From: Collimonas sp. OK607
Lineage (GTDB): Bacteria > Pseudomonadota > Gammaproteobacteria > Burkholderiales > Burkholderiaceae_D
Assembly (NCBI RefSeq): GCF_900111995.1
Contig: NZ_FOKF01000031.1
Location: 1-61,728 of the forward strand
Direction of reading: 5' to 3'
Length of the DNA: 61,728 bases
Positions 1 through 61,728 of this stretch are shown here, one piece after another; position 1 is the stretch's first letter; each line of letters starts with the position of its first letter. The notes under the pieces were generated by a model, which was given only the letters and a program-made list of their open reading frames with translations, searched no databases and was not told the DNA's origin. The position numbers were made by a program, and so were the translations under genes.

Positions 1-66
1 ATCTGGGCGCTATTGGCGCACGATCGAAAGTATGAGCGCGCTTACGTCAGCACCAAGGCTGCATGA
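1..66 (+). mobile_element. IS110-type transposase, C-terminal tail (partial)
   Basis: Reading from base 1 gives 21 residues ending at a TGA at 64-66, with the pattern WALLAHDRKYERAY near the end. This resembles the C-terminal tail of IS110/IS1111-type transposases, in which a WxLLxxxxxY segment closes the protein. Only the tail is in the window, so the family call rests on a short match. The rest of the element lies to the left of base 1. Confidence 0.5.
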
Positions 67-631
67 ATAGAGCGCTACGTAGCAGCAGTTGATTAGTTTT
101 ACAACATGAGTACGTTGAAAGGTTGCGCAAGGTAATTGAGTGTGATGGTAAACAGGTCAGACCGGGGCTCACGAAACCTGAACTCACTTTAGAGCCAAGA
201 GCTCGTCAAAGAAATTAGGTGTGGGCCAGCGGATTCCATCAAGGCCAGCAGAGTTCAGTCTGCAACAAGGCCGGATATAAAACTGCATCCTTATCTGTTT
301 GGCAGTACACAAAAAACCTTGGCAAATAGGAGGCGTCCATATAAATATGAGTTGAGCGTGACGCAAGGAATCTTGCACTGGTTTGCGCTACTCAATCATG
401 ATGATGCGATATCTTTAGCCGCGATATTTTGGAGTGAATTCGTTGCAACACTCAAACGTGGCCAGGAAATTACTATTGAGCTGAATCAGCTCAAGGATTG
501 GGTGAACAAATTTCCGATTGGATACCGGAAGGGTCAGATCAGTAGCTATTGTGGTGTGCCAAAATAAGCAAAATACCGTATCACACTGCAATATATCGCA
601 TCACATAACTAATGATTTGTATGGGAAAAAC
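67..631. other. Gene-poor stretch between IS tail and tRNA-Arg
   Basis: About 560 bases without a gene I can support. One open frame at 319-567 (+) could encode 82 residues from a TTG start, but it has no well-placed ribosome binding site and no recognisable domain. An AGGAGG at 325-330 is followed by an ATG at 348 whose frame closes at once. The stretch probably holds the 3' end of the IS110-type element plus decayed DNA next to the 3' end of the tRNA. Confidence 0.4.
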
Positions 632-707
632 TGGTGCGGCTGGCTGGAATCGAACCAGCGACCCTTGGCTTCGGAGGCCAATACTCTATCCACTGAGCTA
701 CAGCCGC
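632..707 (-). tRNA. tRNA-Arg (CCG)
   Basis: The minus strand folds into a complete cloverleaf. The acceptor stem is GCGGCTG/CAGCCGC, the discriminator base is A and the CCA end is encoded (632-634). The T-arm is GCTGG TTCGATT CCAGC. The anticodon stem TTGGC/GCCAA encloses the loop CTCCGAA, so the anticodon is CCG (arginine). The 3' end faces the IS-containing left edge, which makes it a plausible integration site. Confidence 0.95.
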
Positions 708-907
708 ATAAGAGGAACGGTGAAGAGGCATGAAGGATACCGTTTTTCTGCGCGCGCGTCCATGTAAAGCAACGTTTCTCCGTTCCAAATAGTAATTATT
801 GCGACTATAATCAAGGGTTTGGCGGGGGATCGTGTGCTGTTTGGGCGGTTTCAACTGTTTTTTTGCGCCTATCCGGCTACGGCTTTGAAAATTGCACTGA
901 GGGAATC

Positions 908-1516
908 ATGAGCGACGCACATAACGAAGAACATCAATCCGCGATCAGAACACCGAAGCAACTGATCATTGCCATTGCAGCGGGCTTTTTGGTCCCCATC
1001 ATCTGCATCGTATTGCTGGTGCAATACGTTACCGCCGGCAAGAAAGTCGGCGCCGGTTCCGAGGGGCAGACGCCGGAAGCGATTGCCGCCCGTATCAGCC
1101 CTGTGGCCGATGCCGGTTTCACCTTCAAAGATGTCAACGCACCGAAGCAATTATTGTCGGGCGAAGAAGTTTTCAAATCCACTTGCGCAGCTTGCCATGC
1201 AGCTGGCGTAGCCGGTGCACCTAAGGTCGGCGATGCCGGCGCCTGGGGTCCGCGTCTGGCCGATGGCTACGACAAGGTGGTCGGATATGCGTTGCACGGT
1301 TTGCGGGCGATGCCGGCCAAGGGCGGTAATGCCGACCTGGACGATATCGAAGTTGCGCGCGCCGTGGTCTACATGGCCAATCAATCCGGTGGCAAGTTCA
1401 AGGAACCGGAAGTGCCGGCGCCCGCTGCGCCAGCCGCTGCTGCCGGTGCATCGGCAAGTGCGGCTGCTTCAGCTTCCGCCGCAGCCAGCGCTGCTTCGGA
1501 GCCGGCAGCAAAATAA
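908..1516 (+). CDS. Membrane-anchored cytochrome c (class I, c5-like)
   Basis: This 202-residue protein has a cytosolic N-terminus, one membrane anchor (about 18-42) and a periplasmic cytochrome c domain. The heme site is C93-A-A-C96-H97 and the likely axial methionine is M135 in RAMPAKGG, as in c5/c-555 type proteins. The last 40 residues are an Ala/Ser/Pro-rich low-complexity tail. It probably carries electrons to a terminal oxidase or another periplasmic acceptor; the partner cannot be told from the sequence. The ATG at 908 is preceded by GAGGG at good spacing; an upstream in-frame start at 863 lacks such a site. The gene stands alone and ends at a strong bidirectional terminator. Confidence 0.88.
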   Translation: MSDAHNEEHQSAIRTPKQLIIAIAAGFLVPIICIVLLVQYVTAGKKVGAGSEGQTPEAIAARISPVADAGFTFKDVNAPKQLLSGEEVFKSTCAACHAAGVAGAPKVGDAGAWGPRLADGYDKVVGYALHGLRAMPAKGGNADLDDIEVARAVVYMANQSGGKFKEPEVPAPAAPAAAAGASASAAASASAAASAASEPAAK

Positions 1517-1540
1517 TTCATTCCGCATCCGGAAGTCGTA

Positions 1541-1576
1541 AAAAAAACCAGTCGAAACATCGACTGGTTTTTTTTC
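1541..1576. terminator. Bidirectional intrinsic terminator
   Basis: Arms AACCAGTCGA and TCGACTGGTT around a four-base AACA loop, with an A-run on the left and a T-run on the right. It can end both the cytochrome c transcript (+) and the OmpA-family lipoprotein transcript (-), which converge here. Confidence 0.88.
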
Positions 1577-1619
1577 GACCGTGGGCTTGGTCGGCAGATC
1601 AATTAGCCGGTTGCTGGCC

Positions 1620-2285
1620 TTATTGAGCAGGAGCCGGCTCGCGAACATAAATCTCGGCACGGCGATTAACCGCACGATTGGCCGCAGTATCGTTGGCAAC
1701 CAGTGGCTGGGATGAGCCAAGGCCATCCATACTGATGCGGTTTGGCGCGACGCCGCGGCTGCTCAGGTAGCTGCTGACATTCTGCGCGCGTTGGCGTGAC
1801 AGCGGGCCGTTGATGGCGTCGGTGCCGGTATTATCCGTATGGCCGTAGACTTCCACCAGCGATGTCGGACTTTGAACCAGTGTTGTCGCCAGCTGGTCCA
1901 GGATCGGGCGCAGGGCCGGATTGAGGTCGGCGCGTCCGGTAGCAAAGCCGGTATCGGCTGGAACGTTGACCTTCAGGCGGTTATCCGCAGTTTGAGTGAC
2001 TTGTACGTTAGTACCGGCAGTAGCTTTTTCCATCGCTGCTTTTTGCTCTTGCTGGCGCTTACCCCAGATATTGCCGCCAACCGCGCCAATTGCAGCGCCA
2101 ATTGCAGCACCGGCAGCTGTCCGTTTGGCTCCGCCCGGGCCTGCAATACCACCCACCAGGCCACCCAGTACAGCGCCGGCGCCGGCGCCTATGCCCGTGT
2201 CTCTTTGGGTTTCTGTCATGTTGGCACAGCCTGCTGTTGCCACGGTAACTGCCAGAACCAGGGCACCGATCTTGAATTTATGCAT
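1620..2285 (-). CDS. OmpA-family peptidoglycan-associated lipoprotein
   Basis: A 221-residue outer-membrane lipoprotein. The signal peptide ends in a lipobox ATAGC, so C20 is the likely lipidated residue. Residues of about 30-75 form a glycine-zipper segment (repeated GxxxG, as in YMGG/Rick_17kDa proteins). Residues of about 100-215 are an OmpA C-terminal domain with the GHTDNTGTD and NRAVNRRAEI motifs that bind diaminopimelate in peptidoglycan. The architecture matches YiaD-type proteins. It probably ties the outer membrane to the cell wall. The start has a clear AGAGAGGAAA site. It converges with the cytochrome c gene. Confidence 0.88.
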   Translation of the reverse strand: MHKFKIGALVLAVTVATAGCANMTETQRDTGIGAGAGAVLGGLVGGIAGPGGAKRTAAGAAIGAAIGAVGGNIWGKRQQEQKAAMEKATAGTNVQVTQTADNRLKVNVPADTGFATGRADLNPALRPILDQLATTLVQSPTSLVEVYGHTDNTGTDAINGPLSRQRAQNVSSYLSSRGVAPNRISMDGLGSSQPLVANDTAANRAVNRRAEIYVREPAPAQ

Positions 2286-2319
2286 GGTATTTCCTCTCTA
2301 ATGTTGAGACAGCATCAGC

Positions 2320-2353
2320 AAAAAAACCGCATCTCCGGTTGGAGATTGCGGTT
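2320..2353 (-). terminator. Intrinsic terminator of the YqjD/YqjE-like operon
   Basis: On the minus strand a hairpin with arms built on CCGCAATCTCC and GGAGATGCGG (loop AACC) is followed by seven T residues. It overlaps the stop codon of the gene at 2352-2729 and ends the three-gene operon before the OmpA-family lipoprotein gene. Confidence 0.82.
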
Positions 2354-2729
2354 ATTCGTCGTCCGTTGTTGCCTTGGTATTTCTACTGCTGAAAAATAAG
2401 GCGCCGCCGATTGCTGCGATGACGGTTGCGCCGATAAGAAGGGGTTTGCGGGTACCGCGCCTGGATAACCATGAGGCGCCGGTCAGCAGCAGCGGCAGCA
2501 CGGTGCGCAGATTGCCGGTCTTGAGATTGATCGGATTGCTGAATGCCGAAGAAGCGATACCGGTTATCCGGCCTAGCAAAATGGACGCTACCGATTTGCT
2601 GTTCAGGTTAGCGCGCACGATATCGCGCGAGGCGAGCATGTCGGCGCGGAAGGCGGCGCCTTCCGCCAGCAGCATTTGCTTGCGCTCGGCGGTTGAAAGT
2701 TTACTGTCCAGCCCTGAGTATCTGCTCAT
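2352..2729 (-). CDS. Small membrane protein, third gene of YqjD/YqjE-like operon
   Basis: About 125 residues from the ATG at 2729; a TTG at 2747 would add six. The N-terminal half is polar and helical (SKLSTAERKQMLL, ASRDIVRANL). The C-terminal part has two hydrophobic segments, one around LRTVLPLLLTGASWL and one around LLIGATVIAAIGGALFF. I do not recognise a catalytic motif. In many proteobacteria a DUF883 protein and a holin-like YqjE protein are followed by a small YqjK-type protein, and this gene holds that place, starting within a few bases of the yqjE stop. The function is unknown; a role in envelope or stationary-phase membrane organisation is inference. Confidence 0.65.
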   Translation of the reverse strand: MSRYSGLDSKLSTAERKQMLLAEGAAFRADMLASRDIVRANLNSKSVASILLGRITGIASSAFSNPINLKTGNLRTVLPLLLTGASWLSRRGTRKPLLIGATVIAAIGGALFFSSRNTKATTDDE

Positions 2730-2743
2730 GTCAGGTCCCGTGT

Positions 2744-3130
2744 TCAAAGTAAGGCGTCACGATCTTTACGCAGCTCTGCCATGGTCACTGGCAAACCGAG
2801 CCGGCCCTGGCGCAACACGCTACGCACGTACAGGCCGGTGCCTATCGCAAGAATGGTAAAGAAGACGGCCAGGATCAGCAGTATCTTCCAGCCGAGGGTT
2901 TCCCAGGCCAGCACCAGCACCAGGCCGCTCCAGAAGGCCAGGGCAAACCACAAGGCGACCATGCCGAGCGCGCAGACCAGGAATAACTTGAACAGGTGGG
3001 AGCCGATCTCGGAGAATTCGAGGGCGGCCAGCTCGATGCGGCTGATCACCAGCGCAAACATGTTCTTGGCGGTGCCGACCAGCCCGGACACCAGACCCGG
3101 ACTGCCTTGCTTGGCTTGTTGTGGGTTCAT
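2744..3130 (-). CDS. YqjE-like holin-superfamily membrane protein
   Basis: A 128-residue protein with two long hydrophobic segments (about residues 45-68 and 73-98) flanked by an amphipathic N-terminus (LVGTAKNMFALVISRIELAAL) and a short polar tail. This is the pattern of YqjE / phage holin superfamily III proteins, which sit in the inner membrane. It lies between a DUF883 gene upstream (24-base gap) and a small membrane protein gene downstream, matching the elaB/yqjD-yqjE-yqjK order. No lytic role should be assumed, because chromosomal YqjE proteins are not linked to an endolysin and none is seen here. Confidence 0.8.
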   Translation of the reverse strand: MNPQQAKQGSPGLVSGLVGTAKNMFALVISRIELAALEFSEIGSHLFKLFLVCALGMVALWFALAFWSGLVLVLAWETLGWKILLILAVFFTILAIGTGLYVRSVLRQGRLGLPVTMAELRKDRDALL

Positions 3131-3154
3131 GCGAGCCTGATAGTTATATTGCGA

Positions 3155-3454
3155 TTATTTGCGGGAAATGACCAGGCCGACCAGCAAGCCGATACCGGCC
3201 GAAATAGCAATTGCTCGCCATGGATTTTCCTGGACGTAGTCGTCGGTGGTGGCGGCGATTTCCTTGCCTGCTTCAATTGCGGCAGCTTGCACGTCTTGTG
3301 CCTTAGACACGGCAGAGTCAAGTAGTTCCAAACCTTTGTTACGCAGATCTTCGGCTTTTTCGCCGGTGCTGGTGGCTGCTTCGCGAAACAGTTGTTGCGC
3401 ATCTTCGACCATGCTGCGGATATCGCTGCGGGTTCTCAGAGTGGATCGGTGCAT
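3155..3454 (-). CDS. DUF883 family (ElaB/YqjD-like) protein
   Basis: A 99-residue protein. The first 70 residues are a helical, charged stretch (VEDAQQLFREAATSTGEKAE). The C-terminus has the family hallmark: a short NPW motif (ENPWRAIAI) leading into a Gly-rich transmembrane segment that ends in ISRK. In E. coli, ElaB and YqjD are tail-anchored inner-membrane proteins that bind ribosomes in stationary phase. That role is known for the family and inferred here. It is the first gene of a three-gene operon on the minus strand. Confidence 0.87.
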   Translation of the reverse strand: MHRSTLRTRSDIRSMVEDAQQLFREAATSTGEKAEDLRNKGLELLDSAVSKAQDVQAAAIEAGKEIAATTDDYVQENPWRAIAISAGIGLLVGLVISRK

Positions 3455-3666
3455 CGTGTAGCTCCTTCATTCGTAAATTTCAAGTGTAGCAACCGCTTCT
3501 GTAAAAAGCTGCGGTGTTACTAACTTAGGCGTATCGATGTGTGTCGATAATACAGGCTCTTATGCCAGTCTGCCAACACAGTGCTTTTTTGATAGTTACT
3601 TTGCGTCTGGCGGTCACCCGGTGCGGGCGACTGATGTTGCGGCAATCAAGTTTTATATCGCATTTT

Positions 3667-4176
3667 TTATTTCTTGTTCTGCAGTTCCGCAATCGCTTCG
3701 ATGTTGCCGATCTGGATAACAATGGGGCGCAAAGCAATCGTCGCTTGCGCCGGCCGCCAGGCAAACAGCCATTCGTGGTGAGAAGCGTCGCGTTTGGTTT
3801 TGCTGAAAGCACTGCCCAGCGGGCTCGGCTGGCCGTAGCTGACAGCGGCGTCAATCCCGGCCCAGTTCGGCAGCACGCGCTGCGCGGCGCGGTGGATCAG
3901 CTCGCCGAATTGTTCTGTGTCGTGAATCACCAGGCAGCAATCGGCTGGTGCGAACGCGTTGAACAAGCTGGCGTCACCGCTGCTGCTCATGCTCAAGGTC
4001 AGCATTTGCGGCGCCGCCCGGCTTGTCGCGCCGCGCGAATGATGGAGGTTGCTGATTTGCAGACTCTCTGCGGGTGGACGCAAACGGAACTCTCCGAGCG
4101 TCAGCGAGCGCTCCAGCCATTGCCGCTCCGAATAACGGTAGAGTTTGGTAGGGCGTTGATAATCTGCGCTTAACAT
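3667..4176 (-). CDS. Hypothetical protein, 169 aa
   Basis: I do not recognise this protein. It has no signal peptide and no membrane segment, and is mixed alpha/beta in character. Notable segments are KLYRYSERQWLERSL near the N-terminus, where an aromatic-rich start is followed by LTLGEFRLRPP, and DCCLVIHDTEQFGELIHRA in the middle. The reading frame is well filled, codon use matches neighbours, and it stands as a single gene between the DUF883 operon and rnk. A soluble cytoplasmic protein is the most that can be said. Confidence 0.55.
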   Translation of the reverse strand: MLSADYQRPTKLYRYSERQWLERSLTLGEFRLRPPAESLQISNLHHSRGATSRAAPQMLTLSMSSSGDASLFNAFAPADCCLVIHDTEQFGELIHRAAQRVLPNWAGIDAAVSYGQPSPLGSAFSKTKRDASHHEWLFAWRPAQATIALRPIVIQIGNIEAIAELQNKK

Positions 4177-4276
4177 GATGTTTGTCTTTATTCTTTGTGT
4201 AACGATGCGAAAATCCCGCGTATTGAAAACTTGCGGCTGGACCGTTGATGGATGCAGCGCGCTATTGCCTGTTCCG

Positions 4277-4687
4277 TTAAAGATGGAATTCGCCGTTGGC
4301 TTCCGGCTGATAGGTCACATCCAGTATGCGCAGCTTTAAAGGCCGCCCGCCCGGACCTTGCCAAGAGATGCTTTGTCCCACCGACAGGCCCAGCAGAGCG
4401 CTGCCGACCGGCGCCAGGATCGACACTGCGTCGGGTGCATTGGATGGGCCCGGATAGGCCAGCGTCATGCCGTATTCCGTATTGCTGACTTCATCGACGA
4501 AACGCACCGCCGAATTCATCGTGATGACGCCCGGCGGAATTTCTTCGGGAGCTACCACGGTGGCGCGGCCCAGTTCGTTCTGCAAGGCGTCGATGCCGGG
4601 CAGGTTGCGGTAGGCGTTCGATGCCATCAATTGTTCAATGCGCTCCAGGTCGAAACTGGAAATGATGAGTGGCGGCTGATTATCCAT
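4277..4687 (-). CDS. rnk: Nucleoside diphosphate kinase regulator Rnk
   Basis: A 136-residue protein with the Rnk layout. A short N-terminal coiled region (SSFDLERIEQLMAS) is followed by a GreA/GreB-type C-terminal domain from about residue 45, with VITMNSAVRFVDEVSN and SILAPVGSALLGLSVGQSI. Rnk binds RNA polymerase at the secondary channel like the Gre factors but has a short coiled coil without the cleavage-stimulating acidic tip. It influences nucleotide and alginate-type metabolism in other bacteria. No strong ribosome binding site precedes the ATG; instead the leader contains three C-rich 9-base repeats (see 4710-4736). Confidence 0.88.
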   Translation of the reverse strand: MDNQPPLIISSFDLERIEQLMASNAYRNLPGIDALQNELGRATVVAPEEIPPGVITMNSAVRFVDEVSNTEYGMTLAYPGPSNAPDAVSILAPVGSALLGLSVGQSISWQGPGGRPLKLRILDVTYQPEANGEFHL

Positions 4688-4709
4688 TGCGATGCTGTCT
4701 CGTAAAAAA

Positions 4710-4736
4710 GGGGATCAAGGGGATAAAGGGGATAAA
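4710..4736 (-). repeat. Three 9-bp repeats in the rnk leader
   Basis: GGGGATCAA, GGGGATAAA and GGGGATAAA stand in tandem on the plus strand. Read in the direction of rnk, they give repeated ATCCCC(T)T units 23-49 bases upstream of the start codon, in what is probably its 5' untranslated leader. The gene start itself lacks an obvious Shine-Dalgarno sequence. Confidence 0.7.
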
Positions 4737-4865
4737 TTTGCGAACGCGGCGAGGCGGAGTCTCACACGGGGTCTGTCTTTGCGTTCCGGCTGGTAGCTCG
4801 ATGGTAGGCGAGAAGCGCGCTGGAAGCAAGTCGGACGCAATCGCGTCCTGACTGTGGGATAGTGG

Positions 4866-5330
4866 TTACTCGTCCATCTGCCGTTCTGCGATCGAGCGCA
4901 ATTGGAAGCGGCCGTCGTTATTGAACAGCCAGCTTTCGGAGATCTCGACTTCGCCTCGTCGCACGAGTCTGCTATCAGGTTTGGGGAAGGGGGCGGCACG
5001 GCGTAGCGTTGCCAGCGCGGTTGCTTCGGCCGTGCGGTCTCGATTGGTGCGCAAAATGTCCGCGCGCAGCAGTTGGCCTTCGGCGCCTACAAAATATTTG
5101 ACGACAATCACGGCGCGCAATAATGCCTGCGGGCGTCCGACGTATACCTCGGTCGAGTTGACCGCGGCAATTCTTTGCGCCAGCCCACGCTTGTAGTCGT
5201 CCAGCGTGGTGGCGGTTGAGGTTGCGGTCGAAGTGGTGGAGGACAGCGGCGATTCTGCCAGCTTGTTGGTACAGGCGGCCAGCATGAGCGCGCTGATGGA
5301 GTACAAGCCAATCCTGATTCGGGCATTCAT
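4866..5330 (-). CDS. Lipoprotein with TonB C-terminal-like domain
   Basis: A 154-residue protein. The signal peptide ends in the lipobox LAAC with lipidated C20. A Ser/Thr-rich linker follows (about 28-45), then a globular domain of about 95 residues. Its pattern VIVVKYFVGAEGQLLRADIL, ALATLRRAAPFPKPDS and GEVEISESWLFNNDGRFQL matches TonB C-terminal / TonB-like domains (strand, two helices, strand). No ExbB/ExbD or receptor is nearby, so this is a free-standing TonB-box-type lipoprotein of unknown partner. The ATG at 5330 is chosen because GGAG lies nine bases upstream; in-frame ATGs at 5339 and 5345 have no usable site. Confidence 0.7.
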   Translation of the reverse strand: MNARIRIGLYSISALMLAACTNKLAESPLSSTTSTATSTATTLDDYKRGLAQRIAAVNSTEVYVGRPQALLRAVIVVKYFVGAEGQLLRADILRTNRDRTAEATALATLRRAAPFPKPDSRLVRRGEVEISESWLFNNDGRFQLRSIAERQMDE

Positions 5331-5345
5331 CTTAGTCATCTCCAT

Positions 5346-5733
5346 AGATTTTATTGATTATTTTATAAGTATTGATAATTTTTAACGAAAGTCCAAGATG
5401 ACTGGATTATCCGGCAGCAGCACCGTTGGCAACGATCTCTATCAGGCTGTATTTTGTTAAGACAATCGATATGCGCCTGATGTTCCGTTTCGGCAAACCG
5501 ACTCGGTAAAAATAATTCCAGAGACGAATTACGGAGAAAATTAAAACCCGTTGCGAACCCCCGCTAACCTAGTAAATACGCGGGTTTGCAGGCGATAATG
5601 CAGCACTGCAAAAAACTTTTCAAAACAAAATGCGACGAAGCACTAGCAAATTTAAAAAAACCGTTGTACAATCTGCCCCCTTCAGACGTAGTGACATACG
5701 TTAAGAAAATTTGGCTGTCTAAGTGTGCATTTT
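5346..5733. other. Intergenic region upstream of tRNA operon
   Basis: No coding potential seen in this 388-base AT-richer stretch. It must hold the promoter of the tRNA-Val/tRNA-Asp transcript. A TACAAT at 5667-5672 is a fair -10 element, about 60 bases before the first tRNA, but no convincing -35 hexamer sits 16-18 bases before it. The lipoprotein gene promoter (minus strand) should lie at its left end. Confidence 0.45.
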
Positions 5734-5809
5734 GGGTGCTTAGCTCAGTTGGTAGAGCGGCGCCCTTACAAGGCGTAGGTCGGGAGTTCGAGCCTCTCAG
5801 CACCCACCA
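5734..5809 (+). tRNA. tRNA-Val (TAC)
   Basis: Complete cloverleaf: acceptor stem GGGTGCT/AGCACCC, D-arm with AGTTGGTAGAGC, anticodon stem CGCC/GGCG enclosing CTTACAA (anticodon TAC), T-arm GGGAG TTCGAGC CTCTC and an encoded CCA. It is the first gene of a two-tRNA transcript. Confidence 0.95.
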
Positions 5810-5844
5810 AGTGGCCAAATGATCGTAAATGAAGCAGTAGTTTA

Positions 5845-5921
5845 GGAGTGGTAGTTCAGTTGGTTAGAATACCGGCCTGTCACGCCGGGGGTCGCGGGTT
5901 CGAGTCCCGTCCACTCCGCCA
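5845..5921 (+). tRNA. tRNA-Asp (GTC)
   Basis: Complete 77-base cloverleaf with encoded CCA: acceptor stem GGAGTGG/CCACTCC, anticodon stem CCGGC/GCCGG around CTGTCAC (anticodon GTC), T-arm CGGG TTCGAGT CCCG. It lies 35 bases after tRNA-Val and just before an intrinsic terminator, so the two are co-transcribed. Confidence 0.95.
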
Positions 5922-5930
5922 GAACATGAA

Positions 5931-5959
5931 AAAGACGACCGCAAGGTCGTCTTTTTTTT
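5931..5959 (+). terminator. Terminator of the tRNA-Val/tRNA-Asp operon
   Basis: Arms AAAGACGACC and GGTCGTCTTT around a GCAA tetraloop, followed by T residues. It sits ten bases after the tRNA-Asp CCA end. The A-run at its left also lets it serve the convergent gene at 5981-6499. Confidence 0.9.
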
Positions 5960-5980
5960 CGCCCGCAATTTAAGGTGCTA

Positions 5981-6499
5981 TCAGAACCGATCGCCGATGG
6001 TACGGGTAATCGCAGTACCCTCGGATTTTTGCAGCAGAAGCTTGCCATTGCGGATCACCAGGGTTTCGCTGCTCTTATCCCTGGTTTCGGCGATCCTGCC
6101 GACCGGCCCGATGGCCATGCTGATATTGGTGGCGACCTTTACCTCGGCGCTCTTGCGATCCTTGCCTATCTCGATATGCTCGATGGTGACCTGGTAATTG
6201 GTCGATATGCCGCCTTGCCTTCCGGCTTGGGCCAGCGATTCAAACATCTTGTCGTACTTGTCGCAGGTTTCTTCCTTGTCGAAATTCTCTTGGAGCCGTC
6301 CCTGGCTGGTGGAGTTGATGCCGGTACGCGTGAAATCCTTGCTCAGCATGGCGCACAACTCCTTGCCGCGGCCATTCAGGAGGTGCTCGGTGGCAGTGTC
6401 GTAAAAGCGTGTGACGCTCGCCTCATCGACGGAATTTTGACGATTCCAGTACCAACCGCCTATCCCGACGGCAACTAATAACAAAATAATGACTCTCAT
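5981..6499 (-). CDS. Membrane-anchored hypothetical protein, 172 aa
   Basis: The protein starts with a single hydrophobic segment (MRVIILLLVAVGIGGWYW) that could be an uncleaved anchor, so the remaining 150 residues would be periplasmic. The soluble part begins with SVTRFYDTATEHLLNGRGKELCAML, which looks like the first helices of an NTF2-like (SnoaL/DUF4440 type) fold. It ends with beta-rich segments such as KSAEVKVATNISMAIG and ETLVIRNGKLLLQKSEG. The fold is inference from this pattern. There are two cysteines in the soluble part (ELCAM and EETCDKY) that could form a disulfide. An AGGG precedes the ATG. Monocistronic, converging with the tRNA operon. Confidence 0.6.
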   Translation of the reverse strand: MRVIILLLVAVGIGGWYWNRQNSVDEASVTRFYDTATEHLLNGRGKELCAMLSKDFTRTGINSTSQGRLQENFDKEETCDKYDKMFESLAQAGRQGGISTNYQVTIEHIEIGKDRKSAEVKVATNISMAIGPVGRIAETRDKSSETLVIRNGKLLLQKSEGTAITRTIGDRF

Positions 6500-6787
6500 G
6501 GTGCCCTGAACCCCTTAAAACGCTAAAGACGCCTAAAATTTACTGCGCCACTTATGCCGATGCGGCTTAATTTCCCAGTAAGCTATAGAATATCTGTAGT
6601 GCAATAATTTTGATACATAACTTAATTCCGCATCCGTGCGATCACCAGAACATGGCATTATTGTTTCTCTTTGGCACCATGTCCTGCACCCATTTCTCCC
6701 GAAACATGAATCGCTGTCGGTCATACGTGACCGCTGGTTGCCTATGAGGGTGAATAAAACAATGGCAATCAACGGGAAGTCGGAGAC

Positions 6788-7918
6788 ATGAAACAGCAAC
6801 GACGAAAAGAAGTGAATGCGATGGCATTGGGCATGCTCGGGCGTGCTGCCTTGAGCAGCCTGCTGGATACCCTGCTGCTGTGGGGTTTTGCCCGCGCCGG
6901 GGTGATCGAGCCGGAAATCGCGCTGCTTTACGGCATGGCCGTGGTGATAACCAACGGTATTTTCTACCTGATAATCCGTGGCGGCTTCAACCGGGGTTAC
7001 AAGGATCCGGCCCTGACGTTCCCGCAAGTGGTCATCGCCTTGCTGCTACAGACCGGATTCATGATCCTGGCGCCGCAGGTAGGCTACCTGTTCCTGATCA
7101 ATTTCTTCATCATCTACGGCTTCGGGGTACTGGGGCTGAGTACCTTCTGGTACGTGGTGAGCTGGCTGATCGGTTCGCTAGCCCTGGTGCTGGCTTTCAG
7201 CGTGGCCGGAGCGCACCTGCGGCTACCGGTGGCGAACAATTTCAGCCAGTTGCTGGTGTGCCTGTCCTTCATCCTGACGCTGGGCCGTTGCATCTACCTG
7301 ACCAATATGCTGAGCCGCATGCAGCGCAAGATCATGGAAAAGAACCAGCAACTGGTGCTGGCGATGAAACGGGTCCAGGAGCTGGCTACCCGCGATGAGC
7401 TGACCAATATCGAAAACCGCCGTTCGCTGATGGAAATCCTGGCGGTCGAGCAAAAGCGATTCCAGCGTGGCGGCACGCCTTTCTGCATCGCGATCCTGGA
7501 TCTGGACGGCTTCAAGTCGGTTAACGACAATTTTGGCCACGCTGCCGGTGATATGGTGCTGAAGACTTTTGTTGAGATCGTGCGTAATGAAATGCGCCTG
7601 AGCGACCACTTTGCCCGTTACGGCGGCGACGAGTTCGTACTGGTGTTGACCGGCACCACAGTGCAAGAGGGGGTGACGGCGCTGGACCGGATCTGCGCCG
7701 AGACCGAGATGTACGACTGGAGCAAGTTCGGCAAGGATATTATTTTGACGGCCTCCATCGGGATTACCGATTTCCGCCCGGGCGAGAGCATCGACGAGGC
7801 ATTCCAGCGCGCCGACATGGCGCTGTACGGTGCCAAGGCGGCAGGCCGTAACCGCGTCATGATCAGCCCTGACAGTTTCGAGTCTTCCGACGGCGGCACC
7901 ACCATCAGGGCTTTCTAA
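6788..7918 (+). CDS. Membrane diguanylate cyclase (GGDEF)
   Basis: A 376-residue protein that makes c-di-GMP from two GTP. About six transmembrane helices fill residues 15-172 with no recognisable ligand-binding domain. A short coiled linker (about 175-200) leads to the GGDEF domain (about 201-365). The active motif G279-G-D-E-F283 is intact, and an inhibitory I-site R270-L-S-D273 lies exactly five residues before it, so product inhibition is expected. The metal-binding DLDGFK motif (238-243) is present. Encoded alone. It is a possible source of the c-di-GMP that would act on the NfrB-type synthase at 33.5-35.7 kb; that link is inference. Confidence 0.92.
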   Translation: MKQQRRKEVNAMALGMLGRAALSSLLDTLLLWGFARAGVIEPEIALLYGMAVVITNGIFYLIIRGGFNRGYKDPALTFPQVVIALLLQTGFMILAPQVGYLFLINFFIIYGFGVLGLSTFWYVVSWLIGSLALVLAFSVAGAHLRLPVANNFSQLLVCLSFILTLGRCIYLTNMLSRMQRKIMEKNQQLVLAMKRVQELATRDELTNIENRRSLMEILAVEQKRFQRGGTPFCIAILDLDGFKSVNDNFGHAAGDMVLKTFVEIVRNEMRLSDHFARYGGDEFVLVLTGTTVQEGVTALDRICAETEMYDWSKFGKDIILTASIGITDFRPGESIDEAFQRADMALYGAKAAGRNRVMISPDSFESSDGGTTIRAF

Positions 7919-7945
7919 GGGTTAGAGCAATGGCGGGCCGGGGTT

Positions 7946-8845
7946 TCAGACCGCCGGTTCGCCACCCAGCGCAAATACCAGGTCGCCCAGCATCTTGTTG
8001 AGCTCGCCGGTCATCAGCATCATGTCGGAATCGAAACGTTCGTCGTCATTCTTGCTGCTGGTGTCGTTGCCTTCCTTCAGCACGTCTAGCGGGGCGATAC
8101 GCTTGATTGCCAGCGATTCGGTCAGCACGAAGGAAATGTGGTCGGCCCAGGTCATTGCCAGCCGCGTGCATTGCTTGCCGGAGGCGATATGACGCCGCAC
8201 GTCGTCGGCTTCGATAGTGTGGCGCACATAGCGCACGGTGGCCTTGCCTTCGCCGGCGGCGCGTAATTCGGTGTCCTGATCCACGGTAAAGCCGTGCGGC
8301 GCTTCGTCCGATGCCAGCCAGTTGGTCATCGAGGTCAGCGGCGAATGGGCAGTGCGCAGACCCGAAACCAGCAATTTGTCGACGGATCCCAGCAACAGTT
8401 TGAGGATTTCTTCTGCCTTGGTCGGACTGGCGGCGTCGATCACCAGCCAGCCGTTGACCGGATCGATCCAGACCCAGGTATTGCGCTGGATACTGAACGC
8501 GCGCGGCAGCAGTTCGTCAGTAACTTGTTCCTTGAGATCTTTCAATTGCTTGCGGCCGGGCGCATAGCCTTGTTGCTCTTCAATTTCCGCGGCACGCGCC
8601 TTGGTCACCTGATTGACGACCGTGGCCGGCAATAATTTCTTTTCCGTACCCAGCAAAATCATCATCTGGCGATTTACGGTATGCACCAGCATGCCGTTGT
8701 CGCGCGGCGACAGCCAACCCTGGCTTTGCAATTCCAGGCTGCTGCACTTGGCAAATGCCTGCGGCGCCAGGAACGCCTCCAGTTGTTCGGCCGAAATGGC
8801 CCATGGTGCGGGAATACGGTAGATCTGCAGATTTTTAAACCACAT
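7946..8845 (-). CDS. rdgC: Recombination-associated protein RdgC
   Basis: 299 residues from the ATG at 8845, which has GGAAC upstream and gives the usual RdgC N-terminus [10 protein letters not shown]; the open frame extends 27 codons further but without family similarity. Other family marks are [14 protein letters not shown] and the [20 protein letters not shown] segment, and the length matches the roughly 300-residue family. RdgC forms a ring around double-stranded DNA and restrains RecA. It lies next to the rep helicase gene and a small DUF4404 gene on the same strand. Confidence 0.93.
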
Positions 8846-9062
8846 ATTGTTCCAATAAAAAAATAACGACAATTGCTCTGTTCCCAACCGGCTAAGCAGG
8901 GGGAGTTCAGGGAGCAAAGCAATCAAATGAGATGGCTAAACAAGCAGGGCGGATGAGCGTAGCGCTAATTCTTGCAGCTGTCGCCAGGCTTGCCTGAAAA
9001 GTGTGCAGGACGGGAGGTGCTATCCTCTCCGGCCTGCCAGATGAGCTTCGATCTAGTCTCGA

Positions 9063-9368
9063 TCAAATGCCCATATTGGTCAAGGTATCCGCAATTTCAC
9101 GCAATACAGGTTGCAGATGCGGATGACGTACCGCCAGACGAGCAGAAATGCCTTGGGCGCGTTCTATCAGGGCGGAGCGGATATCGGAGGCGGGTTCTGA
9201 CGCCGTCGACGTTGGCGTCGTTGTTGTGGCCTCCGAAGATTTCAGCAATTCCTGGATGTCGGTATCCAGCGATTGCAGCAAGCCGTTCAACTCGCTGTCC
9301 ACCGTGCCGCTGCTTTCCAGCGTGCTGCGGAGTTTTTCCAGCGATGTCTTGATGTTGTCTATGCTCAT
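9063..9368 (-). CDS. DUF4404 family protein
   Basis: A 101-residue, acidic, helical protein: MSIDNIKTSLEKLRSTLESS at the N-terminus, a Thr/Ser/Ala-rich linker (about 47-60), and a C-terminal helix pair ending in HPHLQPVLREIADTLTNMGI. This is the DUF4404 pattern, a small family of unknown function found in proteobacteria. There is no signal peptide or membrane segment. A GGAG site precedes the ATG. It lies between rdgC and rep on the same strand; a shared transcript is possible. Confidence 0.75.
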   Translation of the reverse strand: MSIDNIKTSLEKLRSTLESSGTVDSELNGLLQSLDTDIQELLKSSEATTTTPTSTASEPASDIRSALIERAQGISARLAVRHPHLQPVLREIADTLTNMGI

Positions 9369-9409
9369 GGTATTACTCCTGGAGTGGTTTTGCTGTAGTG
9401 CTTATCATC

Positions 9410-11473
9410 TCACGCGGCTCTCGGCTTCTGCAACAAAGCCTTCAAATTGGCCAGACGATTTTGCGGAGTGATCTGTTCAGCCTCGGTTGGCATGGCGTCG
9501 CCCTCGTCGAGCCGCATTTCCTTGACGAAGCGTGATATTTCACAAACAACCGATTCGCCGGCGCGCTTGCGCTTCTTGCACCAGCTGACATGCAAACTGC
9601 GCTGGGCGCGCGTGATGCCGACATACATCAGGCGCCGTTCTTCTTCGATCCGGGCAGCGATAGTCTCAGGCGGTGCATCCGGATCGCCCTTATGCGGCAA
9701 GATGCCCTCCTCGACCCCGATCAGGAACACATGCGGATATTCCAGGCCCTTGGAAGCGTGCAAAGTCGACATGCGTACCGCATCCGGTTCCTCGTCGCGA
9801 CCTTCCAGCATCGACATCAGCGCCACCATCTGGGTCAGCTCTAGCAGATTGCGCTCTTCGCCGGCGCCATCCTTGCCGCCGGTGCCTTTTTCCTTCAGCC
9901 AGTTGGTGAAGTCCAGCACGTTCTGCCACTTGCCTTGCGCCGCACGGTCGTCGAAGCTATCGTACAGATAATGTTCGTAATTGATTTCCTTCATCATGTC
10001 GTCCAGCACGGCGGCGGCATTCTCACCGCTGCCGGCAGGGCCGACGCGGCTGGCGCGGGCTTCCAGCTGATTGATGAAATGGCAGAATTCACGCAGCGGA
10101 TAGAGCTGGCGATCGGTCAGCTTGGCTTCGATGCCGCCCTTGAACACCGCTTCGAACAGCGAACATTGCCATTGCCCGGCCACAGTGCCTAACACTTCCA
10201 GCGTAGCCTGGCCGACGCCGCGCTTGGGCGTGGTGATGGCGCGGATGAAGGCCGGATCGTCGTCCTCGTTGGCGATCAGGCGCAGGTAACTGATGATGTC
10301 CTTGATTTCGGCGCGGTCGAAAAAGCTCTGGCCGCCCGACATCGTGTACGGGATGCGTTCGCGCCGCAGGGCTTTTTCAAAGGTCCGCGCCTGATGGTTG
10401 CCGCGGTACAGGATGGCGTAATCGGAAAATTTGGCGCGCCGCTCGAAGCGATGCGCCGACAGCATGATCGCCACCTGCTCCGCTTCCTTTTCGTCGTCCT
10501 CCATGCCCATCACCTTGATCGGATCGCCCAGCCCGTGTTCCGACCACAGTTTTTTGTCGAACAGCTTGGGATTGTTGCCGATCACCGCGTTGGCGGCTTG
10601 CAGGATGCGGGTCGAGGAACGGTAGTTTTGTTCCAGCTTGATTACTTTCAAGTCGGGGAAATCGACCTGCAGGGTTTTGAGGTTTTCGATGGTAGCGCCG
10701 CGCCAGGCGTAGATCGCCTGGTCGTCGTCGCCCACCGCGGTGAACATCGGCTTCTTGCCAAGCCCCGTCACCAGCAGCTTGACTAGTTCGTACTGGCAGG
10801 TGTTGGTATCTTGATATTCATCGACCAGCAGATAGCGCAGCCGTCGTTGCCATTTATCGCGCACCGCTTCATTGCTGCGGAACAGTTCCACCGGCAGGCG
10901 GATCAGATCGTCGAAATCGACCGCCTGATAGGCCGCCAGCGTCGCCACATAGCTGCGGTAAATCCGCGCTGCCTGCGCTTCGTCTTCGGTAACGGCTTGC
11001 TTGATGGCTTGTTCGGGATCGATCAGGCCGTTCTTCCATAGCGACATGGCGGTCTGGATACGGCGGATCAGCTGTTTATCGGTGGTAATCGCCAGGTCTT
11101 GCACAATCGAAAAGCAGTCGTCGCTATCCATGATGGAGAAGCGATCTTTCAAGCCCAGTTCGCGCGCTTCCTGGCGCAGGATCTTGACCCCCAGCGAATG
11201 GAAGGTGCTGACGGTGATGTGCTTGGCTTGTTTCGGGTTTTTCAGGAGCTTGGCGATACGCTCCTGCATTTCGGTGGCAGCCTTGTTGGTAAAGGTGAGC
11301 GCGGCGATATGCTTGGGGTCGTAACCGCAATCCTCGATCAGATGCTGGATTTTCTGCGTAATCACGCGTGTCTTGCCCGAGCCAGCGCCGGCCAGCACCA
11401 GACAGGGGCCGTCGAGGTACTTGACGGCTTCCCGTTGGGGAGTATTGAGACCGAAATTGGGAGTAGACGACAT
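9410..11473 (-). CDS. rep: ATP-dependent DNA helicase Rep (UvrD/Rep, SF1A)
   Basis: 687 residues with the full set of UvrD/Rep motifs: Q-motif LNTPQREAV, Walker A GAGSGKT (29-35), motif Ia ALTFTNKAA, Walker B DEYQDTN, motif III GDDDQAIYAWRGA, motif IV EQNYRSS, motif V STLHASKGLEYPHV and motif VI RRLMYVGITRAQ. Rep rather than UvrD is supported by the length and by segments such as LEQNYRSSTRILQAAN, DYAILYRGNHQARTFEKAL and a C-terminus with LANLKALLQK. Rep is a 3'-5' helicase that clears proteins ahead of the replication fork. Confidence 0.92.
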   Translation of the reverse strand: MSSTPNFGLNTPQREAVKYLDGPCLVLAGAGSGKTRVITQKIQHLIEDCGYDPKHIAALTFTNKAATEMQERIAKLLKNPKQAKHITVSTFHSLGVKILRQEARELGLKDRFSIMDSDDCFSIVQDLAITTDKQLIRRIQTAMSLWKNGLIDPEQAIKQAVTEDEAQAARIYRSYVATLAAYQAVDFDDLIRLPVELFRSNEAVRDKWQRRLRYLLVDEYQDTNTCQYELVKLLVTGLGKKPMFTAVGDDDQAIYAWRGATIENLKTLQVDFPDLKVIKLEQNYRSSTRILQAANAVIGNNPKLFDKKLWSEHGLGDPIKVMGMEDDEKEAEQVAIMLSAHRFERRAKFSDYAILYRGNHQARTFEKALRRERIPYTMSGGQSFFDRAEIKDIISYLRLIANEDDDPAFIRAITTPKRGVGQATLEVLGTVAGQWQCSLFEAVFKGGIEAKLTDRQLYPLREFCHFINQLEARASRVGPAGSGENAAAVLDDMMKEINYEHYLYDSFDDRAAQGKWQNVLDFTNWLKEKGTGGKDGAGEERNLLELTQMVALMSMLEGRDEEPDAVRMSTLHASKGLEYPHVFLIGVEEGILPHKGDPDAPPETIAARIEEERRLMYVGITRAQRSLHVSWCKKRKRAGESVVCEISRFVKEMRLDEGDAMPTEAEQITPQNRLANLKALLQKPRAA

Positions 11474-11631
11474 AAGTTACAGCGCAGCGACTGACCTGAA
11501 GGAGCAAAGCGCTGTATTTTAACAGTGCGCGAGGGGCGGGTACGGTTGCTGGCGTGTTGTATCAGCGAGTTGCAGCAGCTTTAGTGCTGAATATGGGACA
11601 ATCCGTTATCAACTATCTTGCCGGACATGCC

Positions 11632-12111
11632 ATGAAATTCAGTCATCTGATCGAAATCAACGATCCCCTTAACCCGCTGATCGACTCTTTGACCCGCGAA
11701 CAGCTATGGCGAGGGCTCGTGATGCGGGCTGAACAGCCGAAGTTGTTTGTTGAACATCTGGACGATTGCAGCCTGTCCGACAAATCGGTGCAGTCGGTGA
11801 CGCGTGAATTGCGGTATGGCAAAGTAATCGTCAAGGACGTGGTCAGTTACCTGCCGCAGTTGCAGGTGCGCTATCAGGTGCCCAAACAGCAAGATATCGG
11901 CGGCTCCAGCCTGATCATGACGATTGAAGAACCCGGACCGGACATGTTGTTCGTACGGTTTGAGTATGAAGACGAGGCGGTTGAGCGGCAACCGGCGGCG
12001 CAAGCCGAACAGGAATTTTATGACGAATTCCGGCGCTCGGCTTATGAAGAAGCTGACATCGACACCATTCGAGTGATCCGCGAACTGGCTGCAGAGGGCC
12101 GGCTAGGGTAA
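11632..12111 (+). CDS. DUF1857 (AtaL-like, SRPBCC) family protein
   Basis: 159 residues from the ATG at 11632. The N-terminus KFSHLIEINDPLNPLIDSLT and the LTREQLWRGLVMRAEQP segment are typical of DUF1857/AtaL-like proteins, which have a START-type hydrophobic-pocket fold. A ligand-binding or polyketide/lipid-handling role is suggested by the fold, but no reaction is known. The acidic C-terminal half has EADIDTIRVIRELAAEGRLG. The open frame upstream to 11554 lacks similarity and was left out. It is divergent from rep. Confidence 0.78.
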   Translation: MKFSHLIEINDPLNPLIDSLTREQLWRGLVMRAEQPKLFVEHLDDCSLSDKSVQSVTRELRYGKVIVKDVVSYLPQLQVRYQVPKQQDIGGSSLIMTIEEPGPDMLFVRFEYEDEAVERQPAAQAEQEFYDEFRRSAYEEADIDTIRVIRELAAEGRLG

Positions 12112-12135
12112 CAATTGCAGGTTTGAGTAAACGCT

Positions 12136-12762
12136 TCAGCGGAAATTGTTTTCCACTGCAAACTTGATCAGTTCCGCCTGCCCCTCGATCTCCAGCTTGC
12201 GCTTGATATTCAGCCGGTGGGTTTCAACGGTGCGCACGCTTAAATCCAGCTCGCGCGCGATCTGCTTGTTCGATTCGCCATTGGAGATATGTTGCAATAC
12301 CTGGCGTTCGCGCGCGGTCAGTAATTGCCCCGGCGTCATCGGCCGCGCCAGTTTTTGCGCCAGCGCGGCGCTGTAGTACATGCCGCCGGAAATCACGGTT
12401 TCTATCGCATGCACGATGTCCTTGCCGGGCGCATCCTTCAATACATAGCCGCGGGCGCCAGCCTGCACCGACTGCATCAGGTATTCGGTCTTGTCGTGCA
12501 TGCTCAGGATCAGCACCGCGATTTCCGGGAAGTCGACGTGAAAGCGCGCGGTCAGGTCGATGCCGTTGATGCTGCCGCGCAGATTGATATCCATCAGGAT
12601 CAGGTCGATCGGCTGCTGTTCCGCGCGTTGCAAAGCTTCTTCGGCGCTGCCGGCTTCGGCCACGATGGCGAACGTCGGTACGGCTTCAAGCCGCGCCCGC
12701 AAGCCGTCGCGCACCAATGGGTGATCGTCGACCAGCATGATTTTTGTGACTGTTTCAGACAT
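12136..12762 (-). CDS. NarL/FixJ-type response regulator
   Basis: 208 residues: receiver domain (about 7-122) with acidic pocket D12-D13 and phosphoacceptor D58 in LILMDINLRG, then a LuxR-type helix-turn-helix (about 145-205) with LTARERQVLQHISNGESNKQ and SVRTVETHRLNIKRKL. The start is the ATG at 12762; it overlaps the stop of the kinase gene by eight bases (ATGTCTGA), so the two are translationally coupled. The likely target is the divergent cstA promoter, inferred from position. Confidence 0.93.
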   Translation of the reverse strand: MSETVTKIMLVDDHPLVRDGLRARLEAVPTFAIVAEAGSAEEALQRAEQQPIDLILMDINLRGSINGIDLTARFHVDFPEIAVLILSMHDKTEYLMQSVQAGARGYVLKDAPGKDIVHAIETVISGGMYYSAALAQKLARPMTPGQLLTARERQVLQHISNGESNKQIARELDLSVRTVETHRLNIKRKLEIEGQAELIKFAVENNFR

Positions 12763-14125
12763 AGGAATAGTGTGGGTGCGGAATGGTTGCGAGCACCGTG
12801 GTGCCTGCTGCTGAAGAACTGACCTTGAGGGTACCGCCAACCGCTTCCAGCCGCTCAACCATATTGCGCAGGCCGATGCCGCGTTTCGGATTGCCGTCGA
12901 TCTGATCGACATCGAAACCGACGCCGTTATCTTGCACGGTCAGGGTAATCGCTTGCGCATCGCCTTGCAACAGCACATTGATCTGCGTTGCCTGGGAATG
13001 GCGGGAGATGTTGGTCAAGGCTTCCTGGGCGATGCGGAACAACACCGTATTGGCGACCGCAGGCATGCCGTCGGTACTGCCGGTGTGCTTGAACGTGATC
13101 GGAATGCCGGCATGTTCCAGCCATTCATGTGTCAGATGATCAAGTGCCGCCGCTAACCCGAGATCATCCAGGATCGCCGGCCGCAGATCGTGCGAGATGC
13201 GGCGCACCTCACCTAATACGTCATTGAGCTGGCCGGCAGTGCGTTCGAAAGTCGCGCGGGCGGCGGCGATCTGTTGCGGCCCGCTGTCGAGCCTGGCGAT
13301 GGCGGCTTCGATCTGCAATTTGATCGATACCAGCCACTGGCTGATGCCGTCGTGCAGGTCGCGCGAGAGCCTGGCCCGCTCCTCCTCCTGCGAGCGCACC
13401 ACGCGTTGCGCCAGGACTTTAAGTTTGGCGTCAGCCACCCGATGTTCGCTGATGTTCAATACCAGTCCCGATACACCTACCGCCAGCGCGCTGAGGATTG
13501 CGATGGCGGTAATCCACCACATGGTGTTGCGGATATTGCCGGATACCTGGGCGTCGATCTGGTTCAGTGCTTCGTCGACGTCATCGAGATAGATGCCGGT
13601 GCCCAGCATCCAGCCCCAGTTGGGCAGCGCCACCACATAACCGAGTTTGGGCGCGACATGGTGGCTGGACGGTTTTTCCCACAGGTAGCGCTCAAAGCCA
13701 CCGCCGCTTTTGGCGCGTTCTATCAGATGCTGGATAGTCAGGCTGCCGTTGGCGTCTTTCATATCCCACAGATCTTGTCCGACCAGTTCCGGCTGGCGCG
13801 GATGCATCAGGCTCTTGCCTTGCATGTCGTAGATAAAGAAGTAACCGTCGTCGCCATAAGATAACTTGGCCAGGATTGCCTTTGCCTCGTCCAGCGTGGC
13901 CGGATCGTTACGGCCGGAATCGTACAGATGGGCGATCGAACGCGTGGCCAGCGCCACGTAGTGCTTCAGCTCGGCTTCCTTGCTGGCCAGATAGGCCGCC
14001 TGGATTGTTGCGCGTTGCTGCTGGCCAAGCGAAATCGCCTGGTGGCGCACCGCCAGGGCGATCGCGCATAGCGCCAGGATCAGGGGAACGATGGCCAGGA
14101 AGATGATTTTTTGCCGTAATTTCAT
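12755..14125 (-). CDS. Cache-domain sensor histidine kinase (HisKA_3)
   Basis: 456 residues. TM1 (about 7-27), a periplasmic single-Cache domain (about 30-195) with the family segments YGDDGYFFIYDMQGKSLMHP and GWMLGTGIYLDDVD, TM2 (about 200-222), a HisKA_3 dimerisation domain with phospho-acceptor H258 in SRDLHDG, and an HATPase_c domain (QEALTNISRHSQ, VQDNGVGFD, GIGLRNM). sCache_2 domains commonly bind small carboxylates such as pyruvate or acetate. Together with divergent cstA this suggests a pyruvate- or carbon-starvation-type sensor comparable in role to BtsS, which is inference. Confidence 0.92.
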   Translation of the reverse strand: MKLRQKIIFLAIVPLILALCAIALAVRHQAISLGQQQRATIQAAYLASKEAELKHYVALATRSIAHLYDSGRNDPATLDEAKAILAKLSYGDDGYFFIYDMQGKSLMHPRQPELVGQDLWDMKDANGSLTIQHLIERAKSGGGFERYLWEKPSSHHVAPKLGYVVALPNWGWMLGTGIYLDDVDEALNQIDAQVSGNIRNTMWWITAIAILSALAVGVSGLVLNISEHRVADAKLKVLAQRVVRSQEEERARLSRDLHDGISQWLVSIKLQIEAAIARLDSGPQQIAAARATFERTAGQLNDVLGEVRRISHDLRPAILDDLGLAAALDHLTHEWLEHAGIPITFKHTGSTDGMPAVANTVLFRIAQEALTNISRHSQATQINVLLQGDAQAITLTVQDNGVGFDVDQIDGNPKRGIGLRNMVERLEAVGGTLKVSSSAAGTTVLATIPHPHYSYV

Positions 14126-14198
14126 GGCGTTACTTTACTCGGAATCGCGAGGGATTCACAAAAAACGTCTAGTAAGCCGACGCGAATTTCCACTTCGA

Positions 14199-14229
14199 CT
14201 ACGTAGTGCTACGTAAGCACATTGCGTAG
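14199..14229. promoter_or_regulatory. Nested inverted repeat in the kinase/cstA divergent region
   Basis: GTGCT-ACGTA-AGCAC (14206-14220) is flanked by CTACG on the left and CGTAG on the right, giving nested symmetry 128 bases before the cstA start. It is a candidate operator for the LuxR-type response regulator encoded alongside. The assignment rests only on symmetry and position. Confidence 0.4.
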
Positions 14230-14356
14230 TTCCTCGCTTGTCCACAAATCGCATATGCCAAATACTTTGGCCGCGGCCTCGATGCTGCGGCGGCGCACTC
14301 TGCCGCCTGATAAAAACAATATTCCACAACATCCAATCCCGCCTGGGAGGAGAACA

Positions 14357-16429
14357 ATGAATCGTCTATTTTCAAAAATGGGCTGGCTTGCGCTGGCCCT
14401 GCTTGGTGCATTCGCGTTTGGCTATATCGGCCTGCAACGTGGCGAATCCATCAGTGCTATCTGGATCGTGATTGCCGCTGTCTGCGTCTATCTGATCGCC
14501 TACCGTTTCTACAGCCTCTACATTTCCGACAAAGTACTGGGTCTCGACGCCACGCGCATGACGCCTGCCTATAAGTACAACGACGGGCTGGACTATGTTC
14601 CGACCAACAAGAATGTCTTGTTCGGCCATCACTTTGCCGCAATTGCCGGCGCTGGTCCGTTGGTCGGCCCGGTGCTGGCCGCGCAGATGGGTTATCTGCC
14701 GGGCATGTTGTGGATCTTGGCCGGTGTGGTGTTTGCCGGCGCGGTGCAGGACTTGATGGTGTTGTTTATCTCAACCCGCCGCGACGGTCGCTCGCTGGGC
14801 GATCTGATCAAGTCCGAGTTGGGCACGGTACCGGGCGTGATCGCTTTGTTCGGCACTTTCATGATCATGGTGATCATCCTGGCGGTGCTGGCGTTGATCG
14901 TCGTTAAAGCGCTGGCAGAATCGCCGTGGGGTACTTTCACGGTCGCGGTGACTATCCCGATCGCCTTGTTCATGGGCGTGTATACCCGCTATCTTCGGCC
15001 GGGACGTATCGGCGAAATTTCGCTGATAGGCTTTGTGTTGTTGATGTTGGCGATTGTCGGCGGCCAGTATGTGCAGGAACATCCGGTATTGGGCGCCATG
15101 TTCACCTTCACCGGTAAGGAACTGACCTGGATGCTGATCGGTTACGGTTTCATCGCTTCGGTGCTGCCGGTCTGGCTGTTGCTGGCGCCGCGTGATTATT
15201 TGTCGACTTTCCTCAAGATCGGCACCATCGTCGGCCTGGCGCTGGGTATCGTGTTCGTTGCGCCGGAGCTGAAAATGCCGGCCTTCACCCAATTCATGGA
15301 CGGCTCCGGCCCGGTCTGGTCAGGCAGCTTGTTCCCCTTCCTGTTCATTACCATAGCCTGCGGCGCAGTATCCGGTTTCCACGCGCTGATCGCTTCCGGC
15401 ACCACGCCGAAACTGCTGGAAAACGAACGCCATGCGCGCTTCATCGGCTACGGTGCGATGCTGATGGAGTCGTTTGTCGCCATCATGGCGTTGATCGCGG
15501 CATCCTGCATCGAGCCAGGCGTGTATTTTGCGATGAACAGTCCGGCCGCGTTGATCGGCACTACCGTTGAAACGGCAGCGCAAGCCGTGTCGCAATGGGG
15601 TTTCCATGTAACGCCGGAAATGCTGGCACAGGTGGCTAAAGACGTCGGCGAGCACAGCATCATTTCCCGCGCCGGCGGGGCACCGACGCTGGCGGTCGGC
15701 ATGGCGCACATCTTGTCGAGCATCGGCGGCGGAAAAGTGATGATGGCGTTCTGGTATCACTTTGCGATTCTGTTCGAAGCGCTGTTCATCCTGACCGCAG
15801 TCGATGCGGGCACGCGCGCCGGTCGTTTCATGCTGCAGGATCTGCTCGGTACTTTCGTGCCATCCATGCGCAAGATCGATTCGCTGCCGGCCAGCCTGAT
15901 TGCGACCGCTTTGTGCGTCGCCGGCTGGGGTTATTTCCTGTACCAAGGCGTAGTCGATCCGCTGGGCGGCATCAATACCTTGTGGCCTTTGTTCGGCATT
16001 TCCAACCAGATGCTGGCGGGGATCGCCTTGATTCTGGCGACCTGCGTATTGTTCAAGATGAAGCGCGACCGCTTTGCCTGGGTCACCATCGTGCCGACCG
16101 TCTGGATTCTGATTTGCACCTTGACCGCAGGCTGGCAAAAAATATTCGACGCCAATCCACGCGTCGGCTTCCTGACCCACGCCGCCAAGTATCAGGCTGC
16201 GCTGGCAGAAGGAAAATTGCTGGCGCCGGCGAAATCGATCGCGCAAATGCAGCAGGTGATCTTCAACGATTACCTGGATGCAGGCCTGGCCGCTTTCTTC
16301 ATCCTGGTGCTGGTGAGCATTCTCGGTTTCGGCATCAAGACCGTGCTGGCTGCGCGCGCGAGCCATCGCCCGAGCACCAGCGAAACTCCGTTTGAATCAT
16401 TACCGGCGAGCGCTCTGCCGTCCGCCTGA
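14357..16429 (+). CDS. cstA: Carbon starvation protein CstA family transporter
   Basis: 690 residues, with many transmembrane helices and family motifs: RYSLYISDKVLGLDATRMTP-like region near residue 55-75 (here FYSLYISDKVLG), FGHHFAAIAGAGPLVGPVLA, RRDGRSLGDLIK, and ACGAVSGFHALIASGTTPKL. CstA proteins import peptides or pyruvate; E. coli BtsT and CstA are characterised members. The ATG at 14357 follows GGGAGGAG; 45 upstream in-frame codons have no similarity. The small ybdD-type gene follows after ten bases, the usual partner. Divergent from a Cache-domain two-component system, which probably controls it. Confidence 0.93.
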   Translation: MNRLFSKMGWLALALLGAFAFGYIGLQRGESISAIWIVIAAVCVYLIAYRFYSLYISDKVLGLDATRMTPAYKYNDGLDYVPTNKNVLFGHHFAAIAGAGPLVGPVLAAQMGYLPGMLWILAGVVFAGAVQDLMVLFISTRRDGRSLGDLIKSELGTVPGVIALFGTFMIMVIILAVLALIVVKALAESPWGTFTVAVTIPIALFMGVYTRYLRPGRIGEISLIGFVLLMLAIVGGQYVQEHPVLGAMFTFTGKELTWMLIGYGFIASVLPVWLLLAPRDYLSTFLKIGTIVGLALGIVFVAPELKMPAFTQFMDGSGPVWSGSLFPFLFITIACGAVSGFHALIASGTTPKLLENERHARFIGYGAMLMESFVAIMALIAASCIEPGVYFAMNSPAALIGTTVETAAQAVSQWGFHVTPEMLAQVAKDVGEHSIISRAGGAPTLAVGMAHILSSIGGGKVMMAFWYHFAILFEALFILTAVDAGTRAGRFMLQDLLGTFVPSMRKIDSLPASLIATALCVAGWGYFLYQGVVDPLGGINTLWPLFGISNQMLAGIALILATCVLFKMKRDRFAWVTIVPTVWILICTLTAGWQKIFDANPRVGFLTHAAKYQAALAEGKLLAPAKSIAQMQQVIFNDYLDAGLAAFFILVLVSILGFGIKTVLAARASHRPSTSETPFESLPASALPSA

Positions 16430-16439
16430 AAGGTTGGTC

Positions 16440-16640
16440 ATGCTGGAAGAATTATCGAAAGCCGGGCGCTATCTCGGGCAAACCATGCGGCTGATGGTGG
16501 GTTTGCCTGAGTACGGCACTTACGTCACGCATATGGAAAACACCCATCCTGGCGAACCGATGATGAGCTACGAAGAGTTTTTCAAGGAACGCCAGGAAGC
16601 GCGCTATGGCGGCAATGGCCGGGTTGGCCGCTGCTGCTAG
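16440..16640 (+). CDS. YbdD/YjiX family (DUF466) protein
   Basis: 66 residues from the ATG at 16440. It carries the family signature YGTYVTHMENTHPGEPMMSY followed by EEFFKERQEARYGG and a cysteine-bearing tail (RCC). These small proteins are encoded directly after cstA/btsT in many bacteria and are thought to assist the transporter. The role here is inferred from this conserved pairing. A GGTTGG stretch precedes the start; the stop is followed by a strong terminator. Confidence 0.9.
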   Translation: MLEELSKAGRYLGQTMRLMVGLPEYGTYVTHMENTHPGEPMMSYEEFFKERQEARYGGNGRVGRCC

Positions 16641-16677
16641 CTGCTTAAAAATTAGGCGTCCTGTGGGGGATGTTTGT

Positions 16678-16707
16678 GCCGACCGGTTCGCCGGTCGGCA
16701 TTTTTTT
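16678..16707 (+). terminator. Intrinsic terminator after cstA-ybdD
   Basis: Arms GCCGACCGG and CCGGTCGGC around a TTCG tetraloop, followed by ATTTTTTT. Very stable. It closes the cstA operon 38 bases after the last stop codon and just before the convergent gene at 16718. Confidence 0.92.
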
Positions 16708-16717
16708 CGCCCTGTTT

Positions 16718-17257
16718 TCAGCCGTTCAATTGACCGTTACAAGCGCCTGGCGCTTGTTGTCCTTGTTGTGCATTGTGATACAGGCTGACGACACGCGGCA
16801 GGCGGCCGATGAACATGCCGTTAAAGATGCCATAAAGTGCGCAGACAACGGCTGTAAATGCGGCATCGTGCGCTAACGCCGGATGCATCGCCAGCGTCAC
16901 CCCGACCGTATATTTGGTCAGGAAAATCCCCATCATCAGCATCAATGGCAGCCAGCTACCGCGCTGGAACACCACCCCGCGTTCCGGATAAGCAGTTACG
17001 CGATCCTTCCTGAACAGGCGCCAGTTCAAGCTCGCCGCGACGGTGGCCGCCAGCAGCCAGCACAGCATAGGCAGCGGCGTGACGCCGAACACAGTGGACA
17101 CGCCCTGCCAGGACAGCGCCAACATTACCAGCGGAATAATGGCCAGCTTTTTCAGCGTCAGTTCGCGATCGATACTGGCCAGGACGCCGCGATAGATCAG
17201 GAAAGCCAGTAGAGCCCAAACCCAAAGCGGTGTGTGTGAAATGATCTGTGCAAGCAT
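16718..17257 (-). CDS. Multi-pass inner membrane protein (DUF6622-like)
   Basis: 179 residues with about five hydrophobic segments (about 10-28, 38-58, 62-80, 103-122, 132-152). Recognisable pieces are HTPLWVWALLAFLIYRGVLA at the N-terminus and LMMGIFLTKYTVGVTLAMHP. I associate this pattern with the DUF6622-type membrane proteins of Burkholderiales, with moderate certainty. No catalytic residues are evident and the function is unknown. Last gene of a minus-strand run after the GntR regulator; 137 bases separate them, so a separate promoter is possible. Confidence 0.6.
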   Translation of the reverse strand: MLAQIISHTPLWVWALLAFLIYRGVLASIDRELTLKKLAIIPLVMLALSWQGVSTVFGVTPLPMLCWLLAATVAASLNWRLFRKDRVTAYPERGVVFQRGSWLPLMLMMGIFLTKYTVGVTLAMHPALAHDAAFTAVVCALYGIFNGMFIGRLPRVVSLYHNAQQGQQAPGACNGQLNG

Positions 17258-17394
17258 GTCGTTCTCCGGTTGATTGATCTGCGGCGATTATCTGGTCGCC
17301 GCAGAAGCGGGAGAAGCGCAAAGCGACGAAATGCAGGAATACGTCGTGAATCGACAGCCAGGGAGGATGGCGCACTGCCCCAATTGGCAAAACC

Positions 17395-18210
17395 CTAGCG
17401 GATTTCTGCCGAATACTGGAAACGCTCAGCCGGCACAAAGGAAGTGCGCCACTCGACCGGTTCGCCGGCGTGATCCAGCATCAGCCGCTCGACGCAGATC
17501 GCCACTGTCTTGGTTTTCAGCTTGAACACGGAAGCATTGGCCCGGTTCAGCGGCTTCGCTGTCAAATCATCGATGGCGCGCGAGACCAGCACGTCGCATT
17601 CGCTCTCATAGACGGGATACAGGGATGCAGGAGAATTGTTTTTCAGATATTTTTGCAGCTTCCTGAAGCGCGCCAGCGGCAACCAGATATGTTCCGACAG
17701 CACGATTTCATCATCTAAAGAACGAGTGCGATGCAGATACAGCGCTTTGTCGCGAGGCTTGAGCTTGAGTTTATCCGCCACCGCAACGGGCGGTATGGCG
17801 GTGGTCATCGACCGGATCTCAGCGGTCGGCAGCTGGTTTTTAGCTTTAACGTGTTGCCGCACGAAACGCAGCATCGATGAGCGTTCGGCAGCACGCGCGA
17901 CGAATGTCCCGCGTCCGCGCACGCGATCGACGACGCCGTCGGTGACTAGCGCGTCCAGCACCTTGCGCATGGTGCCGACTGCAATTTCATATTCGGCGGC
18001 CAGTTTGTCCTCGGATGGCAGCGCTTCATCAGCGGCCCAGCTACGCAAAGCGATCCTTTGGAGCAGATCGTCACGGACTTGCAGATAACGCGGCAAGCGC
18101 GGATCAGACCCGTTTTCTATCGGGAGAGACGCATTTTTTTGCGAGAGAGACGCGTTTTTTTGAGAGAGAGGCGTTTTTTTTGCGTTTTTTTTGATCAGCA
18201 TTAACAACAT
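17395..18210 (-). CDS. GntR-family regulator with UTRA domain
   Basis: About 271 residues from the ATG at 18210. The winged-helix domain begins near residue 40 (LPRYLQVRDDLLQRIA, ALPSEDKLAAEYEIAVGTMR, GRGTFVARA), and a UTRA/HutC-type effector domain fills about 115-270 (LHRTRSLDDEIVLSEHIWLP, and the C-terminal EWRTSFVPAERFQYSAEI). The first 35 residues are an odd lysine/serine-rich tail with the unit LSQKNAS repeated; its DNA has four A7-A8 tracts, where slippage would shift the frame before the DNA-binding domain. The ligand and target genes are unknown. Candidate operator: the inverted repeat at 18265-18308 just upstream. Confidence 0.85.
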   Translation of the reverse strand: MLLMLIKKNAKKTPLSQKNASLSQKNASLPIENGSDPRLPRYLQVRDDLLQRIALRSWAADEALPSEDKLAAEYEIAVGTMRKVLDALVTDGVVDRVRGRGTFVARAAERSSMLRFVRQHVKAKNQLPTAEIRSMTTAIPPVAVADKLKLKPRDKALYLHRTRSLDDEIVLSEHIWLPLARFRKLQKYLKNNSPASLYPVYESECDVLVSRAIDDLTAKPLNRANASVFKLKTKTVAICVERLMLDHAGEPVEWRTSFVPAERFQYSAEIR

Positions 18211-18264
18211 TTCAAACTTGGAACGGGTCCGCAATTTACCAAGTTCCGGTTGTTTTTACAATAC

Positions 18265-18308
18265 ATATGTGAATCTCTACTTCTATACAGAACCAGAGAT
18301 TCACATAT
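18265..18308. repeat. Perfect 14-bp inverted repeat upstream of GntR gene
   Basis: ATATGTGAATCTCT (18265-18278) and its exact complement AGAGATTCACATAT (18295-18308) are separated by 16 bases. It lies between the stop of the membrane protein gene (18313) and the start of the GntR gene (18210). It could be an operator or an RNA stem-loop. There is no T-run directly after it, so it is not a standard intrinsic terminator. Confidence 0.85.
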
Positions 18309-18312
18309 TGGT

Positions 18313-18819
18313 TCAGCTTTGTTTCAACGCTACGTTTGCCGGACGCGACTTGCGCTCGGCCAGCCACAACAACAGGATCGCCACTACCGAATAAATCCAG
18401 TAGTCGACCGGCACGCCGCCAAGCCAATGCTTATGCCACGGGACGTCGACCGGATTGAAGCGTCCCAGTCCATAAGCCGGGTTGAGTACAAACCACAGCC
18501 AGTCTTCGCTGATCCAGAACACCATGATGGATGCCATGATCCGGGCTTCGGCGCGCCAGTCCCAACTGCCGTTGAACCAGATCGGATAGTGGAACATCAG
18601 CGCAATGAAAGGGAAAATCCAGGCGTGATAACCGGTCATGGCGCGGCCGCCCCAGAAGATGTCGAGTAGCCAGTGATGTTCGATGCGCCAGGTCGGCAAG
18701 TTGGCGGCCCAGCCGGCGGCGCCCTCGATCTGGATTTCTACATTGGCGAAAAAAAAGGCAGTCAGCACCGCCCAGAACAGCATGCCGAACAAGCGGCGGA
18801 AAGGTGTCGTTGCGGTCAT
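18313..18819 (-). CDS. Integral membrane protein, partner of MGDG-synthase-like enzyme
   Basis: 168 residues, with four hydrophobic segments (about 10-26, 62-80, 92-112, 140-158) and many tryptophans and histidines at membrane borders (EHHWLLDIFWGG, FWISEDWLWFVLN, PWHKHWLGGVP). I do not recognise the family. Its ATG overlaps the stop of the glycosyltransferase gene (ATGA), so the two are translationally coupled and are likely to act together. A role in handling a lipid or lipid-linked product of that enzyme would fit but is inference. Confidence 0.65.
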   Translation of the reverse strand: MTATTPFRRLFGMLFWAVLTAFFFANVEIQIEGAAGWAANLPTWRIEHHWLLDIFWGGRAMTGYHAWIFPFIALMFHYPIWFNGSWDWRAEARIMASIMVFWISEDWLWFVLNPAYGLGRFNPVDVPWHKHWLGGVPVDYWIYSVVAILLLWLAERKSRPANVALKQS

Positions 18820-19991
18820 GTGGATATCGTATGAAATTGAGAATCGAGTTTGCTAAAGACAGTTTGCAGCACCGCGCGGCCGGCATGCGGGCGGCCCAAC
18901 GTCAGGCTGTGCTGCCGCAGGCGTTGAAGCTGTTCCGGCTGTTGCAGCAGTTGCTGAACCCGGAATGCCAGTGCGGTCAGGTCGATCGCTTTCAGCGCTG
19001 CGCCTTGTTCCAGCAGATAGTCGGCGTTGCGTTCTTCCTGGCCCGGGATCGGCGAGTGGATGATCATCGGTACCCCCATCGCCAGGCATTCGGAGGTAGT
19101 CAGGCCGCCCGGTTTGGTAATCGCCAGATCGGCGCACGCCATCAATTGTTCCACGTGGTGGGTAAAGCCGAAAGGAAACAGGCGGCCGGGATGGGCCGCT
19201 GCCAGTTGCTGCAGGTTGGCTAGCAGCGTGGCGTTTTTACCCGCCAGCGCCACCAGCTGGAAATCGTCGGTCAGCTCCAGCAGCCGTTGCACGGTCTTAT
19301 CGAGATCGCCGATACCGGCGCCGCCCGACATCATCAGGATAATCTTGCGGTCGGGATCCAGGCCGAATTGCTGTGCGCACCGCCGGCGATCCAGCGGTTG
19401 CCCGAATCCCGGCATGATCGGGATGCCGGTCACGTGTACCGCATCGGCCGCCAGGCCGCGCGCCCGCATGCGATAGGCGATTTCTTCGGTGGCGGCAAAA
19501 TAACCGCGCATCAGCGGTTGCAGCCACATGCTGTGCAAATCGAAATCCGTAACTTGTACCCAGACCGGGCACACCACACGCTGGCTGCCGATTTCGCGCG
19601 CGAGCAATTCGGCCGGCAGGAAGTGGGTACAAATGATGGCGTCCGGCGCCGCCGCCTGGATCGCGGCACGCAAGGGGCGGGTGCTGATGCGTTCAATCGC
19701 ACGCCGCAGTTTTTGCGTTGGCGAGTTGGTCAAGGCCTTGTCGCTCTTTTGGTAAACATAGCCCCACAACGCAGGATGGCGATTTACCAGATGCAGATAA
19801 AAATCGGTATATACCGCACGGAACCCGGCGGGTACGTAGTCCATCGCATCCAGGTGGATCGCTTCGGTGTCGGGGAATTCGGCGGCGGCATAGGCCCTGA
19901 GCGCCTCGGCGGCGCGCATGTGGCCGGCGCCGGCGGAGACGCTTAACAGTAATAGTTTACGTGGGCGCGGGGCTTTGACTGGCTTATGAAT
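18816..19991 (-). CDS. MGDG-synthase-like glycosyltransferase (GT28 type)
   Basis: A GT-B enzyme with an N-terminal MGDG-synthase domain and a C-terminal GT28 domain. Visible motifs are IICTHFLPAELLA, VWVQVTDFDLHSMWL, MMSGGAGIGDLDK, ADLAITKPGGLTTSECLAMG and IIHSPIPGQEERNADYL, the last two forming the nucleotide-sugar site. The first in-frame ATG (19919) would lose the conserved N-terminal loop SVSAGAGHMRAAEAL, whose first half lies upstream in the same frame. Between that ATG and the in-frame stop at 20007-20009 there is no ATG, GTG or TTG. An ATT at 19991 sits six bases after GGAG and is my proposed start (391 residues). It probably transfers a sugar to diacylglycerol or a related lipid; the exact substrate is unknown. 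Confidence 0.75.
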   Translation of the reverse strand: MHKPVKAPRPRKLLLLSVSAGAGHMRAAEALRAYAAAEFPDTEAIHLDAMDYVPAGFRAVYTDFYLHLVNRHPALWGYVYQKSDKALTNSPTQKLRRAIERISTRPLRAAIQAAAPDAIICTHFLPAELLAREIGSQRVVCPVWVQVTDFDLHSMWLQPLMRGYFAATEEIAYRMRARGLAADAVHVTGIPIMPGFGQPLDRRRCAQQFGLDPDRKIILMMSGGAGIGDLDKTVQRLLELTDDFQLVALAGKNATLLANLQQLAAAHPGRLFPFGFTHHVEQLMACADLAITKPGGLTTSECLAMGVPMIIHSPIPGQEERNADYLLEQGAALKAIDLTALAFRVQQLLQQPEQLQRLRQHSLTLGRPHAGRAVLQTVFSKLDSQFHTIST

Positions 19992-20180
19992 AATATGCTC
20001 CGGCCATCATCGGTTTGCTGCCGGTAATGCAAAAGTGACTACTTTCAAGCATACTCCTTGCAATCTGCATTCGGATTTTTACCGGGCACTCCTGCCCGAA
20101 CACGCTGATGATAGGGATAAATCAGCGCTGAGTAAAATGACATTTATGACAAACAATCCCCGTCTCTGAAAGATAGCAAT

Positions 20181-21080
20181 ATGCCCGCGACTCGCAAACC
20201 GCTGGACGGTTTGGCCATGAGCCTGATGTTGATACTGTGCCTGTGCTGGGGGCTGCAACAAGTTGCAATCAAAGTGGCGGCGCCCAGCATCTCGCCGATT
20301 CTGCAAAACGGCTTGCGCTCGGCTGTGGCGGTAGTGCTGGTGAGTGGCCTGATGTGGTGGCGCGGCAGTAAATTTTCGCTGACCGACGGCACCTTCTGGC
20401 CGGGACTGGCAACCGGCTTGTTGTTTGCCGGCGAATTCCTGTGCGTCTCTATCGGCTTGAATTACACCACCGCTTCGCACATGTCGGTCTTTGTTTACAC
20501 CGCGCCGATTTTCACCGTGCTGGGTTTACACTGGCTGGTGCCGGGCGAACGTTTCGGCGTCACCCAATGGCTAGGTGTGATTGCCGCATTTGCCGGGATT
20601 ACCGTGGCCTTTGCCGGTGGCTTTGAAGCCGGCGCGGGATTCAGCCGTATGCTGATCGGCGATGCGTTGGGTGTGCTGGCTGCCGTATTCTGGGCCGCCA
20701 CCACGATCATGATCAAGCGCAGCGTCCTCACCAACGCCTCTCCCAGCATGACCTTGTGGTACCAGCTGGCGATAGCCGCATTGACGCTGCCGCTGGTGGC
20801 CCTGGTTTCGGGGCAGACTGAAGTAGCGCCGCTGACCGGCATCATGTGGGTGAGCCTGGTGTTCCAGTCGTTGATAGTCGCTTTCGGCAGTTTCCTGGCC
20901 TGGTTCTGGATGTTGCGCCGCTATCTCGCTTCGCGGCTGACGGTGTTTTCTTTCCTGACGCCGTTGTTCGGTGTCAGTTTCGGCGTATTGCTGCTGGGTG
21001 ATCCGATCGGTTTGCCATTCGTATTCGGTGCGTTGCTGGTGTTGAGCGGGATTGTGCTGGTGAATTGGCAAAGCAAATAA
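20181..21080 (+). CDS. EamA/DMT-superfamily transporter
   Basis: 299 residues and ten predicted membrane helices arranged as two EamA repeats (about 10-135 and 152-296). Typical segments are LCWGLQQVAIKVAAPSISPI, NYTTASHMSVFVYTAPIFT and, in the second half, ASRLTVFSFLTPLFGVSFG. These are drug/metabolite exporters of varied substrates; no substrate can be named. The gene stands alone, divergent from the glycosyltransferase gene, and ends at a bidirectional hairpin. Confidence 0.87.
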   Translation: MPATRKPLDGLAMSLMLILCLCWGLQQVAIKVAAPSISPILQNGLRSAVAVVLVSGLMWWRGSKFSLTDGTFWPGLATGLLFAGEFLCVSIGLNYTTASHMSVFVYTAPIFTVLGLHWLVPGERFGVTQWLGVIAAFAGITVAFAGGFEAGAGFSRMLIGDALGVLAAVFWAATTIMIKRSVLTNASPSMTLWYQLAIAALTLPLVALVSGQTEVAPLTGIMWVSLVFQSLIVAFGSFLAWFWMLRRYLASRLTVFSFLTPLFGVSFGVLLLGDPIGLPFVFGALLVLSGIVLVNWQSK

Positions 21081-21082
21081 AA

Positions 21083-21118
21083 AATGCGGATAAACGGTTC
21101 TCACTGTTTATCCGCATT
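21083..21118. terminator. Hairpin between convergent EamA and nitroreductase genes
   Basis: AATGCGGATAAAC and GTTTATCCGCATT form a perfect 13-bp stem with a ten-base loop, directly after the EamA stop codon. A short A/T run on each side lets it act in both directions. Confidence 0.8.
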
Positions 21119-21161
21119 AAATTTGGCAACCCGCAAAAAGCGGATCAAATCCACAAAGTTC

Positions 21162-21758
21162 TTAGGCCTTGAAAGTTCCTTCGGAAACCAACGCTTGCAA
21201 CGGCAAACGTGGACTTGGCGCTTCCTTGGCGCGCAAACCTTCCGGCAACATGGCTTTGTCGCCGATCTTGCCGATGGCTACCGCAGCTTCAATCGCGAAA
21301 TCGGCCGGGATGTTCAATTCCTTACGTGTCTTTTCCTTGTCGAAGCCAGCCATGCCGTGTGCATGCCAACCGGACAAGCTGGCTTGCAGCGCCAGGTAGC
21401 CCCAGGCTGAACCGGCGTCGAAAGAGTGGGTCGGCATCGGGTGTTCTTCGCTGCTGCCCGGTGGCGCAAAGGTGGTTTTCGACAAGATGATCACCAATGC
21501 CGCCGCATTTTCCGCCCAGCTGCGATTGAAATCGTTGAGCAAAGGCAGCAGGTTGTTCCAGTGCGGTGTGCCGCGGCGTGCGAAGACGAAACGCCAAGGT
21601 TGCGAGTTGTAGGACGATGGCGCCCAGCGTGCCGCTTCCAGGATGGTCAGCAATTCTTGTTCGGAAATCGCGTCATTGGCATAGGCGCGTGGCGACCAGC
21701 GGCTGAGGAACTGCGGATGGGCAGGGTGGTCGGCTACACGTGGTGTGGACTGGGTCAT
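21162..21758 (-). CDS. Nitroreductase-family FMN oxidoreductase
   Basis: 198 residues with the nitroreductase fold: SRWSPRAYANDAISEQELL (FMN phosphate-binding arginines), EAARWAPSSYNSQPWRFVFA (FMN ring contact), and DAGSAWGYLALQASLSGWHA (dimer and flavin contacts). The C-terminal part has AVAIGKIGDKAMLPEGLRAKE, a variant of the family's IGxP tail. It should reduce nitro or quinone compounds with NAD(P)H; the natural substrate is unknown. AGGAA precedes the ATG. Monocistronic. Confidence 0.9.
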   Translation of the reverse strand: MTQSTPRVADHPAHPQFLSRWSPRAYANDAISEQELLTILEAARWAPSSYNSQPWRFVFARRGTPHWNNLLPLLNDFNRSWAENAAALVIILSKTTFAPPGSSEEHPMPTHSFDAGSAWGYLALQASLSGWHAHGMAGFDKEKTRKELNIPADFAIEAAVAIGKIGDKAMLPEGLRAKEAPSPRLPLQALVSEGTFKA

Positions 21759-22061
21759 GAGGTTCCTGTAGATAAATTAACAAGGCAAAATCGTTGCGGC
21801 CAAGGGCGGTTTAGATGTGTTTCAGAAACGTTTCATAAACTTGTCAAAAATGCTCTGGCCGAGACGCAGCATCTTAGCAGCAGTTTTTGATGCTTGCAGC
21901 GCGCGGCTGGATTTACAGGATGTTGTAATCTGGCACGGGCATGCAGGGTGAAGATTGCCCCGCCAAGCCGGTATAATCGAGAATAATCAAGTGAATGGGG
22001 CAGTCCCATAGACTTTTCGCATTAATCCAGTACGGCCTCCGTACTATTGACCACCTATCCT

Positions 22062-23813
22062 ATGCTTGCACCACAGAAACAACAGATCATCGACCTTTTC
22101 AATGCTGCCTTGCAGCCTATTATTGCCGGCAGCGAGTTGCAGCCGACAGTGACGCTGGAGCGTCCGCGCGACCCGTCACACGGCGACGTCGCCTGCAATA
22201 TCGCCATGCAACTGGCCAAGCCGCTGAAAAAGAACCCGCGTGAACTGGCGCAAGCCTTGGTAGCGGCGGTACTGGCCAGCACCGAACATCGCGATCTGAT
22301 CGAAACGGCAGAAATCGCCGGCCCCGGCTTCATCAACCTGCGTTTGACGGCGGCGGCCAAGCAGCAAGTGGTCAAGACCGTGCTGCAAGAGGGCGCCGAC
22401 TACGGCAAGAGCAAGCTTGGCGCCGGCAAAAAAGTGCTGGTGGAGTTTGTTTCCGCTAATCCGACCGGACCTTTGCATGTCGGCCACGGTCGCCAGGGCG
22501 CGCTTGGCGATGCCATGTCTGCGTTGTTCGAGATGCAAGGTTACGACGTCACCCGCGAGTTTTATTACAACGACGCCGGGGTCCAGATCGCTACCCTGGC
22601 GACTTCAGTGCAGGCGCGCGCCAACGGCTTCAAGCCGGGCGATGCGGAATGGCCGGAAAATGCTTACAACGGTGATTACATTGCCGATATTGCGCAGGAT
22701 TTCCTGGCGAAGAAGACGGTTGCCGCCAGCGATGGCGAACCGGTCACCGCCAGTGGCGACATTAACGATATCGAGTCGATCCGCAAATTCGCCGTCGCTT
22801 ACCTGCGCCGCGAGCAGGATCTGGATTTGCTGGCCTTCGGCGTCAAGTTCGATAACTATTACCTCGAATCGTCGCTATACAAGGACGGCAAGGTCAATGC
22901 CACAGTCGAGGCCTTGATCGCTGCCGGCGTCACCTATGAGCTGGACGGCGCATTGTGGCTGCGCACAACCGACTACGGCGACGACAAAGACCGCGTGATG
23001 AAGAAGTCCGACGGCACCTACACCTATTTCGTGCCCGACGTTGCTTACCATATCGTCAAATGGCAGCGCGGCTTCGGCAAGGTCATCAATGTCCAGGGCA
23101 GCGATCACCATGGCACGATTGCGCGGGTACGCGCCGGCCTGCAAGCCGTCAACATGGGAATTCCGCAAGGCTATCCCGACTACGTGCTGCACAAGATGGT
23201 GACCGTGATGAAGAACGGCGAGGAAGTGAAAATTTCCAAGCGCGCCGGTTCGTATGTCACGGTGCGCGACCTGATCGAATGGTCGTCTGGCGAGGATGGC
23301 GCTACAGATGGCGCGCAGGACAACGGCGCACCGCGCGACCTGACCCGCGGCCGCGACGCCGTGCGGTTCTTCCTGATCTCGCGCAAGGCTGATACTGAAT
23401 TCGTATTCGATGTCGATCTGGCGCTGGCCAAATCCGACGAAAATCCGGTCTACTACGTGCAATACGCCCACGCCCGGATCTGTTCAGTGCTGGCGCAATG
23501 GACTGGCGACGAAGCCGGCATCGGCAGCGTCGACCTGAGCCCGCTGACAGCACCGCGCGAGGCCAGCCTGCTGGCCAAGCTGGCCGAATATCCGGATATG
23601 CTGCAGCATGCGCTGGAAGAGCTGGGACCGCACCAGGTTGCATTTTATCTGCGCGATTTGGCGGGTGAGCTGCATAGCTACTACAATGCTGAGCGGGTTC
23701 TGGTTGACGATGAAGCGCTCAAGATGGCGCGCCTCGCCTTGATGTACGCAACCCGCCAGGTGTTGCGCAACGGCTTGGCGCTGATCGGCGTATCGGCGCC
23801 AGCCCGCATGTGA
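22062..23813 (+). CDS. argS: Arginyl-tRNA synthetase
   Basis: 583 residues from the ATG at 22062; a TTG five codons upstream is also in frame. Class I synthetase with HVGH (in [13 protein letters not shown]) as the HIGH motif and KISKR as the KMSKS-type loop, an N-terminal additional domain (about 1-110), and the C-terminal anticodon-binding domain with [15 protein letters not shown] and the terminal [20 protein letters not shown]. It charges tRNA-Arg; an arginine tRNA is at 632-707. Followed by a SPOR protein gene and dsbA, a gene order shared by many Burkholderiales. Confidence 0.96.
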
Positions 23814-23897
23814 TGTAAATCTACAATCGGCGATCTCTGGCAGCCGTTGCCGGAGACGGTTTGTAATCGTCTGCAATAAGGATGTCATTGGGGAAGT

Positions 23898-24611
23898 ATG
23901 AGCAAACTTAACAACAAGCAAGCTGGCGGTACCTTACTGGGCCTGATTTTCGGCCTGATTATCGGATTGGCGATTGCCGTCGTGGTGGCGATCATGATCA
24001 CCAAAACCCCGACGCCGTTTACCAACAAGACTACCAAGACCGAAAAAACACCAGATGTCGCCACCGCACCGGCGGCATCTACATCGGCAGCGCCATCGAA
24101 CGATCTGCCGGATCCGAACAAGTCGCTGTACGGTAACAAGGATGCGGCGAAGGAAGCAGCCAAGGCGTTTACTCCTCCGGCTACCGCTACTACACCGTCC
24201 GCCGACGGTACGCCGCCGCCAAGCCCGGCTGCAGAGAAAAAGCTGGATGCACTGGTTGCCAAGGCGCAGGACAGCAAGTTACCTCCTGTCGTCGATAAAT
24301 CGACCGCCGACAAGACCAAGAAAGCGGCCGGCGACATCGCCGAAGCCAAAACCAAAGCCGCTGCGGCTGACGACAACTGGATTTATTTCCTGCAGGTCGG
24401 CGCCTTCCGTGAGCAGGGCGAAGCTGAAAGCGCCAAGGCCCGATTGGCTCTGATGGGTTTCGAAGCCAAGATCAGCGAACGCCAGGCCGATACCGGTTCT
24501 TTGTATCGGGTACGGGTCGGGCCATTTAATCAGTTGGAAACAATGAACCGGATACGCGGAAAGTTGTCAGATAACGGCGTTAATGCAGCAGTGGTACGGG
24601 CTGCGAAATAA
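23898..24611 (+). CDS. SPOR-domain cell-division-type membrane protein
   Basis: 237 residues: short cytoplasmic N-terminus, one transmembrane helix (about 10-35, GGTLLGLIFGLIIGLAIAVV), a long Thr/Ala/Pro/Lys-rich periplasmic linker (about 36-150), and a C-terminal SPOR domain (about 158-235; YFLQVGAFREQGEAESAKA, SLYRVRVGPFNQLETMNRI). SPOR domains bind denuded peptidoglycan glycan at the septum, so this is an FtsN/DedD-like protein. The ATG has a GGGGAAG site. It lies 84 bases after argS. Confidence 0.9.
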   Translation: MSKLNNKQAGGTLLGLIFGLIIGLAIAVVVAIMITKTPTPFTNKTTKTEKTPDVATAPAASTSAAPSNDLPDPNKSLYGNKDAAKEAAKAFTPPATATTPSADGTPPPSPAAEKKLDALVAKAQDSKLPPVVDKSTADKTKKAAGDIAEAKTKAAAADDNWIYFLQVGAFREQGEAESAKARLALMGFEAKISERQADTGSLYRVRVGPFNQLETMNRIRGKLSDNGVNAAVVRAAK

Positions 24612-24775
24612 CAGGCTTCGATTACAAGTAAGTGAATGTTTTTGTTTGTGATTTATGCGGTTTGTTTAATCTAACTGGTTGGGAATGGTGTGAGTGGCCA
24701 CAAGGTTAAACCCGGTGGCAGCTTGATTTTTTCCCGTAAATAATTTGCTTCGCCATTTAATAATAAGGATATTTC

Positions 24776-25501
24776 ATGCGTTTTTTTCAAAAAGCCTTGG
24801 CTGTCGCTGGTCTTACTTTGAGTTTCGGCCTGCTTGCCGCCAGCGCAAGCGCATCGCCGTCTAACCCGGTTGCCGGCGCCGAATACAAAGTTCTCGATAA
24901 CCCGCAACCAACCGATTCCGGTCTCGGGAAAAAAGTCGAAGTCACTGAATTTTTCGGATATTTCTGCCCACATTGCAATGCGCTCGAACCGACACTGGAA
25001 GCATGGGTAGCAAAGCAAGGCGACAAGATTTCTTTCAAGCGTGTGCCGGTCGATTTCGCTATCGATCCTGCTAATCCGAACCAGCAGCAACCAAAGTCGC
25101 CGTACGTACCGCAGAAAAAGCTGTACTACACGCTGGAAGCCATGGGCAAGTTGCCTGAAATGCACGCGAAGGTTTTTAACGCGATCCACGTACAGCGTCA
25201 GCGCCTGGATACAGACGCCTCCGTCACCGATTTCGCGGTGAAGCAAGGTCTCGACAAAGCCAAGTTCCTGGATGTGTACAATTCGTTCGCAGTACAAACC
25301 AAGGTTACTCGCGCCGTCCAGCTGCAAAATGCTTACAAGGTAGACGGCGTGCCAACATTGGTGATTGACGGCCGTTACGTGACATCGCCATCGATAGTCG
25401 GCGCTACGCCTGGCGCGGGCAAAACCGAGCCGGAACTGTTCAAGTCCACCTTGCAAGTGATGGATAGCCTGGTGACGAAGGTCGCTGCGACCAAGAAGTA
25501 A
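24776..25501 (+). CDS. dsbA: Thiol:disulfide interchange protein DsbA
   Basis: 241 residues: signal peptide (about 1-26, ending ASASA), then a thioredoxin fold with the active site C64-P-H-C67 (FFGYFCPHCNA) and the cis-proline loop VDGVPTLVI. The helical insert lies between about 105 and 180. It introduces disulfides into exported proteins in the periplasm and would serve cysteine-containing secreted proteins such as the cytochrome c or the glycosidase of this window. Followed by a palindrome (25514-25530) and an intrinsic terminator. Confidence 0.94.
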   Translation: MRFFQKALAVAGLTLSFGLLAASASASPSNPVAGAEYKVLDNPQPTDSGLGKKVEVTEFFGYFCPHCNALEPTLEAWVAKQGDKISFKRVPVDFAIDPANPNQQQPKSPYVPQKKLYYTLEAMGKLPEMHAKVFNAIHVQRQRLDTDASVTDFAVKQGLDKAKFLDVYNSFAVQTKVTRAVQLQNAYKVDGVPTLVIDGRYVTSPSIVGATPGAGKTEPELFKSTLQVMDSLVTKVAATKK

Positions 25502-25551
25502 GCAGGCAAACAAGCTGACCGTCACGGTCAGTCGGCAGCAGATCTTGAAAA

Positions 25552-25582
25552 GTCCGCCTCTCGCAAGAGGGCGGGCTTTTTT
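25552..25582 (+). terminator. Intrinsic terminator after dsbA
   Basis: A GC-rich stem with arms around GTCCGCCTCT and AGAGGGCGGGC (CGCA in the loop), followed by TTTTTT. It lies 50 bases after the dsbA stop and 20 bases before the next start. Confidence 0.85.
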
Positions 25583-25602
25583 ATCGACGTAAAGGCACTT
25601 CC

Positions 25603-26388
25603 ATGAAACGTGTATTCATCACTGGCGCCTCCAGCGGCATCGGCGCCGCACTGGCGCAATATTATGCAGAGCAGGGCGCAACGCTGGGACTGGTTGCCAG
25701 GCGCCAGGCTGTGCTGGAACAATTGCTGGCGGGCTTGCCGCATCCGGAACGGCATCGCCTGTACGCGCTGGATGTCAACGATCATGTCGCCTTGACTGCT
25801 GCGGCCGAAGATTTCATCGCCGCCGGCGACGGTGTCGATGTGGTAATCGCCAGTGCCGGGATTTCACAAGGCACCTTGACCGAGTATGCCGAAGACCAGC
25901 AAGTGTTTGAGCAAGTGTTTGCCACCAATGTGCTGGCCACGGTGGCCACCTTTACACCATTTATCGCCACCATGAAACGCCAGGCAAAGGCCGGTCAAAC
26001 CGATCTGCGGCTGGTCGGCGTCGGCAGTGTGGCCGGCATTCGCGGCTTGCCGGGCGCCGGCGCCTACAGCGGATCGAAGGCGGCGGTGATCAGTTACTGC
26101 GAGTCGCTCAGGGTAGAGTTACGCGCCAGCGGCATCAAGGTGGTCACCATCGTCCCGGGTTATATCGACACGCCGATGACCCAGGTCAATCACTACAAGA
26201 TGCCGTTCCTGATGCCGGTGCGGCAGTTCGCCGCCAAGACCGGCGCTGCGGTCGCGCGCGGCGGCAGCTATCAGGTGATCCCGTGGCAGATGGGCGTTGT
26301 CGCCAAATTACTGCGCTTGTTGCCGAACTGGCTGTACGATTTGGTGTTTTCAAAAGCGCCGCACAAGGCTCGCAAAACAACGAACTGA
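25603..26388 (+). CDS. Short-chain dehydrogenase/reductase
   Basis: 261 residues, a classical SDR with the cofactor motif TGASSGIG at residues 7-14, the NAG-equivalent loop ASAGIS, the catalytic serine in VGVGSVAGIRG, and the YxxxK pair in AYSGSKAAV. The C-terminal end is extended and hydrophobic (LLRLLPNWLYDLVF), seen in SDRs that associate with membranes or act on lipids. The substrate is unknown. The LysE gene follows after nine bases, so the two are likely co-transcribed. Confidence 0.9.
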   Translation: MKRVFITGASSGIGAALAQYYAEQGATLGLVARRQAVLEQLLAGLPHPERHRLYALDVNDHVALTAAAEDFIAAGDGVDVVIASAGISQGTLTEYAEDQQVFEQVFATNVLATVATFTPFIATMKRQAKAGQTDLRLVGVGSVAGIRGLPGAGAYSGSKAAVISYCESLRVELRASGIKVVTIVPGYIDTPMTQVNHYKMPFLMPVRQFAAKTGAAVARGGSYQVIPWQMGVVAKLLRLLPNWLYDLVFSKAPHKARKTTN

Positions 26389-26397
26389 TCAGAGCAC

Positions 26398-27018
26398 ATG
26401 GACTTTCACAATTTTTTCTTATTCGTACTGACGGAGTTTGCGCTGTCGGCATCGCCGGGGCCGGCGGTCATGCTGGTGGTTGCCTACGGCATCACGGTGG
26501 GCTGGAAGAAGGCGGTTTTCGCCATCTTGGGGATACTGACCGCCAATGCGATCTATTTCACCATTTCGGCGACCGGGCTGGGCGCCTTGATCGTCGCTTC
26601 GCATACCTTGTTCAGCGTAGTGAAATGGCTGGGTGTGGCGTATCTGGCGTATCTCGGTTTGTCGGCAATATTCGGCCGGCCTTCGCCAATCACCGCCTCC
26701 AAGCTGGATAGCCGCAACGCCTCCGGCTGGAAAATCTGGTTCAGCGGCCTGACGCTGCAACTGGCCAATCCCAAGGCGCTGATTTTCTTCATCGCCATCT
26801 TGCCGCAATTCCTCAATCCGACCGCTAACATACCGTCGCAAATGATCTGGCTGGCGGCGGGTTCGATTATTCCGGAATTCTTTATCCTGACCGGCTACGC
26901 CGCCCTGGCCGGAAAAATGCAAACCATCGCTACCCGGCCGAGTTTTGTCAGGATTACCGACAGAGTCGCCGGTAGCCTGATGCTGGCGGTAGCGATGATT
27001 GTGGCGGCGATACCGTAG
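26398..27018 (+). CDS. LysE-family amino acid exporter
   Basis: 206 residues, about six membrane helices, with the LysE/RhtB pattern: FALSASPGPAVMLVVAYGI near the N-terminus, VKWLGVAYLAYLGLSAIFG in helix 3, and LQLANPKALIFFIAILPQFL in helix 4. Family members export amino acids or homoserine lactones; no substrate can be named. The stop codon TAG (27016-27018) lies inside the terminal repeat of a small repeated element that starts at 27015, so the present C-terminus may have been set by that insertion. Confidence 0.88.
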   Translation: MDFHNFFLFVLTEFALSASPGPAVMLVVAYGITVGWKKAVFAILGILTANAIYFTISATGLGALIVASHTLFSVVKWLGVAYLAYLGLSAIFGRPSPITASKLDSRNASGWKIWFSGLTLQLANPKALIFFIAILPQFLNPTANIPSQMIWLAAGSIIPEFFILTGYAALAGKMQTIATRPSFVRITDRVAGSLMLAVAMIVAAIP

Positions 27019-27139
27019 GGTGGGCACATCGTGCCCACGCTTGACCGCGATAACCGGAGTACAGGCCCTCACGGTATGGAAATAGGTGCTTGTGCGTGGA
27101 GTGAATTCACGCGTGGGCACAAAGGCGTGCCCACCCTAC
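27015..27139. repeat. MITE/REP-like element with 13-bp terminal inverted repeats
   Basis: A 125-bp element bounded by GTAGGGTGGGCAC and its exact complement GTGCCCACCCTAC. Each end also forms its own hairpin (GTGGGCAC-atc-GTGCCCAC on the left, GTGGGCAC-aaaggc-GTGCCCAC on the right). The centre has no coding potential. Non-autonomous repeats with GTAGGGTGGGCAC-type ends are widespread in bacteria. It overlaps the lysE-family stop codon and ends five bases before the MBL-fold stop codon. Confidence 0.82.
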
Positions 27140-27143
27140 CTGG

Positions 27144-28214
27144 CTATCGGGCGATGCTGAACCGGTAAACCTGATCAGCATCCAGCCGCCGTTTCAGCAC
27201 GCCGTCAAACCACAGCTTGTGCAAATGCGCTAGCGCTTCGCCCAGCGCGAAAGTCATTTGATGCGCATCCAGCGGTCTCCGGAACATGATCGGCACGATG
27301 TCGCTGGCTGACTGCGGCGCCGCCGTGCAGGCTTCCACCACCTCCGCCAGCCGCTCCCGATGATGTTGCTGCAACTGGTCGATACGGATTTGCAAACCGC
27401 GGAACGGCTTGCCGTGCGAGGGCAGCACCAGCGTAGTGGTCGGCAGGGCGCGATATTTTTCGAGGGAATCCATATATTGCTGGACCGGGTTCGATTCCGG
27501 CTCAATTGCAAACACCGATACATTCGTGGAAATCCGCGGCAACACCATATCGCCGGAAATCAGCAAATCCAGACCAGCGCAATACAGCGCCACGTGCTCC
27601 GGTGCATGGCCGAAGCCGGTGATTACGCGCCATTGATGCTGGCCGATACGCAGTTGCTGCTGATCCGCCAGCCGATGATAGGCCAGCGGCACCGCGGGTA
27701 CCATGTTCGGATAGTAGGATTTGCGCTGAGATACCTTGGCGATAACCTCAGGATCGTGCATCCCGTGCTGCTGAAAATGCGGCAAGGATGCACTGCCATC
27801 AGCGCCGGGCAGCGCCGCCGACATGATGCGCGCAGAAAGATACTCGCCGCTACTCATCCACAACGGCGCTTGCCAGCGGTTGCATAGCCAGTCGGCCAGG
27901 CCGACGTGATCCGGATGGCAATGGGTGACCAGCACCCGCAATACCGGCAGGCCGCGCAGCTCGCTTGCAAAAATGGCATCCCAGGCGGCACGCGTGGCGT
28001 CGTTGGCAATGCCGCAATCGACGATAGTCCAGCCGTGGCGGATACCGTCGTCGGTTTCCACGCTGTCTTCCAGCAGCCATAAATTGATGTGGTCCAGTGC
28101 AAATGGCAAGCCCATCCGCAGCCAGCGTACGCCAGGCGCGACTTCGAGGGTGGCGCCGCTGGCCGGCAAGGTGTCGCCGAAAGCATAGCTGAGCTGGGCT
28201 TCGAGTGCGTTCAT
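27144..28214 (-). CDS. MBL-fold metallo-hydrolase
   Basis: 356 residues, a metallo-beta-lactamase fold with the zinc motif T97-H-C-H100-P-D102-H103. Further metal ligands lie in FGHAPEHVALY and ISGDMVLPRIS, with a late LPSHGKPFRG loop. A C-terminal helical extension (about 270-356) resembles that of LACTB2/glyoxalase-II-like hydrolases. The substrate is unknown; thioester or phosphodiester hydrolysis is common in the family. Monocistronic, facing the repeat element. Confidence 0.88.
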   Translation of the reverse strand: MNALEAQLSYAFGDTLPASGATLEVAPGVRWLRMGLPFALDHINLWLLEDSVETDDGIRHGWTIVDCGIANDATRAAWDAIFASELRGLPVLRVLVTHCHPDHVGLADWLCNRWQAPLWMSSGEYLSARIMSAALPGADGSASLPHFQQHGMHDPEVIAKVSQRKSYYPNMVPAVPLAYHRLADQQQLRIGQHQWRVITGFGHAPEHVALYCAGLDLLISGDMVLPRISTNVSVFAIEPESNPVQQYMDSLEKYRALPTTTLVLPSHGKPFRGLQIRIDQLQQHHRERLAEVVEACTAAPQSASDIVPIMFRRPLDAHQMTFALGEALAHLHKLWFDGVLKRRLDADQVYRFSIAR

Positions 28215-28713
28215 CGAGGAATTCTTTCTATTTTTTGCAAAGCCATAAAGTGTTATGGAAGGTGACCCTGGAAACAGGGAAAATCAATAGGTTACAGATG
28301 CGCCATACATATTGGGATTATTTGTCGCAGAAGATGATACTTCTTTAGGCTTCGCCACAGAAAATGAGATTTTCTGTTTATCCCGTTATTGTAAGGATTT
28401 CCGGTGGCTTGACGTCAGTTTTCGGCGACGGCCATCTGCCTTGGCGCAGATGGCGAATACCGGTTATGTTGACTATCCGTCCCGGTCAATGTTGACGGCT
28501 CCAATACCAATTTGCTGGCATTGATCATGCACCCTGACCAACGGAAGACGCGGACGATGGGCTTAATTGCGACCGGCGGCCCAGCCAGCAGCGGACAGAT
28601 TCAGGCGCGAAATTACAAATGCCATTCTGTCGCCCGACCCGTGGGATAGCCTTTAGTTGAAATGTCGTCGCCCGCCAAAGGATCCAGGCTCCTTTGGCGG
28701 GACGATGCATGGT
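28215..28713. other. Intergenic region left of the polysaccharide locus
   Basis: About 500 bases without a supported gene. The only notable structure is a perfect 12-bp stem (CCCGCCAAAGGA at 28671-28682 with TCCTTTGGCGGG at 28690-28701), 13 bases beyond the stop codon of the DUF2334 gene on the minus strand. It probably ends that transcript although no T-run follows. The promoter of the MBL-fold gene should be near 28215-28300. Confidence 0.6.
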
Positions 28714-30372
28714 TTATGGATGCCCGAGTGTACTGGCATCAGTCCAGGTGTAGCCCAATCCCGTAATACCTTGAATTATGCTTTTGAAATCGCTGAATCC
28801 GGTCGTAACCAGCGGTGCCAGCGACGACTCCAGCCAGAATGGATGAAAGAAGAAAGATGCGACCCCATCCCTTACCACCAAAGCATATTGGGCATTCAGA
28901 TAAAGATCTTGCCACGTGTAGACCACGTTTGAATACGGATCGATAGCGCTGATGTTGTATTCAATGTTCCCCAGATTTTCCGGCACGATCCACTGGCCGT
29001 AGTAGTCTTGCTTGATGACGTAGGGGAAAAACTGTCCAACTGCAAAATCCTTGCCCTGGGCCAAGGTGAAGTTAGGAGTGTCGGAGGTGTAATACACGGC
29101 GCGCTGATAGGTTGTATTGAATACCTGCGGTATAGCCTTCGTGGACAGCGGTGATGACTGATAGTGCGGGGTCTCCCAGGCAAATGGAATGTAACCGTTA
29201 AGCAGTAATTCTGTCCTTCCCGCCAGGAGACGTCCCAATGCCCATGCAGTCGAATCTTCGGCCACCGGGGTATTCGCCACGGCATTCCAGAATTCAAAAT
29301 CATCGGCGCTGACCCCTGTATTCTTGTTCCGCATCGAATCGTATTGATGGGTATAACCATGCATCAGGATTTTTCCGCCTCGCGCCAGCGCGTAATTTAA
29401 CGATCTCTTGAGCGTCCCGGCCTGCGACAGCGGGACTTCTTCCGCAACCCCTCCGTTGTATACGCCTAGCGGGTCCATATAATGCGGGATGGTCGCAATC
29501 GAAAATGGAATATGTTTGCCCACCAAATAATCCGACAGCGTTTTCATTGTGCCGTAATCGACCAATGCATCGACATCTTCCAGTCGTACCAGAGCTTTAT
29601 GGCTTACCGGTTGATTGTCAGCGAATATGTCGTGCAATATATCGCACAGGACCAGATAGCGGTCACGAGGGCCGATGTATGACAATGGCATGTCAGCGAA
29701 ATACCAGAAATTGCCGGAGCGGATAATATACGGCGCCTGCGCGGACGTCTTGCTGTTTGTAATCGTTACCAGCGTCTGTGCCTTGGCCGTATCAATGATC
29801 TGCGTGATGCCGACGTCGGGATCGGCGTTTACTGTGTTGCTCGCAGCATCGTACGCATAGTACTTCACCATCGACTTACCCTTGTAGGAGACGGTGTCGA
29901 AGAAGCCCGGTGCCGGGTTGGTCGAGCTAGGCGCCGCATTCAGTCCCTGTAAGCCGTTAAAACTGAATCCGTAATGGGTATTGAAATTGTACGCCGCGTT
30001 CCATGCGAACTGCCACAGGTTGTATTTGAACCAGACGATGGTTTTCTGCGTGGCATTAACATCGTTAAGAAATACAGCCGGAATCGGATTGTTATAATAC
30101 GACCCCAAATAGAAAGTGGCTTGATAGGACTCGATTTTGCCGGCGCTATAGTTTTGTATCGGCACCAGATCAACGGTACTGTTGAAATGTCCAATCAGAT
30201 TACGCAGCATGATGGCGTAGGCAAATCCCAGCTTCTCATACTGATCAGGGGAAGGGGCATCGTACACAATCAATACTTTTATCGGTGTAGTCAGTAACTG
30301 CGCATTTGCCGGCGACGGGCTAAGAACAAACAGCTCGGCGATCAGTATAAGAATGGTTGCAATCTTTTTCAT
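28714..30372 (-). CDS. Exported DUF2334 (polysaccharide-deacetylase-like) protein
   Basis: 552 residues, signal peptide about 1-24 (ending ANA). The N-terminal 240 residues look like a flavodoxin/ThuA-like alpha/beta region (IKVLIVYDAPSP, NPIPAVFLNDV). The rest matches DUF2334, a divergent carbohydrate-esterase-4 barrel: RLEDVDAL (263-270) supplies the acidic metal site and HGYTH (338-342) the histidines; a late HPFW is also typical. DUF2334 proteins are thought to deacetylate polysaccharides. Next to an epimerase and an NfrB-type synthase, it would act on the exported polymer, which is inference. It is coupled by a four-base overlap to the small gene upstream. Confidence 0.82.
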   Translation of the reverse strand: MKKIATILILIAELFVLSPSPANAQLLTTPIKVLIVYDAPSPDQYEKLGFAYAIMLRNLIGHFNSTVDLVPIQNYSAGKIESYQATFYLGSYYNNPIPAVFLNDVNATQKTIVWFKYNLWQFAWNAAYNFNTHYGFSFNGLQGLNAAPSSTNPAPGFFDTVSYKGKSMVKYYAYDAASNTVNADPDVGITQIIDTAKAQTLVTITNSKTSAQAPYIIRSGNFWYFADMPLSYIGPRDRYLVLCDILHDIFADNQPVSHKALVRLEDVDALVDYGTMKTLSDYLVGKHIPFSIATIPHYMDPLGVYNGGVAEEVPLSQAGTLKRSLNYALARGGKILMHGYTHQYDSMRNKNTGVSADDFEFWNAVANTPVAEDSTAWALGRLLAGRTELLLNGYIPFAWETPHYQSSPLSTKAIPQVFNTTYQRAVYYTSDTPNFTLAQGKDFAVGQFFPYVIKQDYYGQWIVPENLGNIEYNISAIDPYSNVVYTWQDLYLNAQYALVVRDGVASFFFHPFWLESSLAPLVTTGFSDFKSIIQGITGLGYTWTDASTLGHP

Positions 30373-30629
30373 GATTGGCCACCTGCTTTTCCGGTTTGTT
30401 TACGCTCTTCATCATCACTGGATTTATTCTTCTTGACGTCGCCCTTATGATGATGACCGTGCTCTATATTTTTGCCAGGCACTTGGCCCGGCGCGACCAC
30501 AGTGTCAAAAGCTGGCTTCGGAGGGGGCGCGACGTTGACATTGCCTGCATTGGCGGATGCGGCAAAACCAATCACCGCGCCGATGCCAGCCATGAGAATG
30601 TGCGACCGTATTTTATGTGTAGATTTCAT
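30369..30629 (-). CDS. Small exported His/Lys-rich protein
   Basis: 86 residues. A signal peptide (about 1-28, ending SANA) is followed by a short, hydrophilic, disordered body with HGHHHKGDVKKNKSS near its middle and a Pro-rich PPPKPAF. No family is recognised. Its stop overlaps the start of the DUF2334 gene (ATGA), so the two are one translational unit. The histidine cluster could bind the metal required by the deacetylase-like partner; that is speculation. Confidence 0.62.
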   Translation of the reverse strand: MKSTHKIRSHILMAGIGAVIGFAASANAGNVNVAPPPKPAFDTVVAPGQVPGKNIEHGHHHKGDVKKNKSSDDEERKQTGKAGGQS

Positions 30630-31219
30630 GGTTTCCTCCCTTCGAGGATGAGTACTTCAGCGTCAGCCCACTCCTTTAAACCGGGCTGGTATATCGCATC
30701 CGGATACTAGCAATGCAAATTTTGAATGTGGGATATTGCCGACTAGCGCGCGCGCCATCGCTGTTTGATTGCGCGCGCGTCAAAACAGTGCGAAGAAAAT
30801 GACGAGGAACGGGGCCTGATCGACCTGCATCCGAGGGATTTCTTGATAGTAATCATGATCCGTCTTTCTGCGATGCAATCTCGGGATGTGGTAGAAAACG
30901 CGCTGATTATTTCTTATGAGAATTCTTGTGAGAACGTCCGTTTTCATGTCACAAAAAGTTAGCTTAAAGTATAGGCGAAAGTTCTATTTTAGCTAGGACT
31001 CCATGCGACATCTTGCGCAAAAATCGTCGTCGATATTGTTGTTTTCCGTCGGGTAATAAATCTGCTTTTCTCCAAGAAAAAATTTGGAGTATGCTCGTCA
31101 TGACGACAACTCTGCGCGCCCGTTTTTTATAAATTGATGAAGAGCGAGCAGGCTTGTTGCCGCATAAAAATAGAATCCCGACTGAAAAATATACCGCGCC
31201 ATTTTTAACAGGGAAGCAA
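30630..31219. other. Divergent regulatory region
   Basis: About 590 bases between the minus-strand DUF2334 unit and the plus-strand gsp/wec/nfr genes. No supported gene. It contains two alternating GC tracts, GCGCGCGCGC at 30746-30755 and GCGCGCGCG at 30771-30779, which can pair as a hairpin or adopt an unusual helix. The rest is AT-richer and probably holds promoters for both directions. Confidence 0.5.
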
Positions 31220-31456
31220 ATGCGTAATGCAATATTCCCCGCCATTCGACATCGCTACGCGGCTGTTACGCAATGCGGCTTCGCACTGATCGAAATCATG
31301 GTTGCGGTGCTTGTGGGGATGCCCGGCGGCATCGATTGTTCCTAAGCTGTTGGGGCGCAGCGATGATGCGCGGATTTTTCGACGCGCTTGCCTGGTCATT
31401 GATCAAGCGCGGATCCAACCATGGCGCGATGCTGTGGACCAGGGAGCAATAGGAAC
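31220..31456 (+). pseudogene. Frameshifted gspG-like pseudopilin gene
   Basis: The ATG at 31220 has a good AGGGAAGC site and opens a prepilin: after a short basic leader comes CGFALIEIMVAVLVGM, with the G|F cleavage site and Glu at +5. The frame then stops at 31343-31345. In a neighbouring frame from about 31315 the text continues as SIVPKLLGRSDDARIFRRA, which matches the segment after the pilin helix in GspG (VPKxxGRxDxAR). One indel near 31310-31320 would explain this. The usual remaining 80-90 residues of GspG are missing before the GspC-like gene starts at 31457. So this is a broken, truncated type II secretion pseudopilin gene. Confidence 0.68.
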
Positions 31457-32092
31457 ATGGGCGGCTATTTCAACAGAATTATCGGCAAAAATATGCGCCG
31501 CCATAGCGCGCGTCTGCCCGCGCTCGTCAGTCTGCCCTTATTCATGCTGCTATGTGCCTGCGTCGCATATTGGGGCATGACGCTGGTCAAGCAGCCGCTG
31601 CGTGCGGTTGCGCCACCGCCGCAAGCAGAGGCGCCACAGATTGACATTTCACAGGCGGCCGGATTGTTTGGCGATCATGGGAGCTTGGCTGCCAGCAATT
31701 ACCGGCTGACGGGTGTGGTAGTCGCGCAAAATGCTGCGGAGAGCGTGGCTATCTTGCGCGCAGAGGGCCAGCCCGCGCAAGTGGTCCGGGTTGGCAAAGA
31801 AGTGCAGTCGGGGACTAGCATCAAGGAAGTGCATAAGACCTATGTGCTGTTGTTGGAAGGCGGCATTCTCAAACGGCTAGTCCTGCCCGAGCACGCCGAG
31901 ACCAAACTGGATATGGTGTCAGCGGGTCCGCCTGCGGCGCCGGCGTTTCCGCCACCGCCTGGAGAGCCGCAGGCTCTACCTGCGGCGCCAGCAATCTCAC
32001 CTGCGGCATCCGCAATCTCACCTGAGGCATCCGCAATCTCATCTGCGGCGCCTGCGACACGACCGGGTAAACCGCATCACGCCAACCGCTAG
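31457..32092 (+). CDS. Orphan GspC-like inner membrane protein
   Basis: 211 residues: a basic cytoplasmic start, one membrane helix (about 21-41), a periplasmic proline-rich linker, and an HR (homology region) domain at about 82-145 (YRLTGVVVAQNAAESVAIL, VVRVGKEVQSGTSIKEV), as in GspC/PulC of type II secretion. There is no PDZ domain; instead the C-terminus is Ala/Pro/Ser-rich with a 21-bp DNA repeat. In a type II system GspC links the inner-membrane platform to the secretin, but no gspD, E, F or L is present here. It may be a relic or may have been adopted by the polysaccharide exporter downstream. AGGAAC precedes the ATG. Confidence 0.72.
   Translation: MGGYFNRIIGKNMRRHSARLPALVSLPLFMLLCACVAYWGMTLVKQPLRAVAPPPQAEAPQIDISQAAGLFGDHGSLAASNYRLTGVVVAQNAAESVAILRAEGQPAQVVRVGKEVQSGTSIKEVHKTYVLLLEGGILKRLVLPEHAETKLDMVSAGPPAAPAFPPPPGEPQALPAAPAISPAASAISPEASAISSAAPATRPGKPHHANR
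31991..32053 (+). repeat. Three 21-bp in-frame repeats in the GspC-like gene
   Basis: The unit GCAATCTCACCTGCGGCATC (plus one C) occurs three times at 31991, 32012 and 32033 with a few changes, encoding AISPAAS-type heptads in the C-terminal tail. Copy number could vary without changing the frame. Confidence 0.85.
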
Positions 32093-32282
32093 TCGTTTTT
32101 ATCGAATCAAAGCAAGGCATTTATACAGGCGTCGCTTGTTATAAAGGATTTTATTGGCAAAAATTACATTCATCCTCTAGACTGGCAAAAGGGTCACAAT
32201 TAATTACAAATAATTACAGTTGTACTCGCGGTAAAAGCAGCATTGCATCTCTGGATTCATGCTCAATGAGTAAGGGGGACTT

Positions 32283-33473
32283 ATGAAAATTCTTTCCATA
32301 TTCGGCACTCGCCCTGAAGCCATCAAGATGGCGCCGGTACTCAAGAGTCTCGCATCAGAAGCGGAAATCGAGTCCCTAGTCTGTACCACCGGGCAACACC
32401 GCAGCATGCTGCGCCAGGTACTGGACGTTTTCGAATTGCAGGCTGATTTCGATCTGGACCTGATGCTGCCGAACCAGACATTGAATGGCCTGAGTTCCCG
32501 CATTTTCGCTGCGCTCGATCCCTTGATCGAACAAGTAAAGCCGGATCGCGTGCTGGTGCATGGAGACACGACGACGGCAATGGTGGGCGCCGTTGCCGCG
32601 TTCCATCGCGGGATTCCGGTTGCGCATGTCGAGGCTGGATTGCGCACCGGCAATTTGAAGCAGCCCTGGCCTGAAGAGATGAATCGCAGGATGGTCGACA
32701 TCGTCAGCGACTTGCTGTTTGCACCGACCGAAGGATCGAAACAAAACCTGTGCAGGGAAAATCTGGCCGGCAAGATCTATATTACCGGCAATACGGTGAT
32801 CGATGCCTTGATGGCTTCCAGTACGCGGATTTCGCTTGACGACGAATTGCGCAGCGGGCTCGACGCGCAATTTCCTTTCCTCCAGCCGGACCGCAAGATA
32901 CTGCTGGTTACCGGTCACCGGAGAGAAAATTTCGGACCCGGCTTTCAAAATATCTGCGCGGCGCTGGCCGAGCTGTCAGCGCGTGCCGACATTGACATCG
33001 TCTATCCGGTGCATCTCAATCCCAATGTGCAGCAACCGGTTTCGGCTGCCCTGTCTCATCTGCGCAACGTGCATCTGATTGCTCCGCTGGATTACCTCTC
33101 GTTCGTACGTTTGATGCAGCGCGCGCATGTCATTCTCACTGACTCCGGCGGAGTGCAGGAAGAGGCGCCATCGCTGGGCAAGCCGGTTCTGGTGATGCGC
33201 GACGTCACCGAAAGGCCGGAGGCGGTTCTCGCAGGCACGGTCGAACTGGTAGGTACCGAGGCGGAGCGCATCGTGACGGCCGTCCACAGACTGTATGACG
33301 ACGATGCCGCATGGAAGTCGATTAGCCTGCGCCACAATCCCTATGGAGATGGCTACGCGTCACAACGTATCGTGGCGGCCCTGCTCAATCGGACCGTAAC
33401 GGAATTCGCTGCGAAGCCGGAAGAGCTGCCTCCGGTCGCAATAGATGGTCAGGAGGATTTCGTGGTTATATAG
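32283..33473 (+). CDS. wecB: UDP-N-acetylglucosamine 2-epimerase (non-hydrolysing)
   Basis: 396 residues, converting UDP-GlcNAc to UDP-ManNAc. Family motifs: N-terminal FGTRPEAIKMAPVL, VHGDTTTAM, HVEAGLRTGN, the LLVTGHRRENFG loop and the late TDSGGVQEEAPSLGKPVL. Length is typical (about 375-400). A strong AAGGGGGA site precedes the start. It lies 63 bases before nfrB. In E. coli, WecB is the source of UDP-ManNAc for the NfrB-made polymer, but there it is encoded in the enterobacterial common antigen cluster; here it sits in the same locus. Confidence 0.94.
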   Translation: MKILSIFGTRPEAIKMAPVLKSLASEAEIESLVCTTGQHRSMLRQVLDVFELQADFDLDLMLPNQTLNGLSSRIFAALDPLIEQVKPDRVLVHGDTTTAMVGAVAAFHRGIPVAHVEAGLRTGNLKQPWPEEMNRRMVDIVSDLLFAPTEGSKQNLCRENLAGKIYITGNTVIDALMASSTRISLDDELRSGLDAQFPFLQPDRKILLVTGHRRENFGPGFQNICAALAELSARADIDIVYPVHLNPNVQQPVSAALSHLRNVHLIAPLDYLSFVRLMQRAHVILTDSGGVQEEAPSLGKPVLVMRDVTERPEAVLAGTVELVGTEAERIVTAVHRLYDDDAAWKSISLRHNPYGDGYASQRIVAALLNRTVTEFAAKPEELPPVAIDGQEDFVVI

Positions 33474-33536
33474 CCTCCCATGTTTTGAGCTTTCCTTTCA
33501 TTGCAAAGTCTCCCTACATTGATTTTTCCGGGCACC

Positions 33537-35660
33537 ATGACAACCTACTGGCCACATTTCCTTGCCGATTACTATACGCTGCTGGAACTTACCACCTGCA
33601 TTGTCGCGGTATTGTTTCTGGTGTCAGCGGCTGACGATCTGTTTGTCGACGCGTGGTACTGGATCCGCCAGGCTTACCGTCAGCTGACCAGAACGCGCAC
33701 CTATCGGCCGGTCACGGAGCGGCAACTGGAGGAACACGCCGAGCAGCCGCTTGCGATCATGGTGCCGGCGTGGCTAGAGTATGATGTGATCGCCCAAATG
33801 ATCGAAAACATGGTGACGGTTCTCAACTACCACAACTATGTTATTTTCGTCGGAACCTATGTCAATGATGCACGCACCATAGCAGAGGTAGAGCGGATGC
33901 GTCGCCGCTACAAGCAATTGCATCGGGTCGAAGTGCCCCATGCTGGCCCTACCTGCAAGGCGGACTGCCTGAATTGGGTCATCAACGCGATTTTCCTGCA
34001 TGAAAAGAAACGCGGTTATCAATTTGCCGGCGTCATTCTTCACGATAGCGAAGACGTGTTGCATTCTCTCGAACTTAAATTTTTCAATTACCTGCTGCCG
34101 CGCAAGGACATGATCCAGCTTCCCGTAATGTCGCTCGAACGCAAATGGTCCGAGTTGGTGGCAGGAACCTATATGGATGAGTTCGCTGAATCCCATGCCA
34201 AGGACATCGTTGTCAGGGAAAGTATCAGCGGCATGGTGCCTTCGGCTGGCGTCGGCACCTGTTTTTCGCGACGCGCCCTGCAGGCACTGGCCAACGACAA
34301 TCAAAACCAGCCATTCAACACCGACACGCTGACTGAAGACTATGACATTGGCGCACGTTTGGCGAGCATAGGGATGACATCCATATTTGCGCGTTTTCCC
34401 GTCCACTTTTCGGTCAGTCGCAAAACATGGTTCGGTTTCGGAAAAGAATGCCAGGTCACGCTCAAGATGCCGCTATGCGTGCGCGAGTATTTTCCCGACC
34501 AGTTCAAGACGGCCTATCGGCAAAAAACGCGCTGGGTGTTGGGCATCAGCCTGCAAGGGTGGGCGCAAATCGGCTGGAGCGGTTCGCTTGCAAACAAATA
34601 CTTGCTGTTTCGGGACCGCAAAGGCATCGTCACCGCCCTCGTCAGCGTTCCCGCCTATCTGCTGCTGTTGCAGTTCCTGCCATTCTGGGTCGCCGACCAT
34701 TTCGGATTCTGGAAGCTCACCCCCAGGTCGCTGCTGGAATCGCAAACATGGCTCCACTATGTGCTCTACGCCAATCTGACCGCACTGGCGTTGCGTGCCT
34801 CCCAACGCGCCTATTTCGTCAGTCGCCTGTACGGACCGGTGCATGGATTGCTTTCCGCGCCGCGCATGATAGTTGCCAATTTTATTAATTTCGTAGCAGT
34901 GGCTCGGGCCTGGAAGTTGTTCCTGGGGCACCTGCTGTTCGGGAAACGCCTGGCATGGGACAAGACCATGCACGATTTCCCCTCCGACGACCGGCTTTTG
35001 CGCACGCGCCAACGCCTCGGTGAACTGCTGGTTTCGTGGCAAGCGATCACCGAGGAAGACATGAAAAAGGGATTGCAGGAACACACGGAGATGCACCTTC
35101 CCCTTGGGCATATATTAGTGTCCCGCGGCTATATCGACGAAGAAACCCTGGCGGAAGCGATCGCCTTCCAATCCGATCTGTCGCGCGCTGAAATCAGGAT
35201 CGCAGCCTCCTTGCCGGCCCCGGTATCGCTTGATATGTGTATAAGGTTGGGCGCGATGCCGATCGGGCAGGACGCCAATGGCAAACCGATTGTCGCAGTC
35301 GGCAAGCCTCTTGCCGAAGATGCGCTCAGGGAACTTGCCTCAGCATTTGGCACACAGCCCGTGCAACATATCGCGCGGGACAGCGAAATAGTTTCAGGAT
35401 TGCGCTTGGCTATGGCAGAAATGCATGCTAAAACCGTCAAAAGAGAATTTAAAAGTGCGTCGCTCCTTGGTGAACTGCTGATCCAGAATGGAAAAATCAC
35501 GCGGGAAACGCTGGAGCAGGCGATGCAACACTACCTCTCTCCGCAACATGGGCGTATTGGCGACTTTCTCGTCGGTCGGGGGCTTGTGTCGCGCGACGTT
35601 ATCGAAGAAACTGTTCAGCAGCAAATGGCCTTACTCAGATTAGCATTGGGAGTCGCATGA
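33537..35660 (+). CDS. nfrB: NfrB-type glycosyltransferase with two MshEN-like c-di-GMP modules
   Basis: 707 residues. An N-terminal membrane helix (about 15-32) is followed by a family 2 glycosyltransferase domain with D170-S-E-D (donor/metal site), TEDYD (266-270) and QKTRW (329-333), the marks of processive synthases. Further membrane helices lie at about 362-385, 405-425 and 440-465. The cytosolic C-terminus holds one clear MshEN module (about 491-545: RLGELLVSWQAITEEDM, LGHILVSRGYIDEETL) and a second, shorter one (about 641-696: LGELLIQNGKITRETL, IGDFLVGRGLVSRD). E. coli NfrB polymerises an aminosugar (ManNAc) glycan under c-di-GMP control. The start at 33537 is the first ATG. It overlaps nfrA by four bases. 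Confidence 0.88.
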   Translation: MTTYWPHFLADYYTLLELTTCIVAVLFLVSAADDLFVDAWYWIRQAYRQLTRTRTYRPVTERQLEEHAEQPLAIMVPAWLEYDVIAQMIENMVTVLNYHNYVIFVGTYVNDARTIAEVERMRRRYKQLHRVEVPHAGPTCKADCLNWVINAIFLHEKKRGYQFAGVILHDSEDVLHSLELKFFNYLLPRKDMIQLPVMSLERKWSELVAGTYMDEFAESHAKDIVVRESISGMVPSAGVGTCFSRRALQALANDNQNQPFNTDTLTEDYDIGARLASIGMTSIFARFPVHFSVSRKTWFGFGKECQVTLKMPLCVREYFPDQFKTAYRQKTRWVLGISLQGWAQIGWSGSLANKYLLFRDRKGIVTALVSVPAYLLLLQFLPFWVADHFGFWKLTPRSLLESQTWLHYVLYANLTALALRASQRAYFVSRLYGPVHGLLSAPRMIVANFINFVAVARAWKLFLGHLLFGKRLAWDKTMHDFPSDDRLLRTRQRLGELLVSWQAITEEDMKKGLQEHTEMHLPLGHILVSRGYIDEETLAEAIAFQSDLSRAEIRIAASLPAPVSLDMCIRLGAMPIGQDANGKPIVAVGKPLAEDALRELASAFGTQPVQHIARDSEIVSGLRLAMAEMHAKTVKREFKSASLLGELLIQNGKITRETLEQAMQHYLSPQHGRIGDFLVGRGLVSRDVIEETVQQQMALLRLALGVA

Positions 35661-37882
35661 GAAAATATCCGGTTTCGCTGCATTTCCTAGGCAGCAGTCT
35701 TGCCGCCGTCACCTTGCTTGTGGCCGCTGGCGCCGCTGCCGCAGAGCGACCGCTTAACGGCCAGGCATATCGGATTGCCGATGAGGCATACAAGGCTTTT
35801 GCACAAGGAGAATATGATATCGCGGCGGCAAAGGCACGCGAGGCGATCCGCTTGCGGCCGGATGTCGCGCGCCTTCGCGACCTGCTGGAAAAGGCTGAGT
35901 TGGCGCGTCGCACGGCGCAGGCGCAGCTTGCCTTCAACGCTTCCGCGGCCTCTTACCAGGCCCTGGAGCGCCGCGACTTTGCGCAGGCCGTAGAGCAGGC
36001 GCGCAAGGCTGTGGATTATCTACCCGCCCTGCCTGCATTTCACATCGCCCTGATCAATGCGCTGGTCGCGAACGGGGAGCTGGAGCAAGCGGAGCAAGCA
36101 GCCTCTGACACGATCAAGCCAGAAACGCCATCGAGCGAAGCGCTGCTCCTGCGTGGCGCCATACGCCAGCAACGTGGCGCGGTCGAACCTGCGCAAGCAG
36201 ACTTCGATCAAGCCCTGTCGGGCGCCGGCCCGGCTAACCGGCGTGGCATCCGGCTGGTGGCTGCCGACGCCGCGTTGGCCAATGGCGATCCACAGCGGGC
36301 GCTGCGCCTGCTCGAACCTCTGCAAGGCGGCGAGGACAAGGAAGCAACAGTGCGGCGTGCGCTGGCGACAATCATGCTTGGCCGATCCGACCCAAGCCGT
36401 GCCGCCCCGGCGTTCAGCTTCCCGCTTGTCAGTTGCACATCAGGACCGGACCTGGTCTCGGCATGCGACATCAAACCCGGCGCGGCGTCCGCGGATCCGG
36501 GATTCCTGCTTGCCGATCAAGCGTATCGCGCTTTCGCCAGCAAGAACTACGCTCTGGCGAGCAGCAAGGCCGGTGAAGCGATCCAATTGTCTCCTCGCGA
36601 TCTTGGCTATCGCCGTTTGCACGTGCAGGCGCTGAGCGCGCAGGGATTGCTGGCCGAGGCGGAACAGGCTGCCAGTACTTCCCTGGCCGACTTTGGAAAC
36701 GATGCCGACATGCTGCTGGCGCGCGCCGATATTCGAAAACGCCGCGGAAACCAGGTTGCTGCCAAGGCGGATTATGCTGCCGTGCTGAACGCACCGGACA
36801 AAACGCCCAGGACCGAGATCGCGGCACTGATCGGGCTTGGCCGGAAAGAAGACGCGCGTGCGCGTCTGGCAGAGGTAAGCCGCTCTCCAGAGAAAGGATC
36901 CGAGCTTGAGCTGGCCTATCTTGCCCTTCAGGCAGGAGATAACCAGGATGCGCTCGACCTGTTCAGCCGTGCGGAGGCACAGGGCACGCTCACCGATGCC
37001 GCCCGCCACGACGCAGCCTACGCTGCCGCGCACCAGGGGCGCAATGAACAGGCAATCGGGTACCTCAACCGGACCGTCGACGCGGCGCAAGCAGGCCATC
37101 TTGCGCTGGATGCACAGCAGCTCTACGACGTGCGACGCGAAACCGCTGACCTGGAGCGCCGCTGGGGGGTGCGTGCAACACTGAGCGATAGAGCCGTTGC
37201 TGCGGCTGGGACCGGGGTGCCGCATGGCGGCACGATCGATGGCAAGGACATCGCCGCTGAAGCATACTGGCGTCCGTTTGGAGTGCAGGATGGGGCGCTG
37301 ATGGAAATCTATGGCCGGATCAATGAAACAATAAGCGGCGGATCGGGTGTCCCGACCGGAACTGCCACAGCCCAGGCTGCGTTCGGCGCACGCGTGAAAC
37401 CGTTCAGCGAGGTCAACGCCATACTGGCGCTCGAGCGCCTGGTGCCATTGGGGGACGCTACCAGCGGCGACTGGCTTGCCCGGGCTGGCTTCTCTTCGGA
37501 CACCGGACTGGATTTGCACGCGGATCAAACCAACTGGCTGAGCACGCACGTGTATGCTGAAGCGGGGCACTACTTCCAGCATCCGCAAAATTATGCCACC
37601 GTTGAAGGGCAATTGGGGCGTAGTTATCTACTTGGCGCAAGCGGGTCGACCCTGGTCCTGTTTCCGCACCTCGTGATGGGCGCAGATTATGATTCGACCC
37701 TCATTGAGCACGACAAAAAAGCAATCGGAAGCGGCATCGGAACCAGTATGCGTTACTGGTTCCGGCAGGATTACTATAATGCGCCGCGCTCCTTTGTCGA
37801 CCTGTCGCTGCAGTACCGCTGGCGTATTGCCGGGGACAAGCGGGCCGAAGGCTGGTTCATCCGGCTCAGCGCCTCGTATTGA
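35657..37882 (+). CDS. nfrA: NfrA-like outer membrane TPR/beta-barrel protein
   Basis: 741 residues: signal peptide (about 1-29), then TPR-like helical repeats over most of the periplasmic part (e.g. AYKAFAQGEYDIAAAKAREA near residue 45 and AYRAFASKNYALASSKAGEA near 295). The C-terminal 200 residues form the beta-rich NfrA_C region (AAEAYWRPFGVQDGALMEIY, ending GWFIRLSASY with a terminal aromatic as in outer membrane barrels). In E. coli NfrA is the outer-membrane exporter of the NfrB-made glycan and the receptor of phage N4. The ATGA overlap with nfrB shows translational coupling. It is shorter than E. coli NfrA (about 990 residues). Confidence 0.85.
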   Translation: MRKYPVSLHFLGSSLAAVTLLVAAGAAAAERPLNGQAYRIADEAYKAFAQGEYDIAAAKAREAIRLRPDVARLRDLLEKAELARRTAQAQLAFNASAASYQALERRDFAQAVEQARKAVDYLPALPAFHIALINALVANGELEQAEQAASDTIKPETPSSEALLLRGAIRQQRGAVEPAQADFDQALSGAGPANRRGIRLVAADAALANGDPQRALRLLEPLQGGEDKEATVRRALATIMLGRSDPSRAAPAFSFPLVSCTSGPDLVSACDIKPGAASADPGFLLADQAYRAFASKNYALASSKAGEAIQLSPRDLGYRRLHVQALSAQGLLAEAEQAASTSLADFGNDADMLLARADIRKRRGNQVAAKADYAAVLNAPDKTPRTEIAALIGLGRKEDARARLAEVSRSPEKGSELELAYLALQAGDNQDALDLFSRAEAQGTLTDAARHDAAYAAAHQGRNEQAIGYLNRTVDAAQAGHLALDAQQLYDVRRETADLERRWGVRATLSDRAVAAAGTGVPHGGTIDGKDIAAEAYWRPFGVQDGALMEIYGRINETISGGSGVPTGTATAQAAFGARVKPFSEVNAILALERLVPLGDATSGDWLARAGFSSDTGLDLHADQTNWLSTHVYAEAGHYFQHPQNYATVEGQLGRSYLLGASGSTLVLFPHLVMGADYDSTLIEHDKKAIGSGIGTSMRYWFRQDYYNAPRSFVDLSLQYRWRIAGDKRAEGWFIRLSASY

Positions 37883-37922
37883 GTAAGCGATGCGCCGGCG
37901 TCCCTGATCAAGGAAGCGAACC

Positions 37923-38846
37923 ATGAAGATGCACCTCGCCGTTTGCAATGTGAAGTCGAGGACAAATTTGCGCAGGTTCAATCGGCGCCGCATATTAGGC
38001 ATGCTGGTGGTGACAACGCTCTGCGGTTGCCAGGACCCGCTGCAAGCCAGGCTCAAGCAATCTCCGCCGACGCGCGTGCGAGGAATCGTGTGGCAGCTCG
38101 ATGACCAGACGCTGCATCCTATGGGAAACTGGGAAAGGCTAGGGGCGCGTGAGCTGCTCATCCAATGGACGGCCGTGGATGGCGTCAACTACCTGCCAGG
38201 CGCCGAGGGCCGCGCTGCCGCGAGATTTCCTGATTGGCAACGGATTGCCGCTGAACCTTGGGCGAACAAAGTGATTGTCGGATTGGCAGGCAAGTTCGAC
38301 GAAACGGCCGCCCGCGCAAATGTTGCCGCGTTAATTGAAGAGTCGCGCAAGCTCGCCGCGTTGCCGACACCGCTGCATGTGGCGGGTTGGTTCTTCCCAC
38401 TGGAGGTCGATTCGAGCTGGTCCGATGCAGCCCGCCTTGGTCCGCTGCTGGCACATTTGCCGCGGCCACTGTGGATCAGCGTGTACGACAGCGCCAATGT
38501 CGGCGCCGAAACGCTGTCGCAATGGCTTGCTTCCTGGCTACCGCCAGACGTCGGCATTTTCTTTCAGGATGGCGTCGGCATCCACGCGCGCGAGGCAAGC
38601 GTGGCCAGGCATTATTCAGACGTGCTGGCTGCTCGCTTTGGAAAACAGCGAGTACGTATCATCGCCGAAGCGTTTCGTCCGCGCCAGGGAGGAGGATTCC
38701 GACCGGTTACAGCTGCAGAACTCAAGCCGCAACTTGCCGCTTATGACGGCTTTTCCGTTTACTTGTTCGATGGCCCGCATTACGTGAGCCGCGACCTGGT
38801 AAATGAGCTGGTCGGTTCTGAAAATGCTGCTGAAAACGGGGGCTGA
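37923..38846 (+). CDS. DUF4434-like TIM-barrel lipoprotein
   Basis: 307 residues. A long basic N-terminus leads to a hydrophobic segment ending in LCGC, so C36 is a possible lipidated residue, though Cys at -3 makes the lipobox unusual. The body looks like a glycoside-hydrolase-type barrel: GIVWQLDDQTLHPM at the start, ELLIQWTAVDG, VAGWFFPLEVDSSW and DVGIFFQDGVGIHAREAS, the pattern I link to DUF4434. It follows nfrA by 40 bases, in the place of ybcH in the E. coli nfrA-nfrB-ybcH locus. It may trim or bind the polymer at the cell surface; the activity is untested. Confidence 0.68.
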   Translation: MKMHLAVCNVKSRTNLRRFNRRRILGMLVVTTLCGCQDPLQARLKQSPPTRVRGIVWQLDDQTLHPMGNWERLGARELLIQWTAVDGVNYLPGAEGRAAARFPDWQRIAAEPWANKVIVGLAGKFDETAARANVAALIEESRKLAALPTPLHVAGWFFPLEVDSSWSDAARLGPLLAHLPRPLWISVYDSANVGAETLSQWLASWLPPDVGIFFQDGVGIHAREASVARHYSDVLAARFGKQRVRIIAEAFRPRQGGGFRPVTAAELKPQLAAYDGFSVYLFDGPHYVSRDLVNELVGSENAAENGG

Positions 38847-39037
38847 GGCTCACTGGAAAACCGCAAGGGACAATCTGCAGGGCCAGCCCCTTGCCGCAGA
38901 TACCATGAAGGACTACTCAAGTCAGCACCCTTAACCTGGAACGGAAGTTGTTAGAGCCGTTATTAGTAAGGGGCACTGAAACGAACGCACCTGAGATAGT
39001 CCTTCAGGGCAGCAGGAGCGGATTGTTATCAGCTACC

Positions 39038-39952
39038 TTACAACACGTTATTAAATGTCGACCACAGCGGTTGCGTGGACGGCACCAGGTCTTCTTTGCC
39101 ATACCACCAGAAATAGCCGCCGATATAGTTTTTTACCGGTGGCTTCAAGGTGTAGTAGCGCGTCAGGTAGGCGGCCTTGTTGGTAGTGGTAGTGCCGGTT
39201 TCGCCAAATCCGACTTTGGAGTTCGGAAACATGGCCGACAGCTTCGTAAACACCGCATTCCAATCAGGAACCAAGCCGTTGCAGTCCTCTTCGTAATAGC
39301 TGACCAGCACATAGTCAAGCCCGCTTTTCATGCGCGCCGGAATATTCGCATTCGCCCAGGTGAACATCTCGTTCGCGGGATTGGACCAGCAGTCCTGATT
39401 GTAGTACAGCGTCAGAGCGGCAACCTTGCCTTGCCCTTTGACCAGATCGTAAGCACCAGTCATCTTGGCGACCACATCGGCGTTTTTGCCCAGCCATTCC
39501 CCATTGATTTCGTTGCCGACTTCCCAAATGTTCACGACGTCGCCAAGGGCTCCCGTGTACTCGCTTGTGCGGTTCAGGTATTGCTGAACGGTGTATTGAT
39601 CCATCGCCGACGAGTCAAGGATCTCACCCATCACATAACTGACTTTGTTGATCGCCACAGTCGCGTTACGGTAGCCGGATGCAGGCTGCCATTCGTCGAA
39701 CACAATGCGGGTGGTTGGCTTCTTCGCCAGTTTGGACAGAGCGGTGGTAGTGGCGGTCAATCCCGATATATCGTCGATGGTCACGCCGTACATTTGCGGA
39801 TTGGCGTAACTGACTGCGGTAGTAGTGGTGGTGGTGGTCGTTGTCGTCGGCGCTGGCGGCTGATTTCGCGATCCCCATGCGTTCGCCTCACCTTGTAAAA
39901 CCATCCCGAGCATTGCTCCTAAAATGATGATGACAGATTTCAATTTATACAT
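39038..39952 (-). CDS. Secreted GH-A-clan-like glycoside hydrolase
   Basis: 304 residues. A signal peptide (about 1-25) is followed by a run of ten threonines (36-45) acting as linker, then a barrel domain. N147-E148 in WEVGNEING fits the acid/base Asn-Glu of clan GH-A and E251 in GFGETG fits the nucleophile on strand 7; WWYG near the C-terminus is a common substrate-aromatic site. Family number cannot be assigned by eye (GH39/GH53-like possibilities). It is convergent with the nfr genes. A role in cutting the exported polymer is inferred from location. Confidence 0.78.
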   Translation of the reverse strand: MYKLKSVIIILGAMLGMVLQGEANAWGSRNQPPAPTTTTTTTTTTAVSYANPQMYGVTIDDISGLTATTTALSKLAKKPTTRIVFDEWQPASGYRNATVAINKVSYVMGEILDSSAMDQYTVQQYLNRTSEYTGALGDVVNIWEVGNEINGEWLGKNADVVAKMTGAYDLVKGQGKVAALTLYYNQDCWSNPANEMFTWANANIPARMKSGLDYVLVSYYEEDCNGLVPDWNAVFTKLSAMFPNSKVGFGETGTTTTNKAAYLTRYYTLKPPVKNYIGGYFWWYGKEDLVPSTQPLWSTFNNVL

Positions 39953-40421
39953 TACTATTCCATAAGATTAAGAAAGAATTCATTATTTACAACCGTTAGT
40001 CGCCGCGTCCGATGCGAACCTCTACCCACATCGGGCACCATCGGATACGCCGAATTCAGGTCGGCGTGAACCATCGCTGCTTGATTCATGTGCGAACGGG
40101 CAGCGTCGTTCGACCAAGATACGGCTGGTATCTTGGCGAAGAAGAAATATCTAAAAAAACGTCTTATACGGCTGTGAGCAATAAATCGGAATTTATTGCC
40201 AGGCCTGAATCGACCTTGAAGCTGGTCGACCAGATAACATACCTCTCTACCCGATGCGCGCACGCATACAACCTTGGTGCGCATGCGAATTCTTGCGCGA
40301 TCCAAAAGTTCTATGATCCACGGAAACAGGAGCGCTTTGGCGCCACCGAACAAGATCGTGGCGACAGCCACAGACCATGGGCGACACGGGCATCAAGGCT
40401 ACACAGCGTAAATGTCGGGGA
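39953..40421. other. Gene-poor stretch right of the glycosidase gene
   Basis: About 470 bases upstream of the glycosidase gene with no supported coding region. Frames on both strands are open in places but carry no domain and no ribosome binding site. A perfect AAGGAGGT on the minus strand near 40435-40442 is not followed by any usable start codon. Probably decayed DNA plus the glycosidase promoter. Confidence 0.4.
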
Positions 40422-40724
40422 TTACTTTATTCGCGACCTCCTTTCTTCTGTTGTGATATTTGGCGTGCCGGGTGGCCCGGCGTCTTCAACTACCGTCAGT
40501 GGAATTGAATCGTTTACCAATGCAAAATAGCCCGCTAATTCCCCGAAGTCCGCATGGAATAGTAGGCTGGCGCAGCTGAAATGGTCTCCGTAGAGATCTT
40601 TGGCTTGAGAGTGCAGAAACGTAGTCAGGTCAGAAGCGCCGGAAGAAAATCCAGCTATCCGACGCAACTCGTCCGCTGCCGTGGTCGGAATTTGCGCAGT
40701 GAAGCGAGCATCCCGCCAAGTCAT
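40422..40724 (-). pseudogene. Truncated GNAT-acetyltransferase-like ORF
   Basis: 100 residues. MTWRDARFTAQ, GASDLTTFLHSQAKDLYGDH and FGELAGYFALVNDSIPL resemble the N-terminal half of the small GNAT proteins that often act as toxins (a short leader, a helix with FLH..A.., then a strand giving G(Y)F.L). The conserved acetyl-CoA loop and the C-terminal strands are missing; the frame ends in a charged, non-similar tail. The gene is therefore probably truncated. Its ATG overlaps the stop of a 69-codon ORF upstream (ATGA), as in toxin-antitoxin pairs. Confidence 0.4.
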
Positions 40725-40930
40725 GCCGCAAACAGCTTTGCAGTTGCACGCGTAAGCGAGTGCAAGGAAGCTGCTTTAACCGCCGGCCATTCAGCGTTCT
40801 TCCCTGTTTTCGTTGATCGAGCAACAGAGACGCTTGCCAATTGGCAAGAACTTGCATTTCCCACAATCTCCTTCACAGCTTGTGAGAACCGGCCTTGGGA
40901 ACAATAGTGGACTCCATATTGTTTTTCCAT
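40721..40930 (-). CDS. Small ORF coupled to the GNAT-like ORF
   Basis: 69 residues: MEKQYGVHYCSQGRFSQAVK, then a helical stretch and AASLHSLTRATAKLFAA at the end. No family is recognised and it is not a ribbon-helix-helix (DUF1778) antitoxin by eye. There is no Shine-Dalgarno sequence, but a TATACT just upstream could be a -10 element of a near-leaderless transcript. The four-base overlap with the next ORF is the main support for it being real. Confidence 0.35.
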   Translation of the reverse strand: MEKQYGVHYCSQGRFSQAVKEIVGNASSCQLASVSVARSTKTGKNAEWPAVKAASLHSLTRATAKLFAA

Positions 40931-41433
40931 CGGCGAAGTATACCGAACAATGCTGCCTCAGGAATTTATTCTAGCTATCGGTCAGGACGGGGCGATCAAT
41001 GTTTGGCCAAAAATCTTGCCAAAATTTGCTGGAGGATGCGGGAGGATGCGGGAGAATCTGCATGGATACAGGTGTTTTTTAAAATTCGGCAGAAAATTTG
41101 AATGCAGAATGAATGTTCCCTTTGGGCAATAACATTGCTTCGGAGTTTGAGAGCGTGGTTGAAGCGATTCGCCACAACCTGAGCAGAGTTTTCTTTCTAT
41201 TAACAACTTCCTGTCAAAATACAGACTAGACAGCGAGGATTGTAGATATCTGTGGGGAAGTCCATATTTATTCGGTAGCTATTGCCTCCTGGCATTTATG
41301 CAAGTTAATGCAGTCTCATTTATCTAGGCAAAAATCCCACCTTCCACGGCAGTAATTCCAACTTCTACGTCACTTTAGTAAAGCTAGTAGTTTTTCGGTG
41401 TTTTCATTTTCCGTAAGCGCGCCTACAATGTGC
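40931..41433. other. Gene-poor stretch left of liuR
   Basis: About 500 bases, AT-richer. A minus-strand frame (40982-41206) begins with KLCSGCGESLQPRSQTPKQC, a CxxC...CxC zinc-ribbon-like start seen in some small mobile-element proteins, but then loses similarity; I treat it as a fragment. At 41031-41055 GGAGGATGCG is repeated. The right end carries the liu promoter. Confidence 0.4.
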
Positions 41434-41450
41434 TTTACGTTAACGTTAAC
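41434..41450. promoter_or_regulatory. Putative LiuR operator
   Basis: TTTACGTTAACGTTAAC, a near-palindrome built on ACGTTAACGT, lies 48 bases before the liuR start. LiuR sites described in proteobacteria share this kind of TTxACGTxxACGTAA symmetry. It would give autoregulation of liuR and control of liuA and the genes behind it. Confidence 0.62.
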
Positions 41451-41497
41451 TGCCGTTGTGCCTAAACCAGCAATTCTTGCTCTGTCACCCTGAGACC

Positions 41498-41902
41498 ATG
41501 CCGACTTACACCATCACTGAACTTGCCCGCGAATTTGACATTACCCCCAGGGCGATCCGTTTCTATGAGGATCAGGGTTTGCTGAGTCCGAAGCGGGACG
41601 GCGCCGGCGGCCGCAACCGGGTGTATGCCGCCCGCGAGCGCACGCGCTTGAAGCTGACCTTGCGCGGCAAGCGGCTCGGACTGACGTTGTCTGAAATCAA
41701 GAGTCTGGTCGATATGTACGATTCGCCAAAGGATTCGACGTCCCAGCTGGAACTGTTCCTGCAGGTGTTGGCACGCCACCGCGAACATCTGGAACAGCAA
41801 CGCGAAGATATAGAAGTGACACTGGCAGAAATTACCGCGCACGAGGATGAGTGCCGCCGCCTGCTGAGCAGCGGCGAGCTGCGCGATCACGTCGCACCGT
41901 GA
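41498..41902 (+). CDS. liuR: MerR-family regulator LiuR
   Basis: 134 residues from the ATG at 41498. A MerR-type winged helix (about 3-70) opens with YTITELAREFDITPRAIRFY and RNRVYAARERTRLKLTLRG, followed by a coiled dimerisation helix (about 80-122). There is no metal-binding cysteine set, which separates it from MerR/CueR. It lies directly before isovaleryl-CoA dehydrogenase, the standard place of LiuR, the regulator of branched-chain amino acid breakdown. A palindromic site lies just upstream. Confidence 0.9.
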   Translation: MPTYTITELAREFDITPRAIRFYEDQGLLSPKRDGAGGRNRVYAARERTRLKLTLRGKRLGLTLSEIKSLVDMYDSPKDSTSQLELFLQVLARHREHLEQQREDIEVTLAEITAHEDECRRLLSSGELRDHVAP

Positions 41903-41971
41903 TGCACCATGACGATTATCCGCAAATTCACATAACAATTAGCTAACCAGCGAAATAACGAAGGAGACAAC

Positions 41972-43156
41972 ATGATCCACTTACCCGGTTTGACGTTTGA
42001 TCACGGCGAAGATATCGACGCGCTACGTAGTGCTATCCAGGAATTCGCCGCTGTGGAAATCGCTCCGCGCGCTGCGGAAATCGACCGTAACGACCAGTTT
42101 CCGATGGATTTATGGAAAAAAATGGGCGATCTCGGCTTGCTTGGCATCACCGCTGAAGAGGAGTACGGCGGCAGCGGCATGGGTTATCTCGCGCACATCA
42201 TCGCCCTGGAAGAAATCTCGCGCGCCTCGGCTTCGGTCGGCCTGTCTTACGGCGCCCACTCGAACCTGTGCGTCAACCAGATCAAGCGTAACGGCAGCAC
42301 CGAGCAAAAAGCCAAATACCTGCCGAAGCTGATTTCCGGCGACCATATCGGCGCCCTGGCGATGTCCGAGCCGAATGCCGGTTCCGACGTGGTCAGCATG
42401 AAATTGCGGGCCGACCTGAAGGGTGACCGCTGGGTACTCAACGGCACCAAGATGTGGATCACCAACGGCCCCGATGCGGACGTGCTGGTGGTCTACGCCA
42501 AGACTGACCTGGAAGCCGGCGCGCGCGGCATGACCGCCTTCCTGATCGAAAAAAGCTTCAAGGGCTTCAGCGTGGCGCAAAAGCTGGACAAGCTCGGCAT
42601 GCGCGGTTCGCACACCGGCGAGCTGGTATTCCAGGATTGCGAAGTACCGGTGGAAAACGTGCTGGGCGGTCTGGGCAAAGGCGTCAATGTGCTGATGTCC
42701 GGCCTGGATTACGAGCGCACCGTTCTTTCCGGCGGCCCGCTTGGTATCATGCAAGCATGTATGGATGTAGTCGTCCCTTATGTGCATGACCGCAAGCAGT
42801 TTGGCCAGTCCATCGGCGAATTCCAGCTGATGCAGGGCAAACTGGCTGATATGTATTCGACCATGATGGCTTGCAAGGCGTATGTGTACGCTGTCGGCCA
42901 GGCTTGCGACCGCGCCAGGACACCGGCTGCGGCTCGCGCTCTGCGCAAGGATGCCGCCGGGGCGATCTTGTATTCGGCCGAAAAGGCTACCTGGATGGCA
43001 GGCGAGGCGATCCAGGCGCTGGGCGGCAACGGCTACATCAATGAATATCCGGTGGGACGCTTGTGGCGCGACGCCAAACTGTATGAAATCGGCGCCGGCA
43101 CCAGCGAAATCCGCCGTATGCTGATCGGCCGGGAACTGTTTGCGGAAACCTGCTAA
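41972..43156 (+). CDS. liuA: Isovaleryl-CoA dehydrogenase
   Basis: 394 residues, an FAD acyl-CoA dehydrogenase that oxidises isovaleryl-CoA to 3-methylcrotonyl-CoA in leucine breakdown. Marks: [36 protein letters not shown] (strongly IVD-like), [31 protein letters not shown] and catalytic E248 in [16 protein letters not shown], the position that distinguishes IVD from short-chain dehydrogenases. C-terminal [20 protein letters not shown] is also typical. A GAAGGAGA site precedes the ATG. First enzyme gene of the cluster after liuR. Confidence 0.95.
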
Positions 43157-43201
43157 TTAATTTAATTGCATTTTTAATATAAAGGCAACAGCGTCGAGAA
43201 C

Positions 43202-44143
43202 ATGACTTCACTGCATATTCACACCGCATTACTGCGACACCCGCAACTGTCCGTCGCCCTCGACAAGCAAGTTTTGTTGAAGATGGAAAACACCCAGCCG
43301 GCCGGCTCATTCAAGCTGCGCGGGATCGGCTTGCTGTGCCAGCGCGCGGTGGCCGGCGGCGCCAGTCACCTGGTTTGCCCCTCGGGCGGCAATGCGGGTT
43401 TTGCGGCGGCATTTGCCGGTGCGGCGCTGAGCGTCAAGACGACTATCGTGGTGCCGGAAACCACCGCTGCAGAAGTTTGCCAGCGCATCCGCGATATCGG
43501 CGCCGAGGTGATCGTCCACGGCAGCGTCTGGGATGAAGCAAACCAGCTGGCGCTGACGCAGTGCGAACAGCCCGGCGCCGTCTACATTCCTCCTTTCGAT
43601 CACCCCGACATCTGGGACGGCAACGCCACCATGATCGACGAAGCGGTGCTGCAGGCGCGCGAGCTCGGTGTCGATTTCGACGTCGTCATCTGCTCGGTCG
43701 GCGGCGGCGGTTTGATGAGCGGCGTGTTGAGCGGTTTACATCGCAACGGCCTGTCGCACATTCCGTTGATCGCAGTAGAAACTGACGGCGCCGCTTCACT
43801 GAACGCGGCAGTGCGTGCCGGCGAATTGGTGACCTTGCCGGCGATTACATCGATTGCAGGCACCCTTGCCGCCAAGCGCGTGGCCGATGAATGTTTTGCC
43901 TGGACCAGGCGGCATGAAGTGCACAGCGTAACTGTCAGCGATGCCCAGGCGGTCGCCGCCTCGCTGGCGTTTGCCGATCAGATGCGCACGCTGGTGGAGC
44001 CGGCATGCGGCGCGGCGCTGGCCGTAGCCTACGAAAAACTGCCGGTGCTGGCGCCGTATAAACGGCCATTGATTGTAGTGTGCGGTGGTATCGGCGTCAG
44101 CCTGGCGATGCTGGCTGGCTGGAAGGAACGGTTCTCGCTGTGA
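43202..44143 (+). CDS. PLP-dependent serine/threonine dehydratase-like enzyme
   Basis: 313 residues, a fold-type II PLP enzyme. The Schiff-base lysine is K38 in AGSFKLRG, the substrate loop is [15 protein letters not shown], and the phosphate loop is [14 protein letters not shown]. It resembles the mammalian-type serine dehydratase (SDH) group more than IlvA, since there is no C-terminal regulatory domain. It should deaminate serine or threonine to the 2-oxo acid. It is 45 bases after liuA and overlaps the GTG start of aceK by four bases. Confidence 0.87.
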
Positions 44144-45915
44144 TTACGTCGGCAAACTTTCCAAAATTACTGTCGTCGCAGATCGCTTTCGATACTGCGC
44201 GCATGATATTGGACGGTTTCGACAAGCATTACCGTTTATTCCGCGAAGCCAGTGTGCTGGCCAAGGAGCATTTTGAAAGCGCCGACTGGAAAACCGCCCA
44301 ACTCGCCGCGCGCGAGCGGATCGGTTTCTACGACGCGCGGGTGCATGAATGTGTGCAGGCGCTGGAAGACGAATACGACCAAAGCGATCTGACCGACGAG
44401 GTCTGGCGTGAGGTGAAGCTGCATTACATCGGCATGCTGACCGATCATAAGCAGCCGGAGCTGGCCGAGACCTTCTTCAACTCGGTCTGCTGCAATATCC
44501 TGCATCGCGCCTATTTCCATAACGATTTCATTTTCGTGCGGCCGGCAGTGTCGACTGAATACATCGACACCGATGAAGCCTTGCCCACTTACCGGGTGTA
44601 CTACCCATCCAAGGACGGCTTGCATTACACGCTCAAGCGCTTGATTACCAACTTCCAGCTGCAGCGGCCGTTCGCAGACCTGGACCGCGATGTCTCAATG
44701 GCAGAAGAGCGCATAGAGCAAGCCTTCGGCACCGTCGCGCTGGAGCCGAATCACCAGATCCAGGTGCTGTCGAACCTGTTCTACCGCAACAAGGGCGCAT
44801 ACGTGGTCGGCAAGATGATCAACGGCCCGCGCGAGTATCCGTTTGTGGTGCCTATCCTGCATGACCGGGATGGCAAGCTGGTGCTGGATGCGGTGCTGTT
44901 CGACACCAAGATACTGACGATCCTGTTCTCTTTCACGCGCGCTTATTTCATGGTCGACATGGAAGTGCCGTCAGCCTATGTACAGTTTCTGCGCAGCCTG
45001 TTGCCAAACAAGCCACGCAGTGAAATCTACACCATCCTGGGTTTGCAAAAACTCGGCAAAGCATTGTTTTATCGCGATTTCCTGCGCCATCTGCGGCACT
45101 CGTCGGATCATTTTGAGAGCGCCCCCGGGATTCGCGGCATGGTGATGGTGGTATTCGCCTTGCCGTCGTTTCCCTATGTATTCAAGGTCATCAAGGATTA
45201 TTTCCCGGCGCCGAAGGAAACCACCAATGCGCTGGTCAAGGAAAAATACCTGCTGGTCAAGCATCATGATCGGGTTGGCCGCATGGCCGATACCCTGGAA
45301 TATTCCAGCGTGGCGTTCCCGCGTGCGCGCTTTTCCGACGAACTGCTAGCCGAATTGAAGCTGGTAGCGCCGTCGGTAGTCGAAGAAGATGGCGACGAAA
45401 TAGTCATCAAGCATCTGTATATCGAACGGCGCATGGTGCCGCTGAATATCTATCTGAACAACGCCGAGAAAAACAACGACCAGGCAGCGCTGGAACATGG
45501 CATCACCGAATACGGTAACGCTATCAAGGAACTGGTCGCGGCGAATATCTTCCCTGGCGACATGTTGTACAAAAATTTTGGCGTGACGCGTCACAATCGT
45601 GTCGTGTTTTACGACTATGATGAGATTGAATACATTACAGACTGCAATTTCAGGACTATCCCGCAGGCGCGTAACGAGGAAGACGAAATGTCTGCCGAGC
45701 CATGGTATTCCATCGCCAAGAACGATGTCTTTCCGGAACAATTCGGTGTATTTCTTCTCGGAAATCAAAACGTGAAGAAATACTTTATAAAACATCACGC
45801 GGATCTATTGACCCAGCAATATTGGCAACAACACAAGCAGCACATTCTTGAGGGACATTTCGACGACGTTTTCCCGTATCCGCAAGAATGCCGTTTTACC
45901 TACGCACAAGGTTGA
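44140..45915 (+). CDS. aceK: Isocitrate dehydrogenase kinase/phosphatase
   Basis: 591 residues from a GTG at 44140 that overlaps the stop of the upstream gene (GTGA); GGAAGGAACGG lies about nine bases before it. AceK phosphorylates and dephosphorylates isocitrate dehydrogenase to divide carbon between the TCA cycle and the glyoxylate shunt. Marks are the N-terminal regulatory half ([34 protein letters not shown]) and the kinase-like C-terminal half with [20 protein letters not shown], the [20 protein letters not shown] loop and [13 protein letters not shown]. The length matches the family (570-610). Its place here ties acetyl-CoA-yielding leucine breakdown to glyoxylate-shunt control. Confidence 0.95.
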
Positions 45916-46071
45916 TTGACCGGTAACAAACGCAGTAAATTGAAGCATCCGAACTACGCAAATCATTTTATTTTTAACCAACCAGGCAGCAAAGCCGCTT
46001 ACGCGAATCGCAGAGAAGTACCGGTGATTCCTGAGGCGGTTTACCAAGTTGTCGTAATCTGGAGAAGCAAC

Positions 46072-47268
46072 ATGAATGACCCAATCGTTATCGTCGGTGC
46101 AGCACGTACTCCAATGGGGGCGTTTCAAGGTGATTTTTCGGCATTGACCGCCAGTGACCTGGGCGCCGTGGCGATCAAGGCTGCAGTTGAGCGCGCCGGG
46201 CTGAAGCCGGAGCAAGTCGATGGCGTGTTGTTTGGCAATGTATTGCAAGCCGGCCAAGGCCAGGCGCCTGCACGGCAGGCAACCATCAAAGCCGGTTTGC
46301 CGGTTTCTACCAATGCGGCCACCATTTCCAAGGTGTGCGGTTCGGCGATGCAAGCCACGATGTTCGCTTTCGATGCTTTGCTGGCGGGGACCAATGAAGT
46401 AGTGGTCGCCGGCGGCATGGAATCGATGACCAATGCGCCTTACCTGATTCCAAAAGGACGCAGCGGCTATCGCATCGGCCACGCCACGATTTTCGACCAC
46501 ATGATGCTGGACGGCCTGGAAGATGCTTACTCCAAGGGTGAAAGCGGCGGCGGCCGTTCGATGGGTACTTTCGGTGAAGAATGCGCAGCCAAATACCATT
46601 TCAGCCGTGCCGACCAGGATGCGTTTGCGATCGCGTCGGTACAGCGCGCACAAGCCGCCACTGCCGACGGCTCCTTCAAGTGGGAAATCGCACCGGTGAC
46701 CGTCACCAGCCGTGCCGGCGAAGTGGTGATCGACAAGGACGAAGGCCCGCAAAAGGCGAAGATCGACAAGATCCCGTCGCTGCGCGCAGCGTTCAAGAAA
46801 GACGGCACCATCACGGCGGCTTCGTCGTCCTCCATCAACGACGGCGCTGCCGCGTTGGTATTGATGCGCGAATCGACTGCCAAGAAACTCGGCTGCACGC
46901 CGATTGCCCGCATTCTGGGCCATGCCAGCCATTCGCAAGAACCGGAATGGTTCACTACCGCACCGGTAGGCGCGATTGAAAAGCTGTACAAGAAAGTCGG
47001 CTGGAAGAACAGCGACGTCGATCTGTACGAAATCAACGAAGCGTTTGCCGTGGTGCCGATGGCCGCGATGAAAGAACACGATATTCCGCACGACAAGATC
47101 AATGTCCATGGCGGCGCTTGTGCTCTCGGCCATCCGATCGGCGCTTCCGGTGCGCGCATTATCGTCACTCTGCTGGGCGCCTTGAAGGCTAAGGGCGGCA
47201 AGCGCGGCGTGGCATCGTTGTGTATCGGCGGTGGTGAAGGTACTGCCATCGCAGTCGAACTGGTTTGA
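46072..47268 (+). CDS. Acetyl-CoA C-acyltransferase (thiolase)
   Basis: 398 residues from the ATG at 46072, which has GGAGAAG upstream; the open frame reaches back to the aceK stop but without similarity. Type II thiolase with nucleophile C89 (SKVCGSAMQ), the NEAFA motif (EINEAFAVVP), the HPIG histidine in GGACALGHPIGASG, and the second cysteine in SLCIGGGEG. It cleaves or forms acetoacetyl-CoA, the step after HMG-CoA lyase and acetoacetate activation in leucine breakdown. Confidence 0.93.
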   Translation: MNDPIVIVGAARTPMGAFQGDFSALTASDLGAVAIKAAVERAGLKPEQVDGVLFGNVLQAGQGQAPARQATIKAGLPVSTNAATISKVCGSAMQATMFAFDALLAGTNEVVVAGGMESMTNAPYLIPKGRSGYRIGHATIFDHMMLDGLEDAYSKGESGGGRSMGTFGEECAAKYHFSRADQDAFAIASVQRAQAATADGSFKWEIAPVTVTSRAGEVVIDKDEGPQKAKIDKIPSLRAAFKKDGTITAASSSSINDGAAALVLMRESTAKKLGCTPIARILGHASHSQEPEWFTTAPVGAIEKLYKKVGWKNSDVDLYEINEAFAVVPMAAMKEHDIPHDKINVHGGACALGHPIGASGARIIVTLLGALKAKGGKRGVASLCIGGGEGTAIAVELV

Positions 47269-47434
47269 TGCGTTATAACAAGTTCTGATGTAACTGAGTA
47301 GCAGGCATCAAATGGATCAGCGGTTTTCGCGGACTTTCCGCGAATTCACGCTGATCTTTGTTATCGGTCTTCGTGAATTGCAATAATCACAATAGTCGCA
47401 ATAATAATTACCATTTCAGACAGGGTATAAGAAG

Positions 47435-48040
47435 ATGGCCGCAGCAATTGATTTCTACTTTGATTTTTCCTCTCCGTATGGTTATTTCGCAGCCACCCGT
47501 ATCGACGAGCTGGCGGCAAAATACAAGCGCGATGTCGAATGGCATCCGATCTTGCTAGGGCCGGTATTCAAGACCACCGGCTCGGCACCCTTGCCGCAGG
47601 TGCCGATCAAGGGCGATTACTCATTCCACGATTTCGAGCGCAGCGCGCGATTTCACGGCATCCCGTACAAACGTCCCGGCGCTTTCCCGATTTCCACCCA
47701 GGCAGCGGCACGCGCCGTGCTGTGGGTACGTGGCAAGCAAGGTGAAGACAAGGCCATCAAATACGCCAAGCAGATTTACAAAGCTTATTTTGTCGACGGC
47801 ACGAATATCGCCGAGCCGATGAAGCTGCTTGAGATCGGCCATCACAGCGGCATCGACACCACCGGCCTGAGCGAAGGCATCAACAGCGTGCCGATCAAGA
47901 ATCAGCTGAAAGCGGAAGTCGATCTGGCGATGGCGCGCGGCGTGTTCGGCTCGCCGTTCATGATTGTCGATGGCGAGCCGTTCTGGGGTTTCGACCGTTT
48001 CGACCAACTCGAAGCATTTCTGAGGGATGGCAAGATTTGA
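47435..48040 (+). CDS. 2-hydroxychromene-2-carboxylate isomerase family (DsbA-like) protein
   Basis: 201 residues, a kappa-class GST / HCCA isomerase fold. The N-terminus FYFDFSSPYGYFAATRIDEL carries the Ser that replaces the active cysteine of DsbA and binds glutathione. VFGSPFMIVDGEPFWGFDRF is the typical C-terminal cis-proline and closing segment. It may isomerise aromatic degradation intermediates or act on unrelated glutathione-linked substrates. It overlaps the YchJ gene by four bases (TTGA). Confidence 0.87.
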   Translation: MAAAIDFYFDFSSPYGYFAATRIDELAAKYKRDVEWHPILLGPVFKTTGSAPLPQVPIKGDYSFHDFERSARFHGIPYKRPGAFPISTQAAARAVLWVRGKQGEDKAIKYAKQIYKAYFVDGTNIAEPMKLLEIGHHSGIDTTGLSEGINSVPIKNQLKAEVDLAMARGVFGSPFMIVDGEPFWGFDRFDQLEAFLRDGKI

Positions 48041-48444
48041 AGAATAAGGTTGATGACTGTCCTTGCGGTGGCGGCAATTACGCACAGTGCTGCGGTCGCT
48101 ATCACAATGGCAGCGAGGTGGCGCCGTCCGCACTGGCGCTGATGCGCTCACGTTACAGCGCCTACGTCATGGACAACGGCGCCTATTTGCAAGCGACCTG
48201 GCATCGCAGTACCAGGCCGACCGAGCCGATCGTGGCCGAAGCCGGGCTGAAATGGCTGGGCCTTGAAGTTCGTAAGCATCAGGCCGACGGCGACAGCGCT
48301 ATCGTGGAATTTGTAGCGCGTTACAAGATCGGCGGCCGTGCAGAGCGCTTGCACGAAGTAAGCCGCTTTGTGCGCGAGCGTGAACCTGGCGCAGAAGATC
48401 AGCCACGCTGGTTTTATGTCGATGGCAGTTTCCCCGAAAAATAA
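48037..48444 (+). CDS. YchJ family SEC-C zinc protein (UPF0225)
   Basis: 135 residues from a TTG start that overlaps the stop of the isomerase gene; no ATG or GTG lies before the conserved motif. The N-terminal SEC-C zinc knuckle CPCGGGNYAQCCGRYH (about 8-23) is followed by the YchJ core: ALALMRSRYSAYVMDNGAYL, TWHRSTRP and a beta-rich NTF2-like body with AIVEFVARYKIGG. There is no C-terminal second SEC-C. The function is unknown; SEC-C knuckles bind zinc and often SecB or ribosomes. Coupling suggests co-expression, not a shared pathway. Confidence 0.88.
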   Translation: MKNKVDDCPCGGGNYAQCCGRYHNGSEVAPSALALMRSRYSAYVMDNGAYLQATWHRSTRPTEPIVAEAGLKWLGLEVRKHQADGDSAIVEFVARYKIGGRAERLHEVSRFVREREPGAEDQPRWFYVDGSFPEK

Positions 48445-48490
48445 AAATCATTGCGGGAAGCATTAGCAGGTCCTAACAGGAGACAAGATC

Positions 48491-50185
48491 ATGAAGCAAC
48501 TGAATTCCAGCATCGATCGCGGCAGCCAGGAGTTGCCGCTGATCGAACAGACCATCGGCAGCTTTTTCGACGAGATGGTGGAGCGGGTCGCCGACAATGA
48601 CGGATTGGTCTCGCGCCATCAGCAGATCCGCCTGAGCTATCGGCAACTGCAAAGCCAGGCCAGGCAGCTGGCCAGCGCCATGCTCAAGCTTGGGCTGCAG
48701 CCGGGTGACCGCATCGGCATCTGGTCGCACAACAATGCCGAGTGGCTGTTGACGCAACTGGCCACGGCCTATGCCGGTATCGTGCTGGTGAATATCAATC
48801 CGGCCTATCGCGTCAGCGAGCTGGAGTATGCGTTGAACAATGTCGGCTGCAAGGCGTTGATTTCAATGACCAGTTTCAAGAGCAGCGACTATCTGGACAT
48901 GATCCGCACGCTGGCGCCTGAAATCGAACACGCCACTGCGGGTAGCTTGCAGGCGGCGCGTCTGCCGACGTTGAAAACCGTGATCCAGCTTGGCAGCGAT
49001 GCGCAGCCGGGCATGTTGCGCTTTGCCGATTTTATCGCCAGTGGCGACCCGTCCGATTCGCAACTGGCAGAAATCGCCGGGCAATTACAAGCAAGCGATC
49101 CCATCAACATCCAGTTCACCAGCGGCACCACCGGTTTTCCGAAAGGCGCGACGCTGACCCATCGCAATATTCTTAACAATGGTTTTTTCATTGGTGAAGC
49201 GATGAAGCTGACGGCGCAGGACCGACTCTGTATTCCGGTACCTTTGTATCACTGCTTCGGTATGGTGCTCGGTAATCTGGCCTGCCTGACGCACGGCGCG
49301 ACTATTGTTTATCCGAATGACGGCTTCGAACCGTTGTCGGTGCTGCAGGCAGTACAGGAAGAACGCTGCACCGGTTTGCACGGCGTGCCGACCATGTTCA
49401 TCGCAGAGCTGGATCATCCGCGCTTTGCCGAATTCGATCTGTCGACACTGCGCACCGGCATCATGGCCGGATCGCCATGCCCGATCGAAGTGATGAAACG
49501 TGTGGTGCGCGACATGCATCTGGCGCAGATCACCATCGCCTACGGCATGACCGAAACCAGCCCCGTCAGCTGTCAGAGCATGACCGATACACCGCTCGAG
49601 AAACGGGTTTCCACCGTCGGCCAGGTACAGCCGCACCTGCAGGTAAAGATCATCGATCCGGAATCGGGCGCGATCATGCCCATCGGCAGTTCAGGTGAGT
49701 TATGCACACACGGTTATTCTGTGATGCACGGTTATTGGGGCGATGAAGAAAAGACGCGCGAAGCGATCGACAGCGAAGGCTGGATGCATACCGGCGATCT
49801 GGCGACCATGGATGCCGAAGGTTACGTCAATATCGTCGGCCGCATGAAGGACATGGTGATTCGCGGTGGCGAGAATATCTACCCGCGCGAGATCGAAGAA
49901 TTTTTATATCGTCATCCGGCGATCCAGGATGTGCAGGTAGTCGGCGTGCCGGATCAGAAATACGGTGAAGAATTATGCGCCTGGATTATCTTGCGCCCAG
50001 GGAAAACCGCGGACGAACAATCCGTGCGTGATTTTTGCCAGGGCCAGATCGCGCACTACAAGGTGCCGCGCTATATCCGCTTTGTCGATGCTTTCCCGAT
50101 GACAGTGACCGGCAAGATACAGAAATTCAAGATCCGTGAAGCGATGAAGGATGAGTTGAAACTCAACGATATCCACACCGCATAA
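48491..50185 (+). CDS. AMP-dependent acyl-CoA synthetase
   Basis: 564 residues of the ANL superfamily. The P-loop-like ATP site is [19 protein letters not shown], with [10 protein letters not shown], the [19 protein letters not shown] hinge and the catalytic lysine in [13 protein letters not shown] at the C-terminus. It resembles the fatty/branched acyl-CoA synthetases found in liu clusters that activate acyclic or branched acids such as isovalerate; the substrate is inferred from location. AGGAGA precedes the ATG. It ends just before a tandem repeat and liuB. Confidence 0.9.
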
Positions 50186-50190
50186 AGATC

Positions 50191-50242
50191 GTTCCAAAAG
50201 AACGGTTCCAAAAGAATCGTTCCAAAAGGATGATTCAAAATT
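50191..50242 (+). repeat. 14-bp tandem repeat in the liuB leader
   Basis: GTTCCAAAAGAACG, GTTCCAAAAGAATC and GTTCCAAAAGGATG follow one another with exact 14-base spacing, then a partial fourth unit. The array starts six bases after the synthetase stop and ends about 20 bases before the liuB start. Confidence 0.9.
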
Positions 50243-50263
50243 CTAGACACAAAGGACATCGCA

Positions 50264-51886
50264 ATGCCCCAGTTAGAAAGCAAGCTGAACCCACGCAGCG
50301 AAGAATTCCAGGAAAATGCCAGCGCGCTTAATCTGCTGGTTGACGATTTGCGCCAGAAAGTCTCGCAGATCGCCGAGGGTGGTGGCGATGCTGCGCGCAA
50401 AAAGCATGTGGCGCGCGGCAAGTTGCTGCCGCGCGAGCGGGTGCAGATGCTGCTTGATCCCGGCACGCCGTTCATGGAATTTTCGCAACTGGCCGCGTAT
50501 CACGTCTACAAAGACAAGGATGGCAGCGATGCAGCGCCCTCCGCCGGCGTGATTACCGGCATCGGCCGTATCGCGGGGCAGGAATGCGTGGTGGTCTGCA
50601 ACGATGCAACCGTCAAGGGCGGCACCTACTATCCGCTCAGCGTCAAAAAACATTTGCGCGCGCAGGAGATCGCCGAGCAAAACAATCTGCCTTGCATCTA
50701 CCTGGTCGATAGCGGCGGCGCCAACTTGCCGAATCAAGATGAAGTGTTCCCGGATCGTGACCATTTCGGCCGAATCTTCTACAACCAGGCCAACCTGTCT
50801 GCCAAAGGCATTCCACAAATCGCGGTGGTGATGGGTTCGTGCACGGCAGGCGGCGCTTATGTGCCGGCGATGAGCGACGAGTCGATCATCGTCAAGAACC
50901 AGGGCACGATTTTCCTGGCCGGCCCGCCACTGGTAAAGGCTGCAACCGGTGAAGTGGTGAGCGCCGAAGACCTGGGCGGTGGCGATGTCCATACCCGCTT
51001 GTCCGGCGTGGCTGATCATCTGGCGCAAAACGATATGCATGCCTTGTCGCTGGCGCGCACCATCGTCTCCAACCTGAATCGCCAGAAACCGCAAGGCCCG
51101 TTGTTGCGCCCGGTAGTCGAACCGAAGTATCCGTCCCATGAACTGTATGGCGTGATTCCACTCGATACCCGCAAGCCCTTCGATGTCCGCGAAGTCATCG
51201 CGCGTATCGTCGACGGCAGCGAATTCGATGAATTCAAGGCGCGTTACGGCACCACGTTGATTTGTGGCTTCGCTCATATCTACGGCATGCCGGTCGGCAT
51301 CGTCGCCAACAACGGCATTCTGTTTTCAGAAGCGGCCGTGAAAGGCACTCACTTCATCGAACTCTGCTCGCAACGCAAGATTCCGCTGGTATTCCTGCAA
51401 AACATCACCGGTTTCATGGTCGGCCGCCGCTACGAAAATGAAGGTATCGCCCGCAATGGCGCCAAGATGGTGACCGCGGTGGCAACCACTGCCGTACCTA
51501 AACTGACAGTCATCATCGGCGGCAGCTTCGGCGCCGGTAATTACGGCATGTGCGGCCGCGCTTATTCACCGCGCTTCCTGTGGATGTGGCCGAATGCCCG
51601 TATCTCGGTGATGGGTGGCGAACAGGCTGCCGGCGTGCTGGCAACCGTCAAACGCGATGGCATTGAAGGCAAGGGCGGCAGCTGGAGCGCCGAAGAAGAA
51701 GAAGCTTTCAAAAAACCGATTCGCGATCAGTACGAACATCAAGGCCATCCGTATTACGCCTCCGCGCGCTTGTGGGACGACGGCGTGATCGATCCGGCCG
51801 ATACGCGCCGGGTACTTGGGCTGGGTTTGAGCGCAGCCTTGAATGCACCGATTGCGGAAACCAGGTTCGGCGTGTTCCGGATGTAA
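50264..51886 (+). CDS. liuB: Methylcrotonoyl-CoA carboxylase, carboxyltransferase (beta) subunit
   Basis: 540 residues with two crotonase-like carboxyltransferase domains (about 60-300 and 310-535). Marks are [60 protein letters not shown] (MCC-type), TARPTL-like oxyanion Gly-rich segment [16 protein letters not shown], and [20 protein letters not shown]. It transfers carboxyl from biotin to 3-methylcrotonyl-CoA; the biotin-bearing alpha subunit is LiuD at 59361-61379. An AAGGA site precedes the ATG. Confidence 0.95.
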
Positions 51887-51912
51887 AACCGGATAGCGAA
51901 CAGAAAGCAATC

Positions 51913-52833
51913 ATGCGCACAATGAAAAAAATATCGGTGACACAAGCTGTGGCGTCTGCATGCCTGTGTCTGTGTGCATGGTGCGCGCAAGCAGCGGATC
52001 AGCCCCTGGCGCAGGATTTGAACGAAGCTGTCACCCGCTTGCCGGTCACTGTCAAGAATCTGTACGGCCGGCCCGTCAGCGGCAATGTCATAGTGACGCA
52101 ATTCAAGCCTGCCGGTGTCGGACCGTTTCCGATTGTAATCATCAACCACGGCCGGAGCGGCACCGATCGCTCCAAGCCGCCGCGGTTCCGTTACACGCCG
52201 CAGGTGCGCTTCTTCATCGAGCGTGGTTTTGCCGTGTTTGTGCCGACCCGGCTGGGTTATGGCGAAGCCGGTGTCGAGCCCGACCCTGAAGATAGCGGCG
52301 GCTGCCGCGATAAAGACTACGGGCCGATGGCCGAGGCAGCTAGCAGCGAAGTGCTGGCCGTACTTGATTATGCCAAGCAACAACCATACGTTAATCCCGG
52401 GCGGGTGTTGTTAGTGGGGCAGTCGGTTGGCGGCTACACCACTACCGCTACCGCAGCCAGGATGCCGCAAGGCCTGGTGGCGGCGATCAATTTTGCCGGC
52501 GGCGCCGGTGGTGATCCCGAGGTGCATCCAGGGGTGCCTTGCCAGGGCGCCAAGCTGGAAAACATGTATGCGCAATTCGGCAAAACTGCGAAGGTACCGA
52601 TGCTTTGGGTATATACCCAGAATGACCTGTATTTCGGTCCGCAATACAGCCAGGCCTGGTACACCGCGTTTAACCAGGCGGGCGGCCAGGCCGAATTCAA
52701 ATTACTGCCGCCGTTTGCCAAGAACGGGCATTTATTGTTTTCATCCGGTCTCAGCATCTGGGAGCCGGTGGTGGCGGATTTTCTTGGGCGAAATGGATTT
52801 TCCGCGGAGCCGTTGAAGGAGATGAACAAGTGA
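51913..52833 (+). CDS. Exported alpha/beta hydrolase (dienelactone-hydrolase-like)
   Basis: 306 residues from the ATG at 51913 (a second ATG at 51922). A signal peptide of about 30 residues ends AQAAD. The hydrolase body has the oxyanion HGRSGTD region (NHGRSG), the nucleophile elbow GQSVGG, and a late histidine in NGHLLF, so the Ser-Asp-His triad appears complete. CRDKDYGPM and PGVPCQGAK supply a possible disulfide pair. The substrate is unknown; an exported enzyme in a CoA-ester catabolic cluster is unusual. It overlaps liuC (GTGA). Confidence 0.82.
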   Translation: MRTMKKISVTQAVASACLCLCAWCAQAADQPLAQDLNEAVTRLPVTVKNLYGRPVSGNVIVTQFKPAGVGPFPIVIINHGRSGTDRSKPPRFRYTPQVRFFIERGFAVFVPTRLGYGEAGVEPDPEDSGGCRDKDYGPMAEAASSEVLAVLDYAKQQPYVNPGRVLLVGQSVGGYTTTATAARMPQGLVAAINFAGGAGGDPEVHPGVPCQGAKLENMYAQFGKTAKVPMLWVYTQNDLYFGPQYSQAWYTAFNQAGGQAEFKLLPPFAKNGHLLFSSGLSIWEPVVADFLGRNGFSAEPLKEMNK

Positions 52834-53615
52834 CTTATCAGAATTTAGCAATACAACATGCGTCGCAGGTGGCTACTATCGTTCTTAATCGGCCCGAGGT
52901 ACGTAATGCCTTCAACGAAACCATGATCGCGGAAATCACGCATGCCTTCGCCGACCTGGGCGGCAACGCCGAAGTAAGGGCGATCGTGCTGGCCGCAAAT
53001 GGCGTAGCGTTCTGCGCCGGCGGCGATCTCAACTGGATGAAGGCGATGGCGGATTACACGCCGGAACAGAATCGCGCCGATGCCGCCCAGCTGGCGACCA
53101 TGCTGCGCACCATTTACCAATGTCCGAAACCGGTGATCGCCAAGGTGCAGGGCGATTGTTATGCCGGCGGACTTGGCCTGGTGGCTGTCTGCGATATCGT
53201 GGCGGCGGTTGATACGGCGCAGTTTTGCTTGTCGGAAGTGAAGATCGGCTTGATACCGGCAACCATCTCGCCCTACGTCATCAAGGCCATCGGTGAATCG
53301 GCTGCGCGCCGCTATTTTATTACCGCAGAACGATTTTCTGCCGAAACCGCGCAAAAGCTCGGCCTGGTGCATGAGATGGTTTCCGCAGAGAAATTGGATG
53401 AAAGCGTGAGTTTGTTGCTCAAGGCGTTGTTGGCGGCCAGCCCCAACGCTGTCACCGAAGCCAAGCGTCTGGTGCGTGCGATTGCTGGCCAGCCGCTGAC
53501 GGAGGTGCTGATTGCCGATACGGTCGAAGAGATCGCCAAAATCCGTGCTTCCACCGAAGGACGGGAGGGTGTGCGCGCCTTCCTGGAGAAGCGCAAACCG
53601 TCCTGGCTGCAGTGA
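52830..53615 (+). CDS. liuC: Methylglutaconyl-CoA hydratase
   Basis: 261 residues from a GTG that overlaps the hydrolase stop. Crotonase fold with the oxyanion segments FCAGGDLNWMKAMADYTPEQ (the GDLNWM form is typical of methylglutaconyl-CoA hydratases) and GDCYAGGLGLVAVCDIV, followed by FCLSEVKIGLIPATISPYVI. It hydrates 3-methylglutaconyl-CoA, the product of LiuB/LiuD, to HMG-CoA. The next gene starts 73 bases downstream and begins the biotin block. Confidence 0.92.
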   Translation: MTYQNLAIQHASQVATIVLNRPEVRNAFNETMIAEITHAFADLGGNAEVRAIVLAANGVAFCAGGDLNWMKAMADYTPEQNRADAAQLATMLRTIYQCPKPVIAKVQGDCYAGGLGLVAVCDIVAAVDTAQFCLSEVKIGLIPATISPYVIKAIGESAARRYFITAERFSAETAQKLGLVHEMVSAEKLDESVSLLLKALLAASPNAVTEAKRLVRAIAGQPLTEVLIADTVEEIAKIRASTEGREGVRAFLEKRKPSWLQ

Positions 53616-53688
53616 TCATGCGGTGACTTTGCTGTGATCACATACAATCTCGTCCTTGCAGAGATTTAATTGCCGGAAAAGATAGCAA

Positions 53689-54969
53689 ATGATTAATGAA
53701 GCATTTTTGAACGACCCTTACCCGGCTTATCACGCATTGCGTGTCCAAGGCGCGTTGCATTGGAGCCCGGAGTTCTGCGGCGGCGCCTGGCTGCTGACCG
53801 GCCATGCGGACGTCGCCAGTGTGTTGCGCGATCCGCGTTTCTCGGTGCGTCGCGCCGGCGGTTGGGCCAATAGCAGCGGCCCGGGCGCGTTGGCCGAACT
53901 ACGCGAATTCAAACGGATTTTTTCGCGTTCGCTATTGTTTGTGGATGCGCCGCAGCACACTCGCTTGCGGCAAGTAATGAATGCCGGCTTCAAGCCAGCG
54001 GCATTGCAGGAATTGGGACCGCAGATCCAGATGATTGTCGATCGCCTGCTGGACCAGGTATTAACGAAGGCCGCTGACAGTGGGTCCGGGGAGTTGGCCG
54101 AGTTCGACTTTATGCGCGATTTCGCCCGTCCCTTGCCAGCGTTGGTAATCGCCAGCATGCTAGGCATCGCCGCCGAAGACCGTAGTGAATTTGTCGCCTG
54201 GTCCGACGATATCGCCGCCTTCATCGGCAGCCCGACGCCGACGCTGGAAATCGCCCGCGCGGCCCAGGTCAGCCTGATCGCCATGAACGAATATTTCCGC
54301 CAGCTGTTGCCGCAGCGTCGCGCAGCGTTGGGCGACGATCTGATGAGCCAGCTGATACGTGCTGAAGCCACAGGCGGCATCATCACCACCAAGGAATTGC
54401 TGGCACAGTGTTGTACATTGCTGTTCGCTGGCCATGAAACCACGCGTAACCTGCTCGGTAACGGCATGTTGGCGCTGTTGCAACATCCAGAACAATGGCA
54501 AGCGCTGCAAAACATGCCGTCGCTGCTGCCGTCTGCTTTAAAAGAATTACTGCGGTTCGACAGCCCGGTGCAATATACCGGCCGCCGGCTCAAGGTCGAT
54601 GTCGAGATGCACGGCCAGTTGATGAAAAAGGGCGATCTGGTGATTCCGCTGATCGGCGCCGCCAATCGCGATCCCGCCAAATTCACAGATCCGGACCGGC
54701 TCGATATCGAACGTAATCAGGGCGCACATCTGTCCTTCGGTTATGGCCCGCATGTCTGTATCGGTGCGACGCTGACCTATCTGGAAGCAGAAATCGCGAT
54801 GCGTAGCGTGATGCAGCGCTTGCCTCAGCTACAACTGGCCGGCGTTACGCAATCATGGGGCGGCAACGCGGTATATCGCAGCCTGAACCGGCTGTCGCTG
54901 AAATTTGCACGGCCGTCAGCGACAGAACAAGCGACACCGGCAACACCAGCGGAAGTCCAATATGCCTGA
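53689..54969 (+). CDS. Cytochrome P450 in the biotin gene block (BioI-like role)
   Basis: 426 residues, a soluble bacterial P450 with no membrane anchor. I-helix A247-G-H-E-T-T (oxygen activation), ExxR E286-L-L-R289, and the heme loop FGYGPHVCIG with proximal Cys357. Its stop overlaps the bioF start by eight bases (ATGCCTGA), so it is translated in step with bioF. In Bacillus, P450 BioI in the bio operon cleaves a long acyl chain on ACP to give the pimeloyl precursor used by BioF. That role is likely by position, not by sequence proof. No bioC, bioH or bioW is seen here. The start has GGAAAAG. Confidence 0.88.
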   Translation: MINEAFLNDPYPAYHALRVQGALHWSPEFCGGAWLLTGHADVASVLRDPRFSVRRAGGWANSSGPGALAELREFKRIFSRSLLFVDAPQHTRLRQVMNAGFKPAALQELGPQIQMIVDRLLDQVLTKAADSGSGELAEFDFMRDFARPLPALVIASMLGIAAEDRSEFVAWSDDIAAFIGSPTPTLEIARAAQVSLIAMNEYFRQLLPQRRAALGDDLMSQLIRAEATGGIITTKELLAQCCTLLFAGHETTRNLLGNGMLALLQHPEQWQALQNMPSLLPSALKELLRFDSPVQYTGRRLKVDVEMHGQLMKKGDLVIPLIGAANRDPAKFTDPDRLDIERNQGAHLSFGYGPHVCIGATLTYLEAEIAMRSVMQRLPQLQLAGVTQSWGGNAVYRSLNRLSLKFARPSATEQATPATPAEVQYA

Positions 54970-56146
54970 GTTGCTGACCCAGATCCGCGATCAGCTGGCT
55001 GCGTTGCAAGAGCAGAAGCTGCTGCGCAAGCGGCGCATCGTCGACGGTCCGCAGGGGCCGTTGCTGGATGTCGATGGCCGGCAATATCTGTCCTTTTGCA
55101 GCAACGATTATCTCGGACTGGCGAACCATCCGGCTCTGCGTGCCGCAGCGCAGGCGGGGCTCGATCAATACGGCGTCGGCGCCAGTGCATCAGCCTTGAT
55201 CAGCGGCCACACCCGCGTAGTCGAGGAATTGGAACTGGCGCTGGCAGAGTTCGTCGGCATGCCGCGCGCTTTGCATTTTTCGACCGGTTACATGGCGAAT
55301 ATGGGAACCATCCCGGCGCTGGTCGGCCCCGGCGATGTCGTATTTTCAGATCGCCTGAATCATGCTTGCCTGATAGATGGCGCGCGCTTGTCGGGCGCGC
55401 AGTTCCGCATCTACCCGCATGCCGATGTGGTAAGGCTGGAACAATTGCTGGCCAAGAGCGACCACCCGCGCAAGCTGATCGTCACTGATGCCGTGTTCAG
55501 CATGGATGGCGATATCGCGCCGTTGCCTGAACTGCTGGCCTTGTGTGAAAAATATGATGCCTGGTTGCTGGTCGACGATGCCCACGGCTTCGGTGTATTG
55601 GGTCCGCAAGGACGCGGCAGCCTGGCGCATTTCGGATTGCAGTCGCAACGCATCTTGTATATGGGCACCTTGGGCAAGGCGGCGGGAGTGGCCGGCGCCT
55701 TCGTCGCCGGCGATGCGCTTCTTATCGAATGGCTGCTGCAACGGGCGCGCACCTACGTGTTTACTACCGCCAGCCCACCTTTGCTGGCGAGCGCTTTGCT
55801 GGCAGCAGTCAAGCTGATGCAGACCGAAGATTGGCGGCAACAGCACTTGCGCGATTTGATCGCGCGGCTGCGCGGCGGACTGGCCAGCTTGCCTTGGCCT
55901 TTGCTGCCGTCAGAGACTCCGGTGCAAGCATTGATCGTTGAAGATAATCAGCTGGCGCTGGACTTGATGGCCGGGCTGCGCGAGCAAGGCATCTGGGTGC
56001 CGGCGATCCGGCCGCCGACCGTGCCGAAAGACACTGCGCGTTTGCGCATATCGCTGTCGGCGGCGCACAGCATCGAACAAATAGATCAGTTGGTCAGCGC
56101 GTTGCATGTGCTGGCCGACAATTATGCCAGGAACAAAATTGCGTAA
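54962..56146 (+). CDS. bioF: 8-amino-7-oxononanoate synthase
   Basis: 394 residues from the ATG at 54962. A fold-type I PLP enzyme of the alpha-oxoamine synthase group: SFCSNDYLGLANHPALRAAA, GVGASASALISGHTRVVEEL, the DDAHGFGVLGPQGRG loop and the Schiff-base lysine in MGTLGKAAGVAGAFVAG. It joins pimeloyl-ACP/CoA with alanine, the first ring-forming step of biotin synthesis. It overlaps the P450 gene upstream and bioA downstream. Confidence 0.95.
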   Translation: MPELLTQIRDQLAALQEQKLLRKRRIVDGPQGPLLDVDGRQYLSFCSNDYLGLANHPALRAAAQAGLDQYGVGASASALISGHTRVVEELELALAEFVGMPRALHFSTGYMANMGTIPALVGPGDVVFSDRLNHACLIDGARLSGAQFRIYPHADVVRLEQLLAKSDHPRKLIVTDAVFSMDGDIAPLPELLALCEKYDAWLLVDDAHGFGVLGPQGRGSLAHFGLQSQRILYMGTLGKAAGVAGAFVAGDALLIEWLLQRARTYVFTTASPPLLASALLAAVKLMQTEDWRQQHLRDLIARLRGGLASLPWPLLPSETPVQALIVEDNQLALDLMAGLREQGIWVPAIRPPTVPKDTARLRISLSAAHSIEQIDQLVSALHVLADNYARNKIA

Positions 56147-57518
56147 AAATAGTACAGATACACATGCACCACAGTCGGATCTGGTTCAGCGTAGCCTGAA
56201 CAGTGTCTGGCATCCGTGCACCCAAATGCAACACCATGAATCGGTACCGTTGATAGCGGTCAGCCGCGGCCGTGGCGCGTGGCTGTATGACACCGACGGC
56301 AAACGTTACCTGGATGCGATCAGTTCCTGGTGGGTCAATTTGTTCGGCCATGCCAATCCCCGTATCAACGCCGCATTGAAGGATCAGCTCGATCAGCTTG
56401 AGCATGCCATGCTGGCCGGTTTTACGCACGAACCGGTAGTGCAGTTGTCGGAACAGCTGGCGGCGCGCACCGGCAATGTGCTGGGGCATTGTTTCTATGC
56501 GTCCGATGGCGCCTCGGCAGTCGAGATCGCCCTGAAGATGAGTTTCCATGCATGGCGTAACGCCGGCTACGCCGACAAGCAGGAATTCGTGTGCCTGAAA
56601 GGCAGTTATCACGGTGAAACCATCGGTGCGCTGGCGGTGACCGATGTGCCTCTGTTTCGCGATGCCTATGGTCCCTTGTTGCGCCAGGCGCATGTGGTGG
56701 CGTCACCTGATGCGCGTGGCGCACGCGACGGCGAGAGCGCTGCCGACGTCGCCCACCGGGCGGCTGCCACACTGGAAAAATTATTGCAGCAACGTTCCAG
56801 CCATATCGCCGCCATCATCATCGAACCGCTGGTGCAATGCGCCACCGGAATGGCGATGCACGATCCGGTTTATCTGCGCGAATTGCGTGCTCTATGCGAC
56901 CGCTACAAAGTCCATCTGATCTTTGACGAAATTGCAGTCGGCTGCGGTCGCACCGGCACTTTTTTCGCGTCCGAACAAGCGGCTGCGCCGGGAGAGGCGC
57001 CAATCTGGCCGGATTTCCTGTGTCTGTCGAAAGGCATCAGCGGCGGTTACCTGCCTTTGTCGCTGGTGATGACGCGCGACGAAATCTATCAGGCGTTTTA
57101 CGATAACGCCCTGGCGCGCGGTTTCCTGCACTCGCATTCCTACACCGGTAATCCGCTGGCTTGCCGTGCTGCGCTGGCAACACTGGCGATTTTCGAGGAA
57201 GACGATGTGATCAACGTCAATCGTCTGCGGGCAGAACGCATCACTGCGGCACTGGCGCCATTGGCGCAGCACCCGAAAGTACAGCATTTCCGTCAGCGCG
57301 GCATGATCTGGGCCTTTGATGCCGTCATCGACAACAAGGCGCACGCCGCGACATTTTCACGCCGGTTTTTCAGCAGCGCGGTGGAACATGAATTGCTGCT
57401 GCGGCCGATCGGAAAAACTGTCTACCTGATGCCGCCGTATATTCTCGACGATGAAGAAATCGAGTTGCTGGCAACTCGCACTGCCGCGGTTTTCGAAAGC
57501 GTGATCGATCATGACTAA
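56124..57518 (+). CDS. bioA: Adenosylmethionine-8-amino-7-oxononanoate aminotransferase
   Basis: 464 residues from the ATG at 56124; an in-frame ATG at 56106 is also possible, and both lie inside the bioF coding end. Class III aminotransferase: [13 protein letters not shown] and the [13 protein letters not shown] loop mark BioA (SSWW binds the substrate); YGSYHGET-like [31 protein letters not shown], and the Schiff-base lysine in [14 protein letters not shown] are present. It uses S-adenosylmethionine as amino donor to make 7,8-diaminopelargonate. It overlaps bioD by eight bases. Confidence 0.94.
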
Positions 57519-58251
57519 CGCTATCGTAAGTACCCAAAAGGCCGCGTGGTTCGTCGCCGGCACCGATACAGAAATCGGCAAGACGCTGATCGCCGGCGCT
57601 TTGCTGCATGGACTGACTAAAACCGGTGTCCGTAGCGCCGGCATGAAACCGGTCGCAGCCGGCGCCGAATTACGCGACGGCGTCTGGCACAACGACGATG
57701 CCGATATCCTGGCGGCAGAGGCCAGCGTGAAACTGCCGCAGGAATTGACTACACCGTTTCTATTACGCCAGCCGACCGCACCGCATATCGCCGCGGCACA
57801 AGAAGACCGGACGATTGAACTGGCGCATATCCTGTCCTGTTATCGACAGATGGCGGAGCTGGCCGACGCCGTGGTAGTCGAAGGCGTGGGCGGTTTCCGC
57901 GTGCCGCTCAACGACATCCACGATACCGCCGACCTGGCGCAGCAGCTCGGCTTGCCGGTAGTGCTGGTAGTCGGTTTGCGGCTGGGTTGCATCAGCCATG
58001 CGCTGCTGACGGTCGAGGCGATTGCCGCACGCGGCTTGCGATTGGCCGGCTGGGTCGCCAACACGGTCGACGCCAACATGCTCAATGGCGACGCCAACAT
58101 TGCCGCATTGAAGAATCGCATTGATGCACCATTCCTGGGCCACGTGCCGCGCATGAATGCATTGCCCGCCAAGGCGCTGGTCGAGGTCGCCGCCAGTCAT
58201 TTGAATTTTTCCTGCTTGCCGGGTTGGCCTGCGCCATCCGGCAACATCTAA
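57511..58251 (+). CDS. bioD: Dethiobiotin synthetase
   Basis: 246 residues. The N-terminal P-loop is [16 protein letters not shown] (GTDTxxGKT is the family form), with [10 protein letters not shown] as the substrate/Mg loop, [13 protein letters not shown] as the second site and [18 protein letters not shown] as the helix after it. It closes the ureido ring of dethiobiotin using CO2 and ATP. Its start overlaps the bioA stop (ATGACTAA), and bioB follows after 39 bases. Confidence 0.94.
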
Positions 58252-58290
58252 CTCTTAACTGTATTCCCTAAACACAAAGGAAGTCTGATC

Positions 58291-59337
58291 ATGTCATCGC
58301 AACCAATTACATTCCAGCCAGCCGCCAAACCGATGGTGCTGCCAGCCGACGCCAAGTGGCCGGTGCAAACCGTGCTGGATCTGTTCAACCTGCCATTCAA
58401 CGAATTGATGTTCAAGGCGCAGCAAACGCATCGCGAAAATTTCGACCCGAATGAAGTCGAACTGGCGACACTGTTGTCGATCAAGACCGGCGGCTGCCCG
58501 GAAGATTGCGGCTACTGCCCGCAAGCAGCACGTTACGACACCGGCGTCACCGCGCAAAAAATCTTGCCGCTGGATACCGTGCTGGAAGCCGCGCGTCAAG
58601 CCAAGGCGCATGGCGCAACCCGTTTCTGCATGGGTGCAGCATGGCGTGAACCGAAAGACCGTGACCTGGAAAAGGTCGAAGAAATGGTGCGCGAAGTCAA
58701 GGCGTTAGGCCTCGAAACCTGCGCCACGCTGGGTATGCTGGGCGAAGGCCAGGCTGAACGCCTGAAGGGTGCCGGCCTCGATTACTACAACCATAATCTC
58801 GATACCGCACCGGAAATCTACGGCGACATCATCACCACCCGCGATTACCAGAATCGCCTGGATACGCTCGACAGCGTACGCGGCGCCGGCATCAAGGTCT
58901 GCTGCGGCGGTATCGTCGGCATGGGCGAATCACGCCTGCAACGTGCCGGCCTGGTGGCGCAACTGGCGAATCTGGAGCCGTATCCGGAATCGGTGCCGGT
59001 GAACAATCTGGTACAAGTCGAAGGCACGCCTTTGCATGGTATCGATCCGATCGACCTGTTCGAATTCGTGCGCACGGTAGCCGTGGCGCGCATCACCATG
59101 CCGAAGGCGCGGGTGCGTTTGTCCGCTGGCCGCCGCCAAATGGGCGAGGCAATCCAGTCCCTGTGTTTCCTGGCCGGCGCCAACTCGATTTTCTACGGCG
59201 ACAAGCTGCTCACCACCGGCAATCCGGAAGTGGAAGAAGACCGTGCCCTGCTGGAAAAACTCGGCATGCATTCGCGTTCATCGGCATTCGATGCACGTTG
59301 TGAAGTTACCGCCGACAGCAATACCCAACCGCAATAA
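58291..59337 (+). CDS. bioB: Biotin synthase
   Basis: 348 residues, a radical SAM enzyme. The [4Fe-4S] motif is C69-P-E-D-C73-G-Y-C76; the [2Fe-2S] ligands lie in [16 protein letters not shown] and the following cysteine in [14 protein letters not shown], with the arginine in [13 protein letters not shown]. It inserts sulfur into dethiobiotin. AAGGAAG precedes the ATG. Only 23 bases separate it from liuD, the biotin-carrying subunit, so the two share a transcript. Confidence 0.96.
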
Positions 59338-59360
59338 ATAATATAACTGGGGGAGACAGC

Positions 59361-61379
59361 ATGTTTACCAAGATACTGATTGCCAATCGCGGCGAGATTG
59401 CCTGCCGCGTGGCAGCCACCGCACGGCGCATGGGTATCAAGACCGTCGCCGTATATTCGGATGCCGACGCCGGCGCCAAGCACGTTGCGGTGTGTGACGA
59501 GGCGGTGCTGATCGGACCGGCTGCGGCTAAGGAAAGTTACCTGCGCGCCGACAAGATCATCGAAGTGGCCTTGGCTACCGGTGCGCAGGCTATCCACCCG
59601 GGCTACGGTTTTCTGTCCGAAAACGCAAAGTTTGCCCAAGCCTGCGCCGAGGCCGGCCTGGTATTTATCGGTCCTCCTGCCAGTTCGATTTCGGCGATGG
59701 GGTCGAAGTCGGCCGCCAAGGAGTTGATGGAAAAAGCCCAGGTGCCGTTGGTGCCTGGTTATCACGGCGAGAATCAGGATGCCGATTTCCTGCAGCAGCA
59801 AGCCGACAAGATTACCTATCCAGTGCTGCTGAAAGCCAGTGCCGGCGGTGGCGGCAAGGGCATGCGCATCGTCGAGCAAAGCGCCGATTTCAAGGCCGCG
59901 CTGGCTTCCTGCAAACGCGAAGCGATCAACAGCTTTGGCGATGACAAGGTGCTGGTCGAGCGTTACCTGACGCGCCCGCGTCACATCGAGATCCAGGTGT
60001 TTGCCGATACCCAGGGTGATTGCGTCTATCTGTTCGAGCGCGATTGCTCGGTACAGCGGCGCCATCAGAAAGTGCTGGAAGAAGCACCGGCGCCGGGCAT
60101 GACGCCGGAACGCCGGCGCGCCATGGGTGAAGCCGCTGTGGCCGCTGCCAAGGCAGTCGGTTATGTCGGCGCGGGCACGGTGGAATTCATCGCCAATCAG
60201 GACGGTTCTTTCTACTTCATGGAAATGAACACCCGACTGCAGGTAGAACATCCGGTGACGGAAATGATTACCGGCCTCGATCTGGTCGAATGGCAGTTGC
60301 GGGTAGCTTCAGGCGAACCGTTGCCACTCAAGCAGGAACAATTGAAACTGAGCGGCCATGCACTGGAAGCGCGTATCTATGCTGAAAATCCGGACAAGGG
60401 ATTCCTGCCGTCGATAGGCACGTTACGCCATCTGCGCACGCCGGCGGCAACCGAGTTCGAGGTCAGCCAATCCGGCGCCAGCATCGTCCGGATCGATTCG
60501 GGCGTGCGTCAAGGCGATGCGATTTCACCGTTTTACGATCCGATGATCGCCAAGCTGATCGTCTGGGGCCAGGACCGGCAACAAGCATTGGCCGCGATGG
60601 CGACGGCGCTGGCGCAATACCAGATCGTCGGCCTTGCCAGCAACGTCAAATTCCTGCAGCGCCTGATCGCCGGCAAGCCGTTCTCCGAAGCGGATCTGGA
60701 TACGGGCCTGATCGAACGTCACCACGATACGTTGTTTCCCGCCGCGACTCCGGTTGCGATCGAGGTGTTCGCCCTGGCGGCCGCGTCGTTGTTGCTGTCG
60801 GAACGCAATTCTACCCACAATGCCGGCAGCGATCCATGGACCAATACCGATGGTTGGCGCCTGAACGGCAACCTGCAACGCCGACTCGCATTTGTCGACG
60901 ACGGTCAAGCCAGTCCGCTTGATATCACGTACGAAGCAGGCCGCTGGTTGCTGCATCATGAGCAATTCGACGCCCAGACGTTCAAGCAGATGACCGTGTT
61001 GGAGCAAGACGGCAACGCCATCGAAATCAGCCTCGGCGACAGAACCGTAGCCGGCACCGTAGTACGCGAAGGCGAGCAGTTCCACGTGTTTTATGGCGGA
61101 AGCCAGTACACGCTAGGCTATGTCGATCCGCTGCTGCATGCCGGCGACACCGAAGCCGAAGGCGGCCGCCTCACAGCACCAATGCCAGGCAAGATAGTCG
61201 CGCTGCTGGTAACGCAAGGCGAACAGGTAAAAAAAGGCGCACCATTACTGATCATGGAAGCAATGAAAATGGAACACACGATTGCCGCCCCAGCCGATGG
61301 CCTGGTCGAAGAGTTGTTGTATACGGTGGGCGATCAAGTAAGCGAATCCGCGCAGTTGCTGGTATTCAAGCCAGCCTGA
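59361..61379 (+). CDS. liuD: Methylcrotonoyl-CoA carboxylase, biotin carboxylase/BCCP (alpha) subunit
   Basis: 672 residues: biotin carboxylase (about 1-450) with ILIANRGEIACRVAATARRM, KASAGGGGKGMRIVE (ATP lid), RDCSVQRRHQKVLEEAPAP and EMNTRLQVEHPVTE; a linker/BT domain (about 460-590); and a C-terminal biotinyl domain with biotinylated lysine K636 in MEAMKMEHTI. It carboxylates its own biotin; LiuB passes the carboxyl on. The subunits are split by the biotin genes. GGGGGAG precedes the ATG. No HMG-CoA lyase follows in the window; an IS4 remnant stands in its place. Confidence 0.93.
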   Translation: MFTKILIANRGEIACRVAATARRMGIKTVAVYSDADAGAKHVAVCDEAVLIGPAAAKESYLRADKIIEVALATGAQAIHPGYGFLSENAKFAQACAEAGLVFIGPPASSISAMGSKSAAKELMEKAQVPLVPGYHGENQDADFLQQQADKITYPVLLKASAGGGGKGMRIVEQSADFKAALASCKREAINSFGDDKVLVERYLTRPRHIEIQVFADTQGDCVYLFERDCSVQRRHQKVLEEAPAPGMTPERRRAMGEAAVAAAKAVGYVGAGTVEFIANQDGSFYFMEMNTRLQVEHPVTEMITGLDLVEWQLRVASGEPLPLKQEQLKLSGHALEARIYAENPDKGFLPSIGTLRHLRTPAATEFEVSQSGASIVRIDSGVRQGDAISPFYDPMIAKLIVWGQDRQQALAAMATALAQYQIVGLASNVKFLQRLIAGKPFSEADLDTGLIERHHDTLFPAATPVAIEVFALAAASLLLSERNSTHNAGSDPWTNTDGWRLNGNLQRRLAFVDDGQASPLDITYEAGRWLLHHEQFDAQTFKQMTVLEQDGNAIEISLGDRTVAGTVVREGEQFHVFYGGSQYTLGYVDPLLHAGDTEAEGGRLTAPMPGKIVALLVTQGEQVKKGAPLLIMEAMKMEHTIAAPADGLVEELLYTVGDQVSESAQLLVFKPA

Positions 61380-61390
61380 TCAGTTAAATG

Positions 61391-61407
61391 GGGTCAGAGT
61401 CTGACCC
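61391..61407. repeat. GGGTCAG palindrome after liuD
   Basis: GGGTCAG-AGT-CTGACCC is a perfect 7-bp stem 12 bases after the liuD stop, flanked by extra G and C residues. Sequences of this type (GGGGTCAGAGTCTGACCCC) are dispersed in proteobacteria and often lie near REP-type elements. It may also serve as the transcription end of the operon. Confidence 0.6.
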
Positions 61408-61413
61408 TTCCCC

Positions 61414-61728
61414 TCAAATAACAACATGAATAGCCATAGAGCGCAGGGTATGAATTGCCTGGTTAATTTGCGAGATTGGGATCTGTCGGGGTGCTTCGCG
61501 CATCCACCACAGTGCGAGTGAGAGGATGGACAAGGTCTGTTCGGCTTTGTGCCGGCTACCGTATTGGATCTTGAACCCCTGATGTTGCGCGGTTAATCCG
61601 ATGATCCAGAGCGCATACATGGCGAGTGCTCCGATCAATAGCAGAATGGAAAAACGCAGTGGATCACGCGTTTGACTCTGAGATAGTCCCAATCCAAATT
61701 GGGCATTTTTGATGTCACGAAAGGTCTG
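61414..61728 (-). mobile_element. IS4-family transposase, C-terminal part (runs off window)
   Basis: The minus strand reads without a stop from the window edge to 61414 (about 104 codons). The text FGLGLSQSQTRDPLRFSILL, with MYALWIIGLTAQHQGFKIQY and TLSILSLALWWMR after it, is the C-terminal region of IS4-family transposases. The catalytic DDE core would lie to the right, outside the window. Whether the element is intact cannot be told. Confidence 0.8.

Follow-up and report, generated by a model that had tools for sequence, protein, structure and literature searches.

A mobile Nfr-type exopolysaccharide locus of Collimonas with a probable polysaccharide N-deacetylase and a glycosidase-like gene

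The window (the whole stretch of 61,728 nucleotides of the soil bacterium Collimonas sp. OK607 that was analyzed) contains an inserted block which, in our judgment, is probably a complete, horizontally moving and c-di-GMP-controlled Nfr-type exopolysaccharide unit, which brings an N-deacetylase and a trimming enzyme of its own (Table 1). This reading draws on identified genes and catalytic residues, on predicted folds, and on the recurrence of the linkage and the mobility of the block, all observed here. Within the block, wecB, nfrB, nfrA and the gene for a YbcH/DUF4434 lipoprotein form one run, flanked by genes for a DUF2334 protein and a glycosidase-like protein (GH). The accessory pair, DUF2334 and GH, is what stands out; the linkage of wecB and the DUF4434 gene are already known. 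The genes named in an earlier note on this DNA were all recovered in their places by profile searches and ORFs, though its list overlooked two, encoding an 86-residue exported protein and a GspC-like protein.

Table 1. Features of the inserted block and the support for each
Feature	Position	Strand	Support
Inserted block, ~13.1 kb	~28244..41374	.	Flanks contiguous in other Collimonas genomes; ends approximate
Exported DUF2334 protein, probable polysaccharide N-deacetylase	28714..30372	-	PF10096 6.5e-42; AF2 pLDDT 89.8
Small exported Pro/His-rich protein, 86 aa	30369..30629	-	ORF; 4-base overlap with DUF2334 gene start
GspC-like protein, probably second copy of type II secretion gene	31421..32092	+	PF11356 2.1e-10
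wecB, UDP-GlcNAc 2-epimerase	32283..33473	+	TIGR00236 465 bits; 57% identical to E. coli WecB
nfrB, GT2 synthase with MshEN c-di-GMP domain	33501..35660	+	NF012033 1062 bits
nfrA, TPR and outer-membrane domain	35657..37882	+	NfrA_C PF13283 6.5e-49; TPR matches
YbcH/DUF4434 protein, lipobox-like LCGC	37923..38846	+	PRK09936 8e-10; alignment with E. coli YbcH
Secreted glycosidase-like protein (GH), (beta/alpha)8 barrel, E148 and E251	39038..39952	-	AF2 pLDDT 79.5; Foldseek

Mobility of the unit and recurrence of its accessory genes

A metallo-beta-lactamase-fold gene borders the block on one side and a MerR-type gene on the other. Genome comparison finds this site empty in 8 of 15 Collimonas genomes, three of which have the unit at another position, and in four Collimonas genomes the core genes stay together at differing sites. 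No clear target-site duplication was seen when the ends of the insert were inspected by eye. Between Collimonas species, dN/dS ranges from 0.09 to 0.24 for the six main genes, indicating that these genes are real and under selection.

Among the best 80 of 345 DUF2334 relatives, collected with four query rows that all come from nfr loci, nfrB is found at 58 loci, of which five are partial. Of the 63 assemblies, 58 hold an nfr-linked DUF2334 copy, in many gene orders. Matches to the nfrA HMM in two further loci (L063 and L076; 69–86 bits) were read as TPR matches and rejected as linkage. All 27 GH-bearing loci in this set of 80 contain nfrB. Across 399 genomes of the order, GH occurs in two, both times at an nfrB-GH locus; it is absent from the unit of genome G007. 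Hence there is good support for the earlier note's view that genes for supply, polymerization, export, modification and cutting sit together with nfrBA, since DUF2334 and GH do recur beside nfrB elsewhere. With NfrB as the starting point, however, DUF2334 is rare, appearing at just 1 of 29 loci outside the genus, which implies that it is dispensable to the nfr system. The idea of a fuller betaproteobacterial version of that system fares less well: this is not the usual betaproteobacterial form, as the same count shows, and the DUF2334-nfr pairing extends beyond betaproteobacteria to Halopseudomonas.

An unlikely alternative is that this is an ordinary nfr-wecB-ybcH locus, with DUF2334 and GH merely co-traveling on islands and acting on a host, fungal or soil polymer. 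In its favor, the unit is an insert, and both proteins are exported. Orphans also exist, 18 of the 80 DUF2334 loci lacking a nearby nfr gene. Yet for 14 of these 18, the same assembly also holds a copy linked to nfr. The pairing itself recurs in many arrangements of genes and is spread over several branches of the NfrB tree, where the DUF2334 label needs seven changes among 86 sequences, at least six of them forced.

The DUF2334 protein and the secreted glycosidase-like protein

Pfam model PF10096 matches the DUF2334 protein with 143.9 bits, against a curated cut-off of 26, and matches all 25 members of the homologue alignment. A catalytic set comprising an E-D pair (E265, D266), an HxxxH motif (H338, H342), an arginine (R424) and a histidine (H510) is invariant in ungapped homologues, with the roles of R424 and H510 assigned by residue order rather than superposition. 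Structure prediction, proposed in the earlier note, gave a model whose best PDB match by Foldseek is human heparan-sulfate N-deacetylase NDST1 (E 1.3e-11); the two have the same two-domain order, with a TM-score by query of only 0.35. Taken together, the model and the residues suggest that the DUF2334 protein is probably a polysaccharide N-deacetylase. Like NDST1, CE18 Agd3 and CE26 PelADA, it places a CE-type domain after an N-terminal alpha/beta domain and has a base-metal pair, HxxxH and a catalytic histidine; R424 is a candidate for the arginine. In contrast to these enzymes, it has Glu as the base and lacks a C-terminal domain, and PDB sequence searches found no relative of it, so that no similarity to them is detectable at that level. 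Agd3 (CE18) has an Asp-Asp base/metal pair where the DUF2334 protein has Glu-Asp; the HxxxH, downstream Arg and catalytic His are present.

It is quite unlikely that the enzyme instead takes O-acetyl groups off the Nfr glycan. CE4-fold acetylxylan esterases are also among the Foldseek matches, the putative base is Glu rather than Asp in all ungapped homologues, and two reports describe O-acetyltransferase genes in some nfr loci (PMC8669469, PMC8669472). However, NDST1, the top fold match, is an N-deacetylase of identical domain order, and among the genes of the insert that were scanned with Pfam none showed an acetyltransferase domain. N-deacetylation remains our preferred reading.

The GH model shows clan GH-A geometry, namely a barrel in which strands 4 and 7 each carry a Glu at their end, and both E148 and E251 are conserved in homologues. 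By sequence, the protein has no Pfam or NCBIfam match at E 0.01 and no significant match to GH53, GH72, GH128 or GH39, and PDB searches gave chance-level matches only. Of 15 homologues, 3 match GH53 weakly, at best with 6.4e-4; the window protein does not. Foldseek ranks GH72 Gas2 first, and PslG (GH39) has a TM-score by query of 0.53–0.57. Thus the barrel and both glutamates bear out the earlier description of a GH-A-like secreted hydrolase, while sequence places it in no known family; we regard it as a predicted clan GH-A-type glycosidase without assigned family. In common with PslG and other clan GH-A enzymes, it is a secreted TIM barrel encoded beside a polysaccharide synthase.

The core nfr genes

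The start of nfrA overlaps the end of nfrB by 4 bases. NfrB is 40% identical to its E. coli counterpart, and alignment of the two shows that the GT residues of processive GT2 enzymes are kept. Equivalents of E. coli NfrB residues D169, D267, W330, L490 and G491 are conserved; L537 is replaced by Ile. The MshEN domain is matched by Pfam at 7.4e-09. In the window wecB adjoins nfrB, and among the 29 non-Collimonas NfrB loci it lies within the stretch compared in 21. The joining of wecB to nfrBA, confirmed here, is not new: the linkage was reported in 2021 (PMC8669469, PMC8669472). That NfrB of this clade uses another sugar than E. coli NfrB, so that the product is not the N4 glycan receptor (NGR), is very improbable given the adjoining wecB and the conserved GT residues, even though identity is modest, the E. 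coli glycan is itself unsolved, and NfrB fits NF012033 better than the E. coli model NF008411 (636 bits, under the cut-off of 1170).

The genome has a second WecB homologue, 29% identical to E. coli WecB as against 57% for that of the unit. We rejected it as an epimerase that would make wecB redundant, on this identity and on its O-antigen-type neighbors; it is probably FnlC-like. Also rejected was the DUF4434 gene as a locus-specific addition, for it is a homologue of ybcH, which in E. coli stands third in the nfr operon. Its product scores 39 bits with NCBIfam PRK09936 (under the model cut-off of 344) and 22 bits with Pfam DUF4434 (under the cut-off of 30), and the YbcH alignment has 22 invariant columns among 13 sequences.

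Proposed mechanism and related systems

The activities, substrate, sugar and order of events that we infer are as follows. WecB would supply UDP-ManNAc, which NfrB would polymerize across the inner membrane once c-di-GMP binds its MshEN domain. NfrA would then convey the chain across the periplasm and outer membrane, helped by the YbcH-type lipoprotein. Acting on this presumably ManNAc-based product, the exported DUF2334 protein may strip part of the chain of its N-acetyl groups in a metal-dependent manner, as NDST1 and Agd3 do, which would make the polymer cationic in part. Cleavage of the chain, for trimming or release, may fall to the secreted GH-A-type enzyme. We tentatively suggest that long DUF2334 proteins are a new bacterial polysaccharide N-deacetylase family, built like NDST1 and Agd3, whose action makes the Nfr glycan a poly-mannosamine that is cationic and in part de-N-acetylated; a new glycosidase family would be the cutter dedicated to it. 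If so, cationic poly-mannosamine would join PNAG, Pel and galactosaminogalactan, systems in which deacetylation matters for biofilms, as a class of biofilm polymer, and phage-receptor glycans would be tied to the logic of those systems. For DUF2334, a domain mentioned by a single paper in the literature searched, the reading offers a hypothesis of function.

With the E. coli NGR system (nfrB-nfrA-ybcH plus wecB), the Collimonas unit has in common the MshEN synthase, NfrA, a YbcH homologue and WecB. It differs in having its own wecB, DUF2334, GH and small exported protein, in the lipobox of its YbcH homologue, and in being mobile. The Nfr clusters of Achromobacter, Simplicispira and Pseudomonas and the Acinetobacter PGR locus likewise pair a wecB homologue with an nfr-type synthase, frequently together with extra genes; the available portions of those reports describe BcsB, O-acetyltransferase or GGDEF genes and name no DUF2334 or GH gene (PMC8669472, PMC8669469, PMC12507263). 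The Nfr glycan is the proposed primary receptor of N4-like phages, and its chemistry is unsolved in the literature covered. A dedicated deacetylase and glycosidase in nfr loci would be direct tools toward that chemistry, because the glycan would be the substrate of both. No N4-type tailspike was among the 50 matches listed from a viral structure library.

Two further genes lie in the insert. The 86-residue protein has no Pfam match, and proteins like it precede other DUF2334 genes. The idea that the GspC-like protein serves the glycan machinery as an envelope linker was considered and rejected: another copy lies elsewhere in the genome among gsp-type genes (names read by eye), the gene is absent from the unit of G007, and none was found in other nfr loci with a T2SSC model built from three sequences. 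Its part in the glycan unit is therefore doubtful. Directly upstream of this gene, a gspG-like remnant can be read by eye.

Linkage of DUF2334 genes to nfr loci

All of the genes named in the earlier note are present where it placed them, together with two that it did not list, for an exported protein and a GspC-like protein. The wecB, nfrB, nfrA and lipoprotein genes form a single run; the DUF2334 gene lies on the left, oriented away from the wecB-nfrBA run, and the gene for the secreted glycosidase-like protein (GH) lies on the right, oriented inwards. Relative to two or three other Collimonas genomes, dN/dS is 0.09–0.24 for the DUF2334, wecB, nfrB, nfrA, lipoprotein and GH genes, and 0.22–0.47 for the gspC-like and small exported-protein genes.

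Table. Features of the nfr unit in the window
Feature	Position	Strand	Remark
DUF2334 gene	28714-30372	-	
Small exported protein	30369-30629	-	86 aa; 4-base overlap with DUF2334 start
gspG-like remnant with gspC-like gene	31154-32092	+	Remnant upstream of gspC-like gene, read by eye; within insert
GspC-like gene	31421-32092	+	Between DUF2334-side unit and wecB run; profile match/ORF
wecB	32283-33473	+	
nfrB	33501-35660	+	
nfrA	35657-37882	+	
Lipoprotein gene	37923-38846	+	
GH gene	39038-39952	-	
Candidate ORF	39955-40371	-	138 aa; directly upstream of GH gene; kept in Collimonas genome G006, dN/dS 0.34; overlapped by an ORF on the opposite strand

A DUF2334 query, built from an alignment of four proteins (that of the window, two of the same genus and one of another family), all from nfr loci, was used to scan one genome per species across 84,980 species, and the best 80 of 345 relatives were kept. 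With HMMs built here, nfrB was found in 58 of these 80 stretches, nfrA in 57, wecB in 48, YbcH-type genes in 44 and GH in 27, and every one of the 27 GH-bearing loci contains nfrB. Five of the nfrB matches are partial (L070, L079, L090, L125 and L133, that in L125 scoring just 45 bits), and two of the nfrA matches (L063, L076) are TPR matches. Among the 22 loci that lack nfrB, L067, L071 and L117 carry wecB or nfrA on short contigs and L138 carries a YbcH-type gene; the other 18 are plain DUF2334 orphans, 14 of them accompanied elsewhere in the assembly by an nfr-linked copy. DUF2334 copies without adjacent nfr genes include those of L063, L064, L066, L072, L080, L101 and L118. Counted by assembly, again for the best 80 of 345 relatives, a DUF2334 copy is linked with nfrB or nfrA in 58 of 63; the remaining five comprise two with wecB only, on short contigs, one (Collimonas OK412) cut off at a contig end, and two with none. 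This frequency of linkage is not due to chance: by our estimate, even if every genome, at ~6 Mb, had one nfr locus, fewer than 1 of 80 stretches of 20 kb would be expected to include it. The DUF2334 gene may precede, interrupt, follow or diverge from the nfr run, and the five most frequent gene orders account for 38 of the 80 loci.

Ten control loci of the same order, two of them in stretches of just 12 and 14 kb, carry other DUF2334 proteins. None contains nfrB or wecB, and there is one nfrA-model match, of 24.5 bits, in L150. These control proteins are another subfamily, because their ORFs are shorter (254–383 aa) and the subfamily HMM matched just one, weakly.

Relation to published Nfr clusters

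According to PMC8669469, 406 species other than E. coli have NfrB homologues, often linked to wecB-like genes and diguanylate cyclases, with acetyltransferases in Simplicispira. The nfrA, nfrB and wecB genes of Achromobacter cluster with a BcsB homologue and O-acetyltransferases (PMC8669472), and an Acinetobacter locus has NfrB- and WecB-like genes (PMC12507263). Synthesis from UDP-ManNAc, control by c-di-GMP and export have been proposed in the Nfr papers. A BcsB-like gene (PF03170, about the cut-off) adjoins nfrB in loci L069 (11680-13920) and L033 (10627-12879); none lies between wecB and nfrB in the window.

The lipoprotein, described as DUF4434-like in the earlier note, turns out to be a YbcH homologue. 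It matches NCBIfam PRK09936 (8e-10, under that model's cut-off), a model as long as YbcH (296), and an alignment of 13 sequences including YbcH has 22 invariant columns. Because of this match and the gene order nfrB-nfrA-ybcH in E. coli K-12, it is not an extra. The linkage of DUF2334 and GH to nfr is the new part, that of wecB and ybcH being already known. In the two mBio Nfr texts (PMC8669469, PMC8669472), mention of deacetylation, hydrolases, Ralstonia, Burkholderia or Collimonas was limited to a single passage, on phage deacetylase tailspikes. The DUF2334-nfr pairing was not found in the titles and abstract openings of the papers listed, a search that excluded supplements and most subscription papers; DUF2334 itself occurs in one paper of this material.

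Predicted enzymes of the unit

The AF2 model of the DUF2334 protein (mean pLDDT 89.8) has as its best PDB fold match by Foldseek human NDST1 (E 1.3e-11, 605 columns, TM 0.35 by query), followed by ThuA-like and amidotransferase-type proteins, ArnD and CE4 enzymes. According to PMC10864358 and PMC7229062, NDST1 uses base D319, metal ligands D320/H389/H393 and acid H529, Agd3 has D377, D378/H510/H514, R613 and H668, and the Agd3 N-terminal domain includes an amidotransferase-like stretch; PelADA is a further comparison enzyme (PMC13254593). Residues E265, D266, H338, H342, R424 and H510 of the window protein occur in the same order as in NDST1 and Agd3, a correspondence drawn from order and spacing rather than superposition, and all six are identical in every ungapped sequence (87 or 88 at each position) of 89 DUF2334 ORFs. 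We do not place the protein in CE18, the family of Agd3, because it has Glu at the base position and lacks the C-terminal domain.

The AF2 model of the GH (mean pLDDT 79.5, residues 9–50 below 50) shows a barrel of eight strands. E148, where strand 4 ends, and E251, at strand 7, are conserved in 31/31 and 30/30 ungapped homologues, respectively. GH72, GH128 and GH39 (PslG) are among its top Foldseek matches (TM ~0.5–0.57 by query); Pfam, NCBIfam and PDB sequence searches yielded no assignable GH family.

Fold, catalytic residues and linkage suggest that the glycan would be deacetylated and cut. If the system resembles PNAG, Pel and galactosaminogalactan, partial de-N-acetylation would provide charge and adhesion, and the glycosidase would do the trimming. 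The functional residues of NfrB, as tested, are conserved in the window's NfrB, with Ile at L537. The window's genome has two WecB-like genes, the unit copy 57% and the other 29% identical to E. coli WecB.

Small exported proteins that have a PPPxP stretch, PG and often HHHK lie directly upstream of DUF2334 in the window and, for example, in loci L069, L081 and L092. Such an ORF precedes 33 of 87 DUF2334 ORFs by a crude filter (the L124 case seems spurious, and L029 and L059 represent the same genome), and no Pfam family was found for the two sequences tried. A further gspC-like gene lies at G000:C69 of the window's genome, amid gsp-type genes.

Distribution and mobility

Viewed from NfrB, DUF2334 is rare: among 29 loci outside the genus (L030–L058; 28 via the NfrB model, L030 via the NfrA model), it is present in one (L041). 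In 21 of the 29, wecB shares the stretch with nfrB. The GH profile matches 2 of 399 genomes of the order, the window's own and that of L041 (G363). NfrB is itself patchy (4/15 in the genus, 16/399 in the order, 18/398 in the phylum). A quick ML tree was built from 86 NfrB sequences, with five partial sequences and one duplicate genome left out; on it the DUF2334 label requires seven changes, at least six of them forced by starred branches. Because some of its loci were selected through DUF2334 and others through NfrB, and because its branches are long, the tree is used only to conclude that the pairing was gained or lost repeatedly.

By alignment, the insert occupies about 28244-41374 of the window, between a metallo-beta-lactamase-fold gene and an acyl-CoA dehydrogenase gene. 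In 8 of the 15 Collimonas genomes (G002, G003, G006, G007, G009, G010, G011 and G013), 0.6–0.9 kb separates these flanking genes; they lie on separate contigs in G004, and G001 has neither. G006, G007 and G009 carry the unit elsewhere, with the window-type site empty, that of G007 without the gspC-like gene and GH. The flanks of these units (the left flank of G009 being missing at a contig end) have no similarity to those of the window and share one 46-bp match only with one another. The site between 28214 and 41456 looks like an insertion hot spot, because the distance between the flanking genes is 3.7, 7.1, 7.6 and 53 kb for G012, G014, G008 and G005, respectively.
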